A stretch of 45,843 bases of DNA from NCBI RefSeq assembly GCF_900111485.1, contig NZ_FOIC01000021.1:1-45843 (forward strand). Direction: 5' to 3'. The position numbers and the translations under genes were made by a program. Below are positions 1-45,843 of this stretch, piece by piece. Source of the stretch: Natrinema hispanicum (GTDB lineage Archaea; Halobacteriota; Halobacteria; Halobacteriales; Natrialbaceae). The notes below the pieces were generated by a model, which had not been told where the DNA came from, searched no databases, and saw nothing but the letters and a program-made list of their open reading frames with translations. The number at the start of each line of letters is the position of its first letter. Positions within the stretch are counted from its first letter, which is position 1.

Positions 1-172
1 ACTTCAGTTCGGCTTCATCGGGAATCTCACCGTCTTCATCCCACCGTTCTTGGATGTAGTAGCGACCGACGTTCCACAGTTTCGATGCTGCGAACCCGCA
101 CTCGTCGAGGTTGTCACGAATCTGCGTGTGATTCGTGATGCGTGCGACGTAGGTGCGGGTTGTCTCCAGCAT
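1..172 (-). CDS. tnpB: TnpB (IS200/IS605-type RNA-guided nuclease), N-terminal part, cut by window edge
   Basis: The reverse strand read from ATG at 172 gives MLETTRTYVARITNH..., with SKLWNVGRYY and GEIPDEAELK further on. It aligns closely with the start of the complete tnpB at 389 and of the partial tnpB at 45659, so this is the N-terminal 57 residues of a haloarchaeal TnpB/OrfB. The overlapping open frame starting at 186 on the same strand is a shadow and lacks these motifs. About 95 nt upstream lies the palindromic left end at 266-319. TnpB proteins of this family are RuvC nucleases guided by an RNA made from the 3' end of the element. The catalytic part lies outside the window, so intactness cannot be judged. 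Confidence 0.88.
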   Translation of the reverse strand, partial: MLETTRTYVARITNHTQIRDNLDECGFAASKLWNVGRYYIQERWDEDGEIPDEAELK

Positions 173-265
173 CGTACTGTGTTCATAATCAGTTATGAAA
201 CAGAGGATCTTAGAGGCTATGTTTGACGTGGAATATCCGGCCCTGTCGGTATCGGTGGAACGGGT

Positions 266-319
266 CACTGAGTGACGGCGCGTATCCACGGCCTGAAGGC
301 CGTGGTATTGCGCCTGTTC
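266..319 (-). mobile_element. Left end of the tnpB element at 1-172 (palindromic)
   Basis: This 54-bp block is the reverse complement of 45505-45558 with one mismatch, which falls in the loop. The core is an 8-bp stem, CCACGGCC (284-291) and GGCCGTGG (296-303), with a 4-nt loop. An outer GGCGC/GCGCC pairing extends it. Its position about 95 nt before the tnpB start and its subterminal hairpin match the left ends of IS200/IS605 elements. Similarity to the right-hand copy continues weakly towards tnpB (GATATTCCACG is shared). Confidence 0.85.
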
Positions 320-388
320 CACCTATAACAGACCAGATATTCAACGCTAATCTGAATGATTAAGTAGGTTTGTCTACATAGGCTATGT

Positions 389-1639
389 ATGACGGTTGAG
401 GCCACTCGAACCTATGTTGGTTCCATCCAGAACCAGCAACAGGTCTGCGATGGCCTCGATTCGCTCGGTGATTCCGCCTCGAAAATCTGGAACGTCGCAC
501 GCTGGACAGCAGACCGCATCTGGGATGAAGCTGGCGAAATACCAGACGAAGGAACGCTCAAAGCGTACATGAAGAACCAGTCGTGCTGGAAAGACCTGAA
601 CGCACAATCCAGTCAGAAAGTCATCGAAGAACTTTCCGACGCTTTCCAGTCATGGTTCGACTTGCGACACAAGTTTGACGAGGCGAATCCTCCCGGCTAC
701 CGTAAACACGGCGACACTCGACCCAAGAGTACGGTCACGTTCAAAGCAGACGGCTTCAAACACGACCCCGAACACGACCGCGTCCGACTCTCAAAGGGCA
801 AGAACCTGAAAGAACACTGGTCGGACTTCCTGCTCTGCGAGTACCAGATCCGCCCCGACGTTGACCTTTCAGAAGTCAACAAGGTGCAGAACGTTCGAGC
901 CGTCTGGAATGGCGACGAGTGGGAACTGCACTTCGTCTGCAAAGTCGAACTCGAAACCAACGACTCAGCAGGCAACGAAGTGGCCGGTATCGATCTCGGT
1001 ATCAAGAACATCGCCACAGTCGCATTCCCCGACGAGTACATCCTGTACCCCGGCAACTCGCTCAAACAGGACAAGCACTACTTCACCCGAGCAGAGTACG
1101 ACACTGAGGGTGAGAACGGCCCCTCGGAGAAGTCGATGCGGGCACGCAGGAAACTCACAGACCGTGAAACTCACTTCTACCACACGCTTACGGACACGAT
1201 CATCACGGAGTGTGTCGAACGCGGTGTTGGCACGCTCGCGGTGAGTTGGCCCGAAGACGTTCGAGAGTCCGACTGGGGCAAGACGGGGAACAAGAAGTTG
1301 CACTCGTGGGCGTTTGACCGCATCTACCAGTACCTCGCATACAAAGGCGAGATTCGTGGCGTCGAGGTGCTGAAGGAGAACGAGTGGGATACCAGTAAGA
1401 CCTGCTCACGCTGTGGCGATGCGACGAAGTCGAACCGTGTCGAACGTGGCCTGTACGTCTGTGAGTCGTGTGAGTTGGTAGCCAACGCGGATTGTAACGG
1501 AGCGGAAAACATGCGCCAGAAGATAACTCCGAGTCTTCACGGTGAGGATAGGAGTAACGGCTGTGTGGCACAGCCATCGGTACACCTGTTCGACCGCGAG
1601 AGCGGGACGTTTCAGACGAGAGAACAGGTCGTGTCGTAG
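389..1639 (+). CDS. tnpB: TnpB / IS1341-type OrfB, complete; RuvC-II glutamate not in its usual place
   Basis: This is a full-length 416-aa haloarchaeal TnpB, an RNA-guided RuvC-like nuclease of IS200/IS605 elements. RuvC-I is GIDLGIKN with D202. A four-cysteine zinc ribbon is C339/C342 (CSRC) and C358/C361 (CESC). The last RuvC aspartate is D368 in NADCNGAEN. At the second catalytic position, where most TnpBs read V-E-D/N-L, this protein reads AVSWPED, so S286 occupies the glutamate position and the nearest acid is E289. The gene starts at ATG 389, only 70 nt outside the left end of the divergent element at 1-319, and has no matching palindromic left end of its own. No tnpA is present. The frame is intact, so it is expressed or recently active, but its nuclease activity is uncertain. 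Confidence 0.93.
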   Translation: MTVEATRTYVGSIQNQQQVCDGLDSLGDSASKIWNVARWTADRIWDEAGEIPDEGTLKAYMKNQSCWKDLNAQSSQKVIEELSDAFQSWFDLRHKFDEANPPGYRKHGDTRPKSTVTFKADGFKHDPEHDRVRLSKGKNLKEHWSDFLLCEYQIRPDVDLSEVNKVQNVRAVWNGDEWELHFVCKVELETNDSAGNEVAGIDLGIKNIATVAFPDEYILYPGNSLKQDKHYFTRAEYDTEGENGPSEKSMRARRKLTDRETHFYHTLTDTIITECVERGVGTLAVSWPEDVRESDWGKTGNKKLHSWAFDRIYQYLAYKGEIRGVEVLKENEWDTSKTCSRCGDATKSNRVERGLYVCESCELVANADCNGAENMRQKITPSLHGEDRSNGCVAQPSVHLFDRESGTFQTREQVVS

Positions 1640-1655
1640 ACCAGCAAATATCCCA

Positions 1656-1702
1656 CCCGCAGTACGGGAAGCCGCGCCGTTTACGGCGCGGAGGATGTCA
1701 CC
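1656..1702 (+). ncRNA. Probable omega-RNA (reRNA) scaffold 3' end and right end of the tnpB element
   Basis: Just after the tnpB stop there is a short hairpin (CCCG 1656-1659 with CGGG 1665-1668). It is followed by a strong one, CCGCGCCG (1672-1679), TTTA loop, CGGCGCGG (1684-1691), and then GAGGATGTCACC. TnpB guide RNAs are processed from the 3' end of the tnpB transcript and finish at the element's right end, with the guide taken from the flanking DNA. By that rule the guide here would begin at about 1700-1703. The exact boundary is inferred. Confidence 0.6.
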
Positions 1703-1713
1703 GACGAATCGAA

Positions 1714-1734
1714 TTCACCGGAAACCCGGTGTGT
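1714..1734 (+). repeat. Palindromic 20-nt motif, copy 1 of 3
   Basis: TTCACCGGAAACCCGGTGTG contains the inverted repeat CACCGG/CCGGTG around AAAC. Copies 2 and 3 are at 1902 and 2004 and are identical over 20 nt. This copy lies inside or next to the predicted TnpB guide region. Confidence 0.85.
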
Positions 1735-1901
1735 TTGTTCGCTGGTGGCGTCGATAACTGAAGCGATTGACATATCTATCACATAGCCCTCGTGCGATCG
1801 GGTGTGCAGTGACTGGCAGTGGGGACTAGAGACTGGCCTCGTCACTGTCGTTGACTGGCCCCACCGACTGCCGTCCGCTTTCCAGTGAAATCACGATGTC
1901 G

Positions 1902-1922
1902 TTCACCGGAAACCCGGTGTGT
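1902..1922 (+). repeat. Palindromic 20-nt motif, copy 2 of 3
   Basis: This is identical to the motif at 1714 and lies 188 bp after it. The flanks differ, so it is a discrete motif rather than part of a longer duplication. Confidence 0.85.
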
Positions 1923-2003
1923 GTCAGCCACAGGACGTCGCTGCCACGTTTCGGTGTCGGACCAATCTCGATCACTCGAGGCCGATTCTGCGTCTCCGAC
2001 GAT

Positions 2004-2024
2004 TTCACCGGAAACCCGGTGTGT
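2004..2024 (+). repeat. Palindromic 20-nt motif, copy 3 of 3
   Basis: This is identical to the motif at 1714 and lies 102 bp after copy 2. The three copies fill an otherwise gene-free stretch (1703-2084). The core TTCAC-GGAAAC resembles archaeal origin recognition boxes, but no orc1/cdc6 gene is in view and the G-rich tail of a typical box is missing. Confidence 0.85.
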
Positions 2025-2084
2025 GGGTTACAGCCACGGGATGTGGGCCCCTGTTGCATCGAAACTGCTGGCGGCGCTGTCAGT

Positions 2085-2261
2085 TCAGTAGTAATAGAGT
2101 TCGAGTTCGTGGCCACAGTTTCGACACTGTGTTTCTTTTCCGAGAAGCCGGTTCGAATCGTTCTCCGTGTGGATCCCCGGTCCTGGTGGAAGGGACGTGG
2201 CAACCGTCGCATCACACTCCGGACAGCCGATATTGATGTCTGCATTTCCTGTCCGAGACAT
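2085..2261 (-). CDS. Small two-CxxC zinc-finger protein, 58 aa
   Basis: Reading the reverse strand from ATG 2261 gives 58 residues: MSRTGNADINIGCPECDATV..., later QCRNCGHELELYYY and a TGA stop. Two CxxC pairs (CPEC at 13-16 and CRNC at 46-49) make a four-cysteine zinc site, as in the many small CPxCG-type haloarchaeal zinc-finger proteins. There is no signal or membrane segment, so it is cytoplasmic. The acidic composition and tidy cysteine spacing argue for a real gene, although both longer overlapping frames (1851-2291 plus, 1826-2245 minus) lack recognisable features. Its target and partner are unknown. It stands alone between the repeat region and the metal/redox cluster. Confidence 0.75.
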   Translation of the reverse strand: MSRTGNADINIGCPECDATVATSLPPGPGIHTENDSNRLLGKETQCRNCGHELELYYY

Positions 2262-2386
2262 ACCGTAGACGTATTTGGTTGTCCCCGATAGTTATCGGAA
2301 TCGTACAGTACCGACAGGGACTCGTTTCATTCCGTTCACGGACCGTACGATCGGCTTTATCAGCGGATGAGGCTTGACCCCGAGAT

Positions 2387-3490
2387 TCACACAGTATAGG
2401 TCACGTCGTCGAAGTCGAAAAACGCTGTCTCGTATCCATCGTGTCGTGACACCTGCGGCGATGAGTCGACGGTGACTGTGACGCGATCACCTGACGTAAT
2501 CTCATCGACGGTGACGCCGTAGTGGTGGCCAATCTCGTGATCGAGCGCCTCCGTGAGCGGCCCGTCGTAGATGGTCTCCCCATCACGTTCGACGGTCGCA
2601 GACAGGGAGGTAAACGGCAGGATAATCCGGTTGTACGGCGTTCTGGGACTGACTGCCAGATACGAGCCACCGTCCGCGAGCCGGTCGGCATCGGAGACGA
2701 GCGCGGCGAACGTCGCGTCGCCGCTGCGCTGGGCGTCGAGTGACTCCCCAGGCAGTTCCTCGAGCGGCGTGGCCTGTCCCATCGGCGTGTGCTCGCCGTC
2801 ACCGCCGCCGTGTTCCATCTTCATGAGCGATAACGCCTCGCGGTTCCCCTGTTGTGAGTCGGGGATCGTCTCGAACGAGAGGTCGTGAATGTCCGACCGG
2901 ACGTACTCGAAGTCGATCTCGAGCGAGCCGAGCGAGCCCAGTCGCTGCGCGAACGCGCCGGTTCGCTCGAGAGTGACCGGACCGACCTGAATCCGGGCGG
3001 TATACTGCCCCTCACCCGGAAGCTGGATGTTGTCTCCGTAATGAAAGCCCATCCGCTGAGAAATCATCGGCCACAGCGATGAGGAGCCGATATCGACGAG
3101 CTCGCCGTCCTGACGGAGTTCGATGCGTGCGTCCACCGGAAGGACGGTGTGTGTCTCACGATCCCAGACGGTGACCATGAGATGAAGGCTGTCGTCGGCG
3201 GTGATCTCGATGAGCTCTTTCTCCTCGTCGGTTGCTTCGACGGTCCAGAACCGGTGGGGGAAGGTATACGAGAGCATCGCGGCGTAGTCGCCGTCGGTTG
3301 CCATCCCATACATTCCCATCGCGTCGCGTGAAGAAGGGAGATAGACGGCATCGGGCCGGTTTTCGACGAGCGGTGGGTTCGCAAAGGCTGATTCTTCTTC
3401 GAACCCGAGTTGCTCGAGACAGCCGGCGAGGCCGACAGTCCCGACGGCTCCAGCTGCGGCTGTACCACGAAGGAAAGCCCGGCGGTTCAT
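2387..3490 (-). CDS. Tat-exported lipoprotein with P19/Tp34-like metal-binding domain
   Basis: The 367-aa protein starts MNRRAFLRG and has a lipobox GLAGC at C24, so it is a Tat-exported, lipid-anchored surface protein. The start at 3490 is chosen because the longer frame to 3592 would bury the Tat motif. Residues about 60-190 carry features of the bacterial P19/Tp34 periplasmic Fe/Cu-binding family (PF10634): a methionine-rich MGMYGM stretch, LPVDARIEL, then WPM...GFHYGDN and GEGQYTARI, which match the family's PM...HYG and GxGxY signatures. A second half has a His/Met cluster, MKMEHGGGDGEHTPMGQ. It is divergent from a Sco1-TlpA-CcdA operon with a 205-bp shared upstream region, which suggests copper or iron handling at the cell surface. 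The metal is not known. Confidence 0.75.
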   Translation of the reverse strand: MNRRAFLRGTAAAGAVGTVGLAGCLEQLGFEEESAFANPPLVENRPDAVYLPSSRDAMGMYGMATDGDYAAMLSYTFPHRFWTVEATDEEKELIEITADDSLHLMVTVWDRETHTVLPVDARIELRQDGELVDIGSSSLWPMISQRMGFHYGDNIQLPGEGQYTARIQVGPVTLERTGAFAQRLGSLGSLEIDFEYVRSDIHDLSFETIPDSQQGNREALSLMKMEHGGGDGEHTPMGQATPLEELPGESLDAQRSGDATFAALVSDADRLADGGSYLAVSPRTPYNRIILPFTSLSATVERDGETIYDGPLTEALDHEIGHHYGVTVDEITSGDRVTVTVDSSPQVSRHDGYETAFFDFDDVTYTV

Positions 3491-3695
3491 TAGCCCGTGG
3501 TTGGGAACCCCCGACAAAACGCCTGTTGGTTCACTGGTCGAACGTGATACCCGAGGTGTCGCTGCCGGTATGTGTTTCTCCGTTCTGGTCAATTTCCGTG
3601 TCTTTTGAAGCCGATGTCAGTAAGCGACTGCTACGTGACGCCCCTTCGTGAGGAGAACCAGTGGACCTTTCATCCACCGCTTCTAGAACTCGAAT

Positions 3696-4409
3696 ATGGA
3701 CCGGCGGACATATCTTGGAACAGTCGGAATCGCAGGACTTACGAGTGTTGCCGGCTGTCTCGATGGAACGATCGGCGGAGGGGAGACCGGAAACGGATCT
3801 TCGGATTCTGGGGCCCCCAACACCATCCTCGAGCCGCCGGAGATGGATTTAAGCGAGTCCTCACATCCGAGCTACGGTGATGAGTTGCCGTCGCTCAGCC
3901 TGCCTGATCCCCTGATCGACGAGACGATTTCGACCGACCAGTTCGAGGGCGAACGTGCCGTGTTGATGACGTTCGTCTATACGAACTGCCCGGATGGGAT
4001 GTGCCCAGCGCTCACGTTGCGGCTGCGGCGCACCCAGGAAGTCGCCGCTGAAAACGGCTTCAGCGACGACGTGGCGCTCCTCGAGATGACGTTCGATCCG
4101 GAACGAGACACCGAATCGAAACTGCGGACGTTCGCCGACGAGCAGGGTGTCGACGCCGAGGCTGACAACTGGCATTTCCTCAGACCCGAGACGTACGACA
4201 GAGCCAAGACGATCATGACCGAGGACATCGGGCTGCCGTTCAAGAAGACGGATGCCCCGGAGTACGACCATCTCGAGTACATGTTCCCCCACTACAATCT
4301 GATCCTGCTTGCCAACAAACGCGGCATCGTCGAGCGTGCATATCCGAACGGCGCTTCCATCGACCCGTCGAAGGTCATCGACGACGTCGAAACGGTGGTG
4401 ACGGAGTAA
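3696..4409 (+). CDS. Sco1/SenC family copper chaperone, Tat lipoprotein
   Basis: This 237-aa protein has an RR motif at residues 3-4 and a lipobox SVAGC at C21, so it is Tat-exported and anchored. The thioredoxin-fold Sco domain follows, with FVYTNCPDGMCPALT and a distal histidine H199 in MFPHYN. Sco proteins deliver Cu to the CuA site of cytochrome oxidase or reduce its thiols. The usual metal motif is CPxxC (CX3C), but here it is C98-PDGM-C103, one residue longer. The stop codon abuts the ATG of the next gene (4410), so the Sco1, TlpA-like and CcdA genes form one operon for copper and thiol chemistry outside the membrane. Confidence 0.9.
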   Translation: MDRRTYLGTVGIAGLTSVAGCLDGTIGGGETGNGSSDSGAPNTILEPPEMDLSESSHPSYGDELPSLSLPDPLIDETISTDQFEGERAVLMTFVYTNCPDGMCPALTLRLRRTQEVAAENGFSDDVALLEMTFDPERDTESKLRTFADEQGVDAEADNWHFLRPETYDRAKTIMTEDIGLPFKKTDAPEYDHLEYMFPHYNLILLANKRGIVERAYPNGASIDPSKVIDDVETVVTE

Positions 4410-4988
4410 ATGCGCAGACGGGACGTCCTCGCCGGTCTCGGGAGCGTGGGCGTCGTCGCTGGTGCTGGCGTGATGGCAGTTCGTGGGCCGCCATCGCTGG
4501 ACGGCAACACCGGGACTGGCGAGTCACAGCCCGGCGATTCGGACGAAACCGACTCGACGAACACGGAGCCGCTCACGATCGAGACGATCGATGCGCCGGG
4601 CAGCGAAGCCGATGCGTTCCGCGTTCCGGCAGCTGATCGGGCGACGTTCCTCGACTTCTTCGGAACGTGGTGTCCGCCGTGTGTCGAGCAGATGCCGGCA
4701 CTCGCTGAGGCGAACGAGCGGATCGGCGACGAGGTACTGTTTATGTCGGTCACAAGTGAATCGATACCGAACGAGGAACTGGCTGACTGGTGGGAGAAAC
4801 ACGACGGTAGTTGGTTGCTTGGGCTCGACCCGACTGCCGAACTGACGGCCAGATATCTCGCGGGCGGCTATCCGTCCGCTGTCGCGATCGACGCGTCGGG
4901 AACCGTCCAGTGGTCGGATTCGGGCATCAAAACCGCCGACGAACTCGTCGCTGGCATCGAACAAGCACTCGCGGCTGGAGGGCAGTAA
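4410..4988 (+). CDS. TlpA/ResA-like extracytoplasmic thioredoxin
   Basis: The protein has 192 aa. MRRRDVLAGLGSVGVVAGAGVMA is a Tat-type or membrane-anchoring N-terminus, without a lipobox cysteine. A Ser/Thr/Asp-rich linker (about 30-55) follows, then a thioredoxin fold with the active site WCPPC (W87, C88, C91) and the cis-proline loop GGYPSAVAID. WCPPC is typical of the TlpA/ResA/CcmG reductases that reduce Sco, CuA or haem-protein cysteines. It starts directly after the Sco1 stop and ends 2 nt before the ccdA start, so the three are co-transcribed. CcdA would supply its electrons. Confidence 0.9.
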   Translation: MRRRDVLAGLGSVGVVAGAGVMAVRGPPSLDGNTGTGESQPGDSDETDSTNTEPLTIETIDAPGSEADAFRVPAADRATFLDFFGTWCPPCVEQMPALAEANERIGDEVLFMSVTSESIPNEELADWWEKHDGSWLLGLDPTAELTARYLAGGYPSAVAIDASGTVQWSDSGIKTADELVAGIEQALAAGGQ

Positions 4989-4990
4989 GG

Positions 4991-5674
4991 ATGGTCGACG
5001 CCGCACTGACCACGTCGATCGTGTTCGGACTCTCGACCGGCATCGCGACGTTTTTCTCGCCGTGTGCGTACCCGTTGTTGCCGGGCTACGTCGGCTTTTA
5101 CGTGAGCCAGACCGACGGCGAGCAGGCGTCGCTCGGCGGTGCGTTGAGCCGCGGGCTGTTCGCCGGGCTGGGCGTCCTGGTCACGTTCACGGCCCTGCTT
5201 GGGGCGACGTTCTGGGTTGGCCAGTCGACGCTGTCGTCGATCAAGTGGTTCGAAGCCGCTGCCGGCCTCGTGTTGCTCGTTCTCGGTGCCTTGATCGTCG
5301 CCGGTCGCGCGCCATCGTTTTCGGTTACGCTCCCAAAGCGCCGCTCGAGCGTGCTCGGCTTTTCGATCTTCGGCATCGGCTACGCGCTCGCGTCGGCGGG
5401 CTGTGTCGCGCCGCTGTTCATCAGCGTTGTCACCCGTGCGCTCTCGCTGTCGATGGCCGATGCGCTGGTCCTCCTTGGGACCTATGTCGGCAGCGTCGTC
5501 GTGTTGATGGTCTCGTTGACCGTCGCGACGGGGATGGGACTCGTCGCTGGTGCTGGCCGGCTGACGGCCTACTCCGGGCTACTAAAACGGATCGCGGGCG
5601 TGGTGATGATCGTCGCCGGGATCGGGCAGTTGTACCTCGCGGTTGTTCGGTTCAACATCTTCGGGCTGTTCTGA
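4991..5674 (+). CDS. ccdA: CcdA/DsbD-type thiol-disulfide transmembrane carrier
   Basis: This 227-aa polytopic membrane protein has about six hydrophobic segments. The two conserved cysteines sit in FFSPCAYPLLPGYV in helix 1 and ASAGCVAPLF in helix 4, the diagnostic CcdA/DsbD-beta pair that moves electrons from cytoplasmic thioredoxin to external thiol proteins. The start at ATG 4991 lies 2 nt after the preceding stop. The longer frame from 4811 overlaps the thioredoxin gene and adds an arginine-rich, non-membrane N-terminus, so it is rejected. The probable partner is the WCPPC protein just upstream. Confidence 0.92.
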   Translation: MVDAALTTSIVFGLSTGIATFFSPCAYPLLPGYVGFYVSQTDGEQASLGGALSRGLFAGLGVLVTFTALLGATFWVGQSTLSSIKWFEAAAGLVLLVLGALIVAGRAPSFSVTLPKRRSSVLGFSIFGIGYALASAGCVAPLFISVVTRALSLSMADALVLLGTYVGSVVVLMVSLTVATGMGLVAGAGRLTAYSGLLKRIAGVVMIVAGIGQLYLAVVRFNIFGLF

Positions 5675-5857
5675 GCGACGGTGGAGAGTTCGATTCCGAC
5701 AGCGATCGCGTGTGGTCGCCCTCGCCGGTGGCAACGCGCGGTCGATCGCAACCGAACCACGGCGGCCTGGCAGTGACGTGACGAGTAGGGACTGGCAACC
5801 ACCGGGCAGGCAACGGCAGGTCCGGGATGTATCCCACCGTCGCTCGAACGGACGACC

Positions 5858-6280
5858 ATGTATCAGGAGCTGCTTCTCGCGACGGACGGCAGCGACGTCG
5901 CTCGTCAGGCAACCGAGCACGGAATCGACCTCGCCGACCAACTCGATGCGACCCTCCACGTGCTGTCGGTTTCCGAAGCGGGGCCACAGGCGGAGAACAA
6001 ACAAGATCGGCTTCGTACCGATCCGGATGAAGAAGCCACTACAGCTGCCGACGAGGCCAAAGAAGCGGCGACTCGAGCAGGGATCGACGCGACGACGGAC
6101 ATTCGTCATGGCGTCCCGCAGGAACAGATCGTCGACTACGCGGAGACGAACCCGGTCGATATGGTGATCGTCGGAACGGCTGGTCGGTCCGGGCTCGAGC
6201 ACCTGCTCTCGGGCAGCGTCGCCGAAGAAATCGTCCGAAACGCTCCAGTTCCGGTTCTCACGGTTCGAGACCAGACGTAG
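5858..6280 (+). CDS. Universal stress protein UspA family
   Basis: The 140-aa single-domain Usp begins MYQELLLATDGSDVA, which carries the N-terminal nucleotide-binding Asp, and has the late ATP-binding signature VGTAGRSGLEHLLSGSVAEEIV (G-2x-G-9x-GS type). The protein therefore probably binds ATP. The middle is rich in Glu/Ala/Asp, usual for halophilic Usps. It is a stand-alone gene, 183 nt after ccdA, cytoplasmic, with a generic stress-related role. No specific partner is suggested by the context. Confidence 0.92.
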   Translation: MYQELLLATDGSDVARQATEHGIDLADQLDATLHVLSVSEAGPQAENKQDRLRTDPDEEATTAADEAKEAATRAGIDATTDIRHGVPQEQIVDYAETNPVDMVIVGTAGRSGLEHLLSGSVAEEIVRNAPVPVLTVRDQT

Positions 6281-6462
6281 CGATCGGCAATACGGGTGTA
6301 CTACCTCCTAATCCGTCGCTACGTCCGGGTACGACGCTGATACTTAACCCGCGCGGAAGCGACGCAGCCACCATCGTGGCCGGTCAGTCCGCTCGCTGTG
6401 CCGTTTGCCTCCCGTGTCCGAGAGCAGTGCCGATGGCGAGCGGTGGCACCACGTGTGTCTCA

Positions 6463-6570
6463 TCCTACCGGACAAACGTCAGTGACTACTCGATCGCGTC
6501 TCGACGGCTGTCGCCGTCGGCGACAGCGTCTCGAGTGCGATCGACGTCTGAACCGTTTTGTCCGGCAGTA
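6463..6570 (+). mobile_element. MITE-like element B1 (108 bp)
   Basis: The ends carry CCGGACAA (6468-6475) and TTGTCCGG (6558-6565) as inverted repeats. The element is flanked on both sides by TCA (6460-6462 and 6571-6573), a 3-bp target duplication. The interior matches the reverse complement of the element at 16319-16507 once the nested insertion there is removed: GTCAGTGACTACTCGA, CGACGGCTG and CGTCTCGAGT are shared. It has no coding capacity. It ends 20 nt before the likely start of the next gene. Confidence 0.85.
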
Positions 6571-6590
6571 TCAGTCGGGGTGGTCGGCGC

Positions 6591-9500
6591 GTGAGCAGGC
6601 GGACCGTGACCGTCGTCAGCGACACACCCTGTGTGCTTGTCGTCGGCGATGACGCCGCTGCCGACGATGCGAGAGACGTGCTCGCTGCACGATTCGCGGG
6701 CGCATCGATCCTCCGAGAGCGGACGCTCGAGGGGGCTCACAAGCGACTCGCCGATCGTGACGTCCACTGTCTGGTCTGTCCGTTCGACGCGGCTGCCGTC
6801 GATCGATCGGAGGGAGAATTAACGCTCGAGCGCCTCGCCGCCGAAGCCGACGAGCGGCCGATCGTGGCTATCACTGACAAGGGGGATGCCGACGACGCGC
6901 TCGCAGCCGGTGCGAGTGACGTCGTGGCCCGCGACGAGTCGCCGCCGGTGCTGACCGCGCGGGTTCGAACCGCCGCCGAGCGAGAGCAGTACCGGCTGGC
7001 TGCCGCGGCCTCGGACCGACGCCAGCGGTCGATCCTCGAGCATGCCGCTGCCGTCGTCTGGGTGCTCGATGCCGACGGCGAGATCGAATACGCGACGCCG
7101 GCAGTCGAGTCAGAACTGGGGTATACGCCCGCCGAACTCGAGCGGACGCCGATCGGTCGGCTCGTCCATCCCGACGACCGCGAGGCGATCCACGAGACGC
7201 TTGCAGCCGTCACAGACGCGCCGGTCGGCGCGACCGAACGCGTTACCCTTCGGCTGGGTGACGCCGACGGCACGTGGCACGTCTCGGAGGTGATATGTGC
7301 GAACCGGCTTGCGGATCCGACCGTCGAAGGTGTCGTCGTGACCCGAACCGGGATCGGCGCGGCGGCCGACGTGGCCGCCCCTGCTGCCCTGCGTGCGGGC
7401 GTCGACCGACTCGAAGACGCGTTTTTCGTCCTCGGCCCGCAAGACGAACTGCAGTATGCCAACGACGCGGCGACTGCACTGTTTCGTCCCGAGATGCGCC
7501 AGATCGATCCCGCCGACGTGAGTGGAACCGTCGTCTGGGATCTCTTTCTGGACGAGATCAGCGAAGCGCTGTTCGATCGGGTGCGTGCCGCAGAATCGAC
7601 GGGTGCGATCGAAACGATCAGCGTGACCGCGCCGTCGCTCGAGGGCCGCCTCGCCGTGCGCGTCCACCCCAGCGACGACGGCATCTCGGTCTACGCGACC
7701 GACCAGTCCGTCGACGCCGCGGCCGCACCGGACCTGGAGCGACTCGAGTTGCTCGAGGCCGTCATCGACGCGCTCGACGATGGAATCGCCGTCCTCGAGG
7801 GATCGACGATTCGGCTGGCGAATCCAGCGCTCCGAGAGCTTGCCAATGTGGACGCACTCGCCGGCCACGAACTCGAGACGGTGTTCGATGCGGACCTCGT
7901 GTCGGCGATTCGAACGCGAGCCCGATCGCCGGTCGTCAGATGGATGGAGCCGGTCTCGGGCACGCTCGCGACTGACGAGGCACCGCCGGTCGACGTCTTC
8001 GTCGTGCCGCTGTCGATGCCCGATCGAACACTCTGTGTCGTCCGTGATAGACGCGAGTCTCGTGTGGCCACCCTGTCGACGGTCCACGACACCGTCGCGG
8101 CTATCCGCCGTGCAGAGACGCCGTCGGCCGTTCGTGACGCCGCCACGGATGCCATCCGGGAGCATACGGGTGCTGACGTGGCCGTCTGGTATCGCATCGC
8201 CGACGACCGACTGCAGCCGGCAGCGATCGCGGCGGCCGAACACGTCGGTGGCGATCGCCACTCGATCGAACCACCACCGATCGATCTCGACGACACCCCG
8301 CTGGCAGCCACCGTCGCGGACGAAGCGCCGACCGTCTACGAGCGCGCGGAGCTCGATGCCGTGCTCGCTCAAACCGGACTCCGCGCCGAGCGGGGTCTGT
8401 CCGTCCCGATCGCGACGCGAGCCGTCGTCCTCGCGACCAGCACCGACCCGATGGCGTTCGACGGACTCGAGACGGACCCGATCGAGACGGTGTCGGACGC
8501 CGCTGCGGTCGCCCTCGAGTCCCTCGAGCATGCCGATAGCCTCCGGACGTGCCGACACGATCGCTCGCGCCTCGAGACCACTGCCGCACAGGCCGAACGG
8601 GTGTGGGACGCAGGCAGGGCGATGCTAACAGCCGAAACCCGCGACGCGGTCGAACAGCGCCTCTGCGAGGCAATCGTCGACTTGTCGTCTCCTGAAACGC
8701 CTGACGGGATCACACTCGCGTGGATCGGCCACGCGGACCACGGGCGCGAGACGGTCGTACCGACGACCTGGGCCGGACGAGACGGCGAGTTCCTCGAGTC
8801 CGCGATGGTTCCGATGGGAGCGGACGCCGACACGCCGACGGGAACGGCAGCTGCGACCGGGGAACTCGTCGTCGATGACCTCTCGAGCGACCGGGAGACA
8901 CACGACGACGGCCGATCGTGGCGACGACGGCTCCTCGAGCGAGGGATTCAGTCTGTACTCAGCGTTGCGCTGACGGCTGATGGGGTCCGTTATGGGACGC
9001 TCACCGCCTACGCGTCGGAGCCGTCGGCGTTCGACGAGCACGTCCAACGTGCGTGCAAGCACCTCGCTGCGATCGCTGGCGCTGCGATCGGGTCGATCGA
9101 GACGAAACGCGCACTGCTTGCCGACCGAATCACCGAACTCGAGATCGTGTTGCGAGACGATACCGAGCCGCTCTCGGCGATCGCCAACCGACTCGATCGG
9201 CGACTGACGGTGCGAGCGATCGTGCCGCGGACGTCCGGCGGGTCGACGGCCTTCTGTACCGTTGAGGGCGGCGTCGACGATGCCGTGTGCGATGCGGTCG
9301 AATCGCTGCCGGCGGTCGATTCGAGCTCGATCGTCGAGCGGGGCGACGATGGCGTCCTCGAAATCGGTGTCACAGCGCCCACCGTCGCGGAGACGATCGC
9401 AGACCATGGTGGCGTTCTCCGGTCGTTGACACCGGTCGACGATCGGACCCGGCTCGTGACCGAACTCGGCGAACCGGTCGACGTTCGGTCGTTCGTCCAG

Positions 9501-9788
9501 CACCTCGAGCGACGTCACCCGGGAACGGAACTCGTCGCTCGCCGCCAGCGCGACCGCCCGCTTCGCCCGCCCCGTCCGTTCGACGAGTTATACGACCACC
9601 TGTCCGACCGCCAGCGGCGGACGCTCGAGGCGGCCTACTACGGCGGTTTCTTCGAGTGGCCCCGCGAACACACTGGTGAGGAGGTCGCTGAATCGCTCGG
9701 CGTCTCACAGCCGACGTTCAGTCGCCATCTTCGGTTGGCCCAGGGGAAACTGTTCGCGCTGTTGTTCGACGAGCCGACGAGAGACTAG
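6591..9788 (+). CDS. Multi-sensor HTH_10 (bacterio-opsin-activator-type) transcription regulator
   Basis: This is an about 1065-aa cytoplasmic regulator. In order it has a receiver-like N-terminus (about 1-120, CVLVVGDD..., with the phospho-acceptor aspartate not evident), three PAS-like domains (about 130-260, 285-400, 405-510; e.g. VVWVLDADGEIEYATPAVE), and two GAF-like domains (about 520-670 and 690-835). A bacterio-opsin-activator domain (about 840-990) and a C-terminal HTH_10 DNA-binding domain follow (LSDRQRRTLEAAYYGGFFEW...SQPTFSRHLR). No kinase motif is seen, so sensing is coupled directly to DNA binding. The start is uncertain: the longest frame opens with TTG at 6558 inside MITE B1, so GTG 6591, or GTG 6606, is preferred. 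Its target genes are unknown. Confidence 0.88.
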   Translation: MSRRTVTVVSDTPCVLVVGDDAAADDARDVLAARFAGASILRERTLEGAHKRLADRDVHCLVCPFDAAAVDRSEGELTLERLAAEADERPIVAITDKGDADDALAAGASDVVARDESPPVLTARVRTAAEREQYRLAAAASDRRQRSILEHAAAVVWVLDADGEIEYATPAVESELGYTPAELERTPIGRLVHPDDREAIHETLAAVTDAPVGATERVTLRLGDADGTWHVSEVICANRLADPTVEGVVVTRTGIGAAADVAAPAALRAGVDRLEDAFFVLGPQDELQYANDAATALFRPEMRQIDPADVSGTVVWDLFLDEISEALFDRVRAAESTGAIETISVTAPSLEGRLAVRVHPSDDGISVYATDQSVDAAAAPDLERLELLEAVIDALDDGIAVLEGSTIRLANPALRELANVDALAGHELETVFDADLVSAIRTRARSPVVRWMEPVSGTLATDEAPPVDVFVVPLSMPDRTLCVVRDRRESRVATLSTVHDTVAAIRRAETPSAVRDAATDAIREHTGADVAVWYRIADDRLQPAAIAAAEHVGGDRHSIEPPPIDLDDTPLAATVADEAPTVYERAELDAVLAQTGLRAERGLSVPIATRAVVLATSTDPMAFDGLETDPIETVSDAAAVALESLEHADSLRTCRHDRSRLETTAAQAERVWDAGRAMLTAETRDAVEQRLCEAIVDLSSPETPDGITLAWIGHADHGRETVVPTTWAGRDGEFLESAMVPMGADADTPTGTAAATGELVVDDLSSDRETHDDGRSWRRRLLERGIQSVLSVALTADGVRYGTLTAYASEPSAFDEHVQRACKHLAAIAGAAIGSIETKRALLADRITELEIVLRDDTEPLSAIANRLDRRLTVRAIVPRTSGGSTAFCTVEGGVDDAVCDAVESLPAVDSSSIVERGDDGVLEIGVTAPTVAETIADHGGVLRSLTPVDDRTRLVTELGEPVDVRSFVQHLERRHPGTELVARRQRDRPLRPPRPFDELYDHLSDRQRRTLEAAYYGGFFEWPREHTGEEVAESLGVSQPTFSRHLRLAQGKLFALLFDEPTRD

Positions 9789-10077
9789 GCGCAACTGTGC
9801 CTGCACGCTGCCGATCGTCGGTCCATCTTCGATCGCGAGCGAGTCGCCGAGCGGCGGCGACGGGCAGTATACAGTACTTACTTCGGCCTGAACGGTGGGT
9901 AATACCGTGTTTCTTCACGTTTTATGACTGGTCACGGCACCGATTAATGAATCAGTATTGAGCATTGAGCCGGTACTGGTTCCGTATATAGCTCCCATGA
10001 TCATGTCCTCAGCATCTAATGAGCTATTCAATGAGCGCGTTCGAGGTAAGTGATAGTTACAGCGGCCGTCTCCCCGG
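9789..10077. other. Intergenic stretch between two HTH_10 genes
   Basis: There is no convincing gene here. The minus-strand frame 9915-10100 (61 codons) has no recognisable features. The stretch holds GGTAATACCGTGTTTC at 9897, related to the GGTAATA motifs at 13973, 29312 and 29380, and an A/T-rich CGTATATAGC near 9985. Confidence 0.4.
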
Positions 10078-10821
10078 ATGGCGGATGCACTCGTGAGCAT
10101 CGATTTCGCCGACCCGACCGAGAGCCTCGAAAAGCTCTCCGATGCGACCGACGATCGGTCCCCGATCCAGTCGCAGGCCGACGGCGGGATCGTCGCGCAA
10201 CTCCGACTCGATCACCCGGACCTGTTTTTAGGGCCGACGCTCCGGGACGCGCCGGACGTGACCGTCGAACCCGACTACTGGACGACCGTCGAGCCGGAGC
10301 GAACGCTCGTGTTCGTCACCGTCTACGGAACCGCGTTCGACCAGTTCGAAACCGGCCTCGAGACGGATCCGACGGTCACCGATCCCGTGCTCGTCGATCG
10401 GTATCCCGACAGACGCGTCTATCGGGTTGCACTTACCGACCGTGCGGTGACGTTTACTGCCACCATTGCCACCGTCGGCGGCCGGCTGCTCGAACTCTCG
10501 AGTTGCCGGAACGGCTGGCAGGTCCAGCTTCGGTTCGCCGACCGGGAGCAACTCGTCGCGTTCAACGACTACTGTCGCGACCGAGAGATCTCCGTGACTG
10601 TCGATCACCTTCGCGTCTCCGATGACGGTGACGACGGCGTCGTCGCCCTGACGGCGAAACAACAGGAACTGCTCACAGTCGCGCACGAAGAGGGCTATTT
10701 CGACGTGCCGCGAGGGATCTCCCAGGACGAACTCGCGGACCGACTCGACGTCTCGAAGTCGGCTATCTCACAGCGACTGCGACGAGCGATCGGCGAACTC
10801 TGCGCGTCGTCACTTTCCTGA
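10078..10821 (+). CDS. HTH_10 family transcription regulator (Bat-like, no sensor domains)
   Basis: The protein has 247 aa. The N-terminal about 185 residues match the bacterio-opsin-activator sensor fold of small haloarchaeal regulators (TVYGTAFDQFETGLETDPTV, then YRVALTDRAVTF). The C-terminal HTH_10 domain begins LTAKQQELLTVAHEEGYFDVPRGIS and has the recognition helix SKSAISQRLRRA. It is cytoplasmic. The start is ATG 10078, with GTG 10093 as an alternative. It follows a much larger HTH_10 regulator in the same direction with 289 nt between, so it probably has its own promoter. Its regulatory targets are unknown. Confidence 0.9.
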   Translation: MADALVSIDFADPTESLEKLSDATDDRSPIQSQADGGIVAQLRLDHPDLFLGPTLRDAPDVTVEPDYWTTVEPERTLVFVTVYGTAFDQFETGLETDPTVTDPVLVDRYPDRRVYRVALTDRAVTFTATIATVGGRLLELSSCRNGWQVQLRFADREQLVAFNDYCRDREISVTVDHLRVSDDGDDGVVALTAKQQELLTVAHEEGYFDVPRGISQDELADRLDVSKSAISQRLRRAIGELCASSLS

Positions 10822-10908
10822 TCGGTGACGCCGCTCGATCTCGATTGATTCGACGGCGAGTGTCCGGCTTCAAAAACGTAAGTCAGCGACGGCTGTGGGG
10901 TGACGCGA

Positions 10909-11097
10909 TTACTCGTCGTCGTCGTCGTCTTTCATCGAGCCGAGCTGCGAGACCAGTTCGTCCGTCGAGACATCAGACTCGAAGGACATTTCGCCGTGAT
11001 GATCGTTTTCGTGGACGTTGACCGCCTCTACGTCCTCATCGTTGGTGGTCTGCTCTTGCTGTTCGGACTCGTCGTAGCTACCAAAACCCATACTCAT
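10909..11097 (-). CDS. DUF5786 family small acidic protein
   Basis: The 62-aa protein opens MSMGFGSYDESEQQEQ and ends in SMKDDDDDE. This is the signature of a small, highly acidic haloarchaeal family (DUF5786) of unknown function. The start at 11097 is chosen over 11163 because conservation begins at MSMGFGSYDE and a TATA-like CTTTTGTA lies about 20-28 nt upstream of it on the minus strand, consistent with a leaderless transcript. It has no membrane segment, signal or cysteine pair. It is convergent with the HTH_10 gene. Confidence 0.85.
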   Translation of the reverse strand: MSMGFGSYDESEQQEQTTNDEDVEAVNVHENDHHGEMSFESDVSTDELVSQLGSMKDDDDDE

Positions 11098-11704
11098 ACG
11101 TTCCGAGCCAGTACAAAAGATGTGACGGTTCGGTCCGTCTCCTCGTCCACACTGGCGTTCCAAAGCGGATCGATTGAGCCAACCGACTCATCGAATGGCG
11201 TTCCGGCGATTGCTCGAGTCTCCTCCGTACCCAGTCCGATGCGACCGTTCATCGGCCCTACTGACGTTGGGCGATCGCTATCGAGTGTTTGTCTCCCCAT
11301 ACTCGAGCGCTGATCCCCTGTTCGTTTCCCATACTTTTGAGGGGGATTCGACAGCACGTGCGTTTTAGGTGTGAGAGGGGCTCGTTTCCGACAGTTCGCC
11401 GTCGGTGTCGATTTGCACGCTCATGGTGCCTTGTGACTGACAATCACTACGGATGACACCACGTGGCAGCGTACCCTTTGGCTACGCCGTTCAGTAGCCC
11501 GTCTATAGTAATGGCTTCCGGAGGCCTGAATTCTGCTCATGGTTGCATACCGTTCGTCGTCTCGACCACGTATTTCGACGGGATCGTCTGCCACGAGACG
11601 GTCACCGTCGTCTGCACAGCGGAGACTGGCTGGTGTCCCGTCCGCGAACCCCATGATCGTCTCCGGGCCAGCCGTCCAGCGGCCCACCAGGCGGTGAGCA
11701 ACCG
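11098..11704. other. Intergenic, about 600 bp, no gene recognised
   Basis: Both strands carry only frames with compositions unlike haloarchaeal proteins (Arg/Ser/Cys-rich, few acids), including 11421-11687 on the minus strand. There is no tRNA-like fold or clear repeat. It contains the DUF5786 promoter at its left edge. No TATA-like box stands close to the glmS start. Confidence 0.4.
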
Positions 11705-13516
<1,812 letters not shown>

Positions 13517-14126
13517 GTCGGCCACGCGGTTGCTCCGATCGCCCTTCTTGAGGGCCGTCACATCGTCCGGCCACGGACGGCTCGCCGCAGATACCGGAGA
13601 GTGCGTCGAGTATGGTCCTCGAGACCGCAGGACGCGAGGCCACCCCCATAGTCTCGAGTCCACTCGGCATCGGCATCGGTCCCGTACTCGACTGCTGTCG
13701 AACGTGGCGGGGTACTGTGACGATCACATGCGGTGATGATCCCATCGCTTCCCTGGGTATCGATCACCCCTTCCAATTACGATCGAAATTCACCGATGGA
13801 TAAAGGGGATACCTGATCACGCCGGGCAACAGCGTGGACGGCTATGCACGGCTATCCCACAATAGTTACAAACCAAATTGGCCGCACGTACTAGGGTGGT
13901 CGTCGCTGCTCGAGGGTCCCAAGATGTGACCACGAATACATAATTCCGGCCTGAAATCCGATATTTCGACAGGGTAATATTGTATTTCTCGGGTGAGAAG
14001 CGCTGATACGTACGATATCCAGAGTGTTTCGATCGAGTGCTAGTCGTTGCCAACTCAGCGCTCGAGCGGCGGTCGTATCGATTATGCGGTCTATAGTAAA
14101 TACCCTGCTATGGGTATAGACTGTTG
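13517..14126. other. Intergenic, about 600 bp, with a GGTAATA element
   Basis: No gene is recognised on either strand. From 13973 the sequence GGTAATATTGTATT, then GAGAAGCGCTGA, matches the block at 29312-29350. Just before the next gene, CTATAGTAAATACC (about 14090-14103) looks like its TATA region. Confidence 0.5.
13973..14035 (+). repeat. GGTAATA/GAGAAGCGCTGA element, copy 1
   Basis: GGTAATATTGTATT...GAGAAGCGCTGA...CGAT matches 29312-29375 with small gaps; the 12-nt GAGAAGCGCTGA is exact. It lies about 150 bp upstream of the zinc-ribbon gene at 14127. Confidence 0.6.
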
Positions 14127-14333
14127 ATGTCGACGGACCCATCCGCGAAGTGGACGCCAATGACGTCCGGCCAGCAAACGACTGCCCCCCGATGTGTCAA
14201 CTGTGGCAATCAAGTGACTCGACAGTTCGCTCGCGTCTTCGGCGACAACCGTGACGTCGTCCACGCCTGTCCCGACTGCGCGACGTACCGTGAGATGAAG
14301 ACCTCGGATTTCATTCCGAAAGAAGCCCGATAG
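14127..14333 (+). CDS. Small zinc-ribbon protein, DUF7563-like, 68 aa
   Basis: This small soluble protein has two CxxC pairs, CVNC and CPDC, separated by QVTRQFARVFGDNRDVVHA. That pattern (CxxCG..V..QFARVFGD......CP.C) is typical of a haloarchaeal family of small zinc ribbons (DUF7563-like). ATG 14127 is preferred over ATG 14160 because the A/T-rich CTATAGTAAATACC is centred about 30 nt upstream, as for a leaderless transcript; the first 11 residues are poorly constrained. It sits alone between glmS and glmM. Its function is unknown, probably nucleic-acid or protein binding. Confidence 0.8.
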   Translation: MSTDPSAKWTPMTSGQQTTAPRCVNCGNQVTRQFARVFGDNRDVVHACPDCATYREMKTSDFIPKEAR

Positions 14334-14420
14334 TGTCTATCAGTATCGTCTCGAGTATCTTGTCTCTCTGCTAGCGCTTGCCGATGACACGCTCTCCGTT
14401 GGCCACACTAAATCTGTCAG

Positions 14421-15746
14421 TTAGGCTCTCCTCGTGACAGTTTCGGTCACCAGTGCCTGTGCGTCCTCGAACAACGTGTCGGCGTCGGTGGCCGACCGCG
14501 CCTCCGCCGTGACGCGAATCAACGGCTGTGTGCCGCTCGCACGAAGCAGGAACCACCCGTCTTCGGTCTCGACCCGGACGCCGTCGAGCGTATCGATCTC
14601 GTCGTATCGGTCGCGCACCGCCTCGCTGACGTCGGCCATCACCGCCACCTTTTCGGTCACTTCGATCGACGTGCGTCGGATCGGATATCCCTCGATCTCG
14701 GCGACGAGGTCGGACAGCGGCCCGCGGTCGGCGACGAGTTCCACCAGCTTACACGCCGCGAGCGGGCCGTCGGGACACCGCGTTTCATCCGGCCAGATCC
14801 ACGCTCCACTCGGCTCGCCGCCGAAGACGACGTCCGGCTCTGTCGTCCGTTCGGCGACGTAGACGTCGCCCACCTGTGTCCGCGTCACCGACGCGCCGAC
14901 GGCCTCGAGCGCGTCGTCGACGGCGAGGCTCGTGTCGACTGGTGCCGCGATTCGGTCTCCGTCGCCGGCTGTCTCGCGGGCGAACAGGGCCAGCAAGGCG
15001 TCTTTCGGGACGAAGGTGCCTGTCTCGTCGACGGCGACCATTCGATCGGCGTCGCCGTCGTGAGCGATCCCCACGTCGGCGTCCGTCGCTGCGACTAGCG
15101 TCGACAGCGTCTCGAGGGTCTCCGCGTTCGGCTCGCTCGGGCGGCCCGGGAAGGCACCGTCTTCCTGCCCGTTAAGCGTCCGGACCTGACAGCCCAGCTC
15201 GTCGAGTACCGTCGCAGTGACGCCGCCGGCACCGGTGCCGAGATCGACGATGACGCTGAGTGGCTGTGCGATGTCGACTGTCGCGTTGAGTGCGTCGGCG
15301 TGGTAGTCCTGTACGCCGTCGTGGCTCGTTCGATCGCCGACGCCGTCCCAGGCAGCCAGCTCGTAGTCGTCCTCGCGAATCCGTCGTTCGATAGCCTCGC
15401 GCTGGTTAGGACCGAACGCCTTCCCCGAGGGATTCCAGAGTTTGATCCCGTTGTCCGTCGCCGGGTTGTGCGAGGCCGTCACCACGACCCCCGCGTCGGC
15501 CTCGAGACGCTCGATCGACCGCGCGACCGTCGGTGTCGCCTCGACGCCAACCGTGATGACGTCCGCCCCACACTCACACAGTCCCGCGCTGATCGCGTCG
15601 ACGAGCATCGCGCCGCTGTCTCGCACGTCGCGACCGACGACGACCCGGTCGTAGCCGTCCGAGGCGACCGCACGACCGACGGAAAGCGCCAGCCCTGCCG
15701 TCACCTCGTCGCCGACTCGTCCGCGAATGCCACTGGTTCCGAACAT
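14421..15746 (-). CDS. glmM: Phosphoglucosamine mutase
   Basis: The 441-aa protein belongs to the alpha-D-phosphohexomutase family. It opens MFGTSGIRGRVGDE. The active-site phosphoserine loop is TASHNP (S92), the Mg-binding loop is DGDADR (about 230) and the sugar-binding loop is GGEPSG. The C-terminal phosphate-binding loop is RASGTQPLIRV. It interconverts glucosamine-6-phosphate and glucosamine-1-phosphate. The short GlmM-type length and nearby glmS support GlmM over phosphomannomutase, though archaeal members can be bifunctional. A TATA-like CATAGTAAG lies about 27 nt upstream of the start on the minus strand. Confidence 0.92.
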   Translation of the reverse strand: MFGTSGIRGRVGDEVTAGLALSVGRAVASDGYDRVVVGRDVRDSGAMLVDAISAGLCECGADVITVGVEATPTVARSIERLEADAGVVVTASHNPATDNGIKLWNPSGKAFGPNQREAIERRIREDDYELAAWDGVGDRTSHDGVQDYHADALNATVDIAQPLSVIVDLGTGAGGVTATVLDELGCQVRTLNGQEDGAFPGRPSEPNAETLETLSTLVAATDADVGIAHDGDADRMVAVDETGTFVPKDALLALFARETAGDGDRIAAPVDTSLAVDDALEAVGASVTRTQVGDVYVAERTTEPDVVFGGEPSGAWIWPDETRCPDGPLAACKLVELVADRGPLSDLVAEIEGYPIRRTSIEVTEKVAVMADVSEAVRDRYDEIDTLDGVRVETEDGWFLLRASGTQPLIRVTAEARSATDADTLFEDAQALVTETVTRRA

Positions 15747-16033
15747 ATCGGTCCTGAGTCGGGCGACCGCCTTACTATGTGCGGATTACTGGTGTCCGTC
15801 ATCTCGATCGGCTCCATGCCAGTGTTGTGCGACCGCTTCGGGGCAGACTCGAGACGGCAACGAGTGCTGGAACGGTCGCATACACGCCCGTTAGCTCCTG
15901 CCTGTCTCGTTGAACTGTCGGTGCCGTATATGTAACACACGCAGATACACGTGACTGAACATGACATACGAACGTCTCGTGTCCTGCCAGCCGAACCGGT
16001 CGACGGACGTGGCGACCACAGCAATCGATACCC

Positions 16034-16318
16034 ATGAGCGCAACTGAATCGGATTCCGACGAGGTCGTCGATGCCGACGACCCACACGGCGAGTGTGACG
16101 GGGCGACGATCGACGCCGACCTACCGCCGAGCGCGAAACTGATCTACAAGGTCCTCGAGTACGAGGCCCCACTGACACAGGAGGAACTTGCCGCCGAATC
16201 GCGGCTCTGTCCCCGAACCGTCCGATACGCACTGGGGAGACTCGAGGAACAGGGTGTCGTGACAAGTCGCGCCTGTCTCGCGGATGCCCGACAGTCGAAG
16301 TATCGGATCGACGACTGA
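16034..16318 (+). CDS. Small winged-helix DNA-binding protein
   Basis: The 94-aa protein has an acidic leader (about 1-28), then a winged-helix fold: LPPSAKLIYKVLEYEAPLTQEELAAESRL, recognition helix CPRTVRYALGRLEEQG, and the wing VVTSRACLADARQSKYRID. It resembles MarR/TrmB-type HTH proteins without an effector domain, as is common for small haloarchaeal regulators. The start is ATG 16034. The TGA stop at 16316-16318 doubles as the left target-site duplication of MITE B2, so everything immediately after the gene is inserted DNA. Its target is unknown. Confidence 0.85.
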   Translation: MSATESDSDEVVDADDPHGECDGATIDADLPPSAKLIYKVLEYEAPLTQEELAAESRLCPRTVRYALGRLEEQGVVTSRACLADARQSKYRIDD

Positions 16319-16507
16319 TACTGCCGGACAACACGATTCATACGGTCTGCTGTCCCGATGTTCCGGCCCGCACGCAGTGCGAGTCGCGGCCGGCCGGCAC
16401 TGACTGACAGGCGTCCGTCTCAGCCATCGATCGGACTCGAGACGTTGTCGCCGAGGCAACAGCCGTCGGGACGCAGTCGAGTAGTCACTGACGGTTGTCC
16501 GGTCGTA
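16319..16507 (-). mobile_element. MITE-like element B2 (189 bp), with a nested element
   Basis: It is flanked by TGA on both sides (16316-16318 and 16508-16510). Its ends TACTGCCGGACAA and TTGTCCGGTCGTA form imperfect inverted repeats. It is the reverse complement of B1 (6463-6570), except for 82 bp that match element A plus a 3-bp duplication. Removing those leaves 107 bp against 108 bp in B1. It abuts the stop codon of the HTH gene. Confidence 0.85.
16341..16419 (+). mobile_element. MITE-like element A3 (79 bp), nested in B2
   Basis: TACGGTCTGCTGT at the left end is identical to A1, and the right end GACTGACAGGCGTCCGTC is a diverged A-type end. TCA flanks both sides (16338-16340 and 16420-16422). 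B1 has a single TCA at the matching position, which shows that A3 inserted into B2 and duplicated 3 bp. Confidence 0.8.
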
Positions 16508-16554
16508 TGAACTGTCGGTTAGCACTCGACGATCGAACGGCTGCAGTGCGTGCG

Positions 16555-17565
16555 CTACCGGTGTTTCTGATACTGATCGACCAGCAGATCGATCCCGAAC
16601 GCGCCTGACGTGATCTCGTAGTGGGTCTCGAGCCGCGGGTTGAACTTCGCCTTGTATCGGTTGATGCTCGGGACGCCAGCGCCGACGAGGTCGTACTCTT
16701 CGATTCCCGCGTGGAGGCCATCGCGCATGACGTGCCAGTCGAGTAAGTCGTTGATCGCGATGTCGACGTCAGCGTCCGGTTTGACCCCGCCTTGCCATCG
16801 ATACCGCGTCCGATCCGATTCGACGACGAGAATGCCACCGAGGAACTCACCGTCGACGCGACAGATGTAGGGTCTGATCGCACCGTCGGGGAGCTGTTCG
16901 TGGACCGCTCTCGCGAAGTCGACGCTCAACCGGAACGGCTGGCCTTGGCTCTCGTAGCGCTGACGGACCTTCTCGACGATGCGTTCGACGTCGTCGGTGT
17001 CGCCCTCCTCGATGGTGTAGCTGTCTTCGTCGGCGTTTCGGATGTTGCTTCGCGCGTCGCTGCTGAACCGATTGAGCAGTTCCTCTTCGGAACCATCGAG
17101 GTCAACGACGTACGTGTGACTTGGCTTGACGTCGTAGTCGTTCCAGACGAACGGACGGACGTCGTCGAGCGTGCCGGTGACGAACTTGCTATACAGCGGC
17201 GAGAGTTCGGTGTCGATCCACTCGAGACAGCCCTCGATGAACCGTTTGATCCGGCGGTCGGCCTTGCGCTGTTTGAGCTTGTCGACGTTTAGCAGGGCTG
17301 GGCCGAGATACGTCGTCCATGAGTGGGGAGCCGGAGAGAACGCGCCGGTTACCGGTCCCTTGGTATATTCGAAGACGGGAAAGATCCCGACTGTTTCCTG
17401 ACCTTTGAACCCTGCAAGCAGGTGTAGTATCGTATCGGTATCGACGGCCTGCAACCGGAGCGCTTCCGCCCGAAAGAACGGGTTCGAGTCGTCCGAGCGT
17501 TCGACGTACCGATTCCACTCCTCGGCATCGGCGTGTGGGTTGAGGGTGCGTATCTCGACGCTCAT
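16555..17565 (-). CDS. FemAB-like GNAT-superfamily acyltransferase, copy 1
   Basis: The 336-aa protein belongs to the FemAB-related / BioF2-like GNAT family (PF13480): tandem GNAT-like folds, with the central signature SSDARSNIRNADEDSY and the late motif VGAGVPSINRYKAKFNPRL. Relatives transfer amino-acyl or acyl groups in cell-envelope building, and some occur in exopolysaccharide loci. It has no signal or membrane segment, so it is cytoplasmic. ATG 17565 overlaps the stop of the upstream phosphodiesterase gene by 4 nt (ATGA), so the two are translationally coupled. A paralogue lies at 36243-37253, with the same family of phosphodiesterase next to it. Donor and acceptor are unknown. Confidence 0.85.
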   Translation of the reverse strand: MSVEIRTLNPHADAEEWNRYVERSDDSNPFFRAEALRLQAVDTDTILHLLAGFKGQETVGIFPVFEYTKGPVTGAFSPAPHSWTTYLGPALLNVDKLKQRKADRRIKRFIEGCLEWIDTELSPLYSKFVTGTLDDVRPFVWNDYDVKPSHTYVVDLDGSEEELLNRFSSDARSNIRNADEDSYTIEEGDTDDVERIVEKVRQRYESQGQPFRLSVDFARAVHEQLPDGAIRPYICRVDGEFLGGILVVESDRTRYRWQGGVKPDADVDIAINDLLDWHVMRDGLHAGIEEYDLVGAGVPSINRYKAKFNPRLETHYEITSGAFGIDLLVDQYQKHR

Positions 17566-19190
17566 AGGTAGCCCAGATCTGAGAGTCTGTCTTCGACGGC
17601 CCTGTCGTCGGTCGCCGTGATCGGCTCGGGGTCGTACGTCGGATACGATCGTTCGGTGCTGCTCTCGATGATCGGCAGTGGCTCACCGTCCATTGCGGCG
17701 TCGATCGGGATGTCAAACAGTGAGCAGATCGTCGGCGCGATATCGAAAATCGTCGCCTCGGTGAGCGCGGCGGACTCGTCAAACGCCGACCCAGCGGCCG
17801 CGACGACGCCGGTTCGCTTGTGGTTCCACGACTCCATCGGCTCGCCGAACTGGCCGTTTCCAAGCGACGCGGCGATCGCGTTGTCGAACTCCGCCGGGAC
17901 GGTCAGGATGTCGGGTGCTTCCTCGACGTAGGGTCCCTCGAAGTACGTCTCCCGCGGCTCGACGGCGTCGAACATCGCCTCGCCGTCGGGCGTCCGAACC
18001 GCCGACAGTTCGTCGATGAGCTCCTCGCGGACCTGCTCGTAGTCTTCGGCTGGCACCTGACCGTTTGGCTCGCGCCCCTCGAGATTGATCCGGACGCCGA
18101 GTTCGCTCTTCGAGCGGACGTATGCCTGCGAGTCCGGAAAGTCGACCTGCTCGCTCGCCGCCCGGATCATGTCGTTTGGCACCCGCTTGCCGATCGGTTC
18201 TTTCAGCCCGACGACCTCGAGCGTGTTTGCGACTCGCTGGGTCGTGATCCCGACGGTCGCGGCCAGATTCATCGCTCGCTCGAGCGCGCTCGGGCCACCA
18301 TCGCCGGCGTCCGATCCCTCGAGCAGATCGTTCTCCCAGGACTTCGACCAGTCGGGCATCCCTTCGCCGCCACTCTGGGCACTGACGTAGCCTTCCGACC
18401 GGAGGTACTCGTTGACGCGGAACTCGTCGCCGGTCACCTTCCCCATGCCGTGGTCGCTGACGAGCAGGACGTTTTCGGGGTCCGTTCGCTCGATCGTCTC
18501 CTCGAGCTCGCGGTCGACTGCCCGATACACTGCTTCGATCGCCTTCTTGTCCCCTGGGCGCTCGTGAAACACCGAATCGGTCTGCTGGAACTGGAGGAAG
18601 CCAAGCTCCGGCGCGGTTCGCCGACAGAGGTACCGAAAGGCCTTCCCCCGGAGTTCGACCGTCCGCTCGTAGCCCTCGATCGACTGTTCCGGTTCCGGGC
18701 TGTTCTGTGGATAGATCCAGTAGTCGCCGCCACACGCCAGCTTGACATCCTCGAGGATTCCTTCGGGGTGACAGTCCGGGTCCTCGGGCGCGGTCAGCCC
18801 CGGGATCAGCGCCCCGTCGAACGCCCGGGCGGGATGGGTTACGGGCATGTTGACGACGACACTGGTAAAGCCGTGCTCGCTCAACAGCTCCCAGACCGGC
18901 CGTTCTCGAACGTGGGTCGCGTTGACGACGTCCCAGTCGTAGCCGTCGAAGGAAAGGAAATCGTAGACGCCGTGTTTGCCCGGATTTTTGCCCGTGTACA
19001 GCGACGGCCAGGCGCTTGCAGTCCAGGGCGGAATCTGCGACTCGAGGGGTCCAGCAGTGCCCAACTCGAACAGCCGCTGGATGGTCGGCACCTCGCCCGA
19101 TTCGAACAGGGGCTCGAGTATCGGCCGACACCCGGCGTCGAGCCCCATGACGAGCAGACGAAGGGATTCTTCGTCCGTCGAACTTGCCAT
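17562..19190 (-). CDS. Type I phosphodiesterase / alkaline-phosphatase-superfamily protein, copy 1
   Basis: The 542-aa protein belongs to the nucleotide pyrophosphatase/phosphodiesterase branch (PF01663). LLVMGLDAG gives the first metal Asp. IPPWTASAWPSLYTG holds the nucleophile Thr. TDSVFH and SDHGMG give further metal ligands. No signal peptide or membrane anchor is visible, so it probably acts in the cytoplasm or at its membrane. ATG 19190 is chosen because a CATAACAAA element ends 26 nt upstream; the frame to 19247 runs past that promoter. It ends in an ATGA overlap with the FemAB-like gene, so the two act together. The substrate, perhaps a phospho-glycan or nucleotide-sugar, is unknown. 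Confidence 0.88.
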   Translation of the reverse strand: MASSTDEESLRLLVMGLDAGCRPILEPLFESGEVPTIQRLFELGTAGPLESQIPPWTASAWPSLYTGKNPGKHGVYDFLSFDGYDWDVVNATHVRERPVWELLSEHGFTSVVVNMPVTHPARAFDGALIPGLTAPEDPDCHPEGILEDVKLACGGDYWIYPQNSPEPEQSIEGYERTVELRGKAFRYLCRRTAPELGFLQFQQTDSVFHERPGDKKAIEAVYRAVDRELEETIERTDPENVLLVSDHGMGKVTGDEFRVNEYLRSEGYVSAQSGGEGMPDWSKSWENDLLEGSDAGDGGPSALERAMNLAATVGITTQRVANTLEVVGLKEPIGKRVPNDMIRAASEQVDFPDSQAYVRSKSELGVRINLEGREPNGQVPAEDYEQVREELIDELSAVRTPDGEAMFDAVEPRETYFEGPYVEEAPDILTVPAEFDNAIAASLGNGQFGEPMESWNHKRTGVVAAAGSAFDESAALTEATIFDIAPTICSLFDIPIDAAMDGEPLPIIESSTERSYPTYDPEPITATDDRAVEDRLSDLGYL

Positions 19191-19215
19191 AGAGACGGTA
19201 TGTTGTCGGTTAGGC

Positions 19216-19224
19216 TTTGTTATG
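19216..19224 (-). promoter_or_regulatory. CATAACAA promoter element, phosphodiesterase copy 1
   Basis: GCATAACAAAGCC is read towards the gene and ends 26 nt before ATG 19190, the place of a TATA box in a leaderless haloarchaeal promoter. The same element precedes several other surface or glycan genes in this window. Confidence 0.65.
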
Positions 19225-19423
19225 CGACCGCTTGATGACTGTAACATCGTACTGGGTGGCAGTACGGTCGGAATAGCGTTCGCGTCAGTGTCTCTCGCCG
19301 TGGCTGTAAGGGTCGATTGTCACCCGTTGCAGGCGAGTATCGTCCGCATCACTAAGGTGTCCGATGATACCGTATTACGTCGATGATCGCCGTTACTGGT
19401 GTTCGTCACCACCGATTCGAGAT

Positions 19424-20539
19424 ATGATCAGTGCCACCCCCTCCGTGTTCGACGCGTCGCTCTCACGGTCGGGGGATGCGGGAATCGACGCGTTCGTCGA
19501 CCGGCACGCCCCTGACGTCGACCACACCTACTACGGTGCTGGGAAGGTCGCGCTCCGGGACGGCCTCGATGCCCTCGTCGAACCCGGCGAGAACGTTCTC
19601 GTCCCCGCTTACCTCTCGCCAGCCGTCGTCGAACCGTTCCGTGACCTCGGGCTCGAGCCTCGGTTCTACGCCATCGAAGAGACGCTCGCGCCTGATTTCG
19701 CCGATCTCGAGAGCCGGATCGACGACGACACGGTCGCCGTCATGTCGGTCAACTATTTCGGGTTTCCACAGCCCGGCCTCGAGCGGCTTGCATCGCTGAC
19801 CAACGAATACGACTGTTACCACATCGACGACAACGCACACGGCCCGATCAGCGTCGCGAATGGGTCGCTGCTCGGGACGCACGGTGATCTCGGGTTCACG
19901 ACGTTGCGAAAGCTACTGCCGGTTCCCGACGGCGCGATCCTCTACCGTGTCGCCGACGAGGTCAAAGCGGCGTTCTCCCCATCGCCGCTGGCCGGCAGCG
20001 CAGAGCGGATCGCGACCACCGACTGTCGGTTCGTCACGACGTCGGCCGCCGAAACCGCTCTCGGCCCGCTCTACCAGTCGATCGAGTCGATGCTCGACGA
20101 CGGGGCCAACGATCCCTCATCTGTCGATCCGGGTGCCCGATACGAGGCCACAAAAGCGCCGATGTCGAAGTTCACAGCGATGGTCACCGACGCCGCCGAT
20201 CCGGACGCGATCCGGGCCGCCCGGCGAGAGAACTACCGGACGTGGCAACAGGTGTTCGCTGACCGCGAGGACATTACGATCTTCTACGAGCGGCTGTCAG
20301 ATGGGATCAGCCCGTACGAATTTCCCGTCCGGGCGCGCGATCCGGACGCGTTTCTGGCGGCGCTTCATGACTGTGGCGTCGTGGGTGCACACACCTGGCC
20401 GATACTCCGCGAGTCCGTATTCGAGGCCGACGGCTACGACACGGCGACGCGTCTCTCACAGGAGGTCGTCACGCTGCCGGTCCACCAGAGCATCGAGCCG
20501 GCAGCGATCGAGGCCGCCGGCGATCGACTGCAGCAGTGA
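19424..20539 (+). CDS. DegT/DnrJ/EryC1-like PLP-dependent aminotransferase
   Basis: The 371-aa protein has a type I PLP fold. YYGAGKVALRDGLDAL is the cofactor-phosphate region, VLVPAYLSP and MSVNYFGFPQP are typical of sugar aminotransferases, HIDDNAHG carries the PLP-binding Asp, and GFTTLRKLLPVPDGA carries the candidate Schiff-base lysine K163. DegT-type enzymes aminate keto-sugars in surface-glycan pathways. The start is ATG 19424; the frame to 19364 adds an unconserved Tyr/Arg/Cys-rich leader. It is divergent from the phosphodiesterase-FemAB pair, which suggests a shared glycan pathway, but no sugar-modifying partner (dehydratase) is in the window. The last 30 bp before HerA are convergent. 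Confidence 0.82.
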   Translation: MISATPSVFDASLSRSGDAGIDAFVDRHAPDVDHTYYGAGKVALRDGLDALVEPGENVLVPAYLSPAVVEPFRDLGLEPRFYAIEETLAPDFADLESRIDDDTVAVMSVNYFGFPQPGLERLASLTNEYDCYHIDDNAHGPISVANGSLLGTHGDLGFTTLRKLLPVPDGAILYRVADEVKAAFSPSPLAGSAERIATTDCRFVTTSAAETALGPLYQSIESMLDDGANDPSSVDPGARYEATKAPMSKFTAMVTDAADPDAIRAARRENYRTWQQVFADREDITIFYERLSDGISPYEFPVRARDPDAFLAALHDCGVVGAHTWPILRESVFEADGYDTATRLSQEVVTLPVHQSIEPAAIEAAGDRLQQ

Positions 20540-20569
20540 GCCGGAAGCTTTCGCGGCTCGAGCAGCACC

Positions 20570-22294
20570 TCATTCGCTGGCAGCTGGCGGCGACGAGAGC
20601 GCTGCGTGTACGTCGTCGCTCAGCGCGTACGCCCGATCGGGCGTCCGCTCGAGAACGCCCTCCGTCCGCAACTCCGAGAGGAGGCCCTGGACCGCGACCC
20701 TCGAGCGCTCGACTTCCGCTGTGAGGGTCGCTGCCGCGAGCGACCCGCGCTCGTCGAGGGCAGCAAGCACGTCACGTGCCGTCTCGAGCGAACACTGCGA
20801 GCCCTCGCACGCGCGCTCGACGCGGTCGCCAATGTCCGTCGCCTCGAGGACCGTTGCGAGGTCACGTTCACTGTCGGTGGTGACACGTGTCGTCTCATCG
20901 GCTGTGGACGTGGACGTGTTGTCGTTCGATCTGGCGTTGGCTGTCGCCTTGTCCCAGTCGACGGGCGTGTACCCGAACTCGATGTCGTCACCGCCGGCCT
21001 GCAGGATCGTCGACTCCTCGTCGGTCTCGTCCTCGTCTGCGCTCTCGTGTTCGCTGACGGTCTCGCGTAACCGCTCGTTTTCATCGCGCAGGCGGCTCAG
21101 CTTGTCCGCGCGCGACTCGAGTTCGTCTTCGAGGGCGTCGATTCGGTCGTCGCGTGTCTCGAGTCGGTCCTGCAACTCGTCGCGTTCGGCCTCGAGATCT
21201 GCGATCTCCTCGTGGAGTCGGCGCAGGTCCTCGCTGCCGCCAGGCAGTTGCGACTGGACCGTCTCGGTGTTCTGCAAGGCGTCGGCCATCTGTTTGGCCG
21301 CACTCGAGACGTCCCGGGCCGAGGCCAGTTCGTCCTCTAAGGTCTCGATGCGCGTTTCTTTCTTTTCGAGTTCGGCCTCGAGTTCCTGAATTCGGTCCTG
21401 TTCGCGATCCTTGCGCTCGGAGATGTCCTGAAGGTCGCCGACCAGCGCATCCGAGACGGATTTGAGTTCGGGGCGCTCGAAGTCGTCGAGCCCCGGTGTC
21501 GCGCCGGCGTCGAACGTCCGCTTGCGTCGGAACTGGACCTTCCGGACGTCGGCTTCGGTCCAGTCGGTCTGGACGAACGCCTGTCCGTCATCGAGGTCGG
21601 CGACGCGCTCGGCGTACTCGGTGTCGATGATCCGGCCGACGACTTTCGTGTCGTTGTCCCAGGTCAGCCGATGCCAGACCAGCCAGTTGGCCTGCGTGAT
21701 GAAGTCTTTCTTGACGTCGGCCGGTCGCTGGCTGATTCCCAAAATCCCGAGGCCGTGTTTCCGGCCGCGTTTGCTGATCTTGATCAGCAGATTGCCCGTC
21801 TCGCCGACGCCGCCGCCCTCCGGGATGTACTCGTGGACCTCCTCGACGACCAGCAGGAATGGCTTTTTGAGTTTCTTCTCCTTGACGAATAGGTGTCGGG
21901 CGACCTCCCGGAGTAGTTCGTCGGCCACGTCCTCGTCGAGATACCCCGAGACGTCGAGGATGACGGGGACGTTCTCCTCGAGTGCGATCGTCGCCATCTG
22001 TTCGGCGTGTTCCGGGCCGATCTGGATGTCACACTCCTCGTCAGCGCCGGCGTGGAGCATCTCGTATTCCTCTTTGAGCCCGTAGTACTCCCCGTCCGTG
22101 TCGACGATGAGGAGTGGGTAGCCGGCCTCGAGCAACTCCTCGGCGATGACCGACGCGGTGTTCGACTTTCCGGAGCCACTCTTGCCGGTCGCGAACCCGC
22201 GTCCGGTGAGGATCTCGATAACGGGCAGTTTGAGCTCCGCACCGCCGGCCGTCTCGCCGACGCGGATCTGTCGCTGTCTGGTGCCGTCGCTCAC
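20570..22294 (-). CDS. HerA-like (DUF87) ATPase with coiled coil and winged-helix tail
   Basis: The 574-aa protein starts with RQRQIRVGETAGG (HAS-barrel-like). The FtsK/HerA ATPase follows with Walker A ATGKSGSGKSN and Walker B FLLVVEEVHEY, then RGRKHGLGILGISQRP and an arginine-finger region. A long coiled coil (about 285-425, heptads of Glu/Leu/Asp/Arg) precedes an acidic linker and a C-terminal winged-helix-like domain (about 500-570). HerA hexamers drive DNA during end resection with the nuclease NurA, but no nurA is in the window. GTG 22294 (VSDGTRQRQ) is preferred to GTG 22318. It lies 110 nt downstream of the XPB-type helicase on the same strand, so a joint DNA-repair role is likely. 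Confidence 0.88.
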   Translation of the reverse strand: MSDGTRQRQIRVGETAGGAELKLPVIEILTGRGFATGKSGSGKSNTASVIAEELLEAGYPLLIVDTDGEYYGLKEEYEMLHAGADEECDIQIGPEHAEQMATIALEENVPVILDVSGYLDEDVADELLREVARHLFVKEKKLKKPFLLVVEEVHEYIPEGGGVGETGNLLIKISKRGRKHGLGILGISQRPADVKKDFITQANWLVWHRLTWDNDTKVVGRIIDTEYAERVADLDDGQAFVQTDWTEADVRKVQFRRKRTFDAGATPGLDDFERPELKSVSDALVGDLQDISERKDREQDRIQELEAELEKKETRIETLEDELASARDVSSAAKQMADALQNTETVQSQLPGGSEDLRRLHEEIADLEAERDELQDRLETRDDRIDALEDELESRADKLSRLRDENERLRETVSEHESADEDETDEESTILQAGGDDIEFGYTPVDWDKATANARSNDNTSTSTADETTRVTTDSERDLATVLEATDIGDRVERACEGSQCSLETARDVLAALDERGSLAAATLTAEVERSRVAVQGLLSELRTEGVLERTPDRAYALSDDVHAALSSPPAASE

Positions 22295-22403
22295 CGGTCG
22301 ATCACCCCGCGAACGCACGATTCACTCATGATATCTGTACTGTCCGAACACGCGACCTTGAAGATTGGCCTCGATGCGAGCGGCCTCCTCGTCGCGGTTC
22401 CGG

Positions 22404-24320
22404 TCACTCCGCGTCGCGTTCGACGGTTTGCTCGCGGATCGTCATTCCCTTGCGCCCGAGGTGCTGGAGCTGTTTTCGGGCGAAATCCTCCTCGCGCGTG
22501 CCCCGCGTTGCGAGGACGTAGACGAGCGCACCGCCAGCGGGGCGCATCGTCCGTCCGGCTCGTTGGGTACCCTGCCGACGCGACCCACCCAGTCCGGAGG
22601 CGACGATCGCCAGATCAGCCGTTGGTAGATCGATCCCCTCGTCGCCGACCCGCGAGATGATCAGCAGGTCGCGCTCGTCCCGCCGGAACTCCTCTAACAG
22701 CCGCCGGCGTTCGTAATGCGGTGTCTCCCCGCTGAGGAAGGGGGTCTCGAGCGCGTCGGAAAGCTCCCGGCCCTGCTCGAGATAGTCGACGAAGACGAGC
22801 GCCTTCGCGTCGGGGTGAGCCGACAGCAGGTAGCGCACCTCGTCGATCTTGCCTCGGTTTTTCGCGGCGATGCGATATTTTTCCCGGCCGTCAGCCGAGC
22901 CGTAGGCGTTGGCCTGTTCGTCGTCGCCCCACGGCACGTAGCGGATCTCGAGTTCTGGTTCGGCGACGAAGCCGGCCTCGAATAAGGCCTCCCAGTCGGT
23001 GCCGATCGGCGGGCCGACGAGCGTGAAGATCTCGGTCTGGCGATCGTCCTCCCGGATGGGACTGGCGCTCAGCCCCAAACGATGCTTCGACTGTAGGTGC
23101 GTACTCCGCCGATAGACGTCCGAGGGGACGTGCTGGCACTCGTCGAAGACCACCAGTCCCCACTCGCGATCGTCGAACAGCGAGCGATGGCGGTCCATCC
23201 CCGCGATCTGGTAGGTAGCGATCGTCACCGGGCGGACCTCCTTGCGGCCACCGTGGTACTGGCCGATCTGATGGGGCTCGAGCGAGGTGTACTCCACGAT
23301 CGTGTCGGCCCACTGCTGGGCGAGGTCGCGACTCGGCACCAGGACCAGCGTCTCGCCCTCGACGTGAGCCATCGCGCCCATCGCGGCTACCGTCTTCCCA
23401 CTGCCCGGCGGGCCGACGAAGACGCCTTCGCCGGCCTCGGCGAAGCGGTCGACCCAGTTCTGCTGGTAGTCTCGCAGTCGGACGTTCAGGTCGATCGGCA
23501 GCTCCTCGCCGGAGGCAAGCTCGCGGTGGTCCTGGACCGGATAGCCGGCCTCGTAGAGGATCCGCTTGATCGCAGCTTCCGACCCCTCTCGAACCCAGTC
23601 TTCGGTTTCGGAGATCGGTGCGTGGACGTGTTCCTCGTCGAGTTTCTGCCGGGCGACGTTGCCCATAATCTCGGGTGTCTGGGCCTCGAGAACGGTGTAG
23701 CCGTCCTCGTGGGTCACGAGCCGGAACTGGTGGGCCCGATCCCACTGGCTTTCGACCCACTCCTCGAGTTTCTCGGAACGCTGACCAAGCGCTTGACGCA
23801 TCGTCCGGGCTAAGTCCTCGAACCTATCGTGGGGCGTACTCCAGACGTCTTCCGGTCGGACGACGTAGCGATAGCCGTCCTCGCCGTTGGCATCCGCAAG
23901 GTGGGCAAACTGGGAGAGTTGCGCACGTGTAAACTGGTCCGGTCGGTCGACGATGATCTCGCGGCGTTTCGGGAAAACGACGACGCGCTCGCGGTCGGTC
24001 AGATCCTCGAGTTCGCTGGGATACCAGACGACGGGATCAGTCGACACTGAGAGCCGTTCGACATCGCCACGGTCGGCAAGCGACTCGAGTCGGTCGCTCG
24101 CCTCCTCGTGGGGAATCTCGAGCGCACGGGAGACGGCTGCCGCGGTGAGCACCGGTCGACCGGCCTGCTGGCTGGCGTCGTGGAAGTCGGCGATGGTGAA
24201 CGCATCACCTGCCTCGTTCTCGTCGGGCTTCGCGCTGGCGTCGGCCGTCGCGTCCCCAGCCGGGTCGTGGGCGTCGCTTCGCTGCTCGTCGGAAGCCGCC
24301 GAAGAACGTTCGTCAGTCAC
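22404..24320 (-). CDS. XPB/Rad25-type superfamily 2 DNA helicase
   Basis: The 638-aa protein opens with a GTG start and a disordered acidic leader (about 1-40). An N-terminal helical and damage-recognition region precedes helicase domain 1, with LRDYQQNWVDRF, Walker A GPPGSGKT, Walker B FDECQH and the RED motif SASPIRED. Helicase domain 2 has ALVFVDYLEQG, the thumb-like segment and QRAGRTMRP. The order and the RED motif identify the archaeal XPB family (repair and transcription helicases). The usual archaeal partner nuclease Bax1 is not adjacent; a HerA-like ATPase follows instead. The minus-strand promoter GGTTTACTCC lies about 27 nt before the start. The divergent neighbour is the small gene at 24433. 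Confidence 0.9.
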   Translation of the reverse strand: MTDERSSAASDEQRSDAHDPAGDATADASAKPDENEAGDAFTIADFHDASQQAGRPVLTAAAVSRALEIPHEEASDRLESLADRGDVERLSVSTDPVVWYPSELEDLTDRERVVVFPKRREIIVDRPDQFTRAQLSQFAHLADANGEDGYRYVVRPEDVWSTPHDRFEDLARTMRQALGQRSEKLEEWVESQWDRAHQFRLVTHEDGYTVLEAQTPEIMGNVARQKLDEEHVHAPISETEDWVREGSEAAIKRILYEAGYPVQDHRELASGEELPIDLNVRLRDYQQNWVDRFAEAGEGVFVGPPGSGKTVAAMGAMAHVEGETLVLVPSRDLAQQWADTIVEYTSLEPHQIGQYHGGRKEVRPVTIATYQIAGMDRHRSLFDDREWGLVVFDECQHVPSDVYRRSTHLQSKHRLGLSASPIREDDRQTEIFTLVGPPIGTDWEALFEAGFVAEPELEIRYVPWGDDEQANAYGSADGREKYRIAAKNRGKIDEVRYLLSAHPDAKALVFVDYLEQGRELSDALETPFLSGETPHYERRRLLEEFRRDERDLLIISRVGDEGIDLPTADLAIVASGLGGSRRQGTQRAGRTMRPAGGALVYVLATRGTREEDFARKQLQHLGRKGMTIREQTVERDAE

Positions 24321-24399
24321 TGCCGGGTCGTAGCGGCGGTGGGAGTAAACCCATTTCGCTCGGGACGCGACGGCGGGACGGCTGCCCCGAGCGCAAACA

Positions 24400-24410
24400 G
24401 CTATATTTAA
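24400..24410 (+). promoter_or_regulatory. TATA-type promoter of the 58-aa gene
   Basis: TATATTTAATG ends 22 nt before ATG 24433. This fits a leaderless transcript and fixes the start at 24433 rather than 24412. Confidence 0.6.
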
Positions 24411-24432
24411 TGTGCCAGCGTTACAGGCTCAC

Positions 24433-24609
24433 ATGTACCACGCAATCCTCCCAGAAGGACAGATCGTCTGTGAACGGTACGATCACACCGATGACGGGCT
24501 CGAGTTATACGATTCCGACGACAACTTCCTTGCGTTCGTTCCCTACAGCAACCTCCACGCCCTCCTCGACGAGGAAATCTATGAGGCGGACGACCGCTCA
24601 GTCATGTAG
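24433..24609 (+). CDS. Conserved small haloarchaeal protein of unknown function, 58 aa
   Basis: It opens MYHAILPEGQIVCERYD and ends DEEIYEADDRSVM. It is acidic, with a beta-rich pattern (GLELYDSDDNFLAFVPYSNLHAL) and a single cysteine, and no signal or membrane segment. I recognise no domain. The length, acidity, clear TATA box and fit between two essential genes support a real gene. Its stop overlaps the stop of the convergent tfb gene (24602) by 8 nt, so both 3' ends are coding on both strands. It is divergent from the XPB-type helicase. Confidence 0.78.
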   Translation: MYHAILPEGQIVCERYDHTDDGLELYDSDDNFLAFVPYSNLHALLDEEIYEADDRSVM

Positions 24610-25561
24610 CCGGCTGTTGGTCGATCGCCTCGAGTTGCTCGCGATATCGGTTACGGACGGTGACGACGGTCGTCTGGGCGGTCTCGGCGACCGCTCGCTG
24701 CGGGATCGTTTCGTCACAGAGCAGCCCGGCAGCGTAGATGGCCGCGGCGGCGAAGCCGGTCGGTGACTTGCCCGAGTGTAGCCCCTGGTCGGTCGTTTGG
24801 TCGATGATTTCGATGGCCTTGGTCTCGACGTCTTTGCCGACGTCCAGTTCCGAACAGAACCGCGGAACGAACTGTCGGGGATTCGTCGGCTCTAAGTTGA
24901 TGTCCAGTTCGTCTGCGATATACCGGTAGGTACGGCCGATCTCGCGCTGCTCGACGCGTGAAACGGATGTTACTTCCTCGAGGCTACGGGGAATACCCTC
25001 TTTACGACAGGCGGTGTAGAGGGCGCTCGTCGCGACGCCCTCGATCGAGCGCCCGCGGATGAGGTCTTGCTCGAGTGCCTGTCTGTAGATGACGCTTGCC
25101 GTCTCCTTGACTGGCTTGGGGACACCTAACGCGCTTACCATCCGGTCGATCTCGGAGAGGGCGTATTTGAGGTTTCGTTCGCCCGCGTTTTTCGTTCGGA
25201 TTCGTTCCTGCCAGACACGGAGTCGATGGAGCTGGCCGTGTTTGTCGGCCGACATCGAGTGGCCGTTGGCGTCCTTGTTGCGCCAGTCGATAGTCGTCGT
25301 CAGCCCGCGGTCGTGCATCGACTGTGTCAGCGGTGCGCCGACCCGCGAGAGGTTGTCGTGTTCCTGTGCGTTGAACGCTCGCCATTCCGGGCCGTAATCG
25401 ATGGGATCCTCCGTAAGGACAAGGCCACATTCCTCACAGACTCGCTCGCCGCGGTCCGGATCGTGGACGATCGTCTCGGTCTCGCAATCGGGACAGCGAT
25501 CAGCCTCAACCGCCTCCGACTGCGATTCGTTGCTGGCGTGATCGATAATAGACCGCGTCAT
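24602..25561 (-). CDS. tfb: Transcription initiation factor IIB (TFB)
   Basis: The 319-aa protein has an N-terminal zinc ribbon (CPDCETE...CEECG, about 22-43) and a B-finger/linker with GPEWRAFN. Two cyclin-like repeats follow (about 125-215 and 220-310), including VKETASVIYRQAL and the recognition segment TTVVTVRNRYREQLEAI. TFB recruits RNA polymerase to TBP-bound promoters. Haloarchaea carry several TFBs with promoter preferences, and this one cannot be assigned to a subtype by eye. Its own promoter is probably CTTACAATG (25586-25594 region, minus strand). It is convergent with, and overlaps by 8 nt, the 58-aa gene. Confidence 0.95.
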   Translation of the reverse strand: MTRSIIDHASNESQSEAVEADRCPDCETETIVHDPDRGERVCEECGLVLTEDPIDYGPEWRAFNAQEHDNLSRVGAPLTQSMHDRGLTTTIDWRNKDANGHSMSADKHGQLHRLRVWQERIRTKNAGERNLKYALSEIDRMVSALGVPKPVKETASVIYRQALEQDLIRGRSIEGVATSALYTACRKEGIPRSLEEVTSVSRVEQREIGRTYRYIADELDINLEPTNPRQFVPRFCSELDVGKDVETKAIEIIDQTTDQGLHSGKSPTGFAAAAIYAAGLLCDETIPQRAVAETAQTTVVTVRNRYREQLEAIDQQPAT

Positions 25562-26280
25562 CAGTACCCGACCGAAGCCGTGCAGTCATTGTAAGGGGGT
25601 AACATGGTTTCGCGGGAAACACCGATTTACTCTGCTGTCGTCAATGGCTGAATAAAAGAAAGGTAGACGAACGATCCGATCATCGGCTGTCTCGGAGACA
25701 GCGACGATAGTCACGTCCCATCGGTCGCGTCCGGACGAAACGCCTACGGGTCAATCGACTCGCTCTGTTAGCATTAATACGCGCATGGTACATGTAATAT
25801 GAGGGTCGTTACGCCGACTCGAGACGGTAAACACGTCTTTCGTGTCCGAACTGTCACTCGAATTTATATTCGTTGAGTCAGACGGTCAGCACTGGTGCCG
25901 TGTTGTCAGACAGTCGTCCGAACGCATCCCAGTGTCCGATCTCGTTTCGATCGAGTCGGCCGTACGCCGTGGATACACACGTACAGTCGGCTGATACTGC
26001 CCACCCGCTCGGACGATCACGATCGACAGCCGTGGCGATGGGAAGCCACCGCTGTCAGCCGGTCACGAACTCCCTCCGTACCTGCTTTGCAGCCGGTGCG
26101 AAACGTGGCTGTGCTTAAGAGTATCTATATTGGTGTACAACCTGGTGTGTCAATCGTGAGTTCGACTCGTCGTTTGAACGTACAGCGGTCGCCGCTACGC
26201 CGAGACTTCGGTGACGTCGGCCGCCGGAGACCGGAGACAGCGAGCGCGAATGGGGATGCTACAGGTGGGTGGTTTTAATA
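25562..26280. other. Intergenic, about 720 bp, no gene recognised
   Basis: The frames here (e.g. 25895-26278 plus) are Arg/Ser/Pro-rich, with none of the acidity expected of haloarchaeal proteins. A/T-rich islands resemble promoters: GCATTAATACG (about 25772), GAATTTATATTC (about 25859-25870) and CTTAAGAGTATCTATATT (about 26114). A small RNA is possible but not shown. Confidence 0.4.
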
Positions 26281-26874
26281 ATGTCGTCCATCGACCAGTC
26301 GCTGCCCGATGAAATAACGTCGGTCGCCGCAGACGAAGACGAACGACTCTCGAAGGACGTTATTTTCGAACTCTTAAAGAATCGGCGTCGTCGCGAAGTG
26401 CTCGCATACTTGCTCGAAGCGGACGAAACGGTCACACTCGGTGAACTTGCAGAACAGATCGCTGCTTGGGAAAACGACACCAGCGTCAACGCGCTCAACT
26501 CCGACCAGCGCAAGCGGGTCTACGTCGCCCTCTACCAGACCCATCTCCCGAAGATGGACGACGCTGGGATCGTCGAGTACGATCAGGACCGTGGGCTCAT
26601 CTCGCTTGCGGACAACGCCGACCTGCTGATGATGTATCTCGATACCGATTCCCATCGTCAGGACCGGTGGGACCGATGGTACGCTGGGCTCAGTGTGACT
26701 GGCGCGACCCTGCTGGGCGCAGCACTCCTCGGGGTACCACTGCTGTCGGCCATCCCGACACTCGCCATCGCGAGTGTCGTCATCGCTGCTTTCCTTTGTC
26801 TCTCGGCCGCACACGTCGTCCAAAACCGTCATCAGGAACGTACCGTCGACGGGAAACTCTCACGTATCGACTGA
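26281..26874 (+). CDS. DUF7344-type winged-helix protein with two C-terminal membrane helices
   Basis: The 197-aa protein has a winged-helix domain, residues about 22-110: DVIFELLKNRRRREVLAYLLEADETVTLGELAEQIAAWEN..., then RVYVALYQTHLPKMDDAGIVEYD. This is the pattern of the haloarchaeal DUF7344 family. Two hydrophobic helices follow (about 140-160 and 165-185, LSVTGATLLGAALLGVPLL and AIPTLAIASVVIAAFLC). It is therefore a membrane-tethered DNA-binding protein. The start is ATG 26281; an alternative GTG 26269 adds four residues. Its target is unknown; neighbours are tfb upstream and the secreted beta-helix gene downstream. Confidence 0.85.
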   Translation: MSSIDQSLPDEITSVAADEDERLSKDVIFELLKNRRRREVLAYLLEADETVTLGELAEQIAAWENDTSVNALNSDQRKRVYVALYQTHLPKMDDAGIVEYDQDRGLISLADNADLLMMYLDTDSHRQDRWDRWYAGLSVTGATLLGAALLGVPLLSAIPTLAIASVVIAAFLCLSAAHVVQNRHQERTVDGKLSRID

Positions 26875-27033
26875 GTGTTCGCTTCGTCTCGTGGAGCCGT
26901 CTTCTCGCTCATCGTAATTTGTCAGTCATGATCTAGCAGATAGCAGTTTTATTCGTCGGTGACGGAATCGAACCACTGGACAGTGGTCGTGTCTTGCCGT
27001 CCGCCAAGAAGACTTTTTACTGCTCGGCTTCGT

Positions 27034-27357
27034 ATGTTCGGACGGCTCCCGACGACCGTCATCCAGTACCGGAACAGTCGCGTGCCAGCAGCTGTTCTCG
27101 GCGCGGGGGCCTTTTAACGCGACTCGAGTGGTGACTGTTCTCTCGCGTCGGGTGAGCGCGAGCCAACGTACGTAGCCGACGTCGGCTTCGAGTCAGCATC
27201 GTACTCGATTGAGACGACGGCGTCGCCCGACTATCCGATCCGGATCGTCGAGAACGACGACCGATGGGTCTGTCTCGAGGGTCACATCTACGGTCGCGAT
27301 GACGAGGTACTCGAGCGGACAGTGACGGTGAAGCAGAAAATCGGATGCAGTTACTGA
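27034..27357 (+). pseudogene. Short ORF broken by an in-frame TAA
   Basis: From ATG 27034 the frame reads MFGRLPTTVIQYRNSR..., then GAGAF and TAA at 27115-27117. The same frame then stays open for 79 codons to TGA 27355-27357 with coding-like composition (SASYSIETTASPDYPIRIV, ENDDRWVCLEGHIYGRDDE). No start codon lies between the TAA and about 27300, so the second part cannot be made on its own. A single nonsense change in a 107-codon gene explains this best. The family is not recognised. Its 3' end overlaps the convergent beta-helix gene by 7 nt. Confidence 0.5.
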
Positions 27358-29159
27358 TCGCGTGCGTTGTACTGAACGTCGACGTTCGCATCGCCACGCA
27401 GTCGGAAGTCGGCGATGTCGCCGTCGAACCAGTAGGCGTCGATCCAGTTGTAGACAGCGCCGCGAACGGTCGTCCCGTCGATCACGTCGCCGTCATCTAT
27501 CGAGGCGTCCTGGTAGGTGGATTTGACGACCGTCCCGTCGACCTCGAAGGAGTACGTGCTCGGCCCGTCGGTATCGACGCCGTCGATTACGAGCGCGTGG
27601 GGCGGCAGTTCCTGGTCGCCGTACTCGCTCGGGTCGATCTGCTCGCCGTCGAGCATGACAGTAGCTTCGCCGTCGGTAACGGTGATGTCCGTCAGCTCCC
27701 CTGAGAACCGGACGGTCTGGGTTTCGTCAGTGACCGAACTCTGGACGGTCGTGCCCGAGACTGTCGTCGCCTCCGTTGCCGGTTCGTCGGTCGATGCGAG
27801 TTCGATCGCCCCGTCGACTGTGATCTCGTAGCTCGTCGGTGTTCCACTGCCCACAACCTCGAGCACGTGTGGCTTTTCCTGGCCGTAGTCAGCGGGGTCG
27901 ACTGCCTCGCCGTTGATGAGCACCGAGCCGGGGCCGTCGACGGTGAGTTCCTCGAGCTCGCCCGCATAGCGGAAGGCGTCTTTCCAGTCGCCGACGCTGC
28001 CTTGCACGGTCGAGCCGTCGATGGTGTCTCCGTCGTCGATCGACGCGCCCTTGGCGTTGGAGTGTTCGACTTCGCCGCTGACGGTGAACTCGTATCGCGT
28101 CGCATCCGATGGACTGCCGTCGACGAGCAGCAGGTTCGGCAGGTCCGGTTCGTCGTTCGTGTCCGTGCGCCCGGAACTGCTCGAGCCTGTACTTCCGGAC
28201 CCCGATGCGGCTTCCTCGGGCGACGTTGGGACGCCGTCGGGAATCGAGAGGTCCGGATTCCGTGAGACGTCGCTGCCGATCGAGACCGTCGAGCCGCTTG
28301 CGCGCTGGATCGTGCCGCGGTAGCCGCCACTCTGGAAGTCGACGCTGCCGGGGGAGCCGTTCGCCCCGGCCACGAGCGCGTAGGGGTAGGGGCCGTCGGC
28401 GAAGTGCGAGTCGCGGATCGTCACGGTGCCACCGTTCCAGACCCAGACGGGCCGCCCGTCGGTCTCGATGTAGCCGCCGTAGCCGCGTCCATAGTCGGTG
28501 GTGTCGTTGTAAGCGACGCAGTTGACGATTTCGTCGTCTTCGCTGCCACACCGGAAGGTGGAGACGCCGTTGTTCTTCCCGAAACAGCTCTCGAAGCGAA
28601 CGCTGCCGCCGACGGGCGTATTGGAACAGTAGAAGCCGTTGTTCGGGAACCCCTGTACGTTGCAGTGACGGAACGTGAGGTCTGCCTGACTGCCTTTGTG
28701 CATGAAGACGGCACCGGGGCCGTGTACGAAATCAGCGCCTTCCTTTGTCGCGCCGTCACCGAGATAGATGTTCTCGAAGAGGATGTCGCCCTGCCCGGCG
28801 TTGATCGAAATAATGAATGACGCACCTCGGTAGAGACCTTTGAAGCCGATGTTCCGAATCACCGAGTTCGCACCCTCGACGTAGATCAGAAAACTCTCGC
28901 CGGTAGTGAAGTCGATCAGCTTGTTCTCGAAGGTGTCGCCTCGGCCGACCCGGATCGTCTGGCCACGGGCCTCGATGACCTCGTAGTCGTCAGCCGCTGC
29001 ACTCGCGGTTCCGCCGAGTGCCGCTGCTGCTGTCGTTGCACCGGCGAGTTTCATATACGATCGTCGATGTAGTAATCCATCATTACCACTGTCGTCGATC
29101 GTCTCGCCGTCACGAGAGAAAGACGACTCGTCATCCAGTTCCGAAAGGTCGCGTGCCAT
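27351..29159 (-). CDS. Tat-exported beta-helix surface protein with three C-terminal repeats
   Basis: The 602-aa protein has a long N-region, then RRSYMKLAGATTAAAALGG (Tat signal, residues about 32-56). A right-handed beta-helix region follows, about 57-300 (repeated turn motifs such as SVIRNIGFKG, ILFENIYLGDG, LTFRHCNVQGF), and then a Gly/Ser-rich linker. Three tandem repeats of about 80 residues complete it (LLLVDGSPSDATRYEFTVSG, VLEVVGSGTPTSYEITVDG, ALVIDGVDTDGPSTYSFEVDG), each with an internal ASIDDGD/TVSG-type segment. Such folds bind or cleave polysaccharides, but no catalytic residues are evident. A shorter paralogue without the repeats lies at 29623-30573. TTTATT sits at about -27. 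Confidence 0.8.
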   Translation of the reverse strand: MARDLSELDDESSFSRDGETIDDSGNDGLLHRRSYMKLAGATTAAAALGGTASAAADDYEVIEARGQTIRVGRGDTFENKLIDFTTGESFLIYVEGANSVIRNIGFKGLYRGASFIISINAGQGDILFENIYLGDGATKEGADFVHGPGAVFMHKGSQADLTFRHCNVQGFPNNGFYCSNTPVGGSVRFESCFGKNNGVSTFRCGSEDDEIVNCVAYNDTTDYGRGYGGYIETDGRPVWVWNGGTVTIRDSHFADGPYPYALVAGANGSPGSVDFQSGGYRGTIQRASGSTVSIGSDVSRNPDLSIPDGVPTSPEEAASGSGSTGSSSSGRTDTNDEPDLPNLLLVDGSPSDATRYEFTVSGEVEHSNAKGASIDDGDTIDGSTVQGSVGDWKDAFRYAGELEELTVDGPGSVLINGEAVDPADYGQEKPHVLEVVGSGTPTSYEITVDGAIELASTDEPATEATTVSGTTVQSSVTDETQTVRFSGELTDITVTDGEATVMLDGEQIDPSEYGDQELPPHALVIDGVDTDGPSTYSFEVDGTVVKSTYQDASIDDGDVIDGTTVRGAVYNWIDAYWFDGDIADFRLRGDANVDVQYNARDQ

Positions 29160-29622
29160 GCAATCGGGTAATTAGACACTACCGCAATAAACTTTCCCAA
29201 TTCCAGAGCCTAAAATTTACAGACTGTACCTATTGTCTGTAGGATTCATAGATGATTGTGTGATATATCGAATTGGAATTTTATTTGTGGAATATATCAT
29301 CCTCACTGTTGGTAATACTGTATTACCGCCCGAGAAGCGCTGACATCCGATCGATCTCGAGCGTTGGTGCCCGGTAATACAATTTTACCACCGGATGACC
29401 GGCCGATCACACCCAAGAGCTCGCGGTGGCTGAGCTACTCAAGGGGCTACCACGAGTGTCGAAGCGAAAACAGAAACTAAAGTATGTTGCGAGAGAGCAC
29501 GGATCGTGGAGGGGATCAACGATGATCCGCGCTGGGGAGGGGAGTCGCGTCAGCGGGAACTGCTAGACGGAGAACGTCGCGTCAGCTGGGTCCGTATTCG
29601 CGGTGTCGTCTCAGAAGAGGAT
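29160..29622. other. A/T-rich intergenic stretch with GGTAATA palindromes
   Basis: No gene is recognised. The stretch holds the TATA box of the 602-aa gene (GTTTATTG on the minus strand, 29186-29193), an imperfect A/T inverted repeat (GATATATC ... GAATATATC, about 29260-29300), and the two GGTAATA palindromes at 29312 and 29380. Composition is clearly more A/T-rich than the surroundings up to about 29310. Confidence 0.5.
29312..29396. repeat. Two GGTAATA palindromes, element copy 2
   Basis: GGTAATACTGTATTACC (29312-29328) is a perfect palindrome around a single base. GGTAATACAATTTTACC (29380-29396) is a near-palindrome 68 bp further. Between them GAGAAGCGCTGA matches the block at 13973-14035. 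It lies 150-240 bp upstream of the 602-aa beta-helix gene. The paired spacing suggests operators, or the ends of a small mobile element. Confidence 0.6.
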
Positions 29623-30573
29623 TTAGTTCGACGCGCCAGATGCGGCTTCTTTCGGGGAGGTCGGGACGCCGTCAGGGATCACTGCCTCGGGGCTGGTTCC
29701 GACGTTGTTGCCGAGGTTGACGTTCGAGCCGGAGTGTTCGGCGATGCCCGCCTGTTTGTCGTAGTCGGATTTTTTGACGACGACTTCGGTCGGCTTGCCG
29801 TTCGCACCGGCGACGATAGCGTTGTTCTGGCCGTTCATCTCGAGCTGGCAGTTCTCGACCTCGATCGTTCCGGGTGCCCACGCCCAGATCCCGCGGCCGA
29901 CGTAGCCCTCGCTGGTGTCGACGTAGACGCTCGAGTTCGTGACCTTGCTGCCTTCAGTGGCCAGTCGGAAGTGTGAGACATAACAGTTCGCGGCGAAACT
30001 GTTGTCGATGTGGATCGTCCCGCCACCGTTGTTACCGGGGGCCGAGCCGTAGATCGCGTTGTCCGCGAAGCCCTGAATGTTGACGTTCTTGAAGTCGATG
30101 TGGCCGGAGTGGTCGGGGGCGGCCCAGAAGGCGGTCTGGCCGTGTCCGTTGGGGTTGCCGTTACCCGTGCTCGCACCGTCGCCGAGGTAGACGTTTTCGA
30201 CGGTACAGGTGCCACCAGCGGTGTCGGAGATGCCAAATGTAGCGGTCCCGGTCCCGGACGTGTTCTGACCCTTGAATCCGATGTTTCGGATCGTCCAGTT
30301 GCTGCTGTGGGCAGTGACAACAATGTCCTGACCGGTCGTCATGTCGATGAGCTTGTTTTCCCAGGTCTCACCTGCGTCGATGGTGATCGTCTGTCCCTGG
30401 GCTTTGATGACCTCGTAGTCGTCCTTGGCCGCAGCGGAGCCGGCCCCACCGATCGCCGTCGTTGCAGTCGCCACCGCGGCGAGCGAACGAACGTAGTTGC
30501 GGCGGGTTAATCCGGAATTACGGCCTGTTGTCGGAGTAGATTCCGTTTCGGACGTACGGGGATTCTGCGCCAT
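29623..30573 (-). CDS. Tat-exported beta-helix surface protein, short paralogue
   Basis: The 316-aa protein has TRRNYVRSLAAVATATTAIGG as Tat signal (about residues 22-44). A beta-helix domain then tracks the neighbour closely: DDYEVIKAQGQTITIDAGETWENKLID against DDYEVIEARGQTIRVGRGDTFENKLID, WTIRNIGFKG, VENVYLGDG, NVNIQGF. Both share the tail IPDGVPTSPKEAASG, but this one ends there, where the 602-aa paralogue continues into three repeats. It is secreted and probably interacts with surface glycans, with no clear catalytic site. ATG 30573 is favoured because AGTTTATGA (30601 region, minus strand) lies 28 nt upstream. Confidence 0.82.
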   Translation of the reverse strand: MAQNPRTSETESTPTTGRNSGLTRRNYVRSLAAVATATTAIGGAGSAAAKDDYEVIKAQGQTITIDAGETWENKLIDMTTGQDIVVTAHSSNWTIRNIGFKGQNTSGTGTATFGISDTAGGTCTVENVYLGDGASTGNGNPNGHGQTAFWAAPDHSGHIDFKNVNIQGFADNAIYGSAPGNNGGGTIHIDNSFAANCYVSHFRLATEGSKVTNSSVYVDTSEGYVGRGIWAWAPGTIEVENCQLEMNGQNNAIVAGANGKPTEVVVKKSDYDKQAGIAEHSGSNVNLGNNVGTSPEAVIPDGVPTSPKEAASGASN

Positions 30574-30988
30574 ACAGTTCCGTAACACCACCTTACACTC
30601 ATAAACTTTTTCTTGCTATCATCTTTAGGATTTTCAGACAATATTTCTAACACTGCACGAATACACACAAACTACGAGTTTTCAATCTCGAAATTACGAA
30701 CGAATCAGCGCCCGATAGCCACCAGGAAATCACAGCGTTCCTCGGGAAATCAGTGAATACATCGACCAGAAGCGCTACCTCGGCCGGATTCAGCAGGCGG
30801 CTGACAGACTGTTACACAGCGAAGTAACGTTGTTTCACACAGGCAGCATCGTCTTTCACGGTCACAAACCGGTATTACTGCCGGTCGATCGGCCCCTCGC
30901 GTCACACAACTGCTGCTCGAGGGATCGCGTGTGCGCTGATCGATGGCCAACGGTGACGGGACGGCTGTCACGTCGACTGACGGCAATC
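30574..30988. other. Intergenic, about 415 bp, with a possible gene remnant
   Basis: Apart from the promoter of the beta-helix gene, nothing complete is seen. The plus-strand frame from about 30722 reads coding-like (REISEYIDQKRYLGRIQQA, then ADRLLHSEVTLFHTG) but has no start codon and dissolves into Cys/Arg-rich sequence after about 30890. It may be a decayed gene. Confidence 0.35.
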
Positions 30989-32830
30989 CTACGCCGTGGC
31001 GTTGACCGCCGTGGTGTTGGTCGCCGTCCTGTTGACTGTCGTCCCATTGACCGTGTACATTTTGAACTCCTCGTTTGAGATGACCTTGTTCACGTCCGGT
31101 TCGGTGTCGAGTCCCTCGAGTGCAACACGGTCGTAGTTGAGCCCTTCGTAGATATCGATCTCTTTGGTCCGGTCCCATTCCGTGAAGACGAGGTAGTACT
31201 TGTCGGCGGGATAGGCCCCGGTGTAATTGCCCGCCGAGAACACACTGGCGTTGGCAGTTCCGGTCGTGGCCGACGCGCCGCTGATCGTCCCGCTACCGCC
31301 GCCAGAAACGCCGTTGATTCCATGATCGTACCGGTATGGGTCGTACCCCATTCCCGCGTAGGGGACGCCCTCGGCCCCGTGGCCTAATGCATCCTCGTAC
31401 CCGCTCATCATTTCGTCGGTCACGTGCTGGCTGGGGTTGTAGATCAGCGGCGACGTAAACACCGTCACCAACCCGAGGACGAGACAGGCACTGAGCACCA
31501 GTGCGACGACCGCGTTCGCACCCGGCCTCGTGATCACGCTCGAGAGGCCGCCGGTAAGCCGTGCAAAGGCGATTCCGGCGAGGATTGTCAGGAGCACGTA
31601 AATGAACCCCATCTGTCGGAACGCCATCGTCGGCGTCCCGAGGAAGTAGACGAGGAACATGCCGGTCAGCGGGAACAGCGAGAGCGAGACGTAGTTGACG
31701 AAGGATCTGGGCTCATCGTCGAGACTCGTTCGGCGGAGCCAGACGACCAGAATAAAGAGGCCGACGATAATCGCGATGATCGTCTTATCGAGGAACATCT
31801 TCACGAACAGCTCGGTGAGACTCCCACCGATCTCGGTCAACGACGTCCCGCGCTGGTTGACCGTTGAGTTCCCGCCGACATCCTGTGCGAGAAGCCCGGT
31901 GACAAGCGCGACGACGGCCTGCCTGAACCGCTCTTTGCTGAGCGCCCAGATGCCAAAGAGGGCACCGAGTGAGATCGTGTGGGCGTAGGTCGTCGGATGC
32001 TCGAGCATCGGATGGTCGTCGAAGCGCCAGCGGGCCAGATACTGGATACCGCTGACCGCGCCGATGAGGACGACGACGTTGATCATCTGCTGGGGATGGA
32101 CGACGAGGAGCGCGAACCCAGTCAGAAGGATAAGAGCGCTAAACGGCGAGATATCGAGGGGAAGCTGTTCGACTGTCGAGCGCCGTCGGAGGTAGGCAAC
32201 GAGCGCGAAGACGGCAGGCGGCACGAGAAACAGCGCGTTCGAGTTGGTGTGGACGGCCATGTGTGTCGCGATATTATTGACCGGCAACACCATCCAGGAG
32301 ACGATCGCGGCGATCCCGACTGCCAACTCGCTGCCAGCCATCCCACGGACGACCAGCGGGACGAACACGACGAAGGGGACAAACAGGACGACCATGCCGA
32401 TCAGGAGGCCACGCTCGATCGAGATACCGCCGACGAAGTGAAACACCGTTGCGATCGCGTGCAATCCCGGATAAAAGAGCTCGTGGGGTTGTGTCGCGCC
32501 GGCGACGATGTCTCGTGTCAGCCCCAGATGCGTGAGCGCATCGCCCATCCCGGCAAAGCGGTAGTTCCGCACCAACGGCAGGCTCACGATTGCTGTCACT
32601 GTCAGCGCGCCGAGGCCGATCCCAACACCCTGCTGGCGACCACGACAGACCAGCGTCGTTCCAACGGCAATCGCAAGCGCGAGCGCGAAGCCAGCCCACG
32701 TGACCGTCGGCGTCCCCACGTAGACCGACGCCTCGTAGGCAGTCGCAGGGTTCGCTCTCGCCACGAGGAGCCCGATCGCAACCGCGAGAAAGCCGACCGC
32801 GACCGTCATTTCGATCGCCGATCGTCTCAT
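30989..32830 (-). CDS. Polytopic membrane protein, GT-C- or polymerase-like, copy 1
   Basis: The 613-aa protein has about 12-13 hydrophobic helices. An early loop reads MGDALTHLGLTRDI, followed by YPGLHAIATVFH, a pattern resembling the acidic first loop of GT-C glycosyltransferases. A large external C-terminal domain follows (about 490-613). The tail NGTTVNRTATNTTAVNATA carries four N-glycosylation sequons in a row. A paralogue lies at 43624-45417, sharing PATxYExSxY, GDALTHLG and QSTSL/QRGTSL stretches. The likely role is sugar transfer, polymerisation or export of a surface glycan; the exact family is not recognised. The ATG overlaps (ATGA) the stop of a 14-codon upstream frame at 32827-32871. 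Confidence 0.75.
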   Translation of the reverse strand: MRRSAIEMTVAVGFLAVAIGLLVARANPATAYEASVYVGTPTVTWAGFALALAIAVGTTLVCRGRQQGVGIGLGALTVTAIVSLPLVRNYRFAGMGDALTHLGLTRDIVAGATQPHELFYPGLHAIATVFHFVGGISIERGLLIGMVVLFVPFVVFVPLVVRGMAGSELAVGIAAIVSWMVLPVNNIATHMAVHTNSNALFLVPPAVFALVAYLRRRSTVEQLPLDISPFSALILLTGFALLVVHPQQMINVVVLIGAVSGIQYLARWRFDDHPMLEHPTTYAHTISLGALFGIWALSKERFRQAVVALVTGLLAQDVGGNSTVNQRGTSLTEIGGSLTELFVKMFLDKTIIAIIVGLFILVVWLRRTSLDDEPRSFVNYVSLSLFPLTGMFLVYFLGTPTMAFRQMGFIYVLLTILAGIAFARLTGGLSSVITRPGANAVVALVLSACLVLGLVTVFTSPLIYNPSQHVTDEMMSGYEDALGHGAEGVPYAGMGYDPYRYDHGINGVSGGGSGTISGASATTGTANASVFSAGNYTGAYPADKYYLVFTEWDRTKEIDIYEGLNYDRVALEGLDTEPDVNKVISNEEFKMYTVNGTTVNRTATNTTAVNATA

Positions 32831-32871
32831 GGGGGGTCACCCGGTGCGGCCGAACCACTCTCGAGACGCAT
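32827..32871 (-). CDS. 14-codon upstream frame coupled to the membrane-protein gene
   Basis: ATG 32871 opens a 14-residue frame, MRLESGSAAPGDPP. Its TGA overlaps the ATG of the 613-aa gene as ATGA (32830-32827). TATAACAATC ends 30 nt before it on the same strand, so a transcript would start at or just before this ATG. A leaderless short frame feeding ribosomes to the main gene is plausible, or it may be a chance frame. There is no other start nearby for the long gene. Confidence 0.4.
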   Translation of the reverse strand: MRLESGSAAPGDPP

Positions 32872-32900
32872 GTATTGGCCCAGTCGTCGCCGCTGCCGTG

Positions 32901-32910
32901 GATTGTTATA
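32901..32910 (-). promoter_or_regulatory. TATAACAATC promoter element of the membrane-protein gene
   Basis: It is a variant of the CATAACAA element, oriented towards the gene, 30 nt before the upstream frame at 32871 and 71 nt before ATG 32830. Confidence 0.45.
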
Positions 32911-33116
32911 GGGATCATACCTGCGAACACAGCCGTCGTCGCCGTTCGTACAACAGTGTGAGAGACTGTCACAGCTCGCGCGCGCGTCGAGATATGCTGT
33001 CCCTGTCGATCGGGGACGACTGCCTACAGCTCGCCGTCTCAGCGTGCGGCCGTTCAACGGTTCTGATGGTTTTTGTAGCCGGTCGTGATCCAGTCTGGAC
33101 GATCCGACTACGTCCT

Positions 33117-34424
33117 ATGTCATCGATTATCATCGACGAGATTTCAGCCCACGGCGACCGCCTCGAGTGTTCGATCCGCAGTTCAGCCGCCCTCGAGCGG
33201 TTTTTCACCGACGAACCGTTTCGCACCAGCTACGACGTGTCGATCGAGGACGTCCCCGAGGGCGTCCTCGCGATTCCGGTGCTCGCACAGGTCTGTCCGG
33301 TCGCGTGGGCCAACGGAGCCGACGTCTACGTCGACGAGGTCGACGCGACGTTCGCCCGAGCACTCGAGGACGTCCAGGCGTCGCTGTGTGAGATGTACGA
33401 CTTTCTCGAGGGCGGGACGCTCTACGCCCGCAGCACGATCGAGCCTGAGCACGAGCCAGGCGACGAGAGCGGCCTGCTCTTTACCGGCGGCGTGGACTCG
33501 ACGTGTTCGTACGTCCGCCACCGCGAGGAGTCGCCGACGCTGATCAGCATCCGGGGCTGGACGATCACGCCGGATGCGGCCGACGACGAGAAGTGGGACG
33601 CCCTCCGCGAGCGCGTCTCTGGGTTCGCTGCCGATCACGATTGTGCGACCGCCTTCGTCGAGTCGAACATGCTCTCCTTTCTGGACCATCCCATGCTGTT
33701 GGCCCACTACAAGCGCTACGTCGACGGCGGCTGGTACAGCTCCGTCGGCCACGGCCTCGGACTCTTGGGCCTCTGTGCGCCGATGGCCTACGCACGCGGG
33801 ATGACCGATCTCTACGTCGCCGCGACTCACTGGGACGGCATCGATCTCGAGTGGGGCTCTCGCCCCGACATCGACGAGCACGTCCGTTGGACCGGCACGG
33901 GGTGTCACCACGACGTCTACGAACTCACCCGACAGGAACGCCTCGACGTCATCGCCGACTACGTCCGCAACGAGGATCCGGACCTCCAGCTCCAGACCTG
34001 TAACAACCGCATGGACGGCAACTGTGGCGAGTGTGAAAAGTGTTATCGCACTGCCATTGGGCTCCGGCTCTCGGGTCTCGAGCCGTCGGCCCACGGCTAT
34101 CCGTTCTCGGACGCGGACTATCATGACCTCCGACGCTCGCTCGAGCGCGGCGACTGGGTGCTTGGACAGGACGAACGTCACATGTGGGCTGACATCCGCG
34201 AGCGCGCTCGCGAGACAGAACCTGCGTCGTCGGCCGAGCGGACCTTCTTCGAGTGGCTCGAGACCGTCGATTTAGACGAGCTGGTCTCGTCGTCCGAACC
34301 GCCGCTGACACACCGGCTCTTTTGGATCGGCGCGAGAAACACGCCGAACAGCGTTTACAGTACGGTGTATCCGGCCTGGCGGACGGCAAAAGCCGGCCTG
34401 CAGTTCGTTCGGTCCGATCGATAG
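33117..34424 (+). CDS. PP-loop (adenine-nucleotide alpha-hydrolase-like) protein
   Basis: The 435-aa protein has a nucleotide-binding PP-loop in LLFTGGVDSTCSYV (about residues 122-135), the SGGxDS-type motif of asparagine synthetases, QueC and related ATP-pyrophosphatases. A C-terminal cysteine cluster, LQTCNNRMDGNCGECEKCYRTA (about 300-320), resembles a metal site. It has no glutaminase domain and no membrane segment. Relatives with the NCGxCxKCxRT motif occur in polysaccharide gene clusters, where they probably activate a carboxylate or amide. ATG 33117 is used; the frame to 32829 adds 96 low-quality residues. It is convergent with the phosphodiesterase gene, 16 bp apart. Confidence 0.78.
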   Translation: MSSIIIDEISAHGDRLECSIRSSAALERFFTDEPFRTSYDVSIEDVPEGVLAIPVLAQVCPVAWANGADVYVDEVDATFARALEDVQASLCEMYDFLEGGTLYARSTIEPEHEPGDESGLLFTGGVDSTCSYVRHREESPTLISIRGWTITPDAADDEKWDALRERVSGFAADHDCATAFVESNMLSFLDHPMLLAHYKRYVDGGWYSSVGHGLGLLGLCAPMAYARGMTDLYVAATHWDGIDLEWGSRPDIDEHVRWTGTGCHHDVYELTRQERLDVIADYVRNEDPDLQLQTCNNRMDGNCGECEKCYRTAIGLRLSGLEPSAHGYPFSDADYHDLRRSLERGDWVLGQDERHMWADIRERARETEPASSAERTFFEWLETVDLDELVSSSEPPLTHRLFWIGARNTPNSVYSTVYPAWRTAKAGLQFVRSDR

Positions 34425-34440
34425 TCCCCTTCTTTGGCTG

Positions 34441-36054
34441 TCACTCGAGATACCCGAGATCAGCGAGTCGTTTTTCGACGCCCTCGTCTGCCGTCTCGAT
34501 CGATCGATCCTCCTCGAGCCGTGGATACTGGCGCGTTCCAGCCGCCTCGACACACGGGAGAGGCTCGCCATCCATCCGTTCGTCGAATGGAACCCCGAGC
34601 GTCGAGAGGACGGTCGGCGCGATATCGAAGAGATGGGCATCCCCGACGCCAGCAGCGTGATCGATATCGTCGCCGTACGCCGCGACCGTTCCCTCGAGCT
34701 TGTGGTTCCAGGGCTCGCTCGGCGGGCCGAACTGCTCGTCTCGCAACGTCGCCGAGATGAAGTGTTGGAAGTCCGCCGGGACGGTCACGATGTCGACGGC
34801 GTCGTCGCTCTCGGGGCCGTGGAAGTACTCTTCCCTGCGCCCAACCGTCTCGAACACAGGGTCGCCATCGGGCGTCGTGACCGCTCGTAAGGCGTCGATA
34901 AGCTGTGTTCGGACGCTCTCGTATTCCGACGGCGGGACGACGCCGTCGGGTTCCCGCCCCTCGAGATTGATTCGGACGCCGAGTTCGATCCGCGAGCGAA
35001 CGTAGGCGCTCGACGCACGGAAATCGACCTGGGTTGCCCCCGCGCTGACGAGCCCGGCCGGGGCATAGGCCGCGGCGAGGTCGTCGAGGCCGAGGCGTTC
35101 GAGGATCGCACCGAGTCGCTGGCTCGTGAGTCCGACCCTCGCGGCGGCTGCCATCGCCCGCTCGGCGACCCCGGGTTCGTACTCCGCTGCGTCCTTCCCT
35201 TCCTTGAGATTACCGTCGCGAACGGTCGCCCACGTCGGCATTCCCGTCCCGCCGCGTTCGGTTTCGACGAACCCCGCTTCGCGGAGGTACTCGTTGATCC
35301 GGAACTCGTGGCCGTCGTACGGCCCCATTCCGTGATCGCTGGCGACGATCACGTTCGTCGGCTCGTGGGCCTCGAGAATCTCGTTGAGTTGCCGATCGAC
35401 CTCGCGGTAGATGGCGCTGATCGCTGCTTTGTCGTCGGGCCGCTTGTGAAAGATCGAATCAGTCGCTTGGAACTCGAGAAAGCCGAACTCGGGATCGTAT
35501 CGGTCGGCGAGATACCGAAACGCCTCGCCTCGCATGCGCACGCAGTCACTATATTTAGTACCGAGATCGTCGGTATCGCCGTCAGGATAGACGCGATACT
35601 CACCGATTGCCCCTCGGACGTCCTCGAGCACCCCCTCGGGGTGGCAGTCCGGGTCCTCCGGTGCAGTGTATCCTGGAATCAGGGCCCCATCGAACGCCCG
35701 TGGCGGATACGTGACCGGGACGTTGACGACGACGCTCGTCACGCCGTGGCGATCGAGCAACTCCCACAGCGTCCGTTCGCGAACGTCGGTCGCGTTGACG
35801 ACATCCCAGTCGTACCCATCGAACGAGAGAAAGCCATAGACACCGTGTTTGCCGGGATTCATCCCCGTGTAAAGCGACGGCCACGCCGAGGCCGTCCACG
35901 GTGGAATCTGTGACTCGAGGGCCCCGCTGGTTCCGTTCCGATAGATCGACTCGAGGGTGGGGACCTCGTTGTCTTCGAACAGCGGTGCCAGTACCCGATC
36001 GCAGGCAGCATCGATGCCGACAAGGAGTGTCTGAAGCGAAGATCCGTCGTCCAT
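34441..36054 (-). CDS. Type I phosphodiesterase / alkaline-phosphatase-superfamily protein, copy 2
   Basis: The 537-aa protein is a close paralogue of the one at 17562-19190: LLVGIDAACD, the nucleophile loop IPPWTASAWPSLYTG, ATDSIFHKR, SDHGMG, and the same ending (KRLADLGYLE against DRLSDLGYL). ATG 36054 is chosen over ATG 36069 because CATAACAAA ends 27 nt before 36054 but only 12 nt before 36069, too close for a transcript to include that codon. It follows the second FemAB-like gene on the same strand, with 188 nt between and its own promoter. The gene order is the reverse of copy 1. The substrate is unknown, probably a glycan phosphodiester. Confidence 0.87.
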   Translation of the reverse strand: MDDGSSLQTLLVGIDAACDRVLAPLFEDNEVPTLESIYRNGTSGALESQIPPWTASAWPSLYTGMNPGKHGVYGFLSFDGYDWDVVNATDVRERTLWELLDRHGVTSVVVNVPVTYPPRAFDGALIPGYTAPEDPDCHPEGVLEDVRGAIGEYRVYPDGDTDDLGTKYSDCVRMRGEAFRYLADRYDPEFGFLEFQATDSIFHKRPDDKAAISAIYREVDRQLNEILEAHEPTNVIVASDHGMGPYDGHEFRINEYLREAGFVETERGGTGMPTWATVRDGNLKEGKDAAEYEPGVAERAMAAAARVGLTSQRLGAILERLGLDDLAAAYAPAGLVSAGATQVDFRASSAYVRSRIELGVRINLEGREPDGVVPPSEYESVRTQLIDALRAVTTPDGDPVFETVGRREEYFHGPESDDAVDIVTVPADFQHFISATLRDEQFGPPSEPWNHKLEGTVAAYGDDIDHAAGVGDAHLFDIAPTVLSTLGVPFDERMDGEPLPCVEAAGTRQYPRLEEDRSIETADEGVEKRLADLGYLE

Positions 36055-36080
36055 CGTCGATTCGTCCATCTCGGTCGGTC

Positions 36081-36089
36081 TTTGTTATG
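36081..36089 (-). promoter_or_regulatory. CATAACAA promoter element, phosphodiesterase copy 2
   Basis: GCATAACAAAG is read towards the gene, 27 nt before ATG 36054. It matches the element at 19216 over GCATAACAAAG. Confidence 0.65.
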
Positions 36090-36242
36090 CCTTAGATTAC
36101 CAACAAGAAAAGACTGTGTTCGAATCTATCCTTGGTCGGCAGTCACGAGTTGATTGCCATCATGCGTTCGCCAGCTGAAGTAACGACCGTGTACCTGTCT
36201 CGACTGGCTTGCGCTCGTCCGTCTCCAGTGCTGACCTACAGT

Positions 36243-37253
36243 TCACTTGACGCTATCGTACAGCGATGCGATCGTTTGCATTCCCCACGTACCGTGTTCG
36301 AGGCTGTAGTATGTCCGCAGTTCGGGGTTGAACTTCGCTTTGTACCGGTTGATCCGGCGCGTATCCGCGCCGATGAGATCGTACGTCTCGAGGCCACGCG
36401 CGCGTCCGTCTTGCATGACTGCCCAGTCGAGGAGGTCGTTCGTCGGGAGGTCGACATCGGCGTCGGTCCGGACGCCACCCATCCACCGGCCCGTGGTGTC
36501 GCCGTACTCGAGGGCCACGATGCCACCGACGAACTCACCGTCGACACGGAGCGTGTACGGTCGGACGTGGCCGTTTGGCGACCGCTCGGCGAGATCGAGA
36601 ATGAACTCGACCGGTACGTCGAAGCCGATCCCCTGTGATTCGTAGCGATTCTGGACCTGCTTGTGGATCAGACGGAGCTCCTTGGAGCCGCCGACTGCAA
36701 TCTCGTAGGCATCGTCGTCGGTGTTGCGAATGTTGCTCCGTGCGTCGCTGCTAAAGCTCATCAACAGGTCGTCTTCCTCTCTCGCGAGGTTGACCACGTA
36801 GGTATACTCCGGTGTCACGTCGTACGCCTGCCACTTGAACGGACGTGCGTCTTCGAAGGCTGTCGCGGTGCGAACGTGGCTGTACTTCGGATTCAATTCG
36901 GTCTCGATCCACTCGAAGCAGCCGTCGATGAATCGCTGTCGCCGCCGTTCGCGCTTTCGCTGTTTCAGCTTCCCCATGTTTAGAAACGCCGGCCCGAGAT
37001 ACGGCACGCGGAGATGCGGCGGCGGCGAAAACGCCGTCGTCACGAACTGCTTTTTGATCTCGAAGACGGGGAAGAGCCCGACCGGTTCCTGTCCCTTGAA
37101 TCCGATCAGCGGATGCAACGTCGCACCGGCGTGGTCGGCCTGGACCTGTAGCGCCTCGAGTTCGTGACAGAGCGTTCCCTGTGGCGATCGCTCGACGTAT
37201 CCGTTCCACTTCTCGAGGTCGTCGTCGGTCGCGACGCGGACATCGATGCTCAT
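36243..37253 (-). CDS. FemAB-like GNAT-superfamily acyltransferase, copy 2
   Basis: The 336-aa protein has the same length as copy 1 at 16555-17565 and shares SSDARSNIRNxDxDxY, RxxRFIDGCFEWIETEL, GFKGQEPVGLFPVFE and the late IGADTRRINRYKAKFNPEL. It has the same FemAB/BioF2-like tandem GNAT fold, cytoplasmic. The internal similarity, combined with the reversed order relative to the phosphodiesterase, shows a duplicated module that has since been rearranged. Donor and acceptor are unknown; envelope glycan or lipid-linked intermediates are the likely acceptors. Confidence 0.85.
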   Translation of the reverse strand: MSIDVRVATDDDLEKWNGYVERSPQGTLCHELEALQVQADHAGATLHPLIGFKGQEPVGLFPVFEIKKQFVTTAFSPPPHLRVPYLGPAFLNMGKLKQRKRERRRQRFIDGCFEWIETELNPKYSHVRTATAFEDARPFKWQAYDVTPEYTYVVNLAREEDDLLMSFSSDARSNIRNTDDDAYEIAVGGSKELRLIHKQVQNRYESQGIGFDVPVEFILDLAERSPNGHVRPYTLRVDGEFVGGIVALEYGDTTGRWMGGVRTDADVDLPTNDLLDWAVMQDGRARGLETYDLIGADTRRINRYKAKFNPELRTYYSLEHGTWGMQTIASLYDSVK

Positions 37254-37389
37254 GGCTGCGGTCCCCCGCTGTCGGTCGGCCGTCTCGATTCGCTCGTCAC
37301 GGTCCAGTCCATAGGGATCGCCTCGCGTCAGAGCTACTTTGTAAGCAGCCTGTTTCCTGACTCACCACGAGACAGGTGTGATCGTCTCA

Positions 37390-37469
37390 TACGGTCTGCT
37401 GTACCGATTTACCGGTGCAACCGCAGGACGGGTCGCGGTTGCACCAGAAATGACTTACAGCAGACCGTA
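37390..37469 (+). mobile_element. MITE-like element A1 (80 bp)
   Basis: The inverted ends are TACGGTCTGCTGTA and TACAGCAGACCGTA, flanked by TCA at 37387-37389 and 37470-37472. The interior holds a second inverted repeat, GGTGCAACCGC with GCGGTTGCACC. The element lies between the FemAB-like gene and the membrane hydrolase gene, and nothing else is seen in that 316-bp gap. Confidence 0.88.
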
Positions 37470-37569
37470 TCAGTATTCGGGAGACCGGTCGGTGTCGGCA
37501 GCACGCGTTACGGTGGTCCTACCTGCGGCGATTGCCTTCTGCCCATTCCGCGTTGTTGCCACCATCCCC

Positions 37570-38154
37570 TCAACTCAGCCGCTCGTAGAGCAGCCGGTTC
37601 CAGCGAACAACGAGCCGACAGCCCGGCCAGCCGTCGACGATCCAGAGCCCAACCGCTGTGAGGGCAATACCGACTTGGACGAGTAGATACGGTGTCGGCT
37701 CGAGCGCAAGCACCTCTGCGAGATATGGGCCGAAGTTGTGACGGAATCCCTCGAGCAGGCCGCCGTGATCGCGACCCTCGATGATGACGACTGGCCAGAG
37801 GAGGTGGGAGATCGTCCACTCGCCGCTCGAGATGTAGCTGGGGATCACATCACCCACGAGGTGAAGCGGATACCCAATGGCGAACGCGAGTCCGAGCGCG
37901 GGTCGACCGTATTCTCGAGCGACCAGTCCCGCAATGGTCACGAGCGGGACAGTGATGAATATCGAGTGAGCGAGCGCGTAGCCGGAGTGAAACACGTCGA
38001 ACTGCCAGGCCAGCGTTTTGTCGACCACGTCCGGCAGAACGGATGCGATTAGGACGACCGCCGCTTCGTACTCGCCGGGCGCGTCCCGGTAGTGAGCGTG
38101 ACAGACCGCCGAGTAGACGAGGTACCCGAAGAGTGCGTGTTCCCACGGCCACAT
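37570..38154 (-). CDS. YdjM/DUF457-type membrane-bound metal-dependent hydrolase
   Basis: The 194-aa polytopic protein opens MWPWEHALFGYLVYS and has SVLPDVVDKTLAW, GYALAHSIF and GYPLHLVGDVIP. The conserved His/Asp set (H6, the D in LPD, the H in LAHS, the H and D in HLVGD) is the signature of the YdjM-like (PF04307) inner-membrane hydrolases. The physiological substrate is unknown. It is divergent from the DUF1616 gene. An A/T-rich CATTATCAATATCG (38175-38190 region, minus strand) stands about 25-35 nt before the ATG as its TATA region. It may act in lipid or glycan turnover, but this is only context. Confidence 0.82.
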   Translation of the reverse strand: MWPWEHALFGYLVYSAVCHAHYRDAPGEYEAAVVLIASVLPDVVDKTLAWQFDVFHSGYALAHSIFITVPLVTIAGLVAREYGRPALGLAFAIGYPLHLVGDVIPSYISSGEWTISHLLWPVVIIEGRDHGGLLEGFRHNFGPYLAEVLALEPTPYLLVQVGIALTAVGLWIVDGWPGCRLVVRWNRLLYERLS

Positions 38155-38272
38155 AGCTGGTTGGACGCCGCTGTCGATATTGATAATGGCGCTGATACGC
38201 GATCGCGCGGGATCGTTATCTTACAAGTAACAATGGCTAGGGGATGCGAGCGACTGATAACTGCCAAGTACA

Positions 38273-39550
38273 ATGAAAGGCCTCCCGTTTCAGCCTGTCT
38301 CGACCCTGCGTCGGCGAAGCAAGCGCCTCGCTACGGTGATACCGACTGATCTGATCGGTGTCGCTGGCTTCACTGTCGTCGCGACTGTGGTCTTGGTCGT
38401 TGCGAACGTGTCATCACCGGTGGTGCGAGCAGCAGTCGGATTTCCGTTCTTGTTTCTCGTGCCGGGCTACGTGACCGTTGCAACGCTCTTCCCGCGAGCG
38501 ACCCCCGTTCAGGAGCCCCAAGCCGGTCGTCGTCGGTTCATTCAGCAAACGCAGGCGTTGACCGACATCGAGCGTGGGGCGCTTTCGTTCGGACTGAGTT
38601 TCGCGGTCTTACCGCTTCTCGGGCTAGTCATTGCGGCAACGCCGTGGGGGTTCACCGGTCCGGTCGTCGGTAGTGCAGTGGCCTGTTTTTCGATTGTCGG
38701 TACGAGTCTCGCTACTGCCCGCCGACTGTCCGTTCCGCCAGTCGATCGCTACCGGGTGAGATTCGGTCGGCGGCTCGAGGCCGCTCACACAGCGGTCTTC
38801 GGCGCGAAATCGACACTGCAGGTTGCTATCAACGTCGTACTCGTCCTCAGCATGGTGCTTGCGGTGACGACAGTCGGCTATGCGCTCGTCTCTCCACAGG
38901 AGGGCGAGCAATATACGAGCCTTCGACTGCTCACCGAAAACGAGTCTGGAGAACTCGTCGCGTCGGGGTACCCGCCGGAAATCGAACCGAACGAGTCGGT
39001 CCCGTTCGTCGTCGGTGTCGAGAACCAGGAGCAACGAGAAATGACCTATACTGTCGTCGTGCAGGAACAGCGATTCGTGGACGGCGAGCTGGTCGAACGG
39101 ACGGAGCTACAGCGGACTGACATGCAGGTCAATCAGGGGACGACCGACTACGTCGATCAAACCGTCACGCCAACGACCGAGGAGGGGACCGTTCGAATTG
39201 CTGTCCTGCTGTATCCTGACGGGACACCGGAGACACCGACATTCGAGAACGCCTATCGGAACGCATACTTCTGGACGACTGTAGCTGAGACAGACAGTAC
39301 TGTGCCCGAAGGCGGTAGCAGTGAGGACGAAACCGATTCTACAGACAATGAGACCGAATCCAGTGACACGGACGATGGGATCGGCGATCCATTCGACGGC
39401 ATATTTGACGACGATGTGGCTGCCGAAACCGAAAGCGAAGCCGGACCGGCTGATGAGGCTGCCGAAGACGAACCGGACGACGAGATCGATGACGCCGAGG
39501 CCGAAGGTGAACCGGCTGACGGAGCCGATGACGTACCGATAGACGACTGA
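38273..39550 (+). CDS. DUF1616 family membrane protein with acidic tail
   Basis: The 425-aa protein has five hydrophobic helices in its first 210 residues (LIGVAGFTVVATVVLVVANV; AAVGFPFLFLVPGYVTVATLF; FGLSFAVLPLLGLVIAATPW; VVGSAVACFSIVGTSLATA; INVVLVLSMVLAVTTVGYALV). The external DUF1616 domain follows (about 215-345, FVVGVENQEQREMTYTVVV, an Ig-like beta pattern), and then an 80-residue Asp/Glu-rich tail. DUF1616 proteins are common in archaeal surface-glycan loci; their function is undefined. The start is ATG 38273, with a weak AGTAACAATGG 38-39 nt upstream that resembles the CATAACAA element. Confidence 0.85.
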   Translation: MKGLPFQPVSTLRRRSKRLATVIPTDLIGVAGFTVVATVVLVVANVSSPVVRAAVGFPFLFLVPGYVTVATLFPRATPVQEPQAGRRRFIQQTQALTDIERGALSFGLSFAVLPLLGLVIAATPWGFTGPVVGSAVACFSIVGTSLATARRLSVPPVDRYRVRFGRRLEAAHTAVFGAKSTLQVAINVVLVLSMVLAVTTVGYALVSPQEGEQYTSLRLLTENESGELVASGYPPEIEPNESVPFVVGVENQEQREMTYTVVVQEQRFVDGELVERTELQRTDMQVNQGTTDYVDQTVTPTTEEGTVRIAVLLYPDGTPETPTFENAYRNAYFWTTVAETDSTVPEGGSSEDETDSTDNETESSDTDDGIGDPFDGIFDDDVAAETESEAGPADEAAEDEPDDEIDDAEAEGEPADGADDVPIDD

Positions 39551-39762
39551 TATCGCGTCTCGAGATCGCGCCGCAAGTAATTCGGCCTGATCGGTGTGAT
39601 ACATCGGCGGAGGTGGTGACACCATCGACACTGCGGCTGCGACCGAGACGCGGTCGACGGCAACGAATCCGTCCGCGCCACTGGTATCGCTGACTCCGGT
39701 CGCTTCTCCGCTGGTCCTCGCTCGAGCGCACCGAAATCCGGTCAGTGCCGGATAATCTCCTC

Positions 39763-39770
39763 CATAACAA
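39763..39770 (+). promoter_or_regulatory. CATAACAA promoter element, first PGF-CTERM-like gene
   Basis: CCATAACAATAGC is read towards the gene and ends 60 nt before ATG 39831, so a leader of about 35 nt would be expected. Confidence 0.5.
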
Positions 39771-39830
39771 TAGCTTGCTTCCTGACTGACTCGAGTAGCA
39801 GACACTTCGATAGAGAACACAACCAATATC

Positions 39831-40898
39831 ATGAGAATAAGTAACAGAATTCCCGCACGCAGTACGTGCGTGCTCGTTATCACGAACGTTGTGATCGTGT
39901 TTGGAACGATAATTGGGGCTGGCATCGTCACTGCCCAATCGGTGCCCTCACAATCTGACGGTCAGTATGCAGTCGTTCAGGGGGACGAGTGTGTCACTAT
40001 CGATCCGCTTGGCAACGGCTCACAATCCGTTGAGGCGTTTTACGACTATCGAACGCCGAATACCGCGCCTCGTTCGTACAACTACAGCTCGTACGGCACG
40101 ACACATCTTCAGGAAGACGATACGAGTTCGCTGTTCCTGTACGAGGGACGTGATGGCATCAGTCTCGTTTTGCTTCACGACCAGCACGCTGGCGATACCG
40201 CCGGTGGTGCGGTGACGATGGAGTTCACTGGGCTGCCCGACGCCGGCGAGTGGGTCATTGAGGACGATGGCTATGAGGGACGTGATGACGAATTCATGCA
40301 CGATCGCACCTCGAGTCGCATCACGTGGGTGTATACCGATGGGCGGAACGACGGAGCTGTCTTCCGCGGTGGCCTCGATGACGACGTCGAACTCACGATC
40401 GATCCCGCGTTTAACGACGCAGCCGATTTCCGGCTGTACGAGGGCACGATTACCGACTGGCAGGTGCTGTCGGCGACCGAGAACGGCTACGAACGGACCT
40501 CGCTTGACATGACCGAACCGATCGAGATCCGATCCGACGGCTGTCCCTCGGTTTCGGTCACCGAACTAGAGATCGACGACAGGGTGACGACTGGTGAGTC
40601 CGTTGCTATCACGGCGACCGTCGAGAACGCCGGCCAGCGAACGGCGACAACGGCAGTTCCGATCACCGTCGACGGCGAAATCGTCGACGAACGGGATGTG
40701 ACACTCGAGCCTGGCGAGACCACGACCCTGTCAACGACGACGACGTTCGACGATACGGGGACGTACACCGTCGCGGCAGGTGACCGAACCATGACGATGT
40801 CCGTCACTGGAAGCGGCGACGAGATGGTTGGATTCGGCGTTGTTGCCGTCTCGCTGGCAGCGCTGGCCGGTGTCCTGCTCATCCGCTATCGCCAGTAA
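39831..40898 (+). CDS. Secreted surface protein, CARDB-like, PGF-CTERM-like anchor (copy 1)
   Basis: The 355-aa protein has an N-terminal signal or anchor (VLVITNVVIVFGTIIGAGIVTAQ, cleavage near residue 36). A domain of about 190 residues is shared with its neighbour (VTIDPLGNGSQSVEAFYDYRTPNT, THLQEDDTSSLFLYEGRDG). An Ig/CARDB-like domain follows, about 240-325 (ITATVENAGQRTATTAVPI, ERDVTLEPGETTTLSTTTTF), and then a C-terminal sorting tail MVGFGVVAVSLAALAGVLLIRYRQ. The tail has the PGF-CTERM layout (PGF-like motif, hydrophobic helix, basic end) but reads VGF in place of PGF, so processing by archaeosortase A is less certain here. Confidence 0.83.
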   Translation: MRISNRIPARSTCVLVITNVVIVFGTIIGAGIVTAQSVPSQSDGQYAVVQGDECVTIDPLGNGSQSVEAFYDYRTPNTAPRSYNYSSYGTTHLQEDDTSSLFLYEGRDGISLVLLHDQHAGDTAGGAVTMEFTGLPDAGEWVIEDDGYEGRDDEFMHDRTSSRITWVYTDGRNDGAVFRGGLDDDVELTIDPAFNDAADFRLYEGTITDWQVLSATENGYERTSLDMTEPIEIRSDGCPSVSVTELEIDDRVTTGESVAITATVENAGQRTATTAVPITVDGEIVDERDVTLEPGETTTLSTTTTFDDTGTYTVAAGDRTMTMSVTGSGDEMVGFGVVAVSLAALAGVLLIRYRQ

Positions 40899-41068
40899 GT
40901 CAACGCCACCTCGATCGCGACATTGTTCGAGCCGTGATCTTCTTCGCTCCTTTCAACTCGTGATTCGCTCGAGACGGAGGCTCACGGCAAGTGGCGACCG
41001 CATGTCCACGTTTGAGCGTCGAAGCGATTCGCTCTGCCCACCAGTATCGAAACCGAAAACGGCACTGA

Positions 41069-41148
41069 TACTGACTACTGTCTGTCATTTCCGGTGCAAC
41101 CGCAACCCGTCCTGCGGTTGCGCCGGTAAATCGTTACAGCAGACCGTA
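41069..41148 (-). mobile_element. MITE-like element A2 (80 bp)
   Basis: It is the reverse complement of A1 with scattered changes. The right end is TACAGCAGACCGTA, and the left end has decayed to TACTGACTACTGT. It is flanked by TGA at 41066-41068 and 41149-41151. It lies in the 388-bp gap between the two paralogous surface-protein genes. Confidence 0.87.
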
Positions 41149-41242
41149 TGAGAAATAGTGAATTAAAACACGTTTGCGGACCGCTCGCTGCCTTCATCGT
41201 CCACATCTCGTGACTATCGCTTCACTCCCTGAGAAATGATGA

Positions 41243-41250
41243 CATAACAA
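41243..41250 (+). promoter_or_regulatory. CATAACAA promoter element, second PGF-CTERM gene
   Basis: ACATAACAATTGG is read towards the gene and ends 36 nt before ATG 41287, which would give a leader of about 10 nt. Confidence 0.5.
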
Positions 41251-41286
41251 TTGGGATGAACTGCATCGGCATGGCTGAGGCGAATA

Positions 41287-42363
41287 ATGTCACAACGATC
41301 CAGTAGCATGAACCCTGCAACGTACTCGTCGCTCACGATGTTTGCAGTCGTGGCCTCTCTCGTCGTCAGTTCGACGTTCGGCGTGGCTGCAGTGGCCGGC
41401 ACGGCCACAGCACAGTCCGGACCAGACACGTATACAATCTCTCAGGGAGACCAGTGTACGACCATCGAACCGCTCGGCAACGGGCACCTGACCGTCGAGG
41501 AGTTCTACGACTACCGGACCCCGAATACGTCTCCGAGTTCGCACTCCTACAGCTCTCACGGAACGACTCATCTCCAAGAAGACGATACGAGTTCGCTCTT
41601 CTTGTATGAAGGCGGTGACGGTCTCAGTCTCGTGGTGCTCCACGATCGGAATCGCGGTGACTCCGGCGGTGGCGCAGCGACGATGACGTTTACCAACTTG
41701 CCAAAAGAAGGCGAGTGGGTCGTCGAGGACGATAACTACGATGGAGCCGACGACGAGTTCGATCACCGCGACACCTCGAGTCGCATCACGTGGCTCTGGT
41801 CTGAGGGCCGAAGTGACGGCGCTGCGTTCAACGGCGGCATGGACGACGACTTCTTGATCGAGATCAGCCCACGGTTCAACAGCGACGCCGCTACCGTACA
41901 GTCGACCGACGGCCGGATCAGTGAGTGGGACGCAGTCTCTGCGACCCAGACCGGCACCGAACGAATCTCGCTCGATATGGACAAACCGGTCGTGATCCAG
42001 TCCGGGAGTTGTAGCTCGCATACCGTGACCGAACTGACCATGGACGAGACGGTGTCGCCGGGCGAGTCTGCGACCATCGAGGCCACGGTCAAAAACGACG
42101 GCGGCGTCACCAAGAACGTTACCGTGCCGTTTACCGTCGATGGTGAGACCGTTGACGAACAAGAAGTGTCCCTCGACCCTGGCGAGACCGTGACGCTGTC
42201 GACGACGACCACGTTCGACGAAGCGGGCACATATACGATCGGAGCAGCAGACCAAACAAAGGATGTAACCGTCGGTAATGGTGATGGATTGCCCGGCTTC
42301 GGTGTGACTGCCGTGGCAGTGGCCGCGCTTCTCGGAACGCTCGTGGTCTATCGTCGCCTGTAG
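41287..42363 (+). CDS. Secreted surface protein, CARDB-like, with PGF-CTERM anchor (copy 2)
   Basis: The 358-aa protein has a Sec-type signal (SSLTMFAVVASLVVSSTFGVAAVAGTATA). It then has the same domain as copy 1 (CTTIEPLGNGHLTVEEFYDYRTPNT, THLQEDDTSSLFLYEGGDG) and a CARDB/Ig-like domain (about 240-325, PFTVDGETVDEQEVSLDPGET). The C-terminal tail is PGFGVTAVAVAALLGTLVVYRRL, a complete PGF-CTERM signal. Such proteins are cut and lipid-anchored by archaeosortase A and are often glycosylated. The translation start may be ATG 41287 or ATG 41308. The tandem pair arose by duplication, with MITE A2 now between them. Its function at the surface is unknown. Confidence 0.88.
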   Translation: MSQRSSSMNPATYSSLTMFAVVASLVVSSTFGVAAVAGTATAQSGPDTYTISQGDQCTTIEPLGNGHLTVEEFYDYRTPNTSPSSHSYSSHGTTHLQEDDTSSLFLYEGGDGLSLVVLHDRNRGDSGGGAATMTFTNLPKEGEWVVEDDNYDGADDEFDHRDTSSRITWLWSEGRSDGAAFNGGMDDDFLIEISPRFNSDAATVQSTDGRISEWDAVSATQTGTERISLDMDKPVVIQSGSCSSHTVTELTMDETVSPGESATIEATVKNDGGVTKNVTVPFTVDGETVDEQEVSLDPGETVTLSTTTTFDEAGTYTIGAADQTKDVTVGNGDGLPGFGVTAVAVAALLGTLVVYRRL

Positions 42364-42475
42364 TCCGTCGTCGTCGTTCTCCGATCGGGCAAAAATCAGG
42401 AACACTCTCGACGTTTGTTTCTCACACGGTCAACGCGATCACTTGCCTTATTTACAGGACACCGTCGACATCCGC

Positions 42476-43399
42476 TTAGTGATCGACGACGTCACGATAC
42501 ACGTCGTGAATCCGTGGAGCCATCCACCCCATATTGATTTTCTCGGCCTGCTCACGCCCGTTCGACCGAGTTTCGCTGGTAAGAACAGTAGCCAGCGCGC
42601 GTCGAAGCTCCGCGTCTGTTTGACAGACGCTCGAGGGTGTGACACCCTCGAGTCGCTCACGGACATCGCCGACGTCGACGGAAATAACCGGCAGGTTACA
42701 CGCCAGTGCCTCTTTGACCACGTTCGGCGATCCCTCACGGTCGGAGGTCAACAGCAGGCAGTCGGCAGCGTTCATATAGATCGGCATCTCAGCGTGTGGC
42801 ACTTCACGAGCCGTCTGGAGGTGGACCGGTCCCGAAACGTCGTCACGAACCGCGTCGACGATTCGTGCCGCTCGTGGATAGTTTTTCACTGTACGCTCTT
42901 TCTTGTATGGAAAGAGCACGTGTTTCGCATCCGGGTCCCAGCCAAGTCGATCGATCGCGTTCGACTGCGACATCGGCTCGAAGATATCGAAATCAACCCC
43001 ATGAGGAATCACGTGACAGTCCTGTCCCAACTCACGTTCCATCTGTTCCGACATGACGATCGTGGCATCACAGTAGGGCGCACAGCGTTTGCTCACCCAG
43101 CCGAGTTCACCGTCGAGATCCGTCCCCCAAAGCGAGAGCACGACGGGCAATCGCGGTTGCGCCAGTGCAAACGGCGCTGTCAGTCCGTAGTTCGCGTGAA
43201 CGAGATCGTACGACCCGAGTGATTCAGTCAGCACCGTCGGATAGAATCGCACGTAATCGAGGACGGATCGGCCCGATTCCGCCGTCACCATCCCCGGTAC
43301 CGAAACCGTCGTGCAGTCGATGCCGCGTTCCTCGAGGGCCCGTATCTGCAGTTCGAACGGTGGCGAGTTCGATTTCGATGTCAGATTAAGAACATTCAT
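42476..43399 (-). CDS. GT4-family glycosyltransferase
   Basis: The 307-aa GT-B-fold protein has an N-terminal acceptor half (about 1-145: YDLVHANYGLTAPFA, VVLSLWGTDLDGE, VIPHGVDFDIF). The donor half (about 150-307) has VLFPYKKERTVKNYP, the loop LLLTSDREGSPNVVKEALACNLPVI with the Glu-x7-Glu pair, and VGDVRERL. It is shorter than a typical 360-400-aa GT4 but has both halves. It transfers a sugar from a nucleotide donor in the cytoplasm; the specificity is unknown. It is convergent with the PGF-CTERM gene and divergent from the membrane-protein gene. Confidence 0.87.
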   Translation of the reverse strand: MNVLNLTSKSNSPPFELQIRALEERGIDCTTVSVPGMVTAESGRSVLDYVRFYPTVLTESLGSYDLVHANYGLTAPFALAQPRLPVVLSLWGTDLDGELGWVSKRCAPYCDATIVMSEQMERELGQDCHVIPHGVDFDIFEPMSQSNAIDRLGWDPDAKHVLFPYKKERTVKNYPRAARIVDAVRDDVSGPVHLQTAREVPHAEMPIYMNAADCLLLTSDREGSPNVVKEALACNLPVISVDVGDVRERLEGVTPSSVCQTDAELRRALATVLTSETRSNGREQAEKINMGWMAPRIHDVYRDVVDH

Positions 43400-43442
43400 C
43401 TTCGAGTGGGTGTCTTTGTCCGGACGTTCTGGAGTTGGAGGT

Positions 43443-43451
43443 TTTGTTATG
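43443..43451 (-). promoter_or_regulatory. CATAACAA promoter element of the glycosyltransferase gene
   Basis: TCATAACAAAACC is read towards the gene, 44 nt before ATG 43399. A leader of about 17 nt is expected. Confidence 0.55.
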
Positions 43452-43589
43452 AAGCATCTGAGGTGGCAATCCGAACGCGTCCGTTACTGCCAGCGAACGG
43501 CTGATAATTCTGCAATCACCATCTGACAATCAGTTCTGTCTCAATTTCCGGGATGGCTCTATATCGAAGTTACTGGTATTCACGCGCTT

Positions 43590-43598
43590 CATAACAAG
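43590..43598 (+). promoter_or_regulatory. CATAACAA promoter element of the second membrane-protein gene
   Basis: TCATAACAAGG is read towards the gene and ends 26 nt before ATG 43624. The spacing is identical to that at the phosphodiesterase gene at 19190. Confidence 0.65.
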
Positions 43599-43623
43599 GT
43601 GTGGGCTTGCGAAGGTGCGAATA

Positions 43624-45417
43624 ATGCCACAGGCGCGTTCGCGTTCGACACTGGGAGAGAGTGGACTCCTCGCAATCGGATTCCTCGCTCTCAGTGGTGC
43701 CGTTTTCGCCGCTCACTCGACACCGGCGACTGGATACGAGCTGTCCCTGTATACGAACACGCCACTCGCGTTCTGGATACTATCCGGGTGTGCGCTGTTC
43801 GTTTCCCTCCTCGTTTCTTTCGGGGCGACGACCGACTGGTACCGCCAGCTCGGGCTCGGACTCGGTGGTGGGTCCCTCGTGGCCTTCGTTGGACTTCCGA
43901 TTCTTCGCGGATATCGGTTTTATGGTGCCGGTGATGCGCTTACCCATCTTGGATGGATACGTGGTATCCAGTCAGGGTCATTTTCACCTATCGAACTCGA
44001 GTATCCTGCGTTTCATACAGTCACGACCATCCTCTCCGTGATATTCGAGATCGATCTCGCTCATGCAGCGTTGTTCGTGATTGTCACTCTGTCGTCTCTT
44101 TTTTTCTTGTTTGTGACACTGTCGGTGTCGGTTGGACTTGAGAGTCCGTATAGCACGGTTATCGGTGCCTTTTCTGCCTTTCTGTTTTTGCCAATCACGA
44201 ACCTCAGTACTTATCTCGTTCCTCACGCAATGTCACAGGCAATCCTGTTTTTTTCGGTCACTCTATACCTCTTGCTGAAGTACGTTGGCGGTGGGGCAGT
44301 ACACCCTCTCCTATCTGCTATCGGAGTGCTCTTTGCGATCACATCGATTACGCTCGTCTTCTATCACCCACAGCTCGTCGCGCATCTACTCGTTGTTTTT
44401 CTTGGTATCTGTGTATTGCAGTATCTATACCGACGGTATCGTACAGATCATCCGATTGTAGACCATCGTCCGATCTACGGTCAAACTATCGTACTTCTGG
44501 CTGCATTTCTCGCGTGGACCACCCAGCATGACTTCCTTTTAGGCTCGGTCGAGTACGCTGTCTCCGGAGCCCTTGCGTACTTTATCGGAGGAGGGTCAGC
44601 CAGCGATTCGATCGGTTCACAGAGTACATCACTCGCTGAACTCGGTGCCAGCGCCACTGAACTATTTCTAAAACTCTTCAGCCCAAGCCTCGTATTTATC
44701 GGCCTGACCGGACTCTTGATGCTGTGGACGATCTGGGAGAACGATGGAACAATGATGCGGAAGACGAACGGTTTCGTTCCGTATTTCATCATCAGCTTGG
44801 CCGGACTGACCGGCGTTTTCGCATTGTATTTTCTCGGTTCCTACGGAAATATGTACTTCCGCGTGCTCGGGTTGATGCTAGTCCTGATCACGATCACAGG
44901 GTCAATTGCGATCGTATATGGTTTAACTACGTTCGCAAGAGAACATTTGCCAGCGGGTGTACACGGTATCGTCATTGTCGGATTGGGGTTCTTATTATTG
45001 ATTTCGTTAGTGGCTGTGTTCCCATCGCCGTATATCTACAGCGCCTCCCCACACGTTACTGATATGTCTATGTCCGGTCACCAGACTGCCTTTGACAACA
45101 GAGATGAGAATGTGACGTTCGTCGGAATCCGTGCCGGACCGAACCGATACGCAGATGCGATACGCGGTGAATTGACTCGCAACCAGCAGTACGATGGGAT
45201 AACTAGCGAGGAGATTGATAATGGACTCTCCAGACAATATATCGATGACCGATATTTGATCGTGACACAAGCAGATAAGGGTCGGGAACTACGTGCCTAC
45301 CAAGAATTACGGTATTCACGGAGACAATTGAATTCGGTTGGTGGGCAATATGGCGTCAATCGAGTTGAGTCTAATGGCGAGTTCGAACTATACTATATCT
45401 ACGGGATGGACGAGTAA
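43624..45417 (+). CDS. Polytopic membrane protein, GT-C- or polymerase-like, copy 2
   Basis: The 597-aa protein has about 12-13 membrane helices. It shares PATGYELSLYTNTP, GAGDALTHLGWIRGI, the following YPAFHTVTTI, LVFYHPQLVAHLL and SQSTSLAELG with the paralogue at 30989-32830. The external C-terminal domain (about 480-597) lacks the sequon-rich tail of copy 1. Its likely role is in glycan assembly or export. ATG 43624 is chosen over GTG 43615 because CATAACAAG ends 26 nt upstream. The second half is visibly more A/T-rich than the rest of the window and than its paralogue, and it adjoins a tnpB element, so it may be a recent arrival. Confidence 0.76.
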   Translation: MPQARSRSTLGESGLLAIGFLALSGAVFAAHSTPATGYELSLYTNTPLAFWILSGCALFVSLLVSFGATTDWYRQLGLGLGGGSLVAFVGLPILRGYRFYGAGDALTHLGWIRGIQSGSFSPIELEYPAFHTVTTILSVIFEIDLAHAALFVIVTLSSLFFLFVTLSVSVGLESPYSTVIGAFSAFLFLPITNLSTYLVPHAMSQAILFFSVTLYLLLKYVGGGAVHPLLSAIGVLFAITSITLVFYHPQLVAHLLVVFLGICVLQYLYRRYRTDHPIVDHRPIYGQTIVLLAAFLAWTTQHDFLLGSVEYAVSGALAYFIGGGSASDSIGSQSTSLAELGASATELFLKLFSPSLVFIGLTGLLMLWTIWENDGTMMRKTNGFVPYFIISLAGLTGVFALYFLGSYGNMYFRVLGLMLVLITITGSIAIVYGLTTFAREHLPAGVHGIVIVGLGFLLLISLVAVFPSPYIYSASPHVTDMSMSGHQTAFDNRDENVTFVGIRAGPNRYADAIRGELTRNQQYDGITSEEIDNGLSRQYIDDRYLIVTQADKGRELRAYQELRYSRRQLNSVGGQYGVNRVESNGEFELYYIYGMDE

Positions 45418-45504
45418 CTTCGATAATGACAACAAGAGGTTCTTTGCCAACTCTATTATTTAGTATAATATCTGTGGTGTATTTAACACCGAGTGTTATA
45501 CGCT
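45418..45504. other. A/T-rich spacer before the right tnpB element
   Basis: The spacer includes TATTATTTAGTATAATATC (about 45455-45473) and GTGTATTTAACACC. GTTATACGCT directly precedes the element's left end, comparable to GTTATAGGT before the left-hand element. No gene is seen. Confidence 0.5.
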
Positions 45505-45558
45505 GAACAGGCGCAATACCACGGCCTTTAGGCCGTGGATACGCGCCGTCACTCAGTG
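45505..45558 (+). mobile_element. Left end of the tnpB element at 45659 (palindromic)
   Basis: This is the inverted copy of 266-319 (53 of 54 identical). The stem CCACGGCC/GGCCGTGG has loop TTTA and outer GGCGC/GCGCC. It sits 100 nt before the tnpB start. Confidence 0.85.
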
Positions 45559-45658
45559 TCACGCCCCACCGTCTCCGACAGGACTGGATATTCCACGGTT
45601 CTCAATCCAATCTTTTACAATTGAAGCAAGTATAAGCGATTATACAGCCGTTCCACGA

Positions 45659-45843
45659 ATGCTGGAAGTCCATCGCACCCACCGAGCACGAATCCTCAAC
45701 CGCTCACAGGTAGAGGACTCGCTCGACCGCCACGGATGGTCGGCCAGCAAACTTTGGAACGTTGCCAACTATCACTCCCGCCAAGTCTGGGAGGACACGG
45801 GCGAAATTCCCGACCACGAGGAGTTGAAACGCGAGTTGAAAGG
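45659..45843 (+). CDS. tnpB: TnpB, N-terminal part, cut by window edge
   Basis: From ATG 45659 the frame reads MLEVHRTHRARILNRSQ..., with ASKLWNVANYHSRQVWEDTG and GEIPDHEELKRELK. It is homologous to the other two TnpB N-termini (SKLWNV, GEIPD). Sixty-one codons are in the window; the RuvC part lies beyond. The TATA-like TATAAGCG and TATACAGCC (about 45631-45648) lie just upstream, between the left end and the gene. It is the outward-facing counterpart of the tnpB at 1-172. Confidence 0.88.
   Translation, partial: MLEVHRTHRARILNRSQVEDSLDRHGWSASKLWNVANYHSRQVWEDTGEIPDHEELKRELK

Follow-up and report, generated by a model that had tools for sequence, protein, structure and literature searches.

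The short non-coding repeats A and B in the window (the whole 45,843-nucleotide stretch of Natrinema hispanicum DNA analyzed here) are members of extensive families of MITEs (miniature inverted-repeat elements), commonest in Natrinema and related Natrialbaceae; new here is that about half of the examined insertions located outside genes coincide exactly with a stop codon. It is likely that A and B are non-autonomous elements that duplicate a TNA target, are moved in DDE fashion and frequently use stop codons as sites. Their non-autonomous status had been proposed in an earlier note on this DNA, and indeed at about 80 and 108 bp they have no space for a transposase.

Table 1. Elements of the window, with the gene at whose end B2 is inserted
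Feature	Position	Strand	Description
B1	6463-6570	+	108-bp B element; TCA duplicated at 6460-6462 and 6571-6573; no predicted stop codon at the insertion site
B2	16319-16507	-	B element of 189 bp, including A1; TGA duplicated at 16316-16318 and 16508-16510
A1	16341-16419	+	79-bp A element inside B2; TCA duplicated at 16338-16340 and 16420-16422
A2	37390-37469	+	80-bp A element, intergenic; TCA duplicated at 37387-37389 and 37470-37472
A3	41069-41148	-	80-bp A element, intergenic; triplet (TGA on +) duplicated at 41066-41068 and 41149-41151
Winged-helix (MarR-like) gene, 94 aa	16034-16318	+	Pfam HTH_24, E 7.4e-7; its TGA stop (16316-16318) serves as the left-hand target triplet of B2

Elements in the window and their families

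The window contains three copies of A, of 79-80 bp, and two of B, of 108 bp, each bracketed by identical triplets (Table 1); B2 measures 189 bp rather than 108 because A1 lies inside it. All five had been listed in the earlier note and their existence is confirmed: with up to 3 mismatches, the 14-bp A end has 10 matches in the window against 2.1 expected, a number reached in 0 of 100 shuffles. The interval to which they had been assigned, 37387-41151, contains A2 and A3, which are 90% alike across 90 nt in opposite orientation, but A1, B1 and B2 lie outside it. The inverted ends of both families are 13 bp long and in general begin with T, mostly TAC, as had been described, the exceptions being GAC at one end of A1 and TCC at one end of B1. 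One of the five elements is placed on a stop codon (B2), one is nested in a B (A1) and three are intergenic. The window also holds an IS605-type tnpB gene at 389-1639, and its sole RNA family match concerns a tnpB gene.

A is dispersed across the source genome, occupying at least 40 distinct places, and within the genus the number of A-end matches per genome ranges from 0 to 140, with A ends present in 21 genomes and absent from 8; among the matches listed between the 14-base end and viral contigs, the hits were spread over many contigs and were taken as chance. When complete copies were anchored on the terminal motifs alone, identical flanking triplets were found for 51 of 61 A copies and 88 of 107 B copies, every one of them TNA, while the flanks were unequal in 10 and 19 copies, respectively. 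Ends or duplications differing in most copies, the outcome that the earlier note had named as speaking against its proposal, thus did not occur. These counts are used instead of an initial list of 90 candidates (66 concordant), which contained non-elements. Relative to element orientation, the B triplets comprise 39 TCA, 33 TGA, 9 TTA and 7 TAA; the 3-bp duplication is therefore common to A and B, as had been claimed, but its site is TNA and not only TCA/TGA. Both families share with MITEs a short non-coding form, terminal inverted repeats, target-site duplication and many dispersed copies.

Several empty sites are available. Comparison of genomes G007 and G008 at the end of a permease gene gives a single triplet without the element; the B2 site is empty in two plasmids of relatives, where the gene pair flanking B2 is present in the same order without the element and again with a single triplet. 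In Haloterrigena sp. KLK7 and H. alkaliphila, the annotated homologues of the winged-helix gene stop at the corresponding position, and comparing B1 with the A1-bearing B2 provides an empty site for A1 inside the window itself. The earlier suggestion of repeated rearrangement in the surface cluster is not supported: the copies are genome-wide, those in the window resemble single insertions, their duplications being intact, and the gene order around B2 is that of the element-free relatives.

That empty sites hold one triplet also bears on a quite different reading, in which a Y1 (IS200/IS605) transposase would move A and B as single-strand elements resembling REPs or PATEs, or a site-specific recombinase would move them as cassettes, with the triplet forming part of the element. 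Strong hairpins, an extragenic location and the tnpB gene of the window would all suit such a reading, but the B triplets occur in both orientations, left and right triplets agree in the 88 B copies counted above, and of the 12 B-copy pairs with no more than 3 differences between them, 9 have different triplets. Since near-identical copies carry different triplets, the triplet derives from the target; the fixed flank and absence of duplication that characterize IS200/IS605-type elements are not seen, and we consider this reading highly improbable. Bacterial REP elements are high-copy extragenic palindromes, and A and B are like them in both respects while differing by their inverted ends and target-derived duplication.

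Insertions at stop codons

Insertions were classified against genes, stop codons and intergenic DNA in stretches selected for holding elements, using the gene calls of a home-made caller that misses genes (73% coding). Of the 152 insertions classified, 2 interrupt a predicted gene (0 of 75 in the first set and 2 of 77 in the second); the genic share of TGA/TCA sites is 65-69%. Insertions within genes would presumably be lost through selection. Among the non-genic A insertions, 27 of 53 (51%) lie exactly on a stop codon, compared with a background of 6.7% and with 22-36% expected from target context. For B, 8 of 22 are on stop codons in the first set, as are 36 of 75 non-genic insertions in the second, where the background is 6-7% and the figure is without context control. 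These gene-call counts with their context controls replace an earlier one, in which 39 of 66 concordant copies, versus 11% of control TGAs, closed an open frame 100 codons or more in length; it was dropped since open frames in this DNA tend to be long.

On one strand or the other, TNA always reads TGA or TAA, and when a stop codon is hit the gene therefore keeps its terminal stop and the protein is unchanged. Since the stop is restored by the duplication, any TGA or TAA stop is usable by a TNA-duplicating element, giving it a simple route of spread in a gene-dense genome.

The preferred target context is approximately GAC-TGA-G, which is common at the ends of these genes, and there is about an even chance that the stop bias is a by-product of a liking for this context combined with selective loss of genic insertions, with no special targeting. 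Consistent with that account, the same context is preferred by insertions away from stops, insertions in genes are nearly absent, and a context profile built on all 53 A insertions raises the share predicted on stops to 36%. Of the non-genic GACTGA sites, 33% are themselves stops, which lowers the significance of the excess on these sites to P 0.0045, and among them stops are not significantly preferred to sites located 1-60 nt downstream (P 0.10). On the other hand, the context profile drawn from the non-stop A insertions predicts 22% on stops where 51% are seen (P 4e-6). TGA sites lying 1-60 nt downstream of stops, presumably about as harmless, are moreover used 8 times less per site than the stops. 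It is thus partly shown that the bias stems in part from the preferred context and in part from something more, be it an additional choice of target or counter-selection at other sites.

Shared ends and the transposase

The consensus ends of A and B have TAC.G.C in common at the same positions; at one end they also share CAGTCAGT (positions 14-21) and at the other ACGAT (positions 15-19), with modest shuffle P values of 0.018 and 0.047. One B and one A copy are found back to back, as TCA-B-TCA-A-TCA. As sequence evidence, the common motifs are suggestive of shared machinery, and their occurrence at the same positions favours one transposase type. The earlier proposal that a single type moves both families is in this respect probably correct, the TNA site being common to them as well. 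Such a transposase would insert A and B by DDE-type cut-and-paste, targeting TNA and generating the 3-bp duplication.

The earlier note had proposed counting copies and duplications, as reported above, along with a search for an insertion sequence bearing these ends; the latter gave no carrier among the loci and genomes searched, which were covered for three transposase families, DDE_Tnp_1, DDE_Tnp_1_2 and DDE_Tnp_4. A- or B-like ends were found at 0 of 56 DDE_Tnp_1 loci, these being 26 from the source genome, many of them cut by contig ends, and 30 fetched from among 43 matches in G008, G097 and a Natronolimnohabitans genome. The same scan does reveal insertion sequences, whose repeats are 8 and 10 bp long, and at L106 and L529 there is a weak TNA/TAC pair with 5 mismatches in 14, unlike A or B. 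Pfam DDE_Tnp_4 had no match in any of 10 genomes, 5 of which carry many copies, DDE_Tnp_1_2 had none in the 29 genomes of the genus, and no A-end pair was present in a 400-kb portion of a G005 replicon. Some end pairs in the fetched stretches are spaced as in an insertion sequence; those inspected by eye, in stretches L356, L379 and L403, are separate small elements around host genes or a chance match. Among seven pairs checked by script, five have at each end a short partner of 75-108 bp with no more than 3 mismatches. The other two, L464 (1095 bp) and L487 (1961 bp), stay candidates: one end is without a short partner, and the open frames viewed include no obvious transposase.

The enzyme might belong to the IS1031-like group of the IS5 family, or to a relative of it, with the carrier insertion sequence rare or lost here, a possibility that we rate at somewhat less than even. 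As described in PMC12016507, the bacterial IS1031 subgroup prefers a TNA target and makes an exclusive 3-bp duplication, both of which are common to A and B; the wide range of A-end matches within the genus likewise looks as if activity needed a rarely held element. The example given in that paper is, however, autonomous and 857 bp long, with ends starting GAACC, whereas A and B are non-autonomous and their ends mostly start TAC; no such element was found adjoining A or B, and the results for all three transposase families given above also weigh against it.

Hairpins and comparison with other small elements

The elements contain strong hairpins, and compensated changes are seen in the central stem in a count that took in all 32 of the 80-bp A copies, which suggests that the hairpin structure is being preserved. 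The stem may be maintained as RNA, through 3'-end processing or termination, or by arm-to-arm copying of the DNA. Neither this stem nor the placement on stop codons had been remarked upon in the earlier note. A bolder view, to our minds rather unlikely, is that an undescribed type of haloarchaeal transposase finds safe harbours by picking stop codons, as a TNA site centred on TGA/TAA at gene ends, and has thereby equipped many genes with a structurally conserved hairpin of 80-108 nt directly behind the stop; the elements would then be mobile 3'-end modules, such as terminators or RNA-stability or processing signals. Well over a hundred natural insertions are available, along with some empty sites for comparison, and the system makes it possible to test how transposons settle in harmless sites, whether mobile hairpins turn into archaeal 3' untranslated regions, and what enzyme moves them.

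Tourist-type MITEs of the PIF/Harbinger superfamily are short inverted-repeat elements of eukaryotes, with a 3-bp duplication of TWA type. A and B resemble them in their short inverted-repeat form and 3-bp duplication, but TGA/TCA dominate here, and the Harbinger-type DDE_Tnp_4 is unmatched in the 10 genomes. The MITEs and small mobile repeats (SMRs) of Haloquadratum walsbyi are haloarchaeal elements of about 80-110 bp with prominent inverted ends, present in tens of copies (PMC3119063), and A and B are like them in host group, size, inverted ends and copy number. For SMRs no transposase is known, a further point of likeness. SMRs are, however, reported to leave the target unduplicated and to insert preferentially into PATEs and elements of IS605 type, in contrast to A and B, which duplicate TNA and favour gene ends.

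Elements in the window and their target site

The window, whose overall G+C content is 61%, contains five elements, three of type A (79-80 bp) and two of type B (108 bp), with an A interrupting one of the B copies; the earlier note was right in describing all of them, and each lies between identical triplets. Reading along the B strand, TGA-A1-TGA is found in B2 where B1 has a single TGA, so that B1 provides an empty site for A1 within the window itself. B2 sits on the TGA of a gene for a 94-aa winged-helix protein. This gene is followed by an acetyltransferase gene, in the same order as here, in Haloterrigena sp. KLK7 and H. alkaliphila, with element-free spacings of 27 bp and 46 bp, respectively; its homologue in Natronorubrum daqingense has a TAA stop and a different neighbour. 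B1, A2 and A3 are intergenic and off any predicted stop codon. The proposal that the surface cluster has undergone repeated rearrangement is not supported.

Coordinates of the elements and other features of the window
Feature	Position	Remarks
A1	16341-16419	nested in B2
A2	37390-37469	
A3	41069-41148	
B1	6463-6570	
B2	16319-16507	189 bp with A1
104-nt stretch	227-330	opposite in orientation to and 88% like the next; small palindrome in each
104-nt stretch	45494-45597	upstream of another open frame, similar to tnpB by eye, at the end of the window
IS605-type tnpB gene	389-1639	Pfam OrfB_IS605 and Cas12f1-like; downstream of the 227-330 stretch
Rfam sot0042 (sense overlapping transcript)	1521-1692	over the tnpB 3' end; 91.4 bits, cut-off 88
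CARDB-domain gene	39831-40898	flanks A3; 73% like the next over 300 nt
CARDB-domain gene	41287-42363	flanks A3
GNAT/FemAB-like acetyltransferase gene	16555-17565	336 aa
GNAT/FemAB-like acetyltransferase gene	36243-37253	336 aa

Duplications were counted in copies anchored by their terminal motifs alone. In 800 kb of two genomes (G005 and G021) plus the window, 61 of 67 A matches were complete, and 51 of these have identical flanking triplets, 26 TCA and 25 TGA. Among the matches listed for B in the contigs from a genome scan with the B end, 107 of 143 passed the completeness filter, all at distinct places; 88 have identical flanks (40 TGA, 32 TCA, 10 TTA, 6 TAA). The 3-bp duplication claimed for both families thus stands, but not its restriction to TCA/TGA, since B also duplicates TTA and TAA; the target is therefore TNA. 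When sorted by element orientation the B triplets are mixed (39 TCA, 33 TGA, 9 TTA, 7 TAA), and they differ in 9 of 12 B pairs with three or fewer differences, again among the matches listed, which shows the triplet to be derived from the target.

A further empty site concerns an A copy at C68:39141, just after the stop codon, TGA, of a gene predicted to encode a membrane protein, permease-like by its look. In G007 and G008, the closest relatives at this place, the gene stops at one TGA and the sequence continues without an element. By script this gene end could be aligned in 19 of the genus's 28 other genomes (9 do not align); all 19 end in TGA and 16 continue without an element. In the other three (G001, G004 and G013) TACGG and 40-odd more bases come after the TGA, with no well-defined right end; this may be a decayed copy or a different element at the same stop codon. 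There (L344, L343 and L345, respectively) a short, G+C-rich, palindrome-like stretch lies after the stop, and these genomes lack the A end pattern.

Placement on stop codons

Genes were called with a simple codon-usage caller after element removal, on chromosomal stretches and contigs picked for holding elements. In the first set (G005, G021 and the window), leaving out insertions with unequal triplets or near stretch ends, none of 75 insertions is genic and 35 are on stop codons: 27 of 53 A insertions, 5 of 18 B insertions at TGA/TCA and 3 of 4 at TAA/TTA. By comparison, 69% of all TGA/TCA sites are genic, and stops make up 376 of the 5605 non-genic ones (6.7%). A insertions number 72 per thousand sites at stops, 8.7 in the 60 nt downstream of stops and 2.6 in the 60 nt upstream of starts.

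Sequence context probably accounts for at least part of this. GAC-TGA-G is preferred by insertions on and off stops alike. With a profile of the 26 A insertions off stops, 22% would be expected at stops, where 51% are seen (P 4e-6); a profile of all 53 A insertions predicts 36%; with GACTGA sites only, 33% are expected (P 0.0045), and stops are then not significantly above near-downstream sites (P 0.10). In the second set (the contigs from the B-end scan), among the matches listed and with no context control, 2 of 77 B insertions are genic and 36 of the 75 non-genic ones are on stops, 28 of 60 with TGA/TCA and 8 of 15 with TAA/TTA (expected, 6.8% and 6.3%). An insertion on a stop codon restores the stop, because one strand of TNA reads TGA or TAA. 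Loss of insertions within genes by selection is a probable contributor to the placement, and true targeting of stop codons beyond context may be another.

Shared ends and the search for a partner

Consensus ends (49 A copies, 94 B copies) have TAC.G.C in common at both ends and are in register further in, with CAGTCAGT at 14-21 of one end and ACGAT at 15-19 of the other. Letter-shuffling gave P values of 0.018, which leans in favour because B was oriented by its CAGTCA motif, and 0.047; crossed pairs gave 0.79 and 0.13. Contig C26 carries the tandem TCA-B-TCA-A-TCA. The shared end motifs, TNA site and tandem favour, without proving, the suggestion of the earlier note that one transposase type may move both families. 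Judging from the ends and the duplication, this would be a DDE-type cut-and-paste at TNA with a 3-bp stagger, the transposase acting in trans.

No autonomous partner was found among the transposase families searched: DDE_Tnp_4 had no match in 10 genomes and DDE_Tnp_1_2 none in 29, and ends resembling those of A or B are absent from all 56 DDE_Tnp_1 loci. The portions of the open full-text literature consulted contained no description of A, B or archaeal stop-codon-centred insertion, though an earlier account may exist; the nearest described there are the Haloquadratum MITEs and SMRs (PMC3119063) and, for the target rule, IS1031 with TNA (PMC12016507). The interesting aspects are insertion at stop codons, the TNA target rule and the still missing partner.

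Palindrome, copy number and range

The hairpin was analyzed in all A copies of the own genome that measure exactly 80 bp (32 of the 49 of 79-80 bp), set in one orientation. Across its 26 named pairs, 88% of cells show standard pairing; in the central stem 91% of cells are paired, with two-sided changes in 5 of 13 pairs. At 0.198, the covariation score lies above every one of 500 shuffles (mean 0.126) and every slid version (maximum 0.071), and 47 cells have two-sided changes vs 24 in shuffles, though relatedness inflates the shuffle test; the number of pairs with such changes, 8, is not above shuffles (mean 7.4; 220 of 500 reach 8). A 29-copy version gave the same picture. RNA folding is far better than shuffles for A2 (z -7.45), A3 (z -6.71) and B1 (z -5.58), but not for A1 (z -1.30). 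The palindrome looks to be maintained.

An 86-bp A query against the own genome gave 48 rows, or at least 40 distinct places once 8 reported on both strands were removed, a lower bound because scoring covered just 40 of the 100 first-look candidates and A1 is missing from the result. B has 11 near-full-length places there, each with 100 or more of 116 bases, as well as fragments. Of 29 genomes in the genus, 21 contain a 16-base A end pattern, with 0 to 140 matches per genome (0 or 1 for the reversed control). The contrast between the eight lacking it (G001, G004, G006, G012, G013, G016, G018 and G019) and the others could aid the search for the transposase gene. In an order-wide sample of 79 genomes, 7 have the A pattern, including G097, of another family, with 24 matches. 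B end matches number 34 in the own genome, 70 in G008, 71 in G021 and 21 in G024 (reversed control, 0).

The contig scan with the B end yielded at least 119 stretches. Among the matches listed, Natronolimnohabitans sp. A-GB9 accounts for 49 of 80 rows, a strong B-type expansion (L408-L526), and the commonest B-type lengths are 75, 78 and 106-108 bp. A shortened 78-bp B adjoins a 75-bp A at L053:1207-1368, with shared TCA triplets, and a 191-bp A-type element at L407:3975-4165 (G087) encloses another inverted-repeat insert of about 110 bp.
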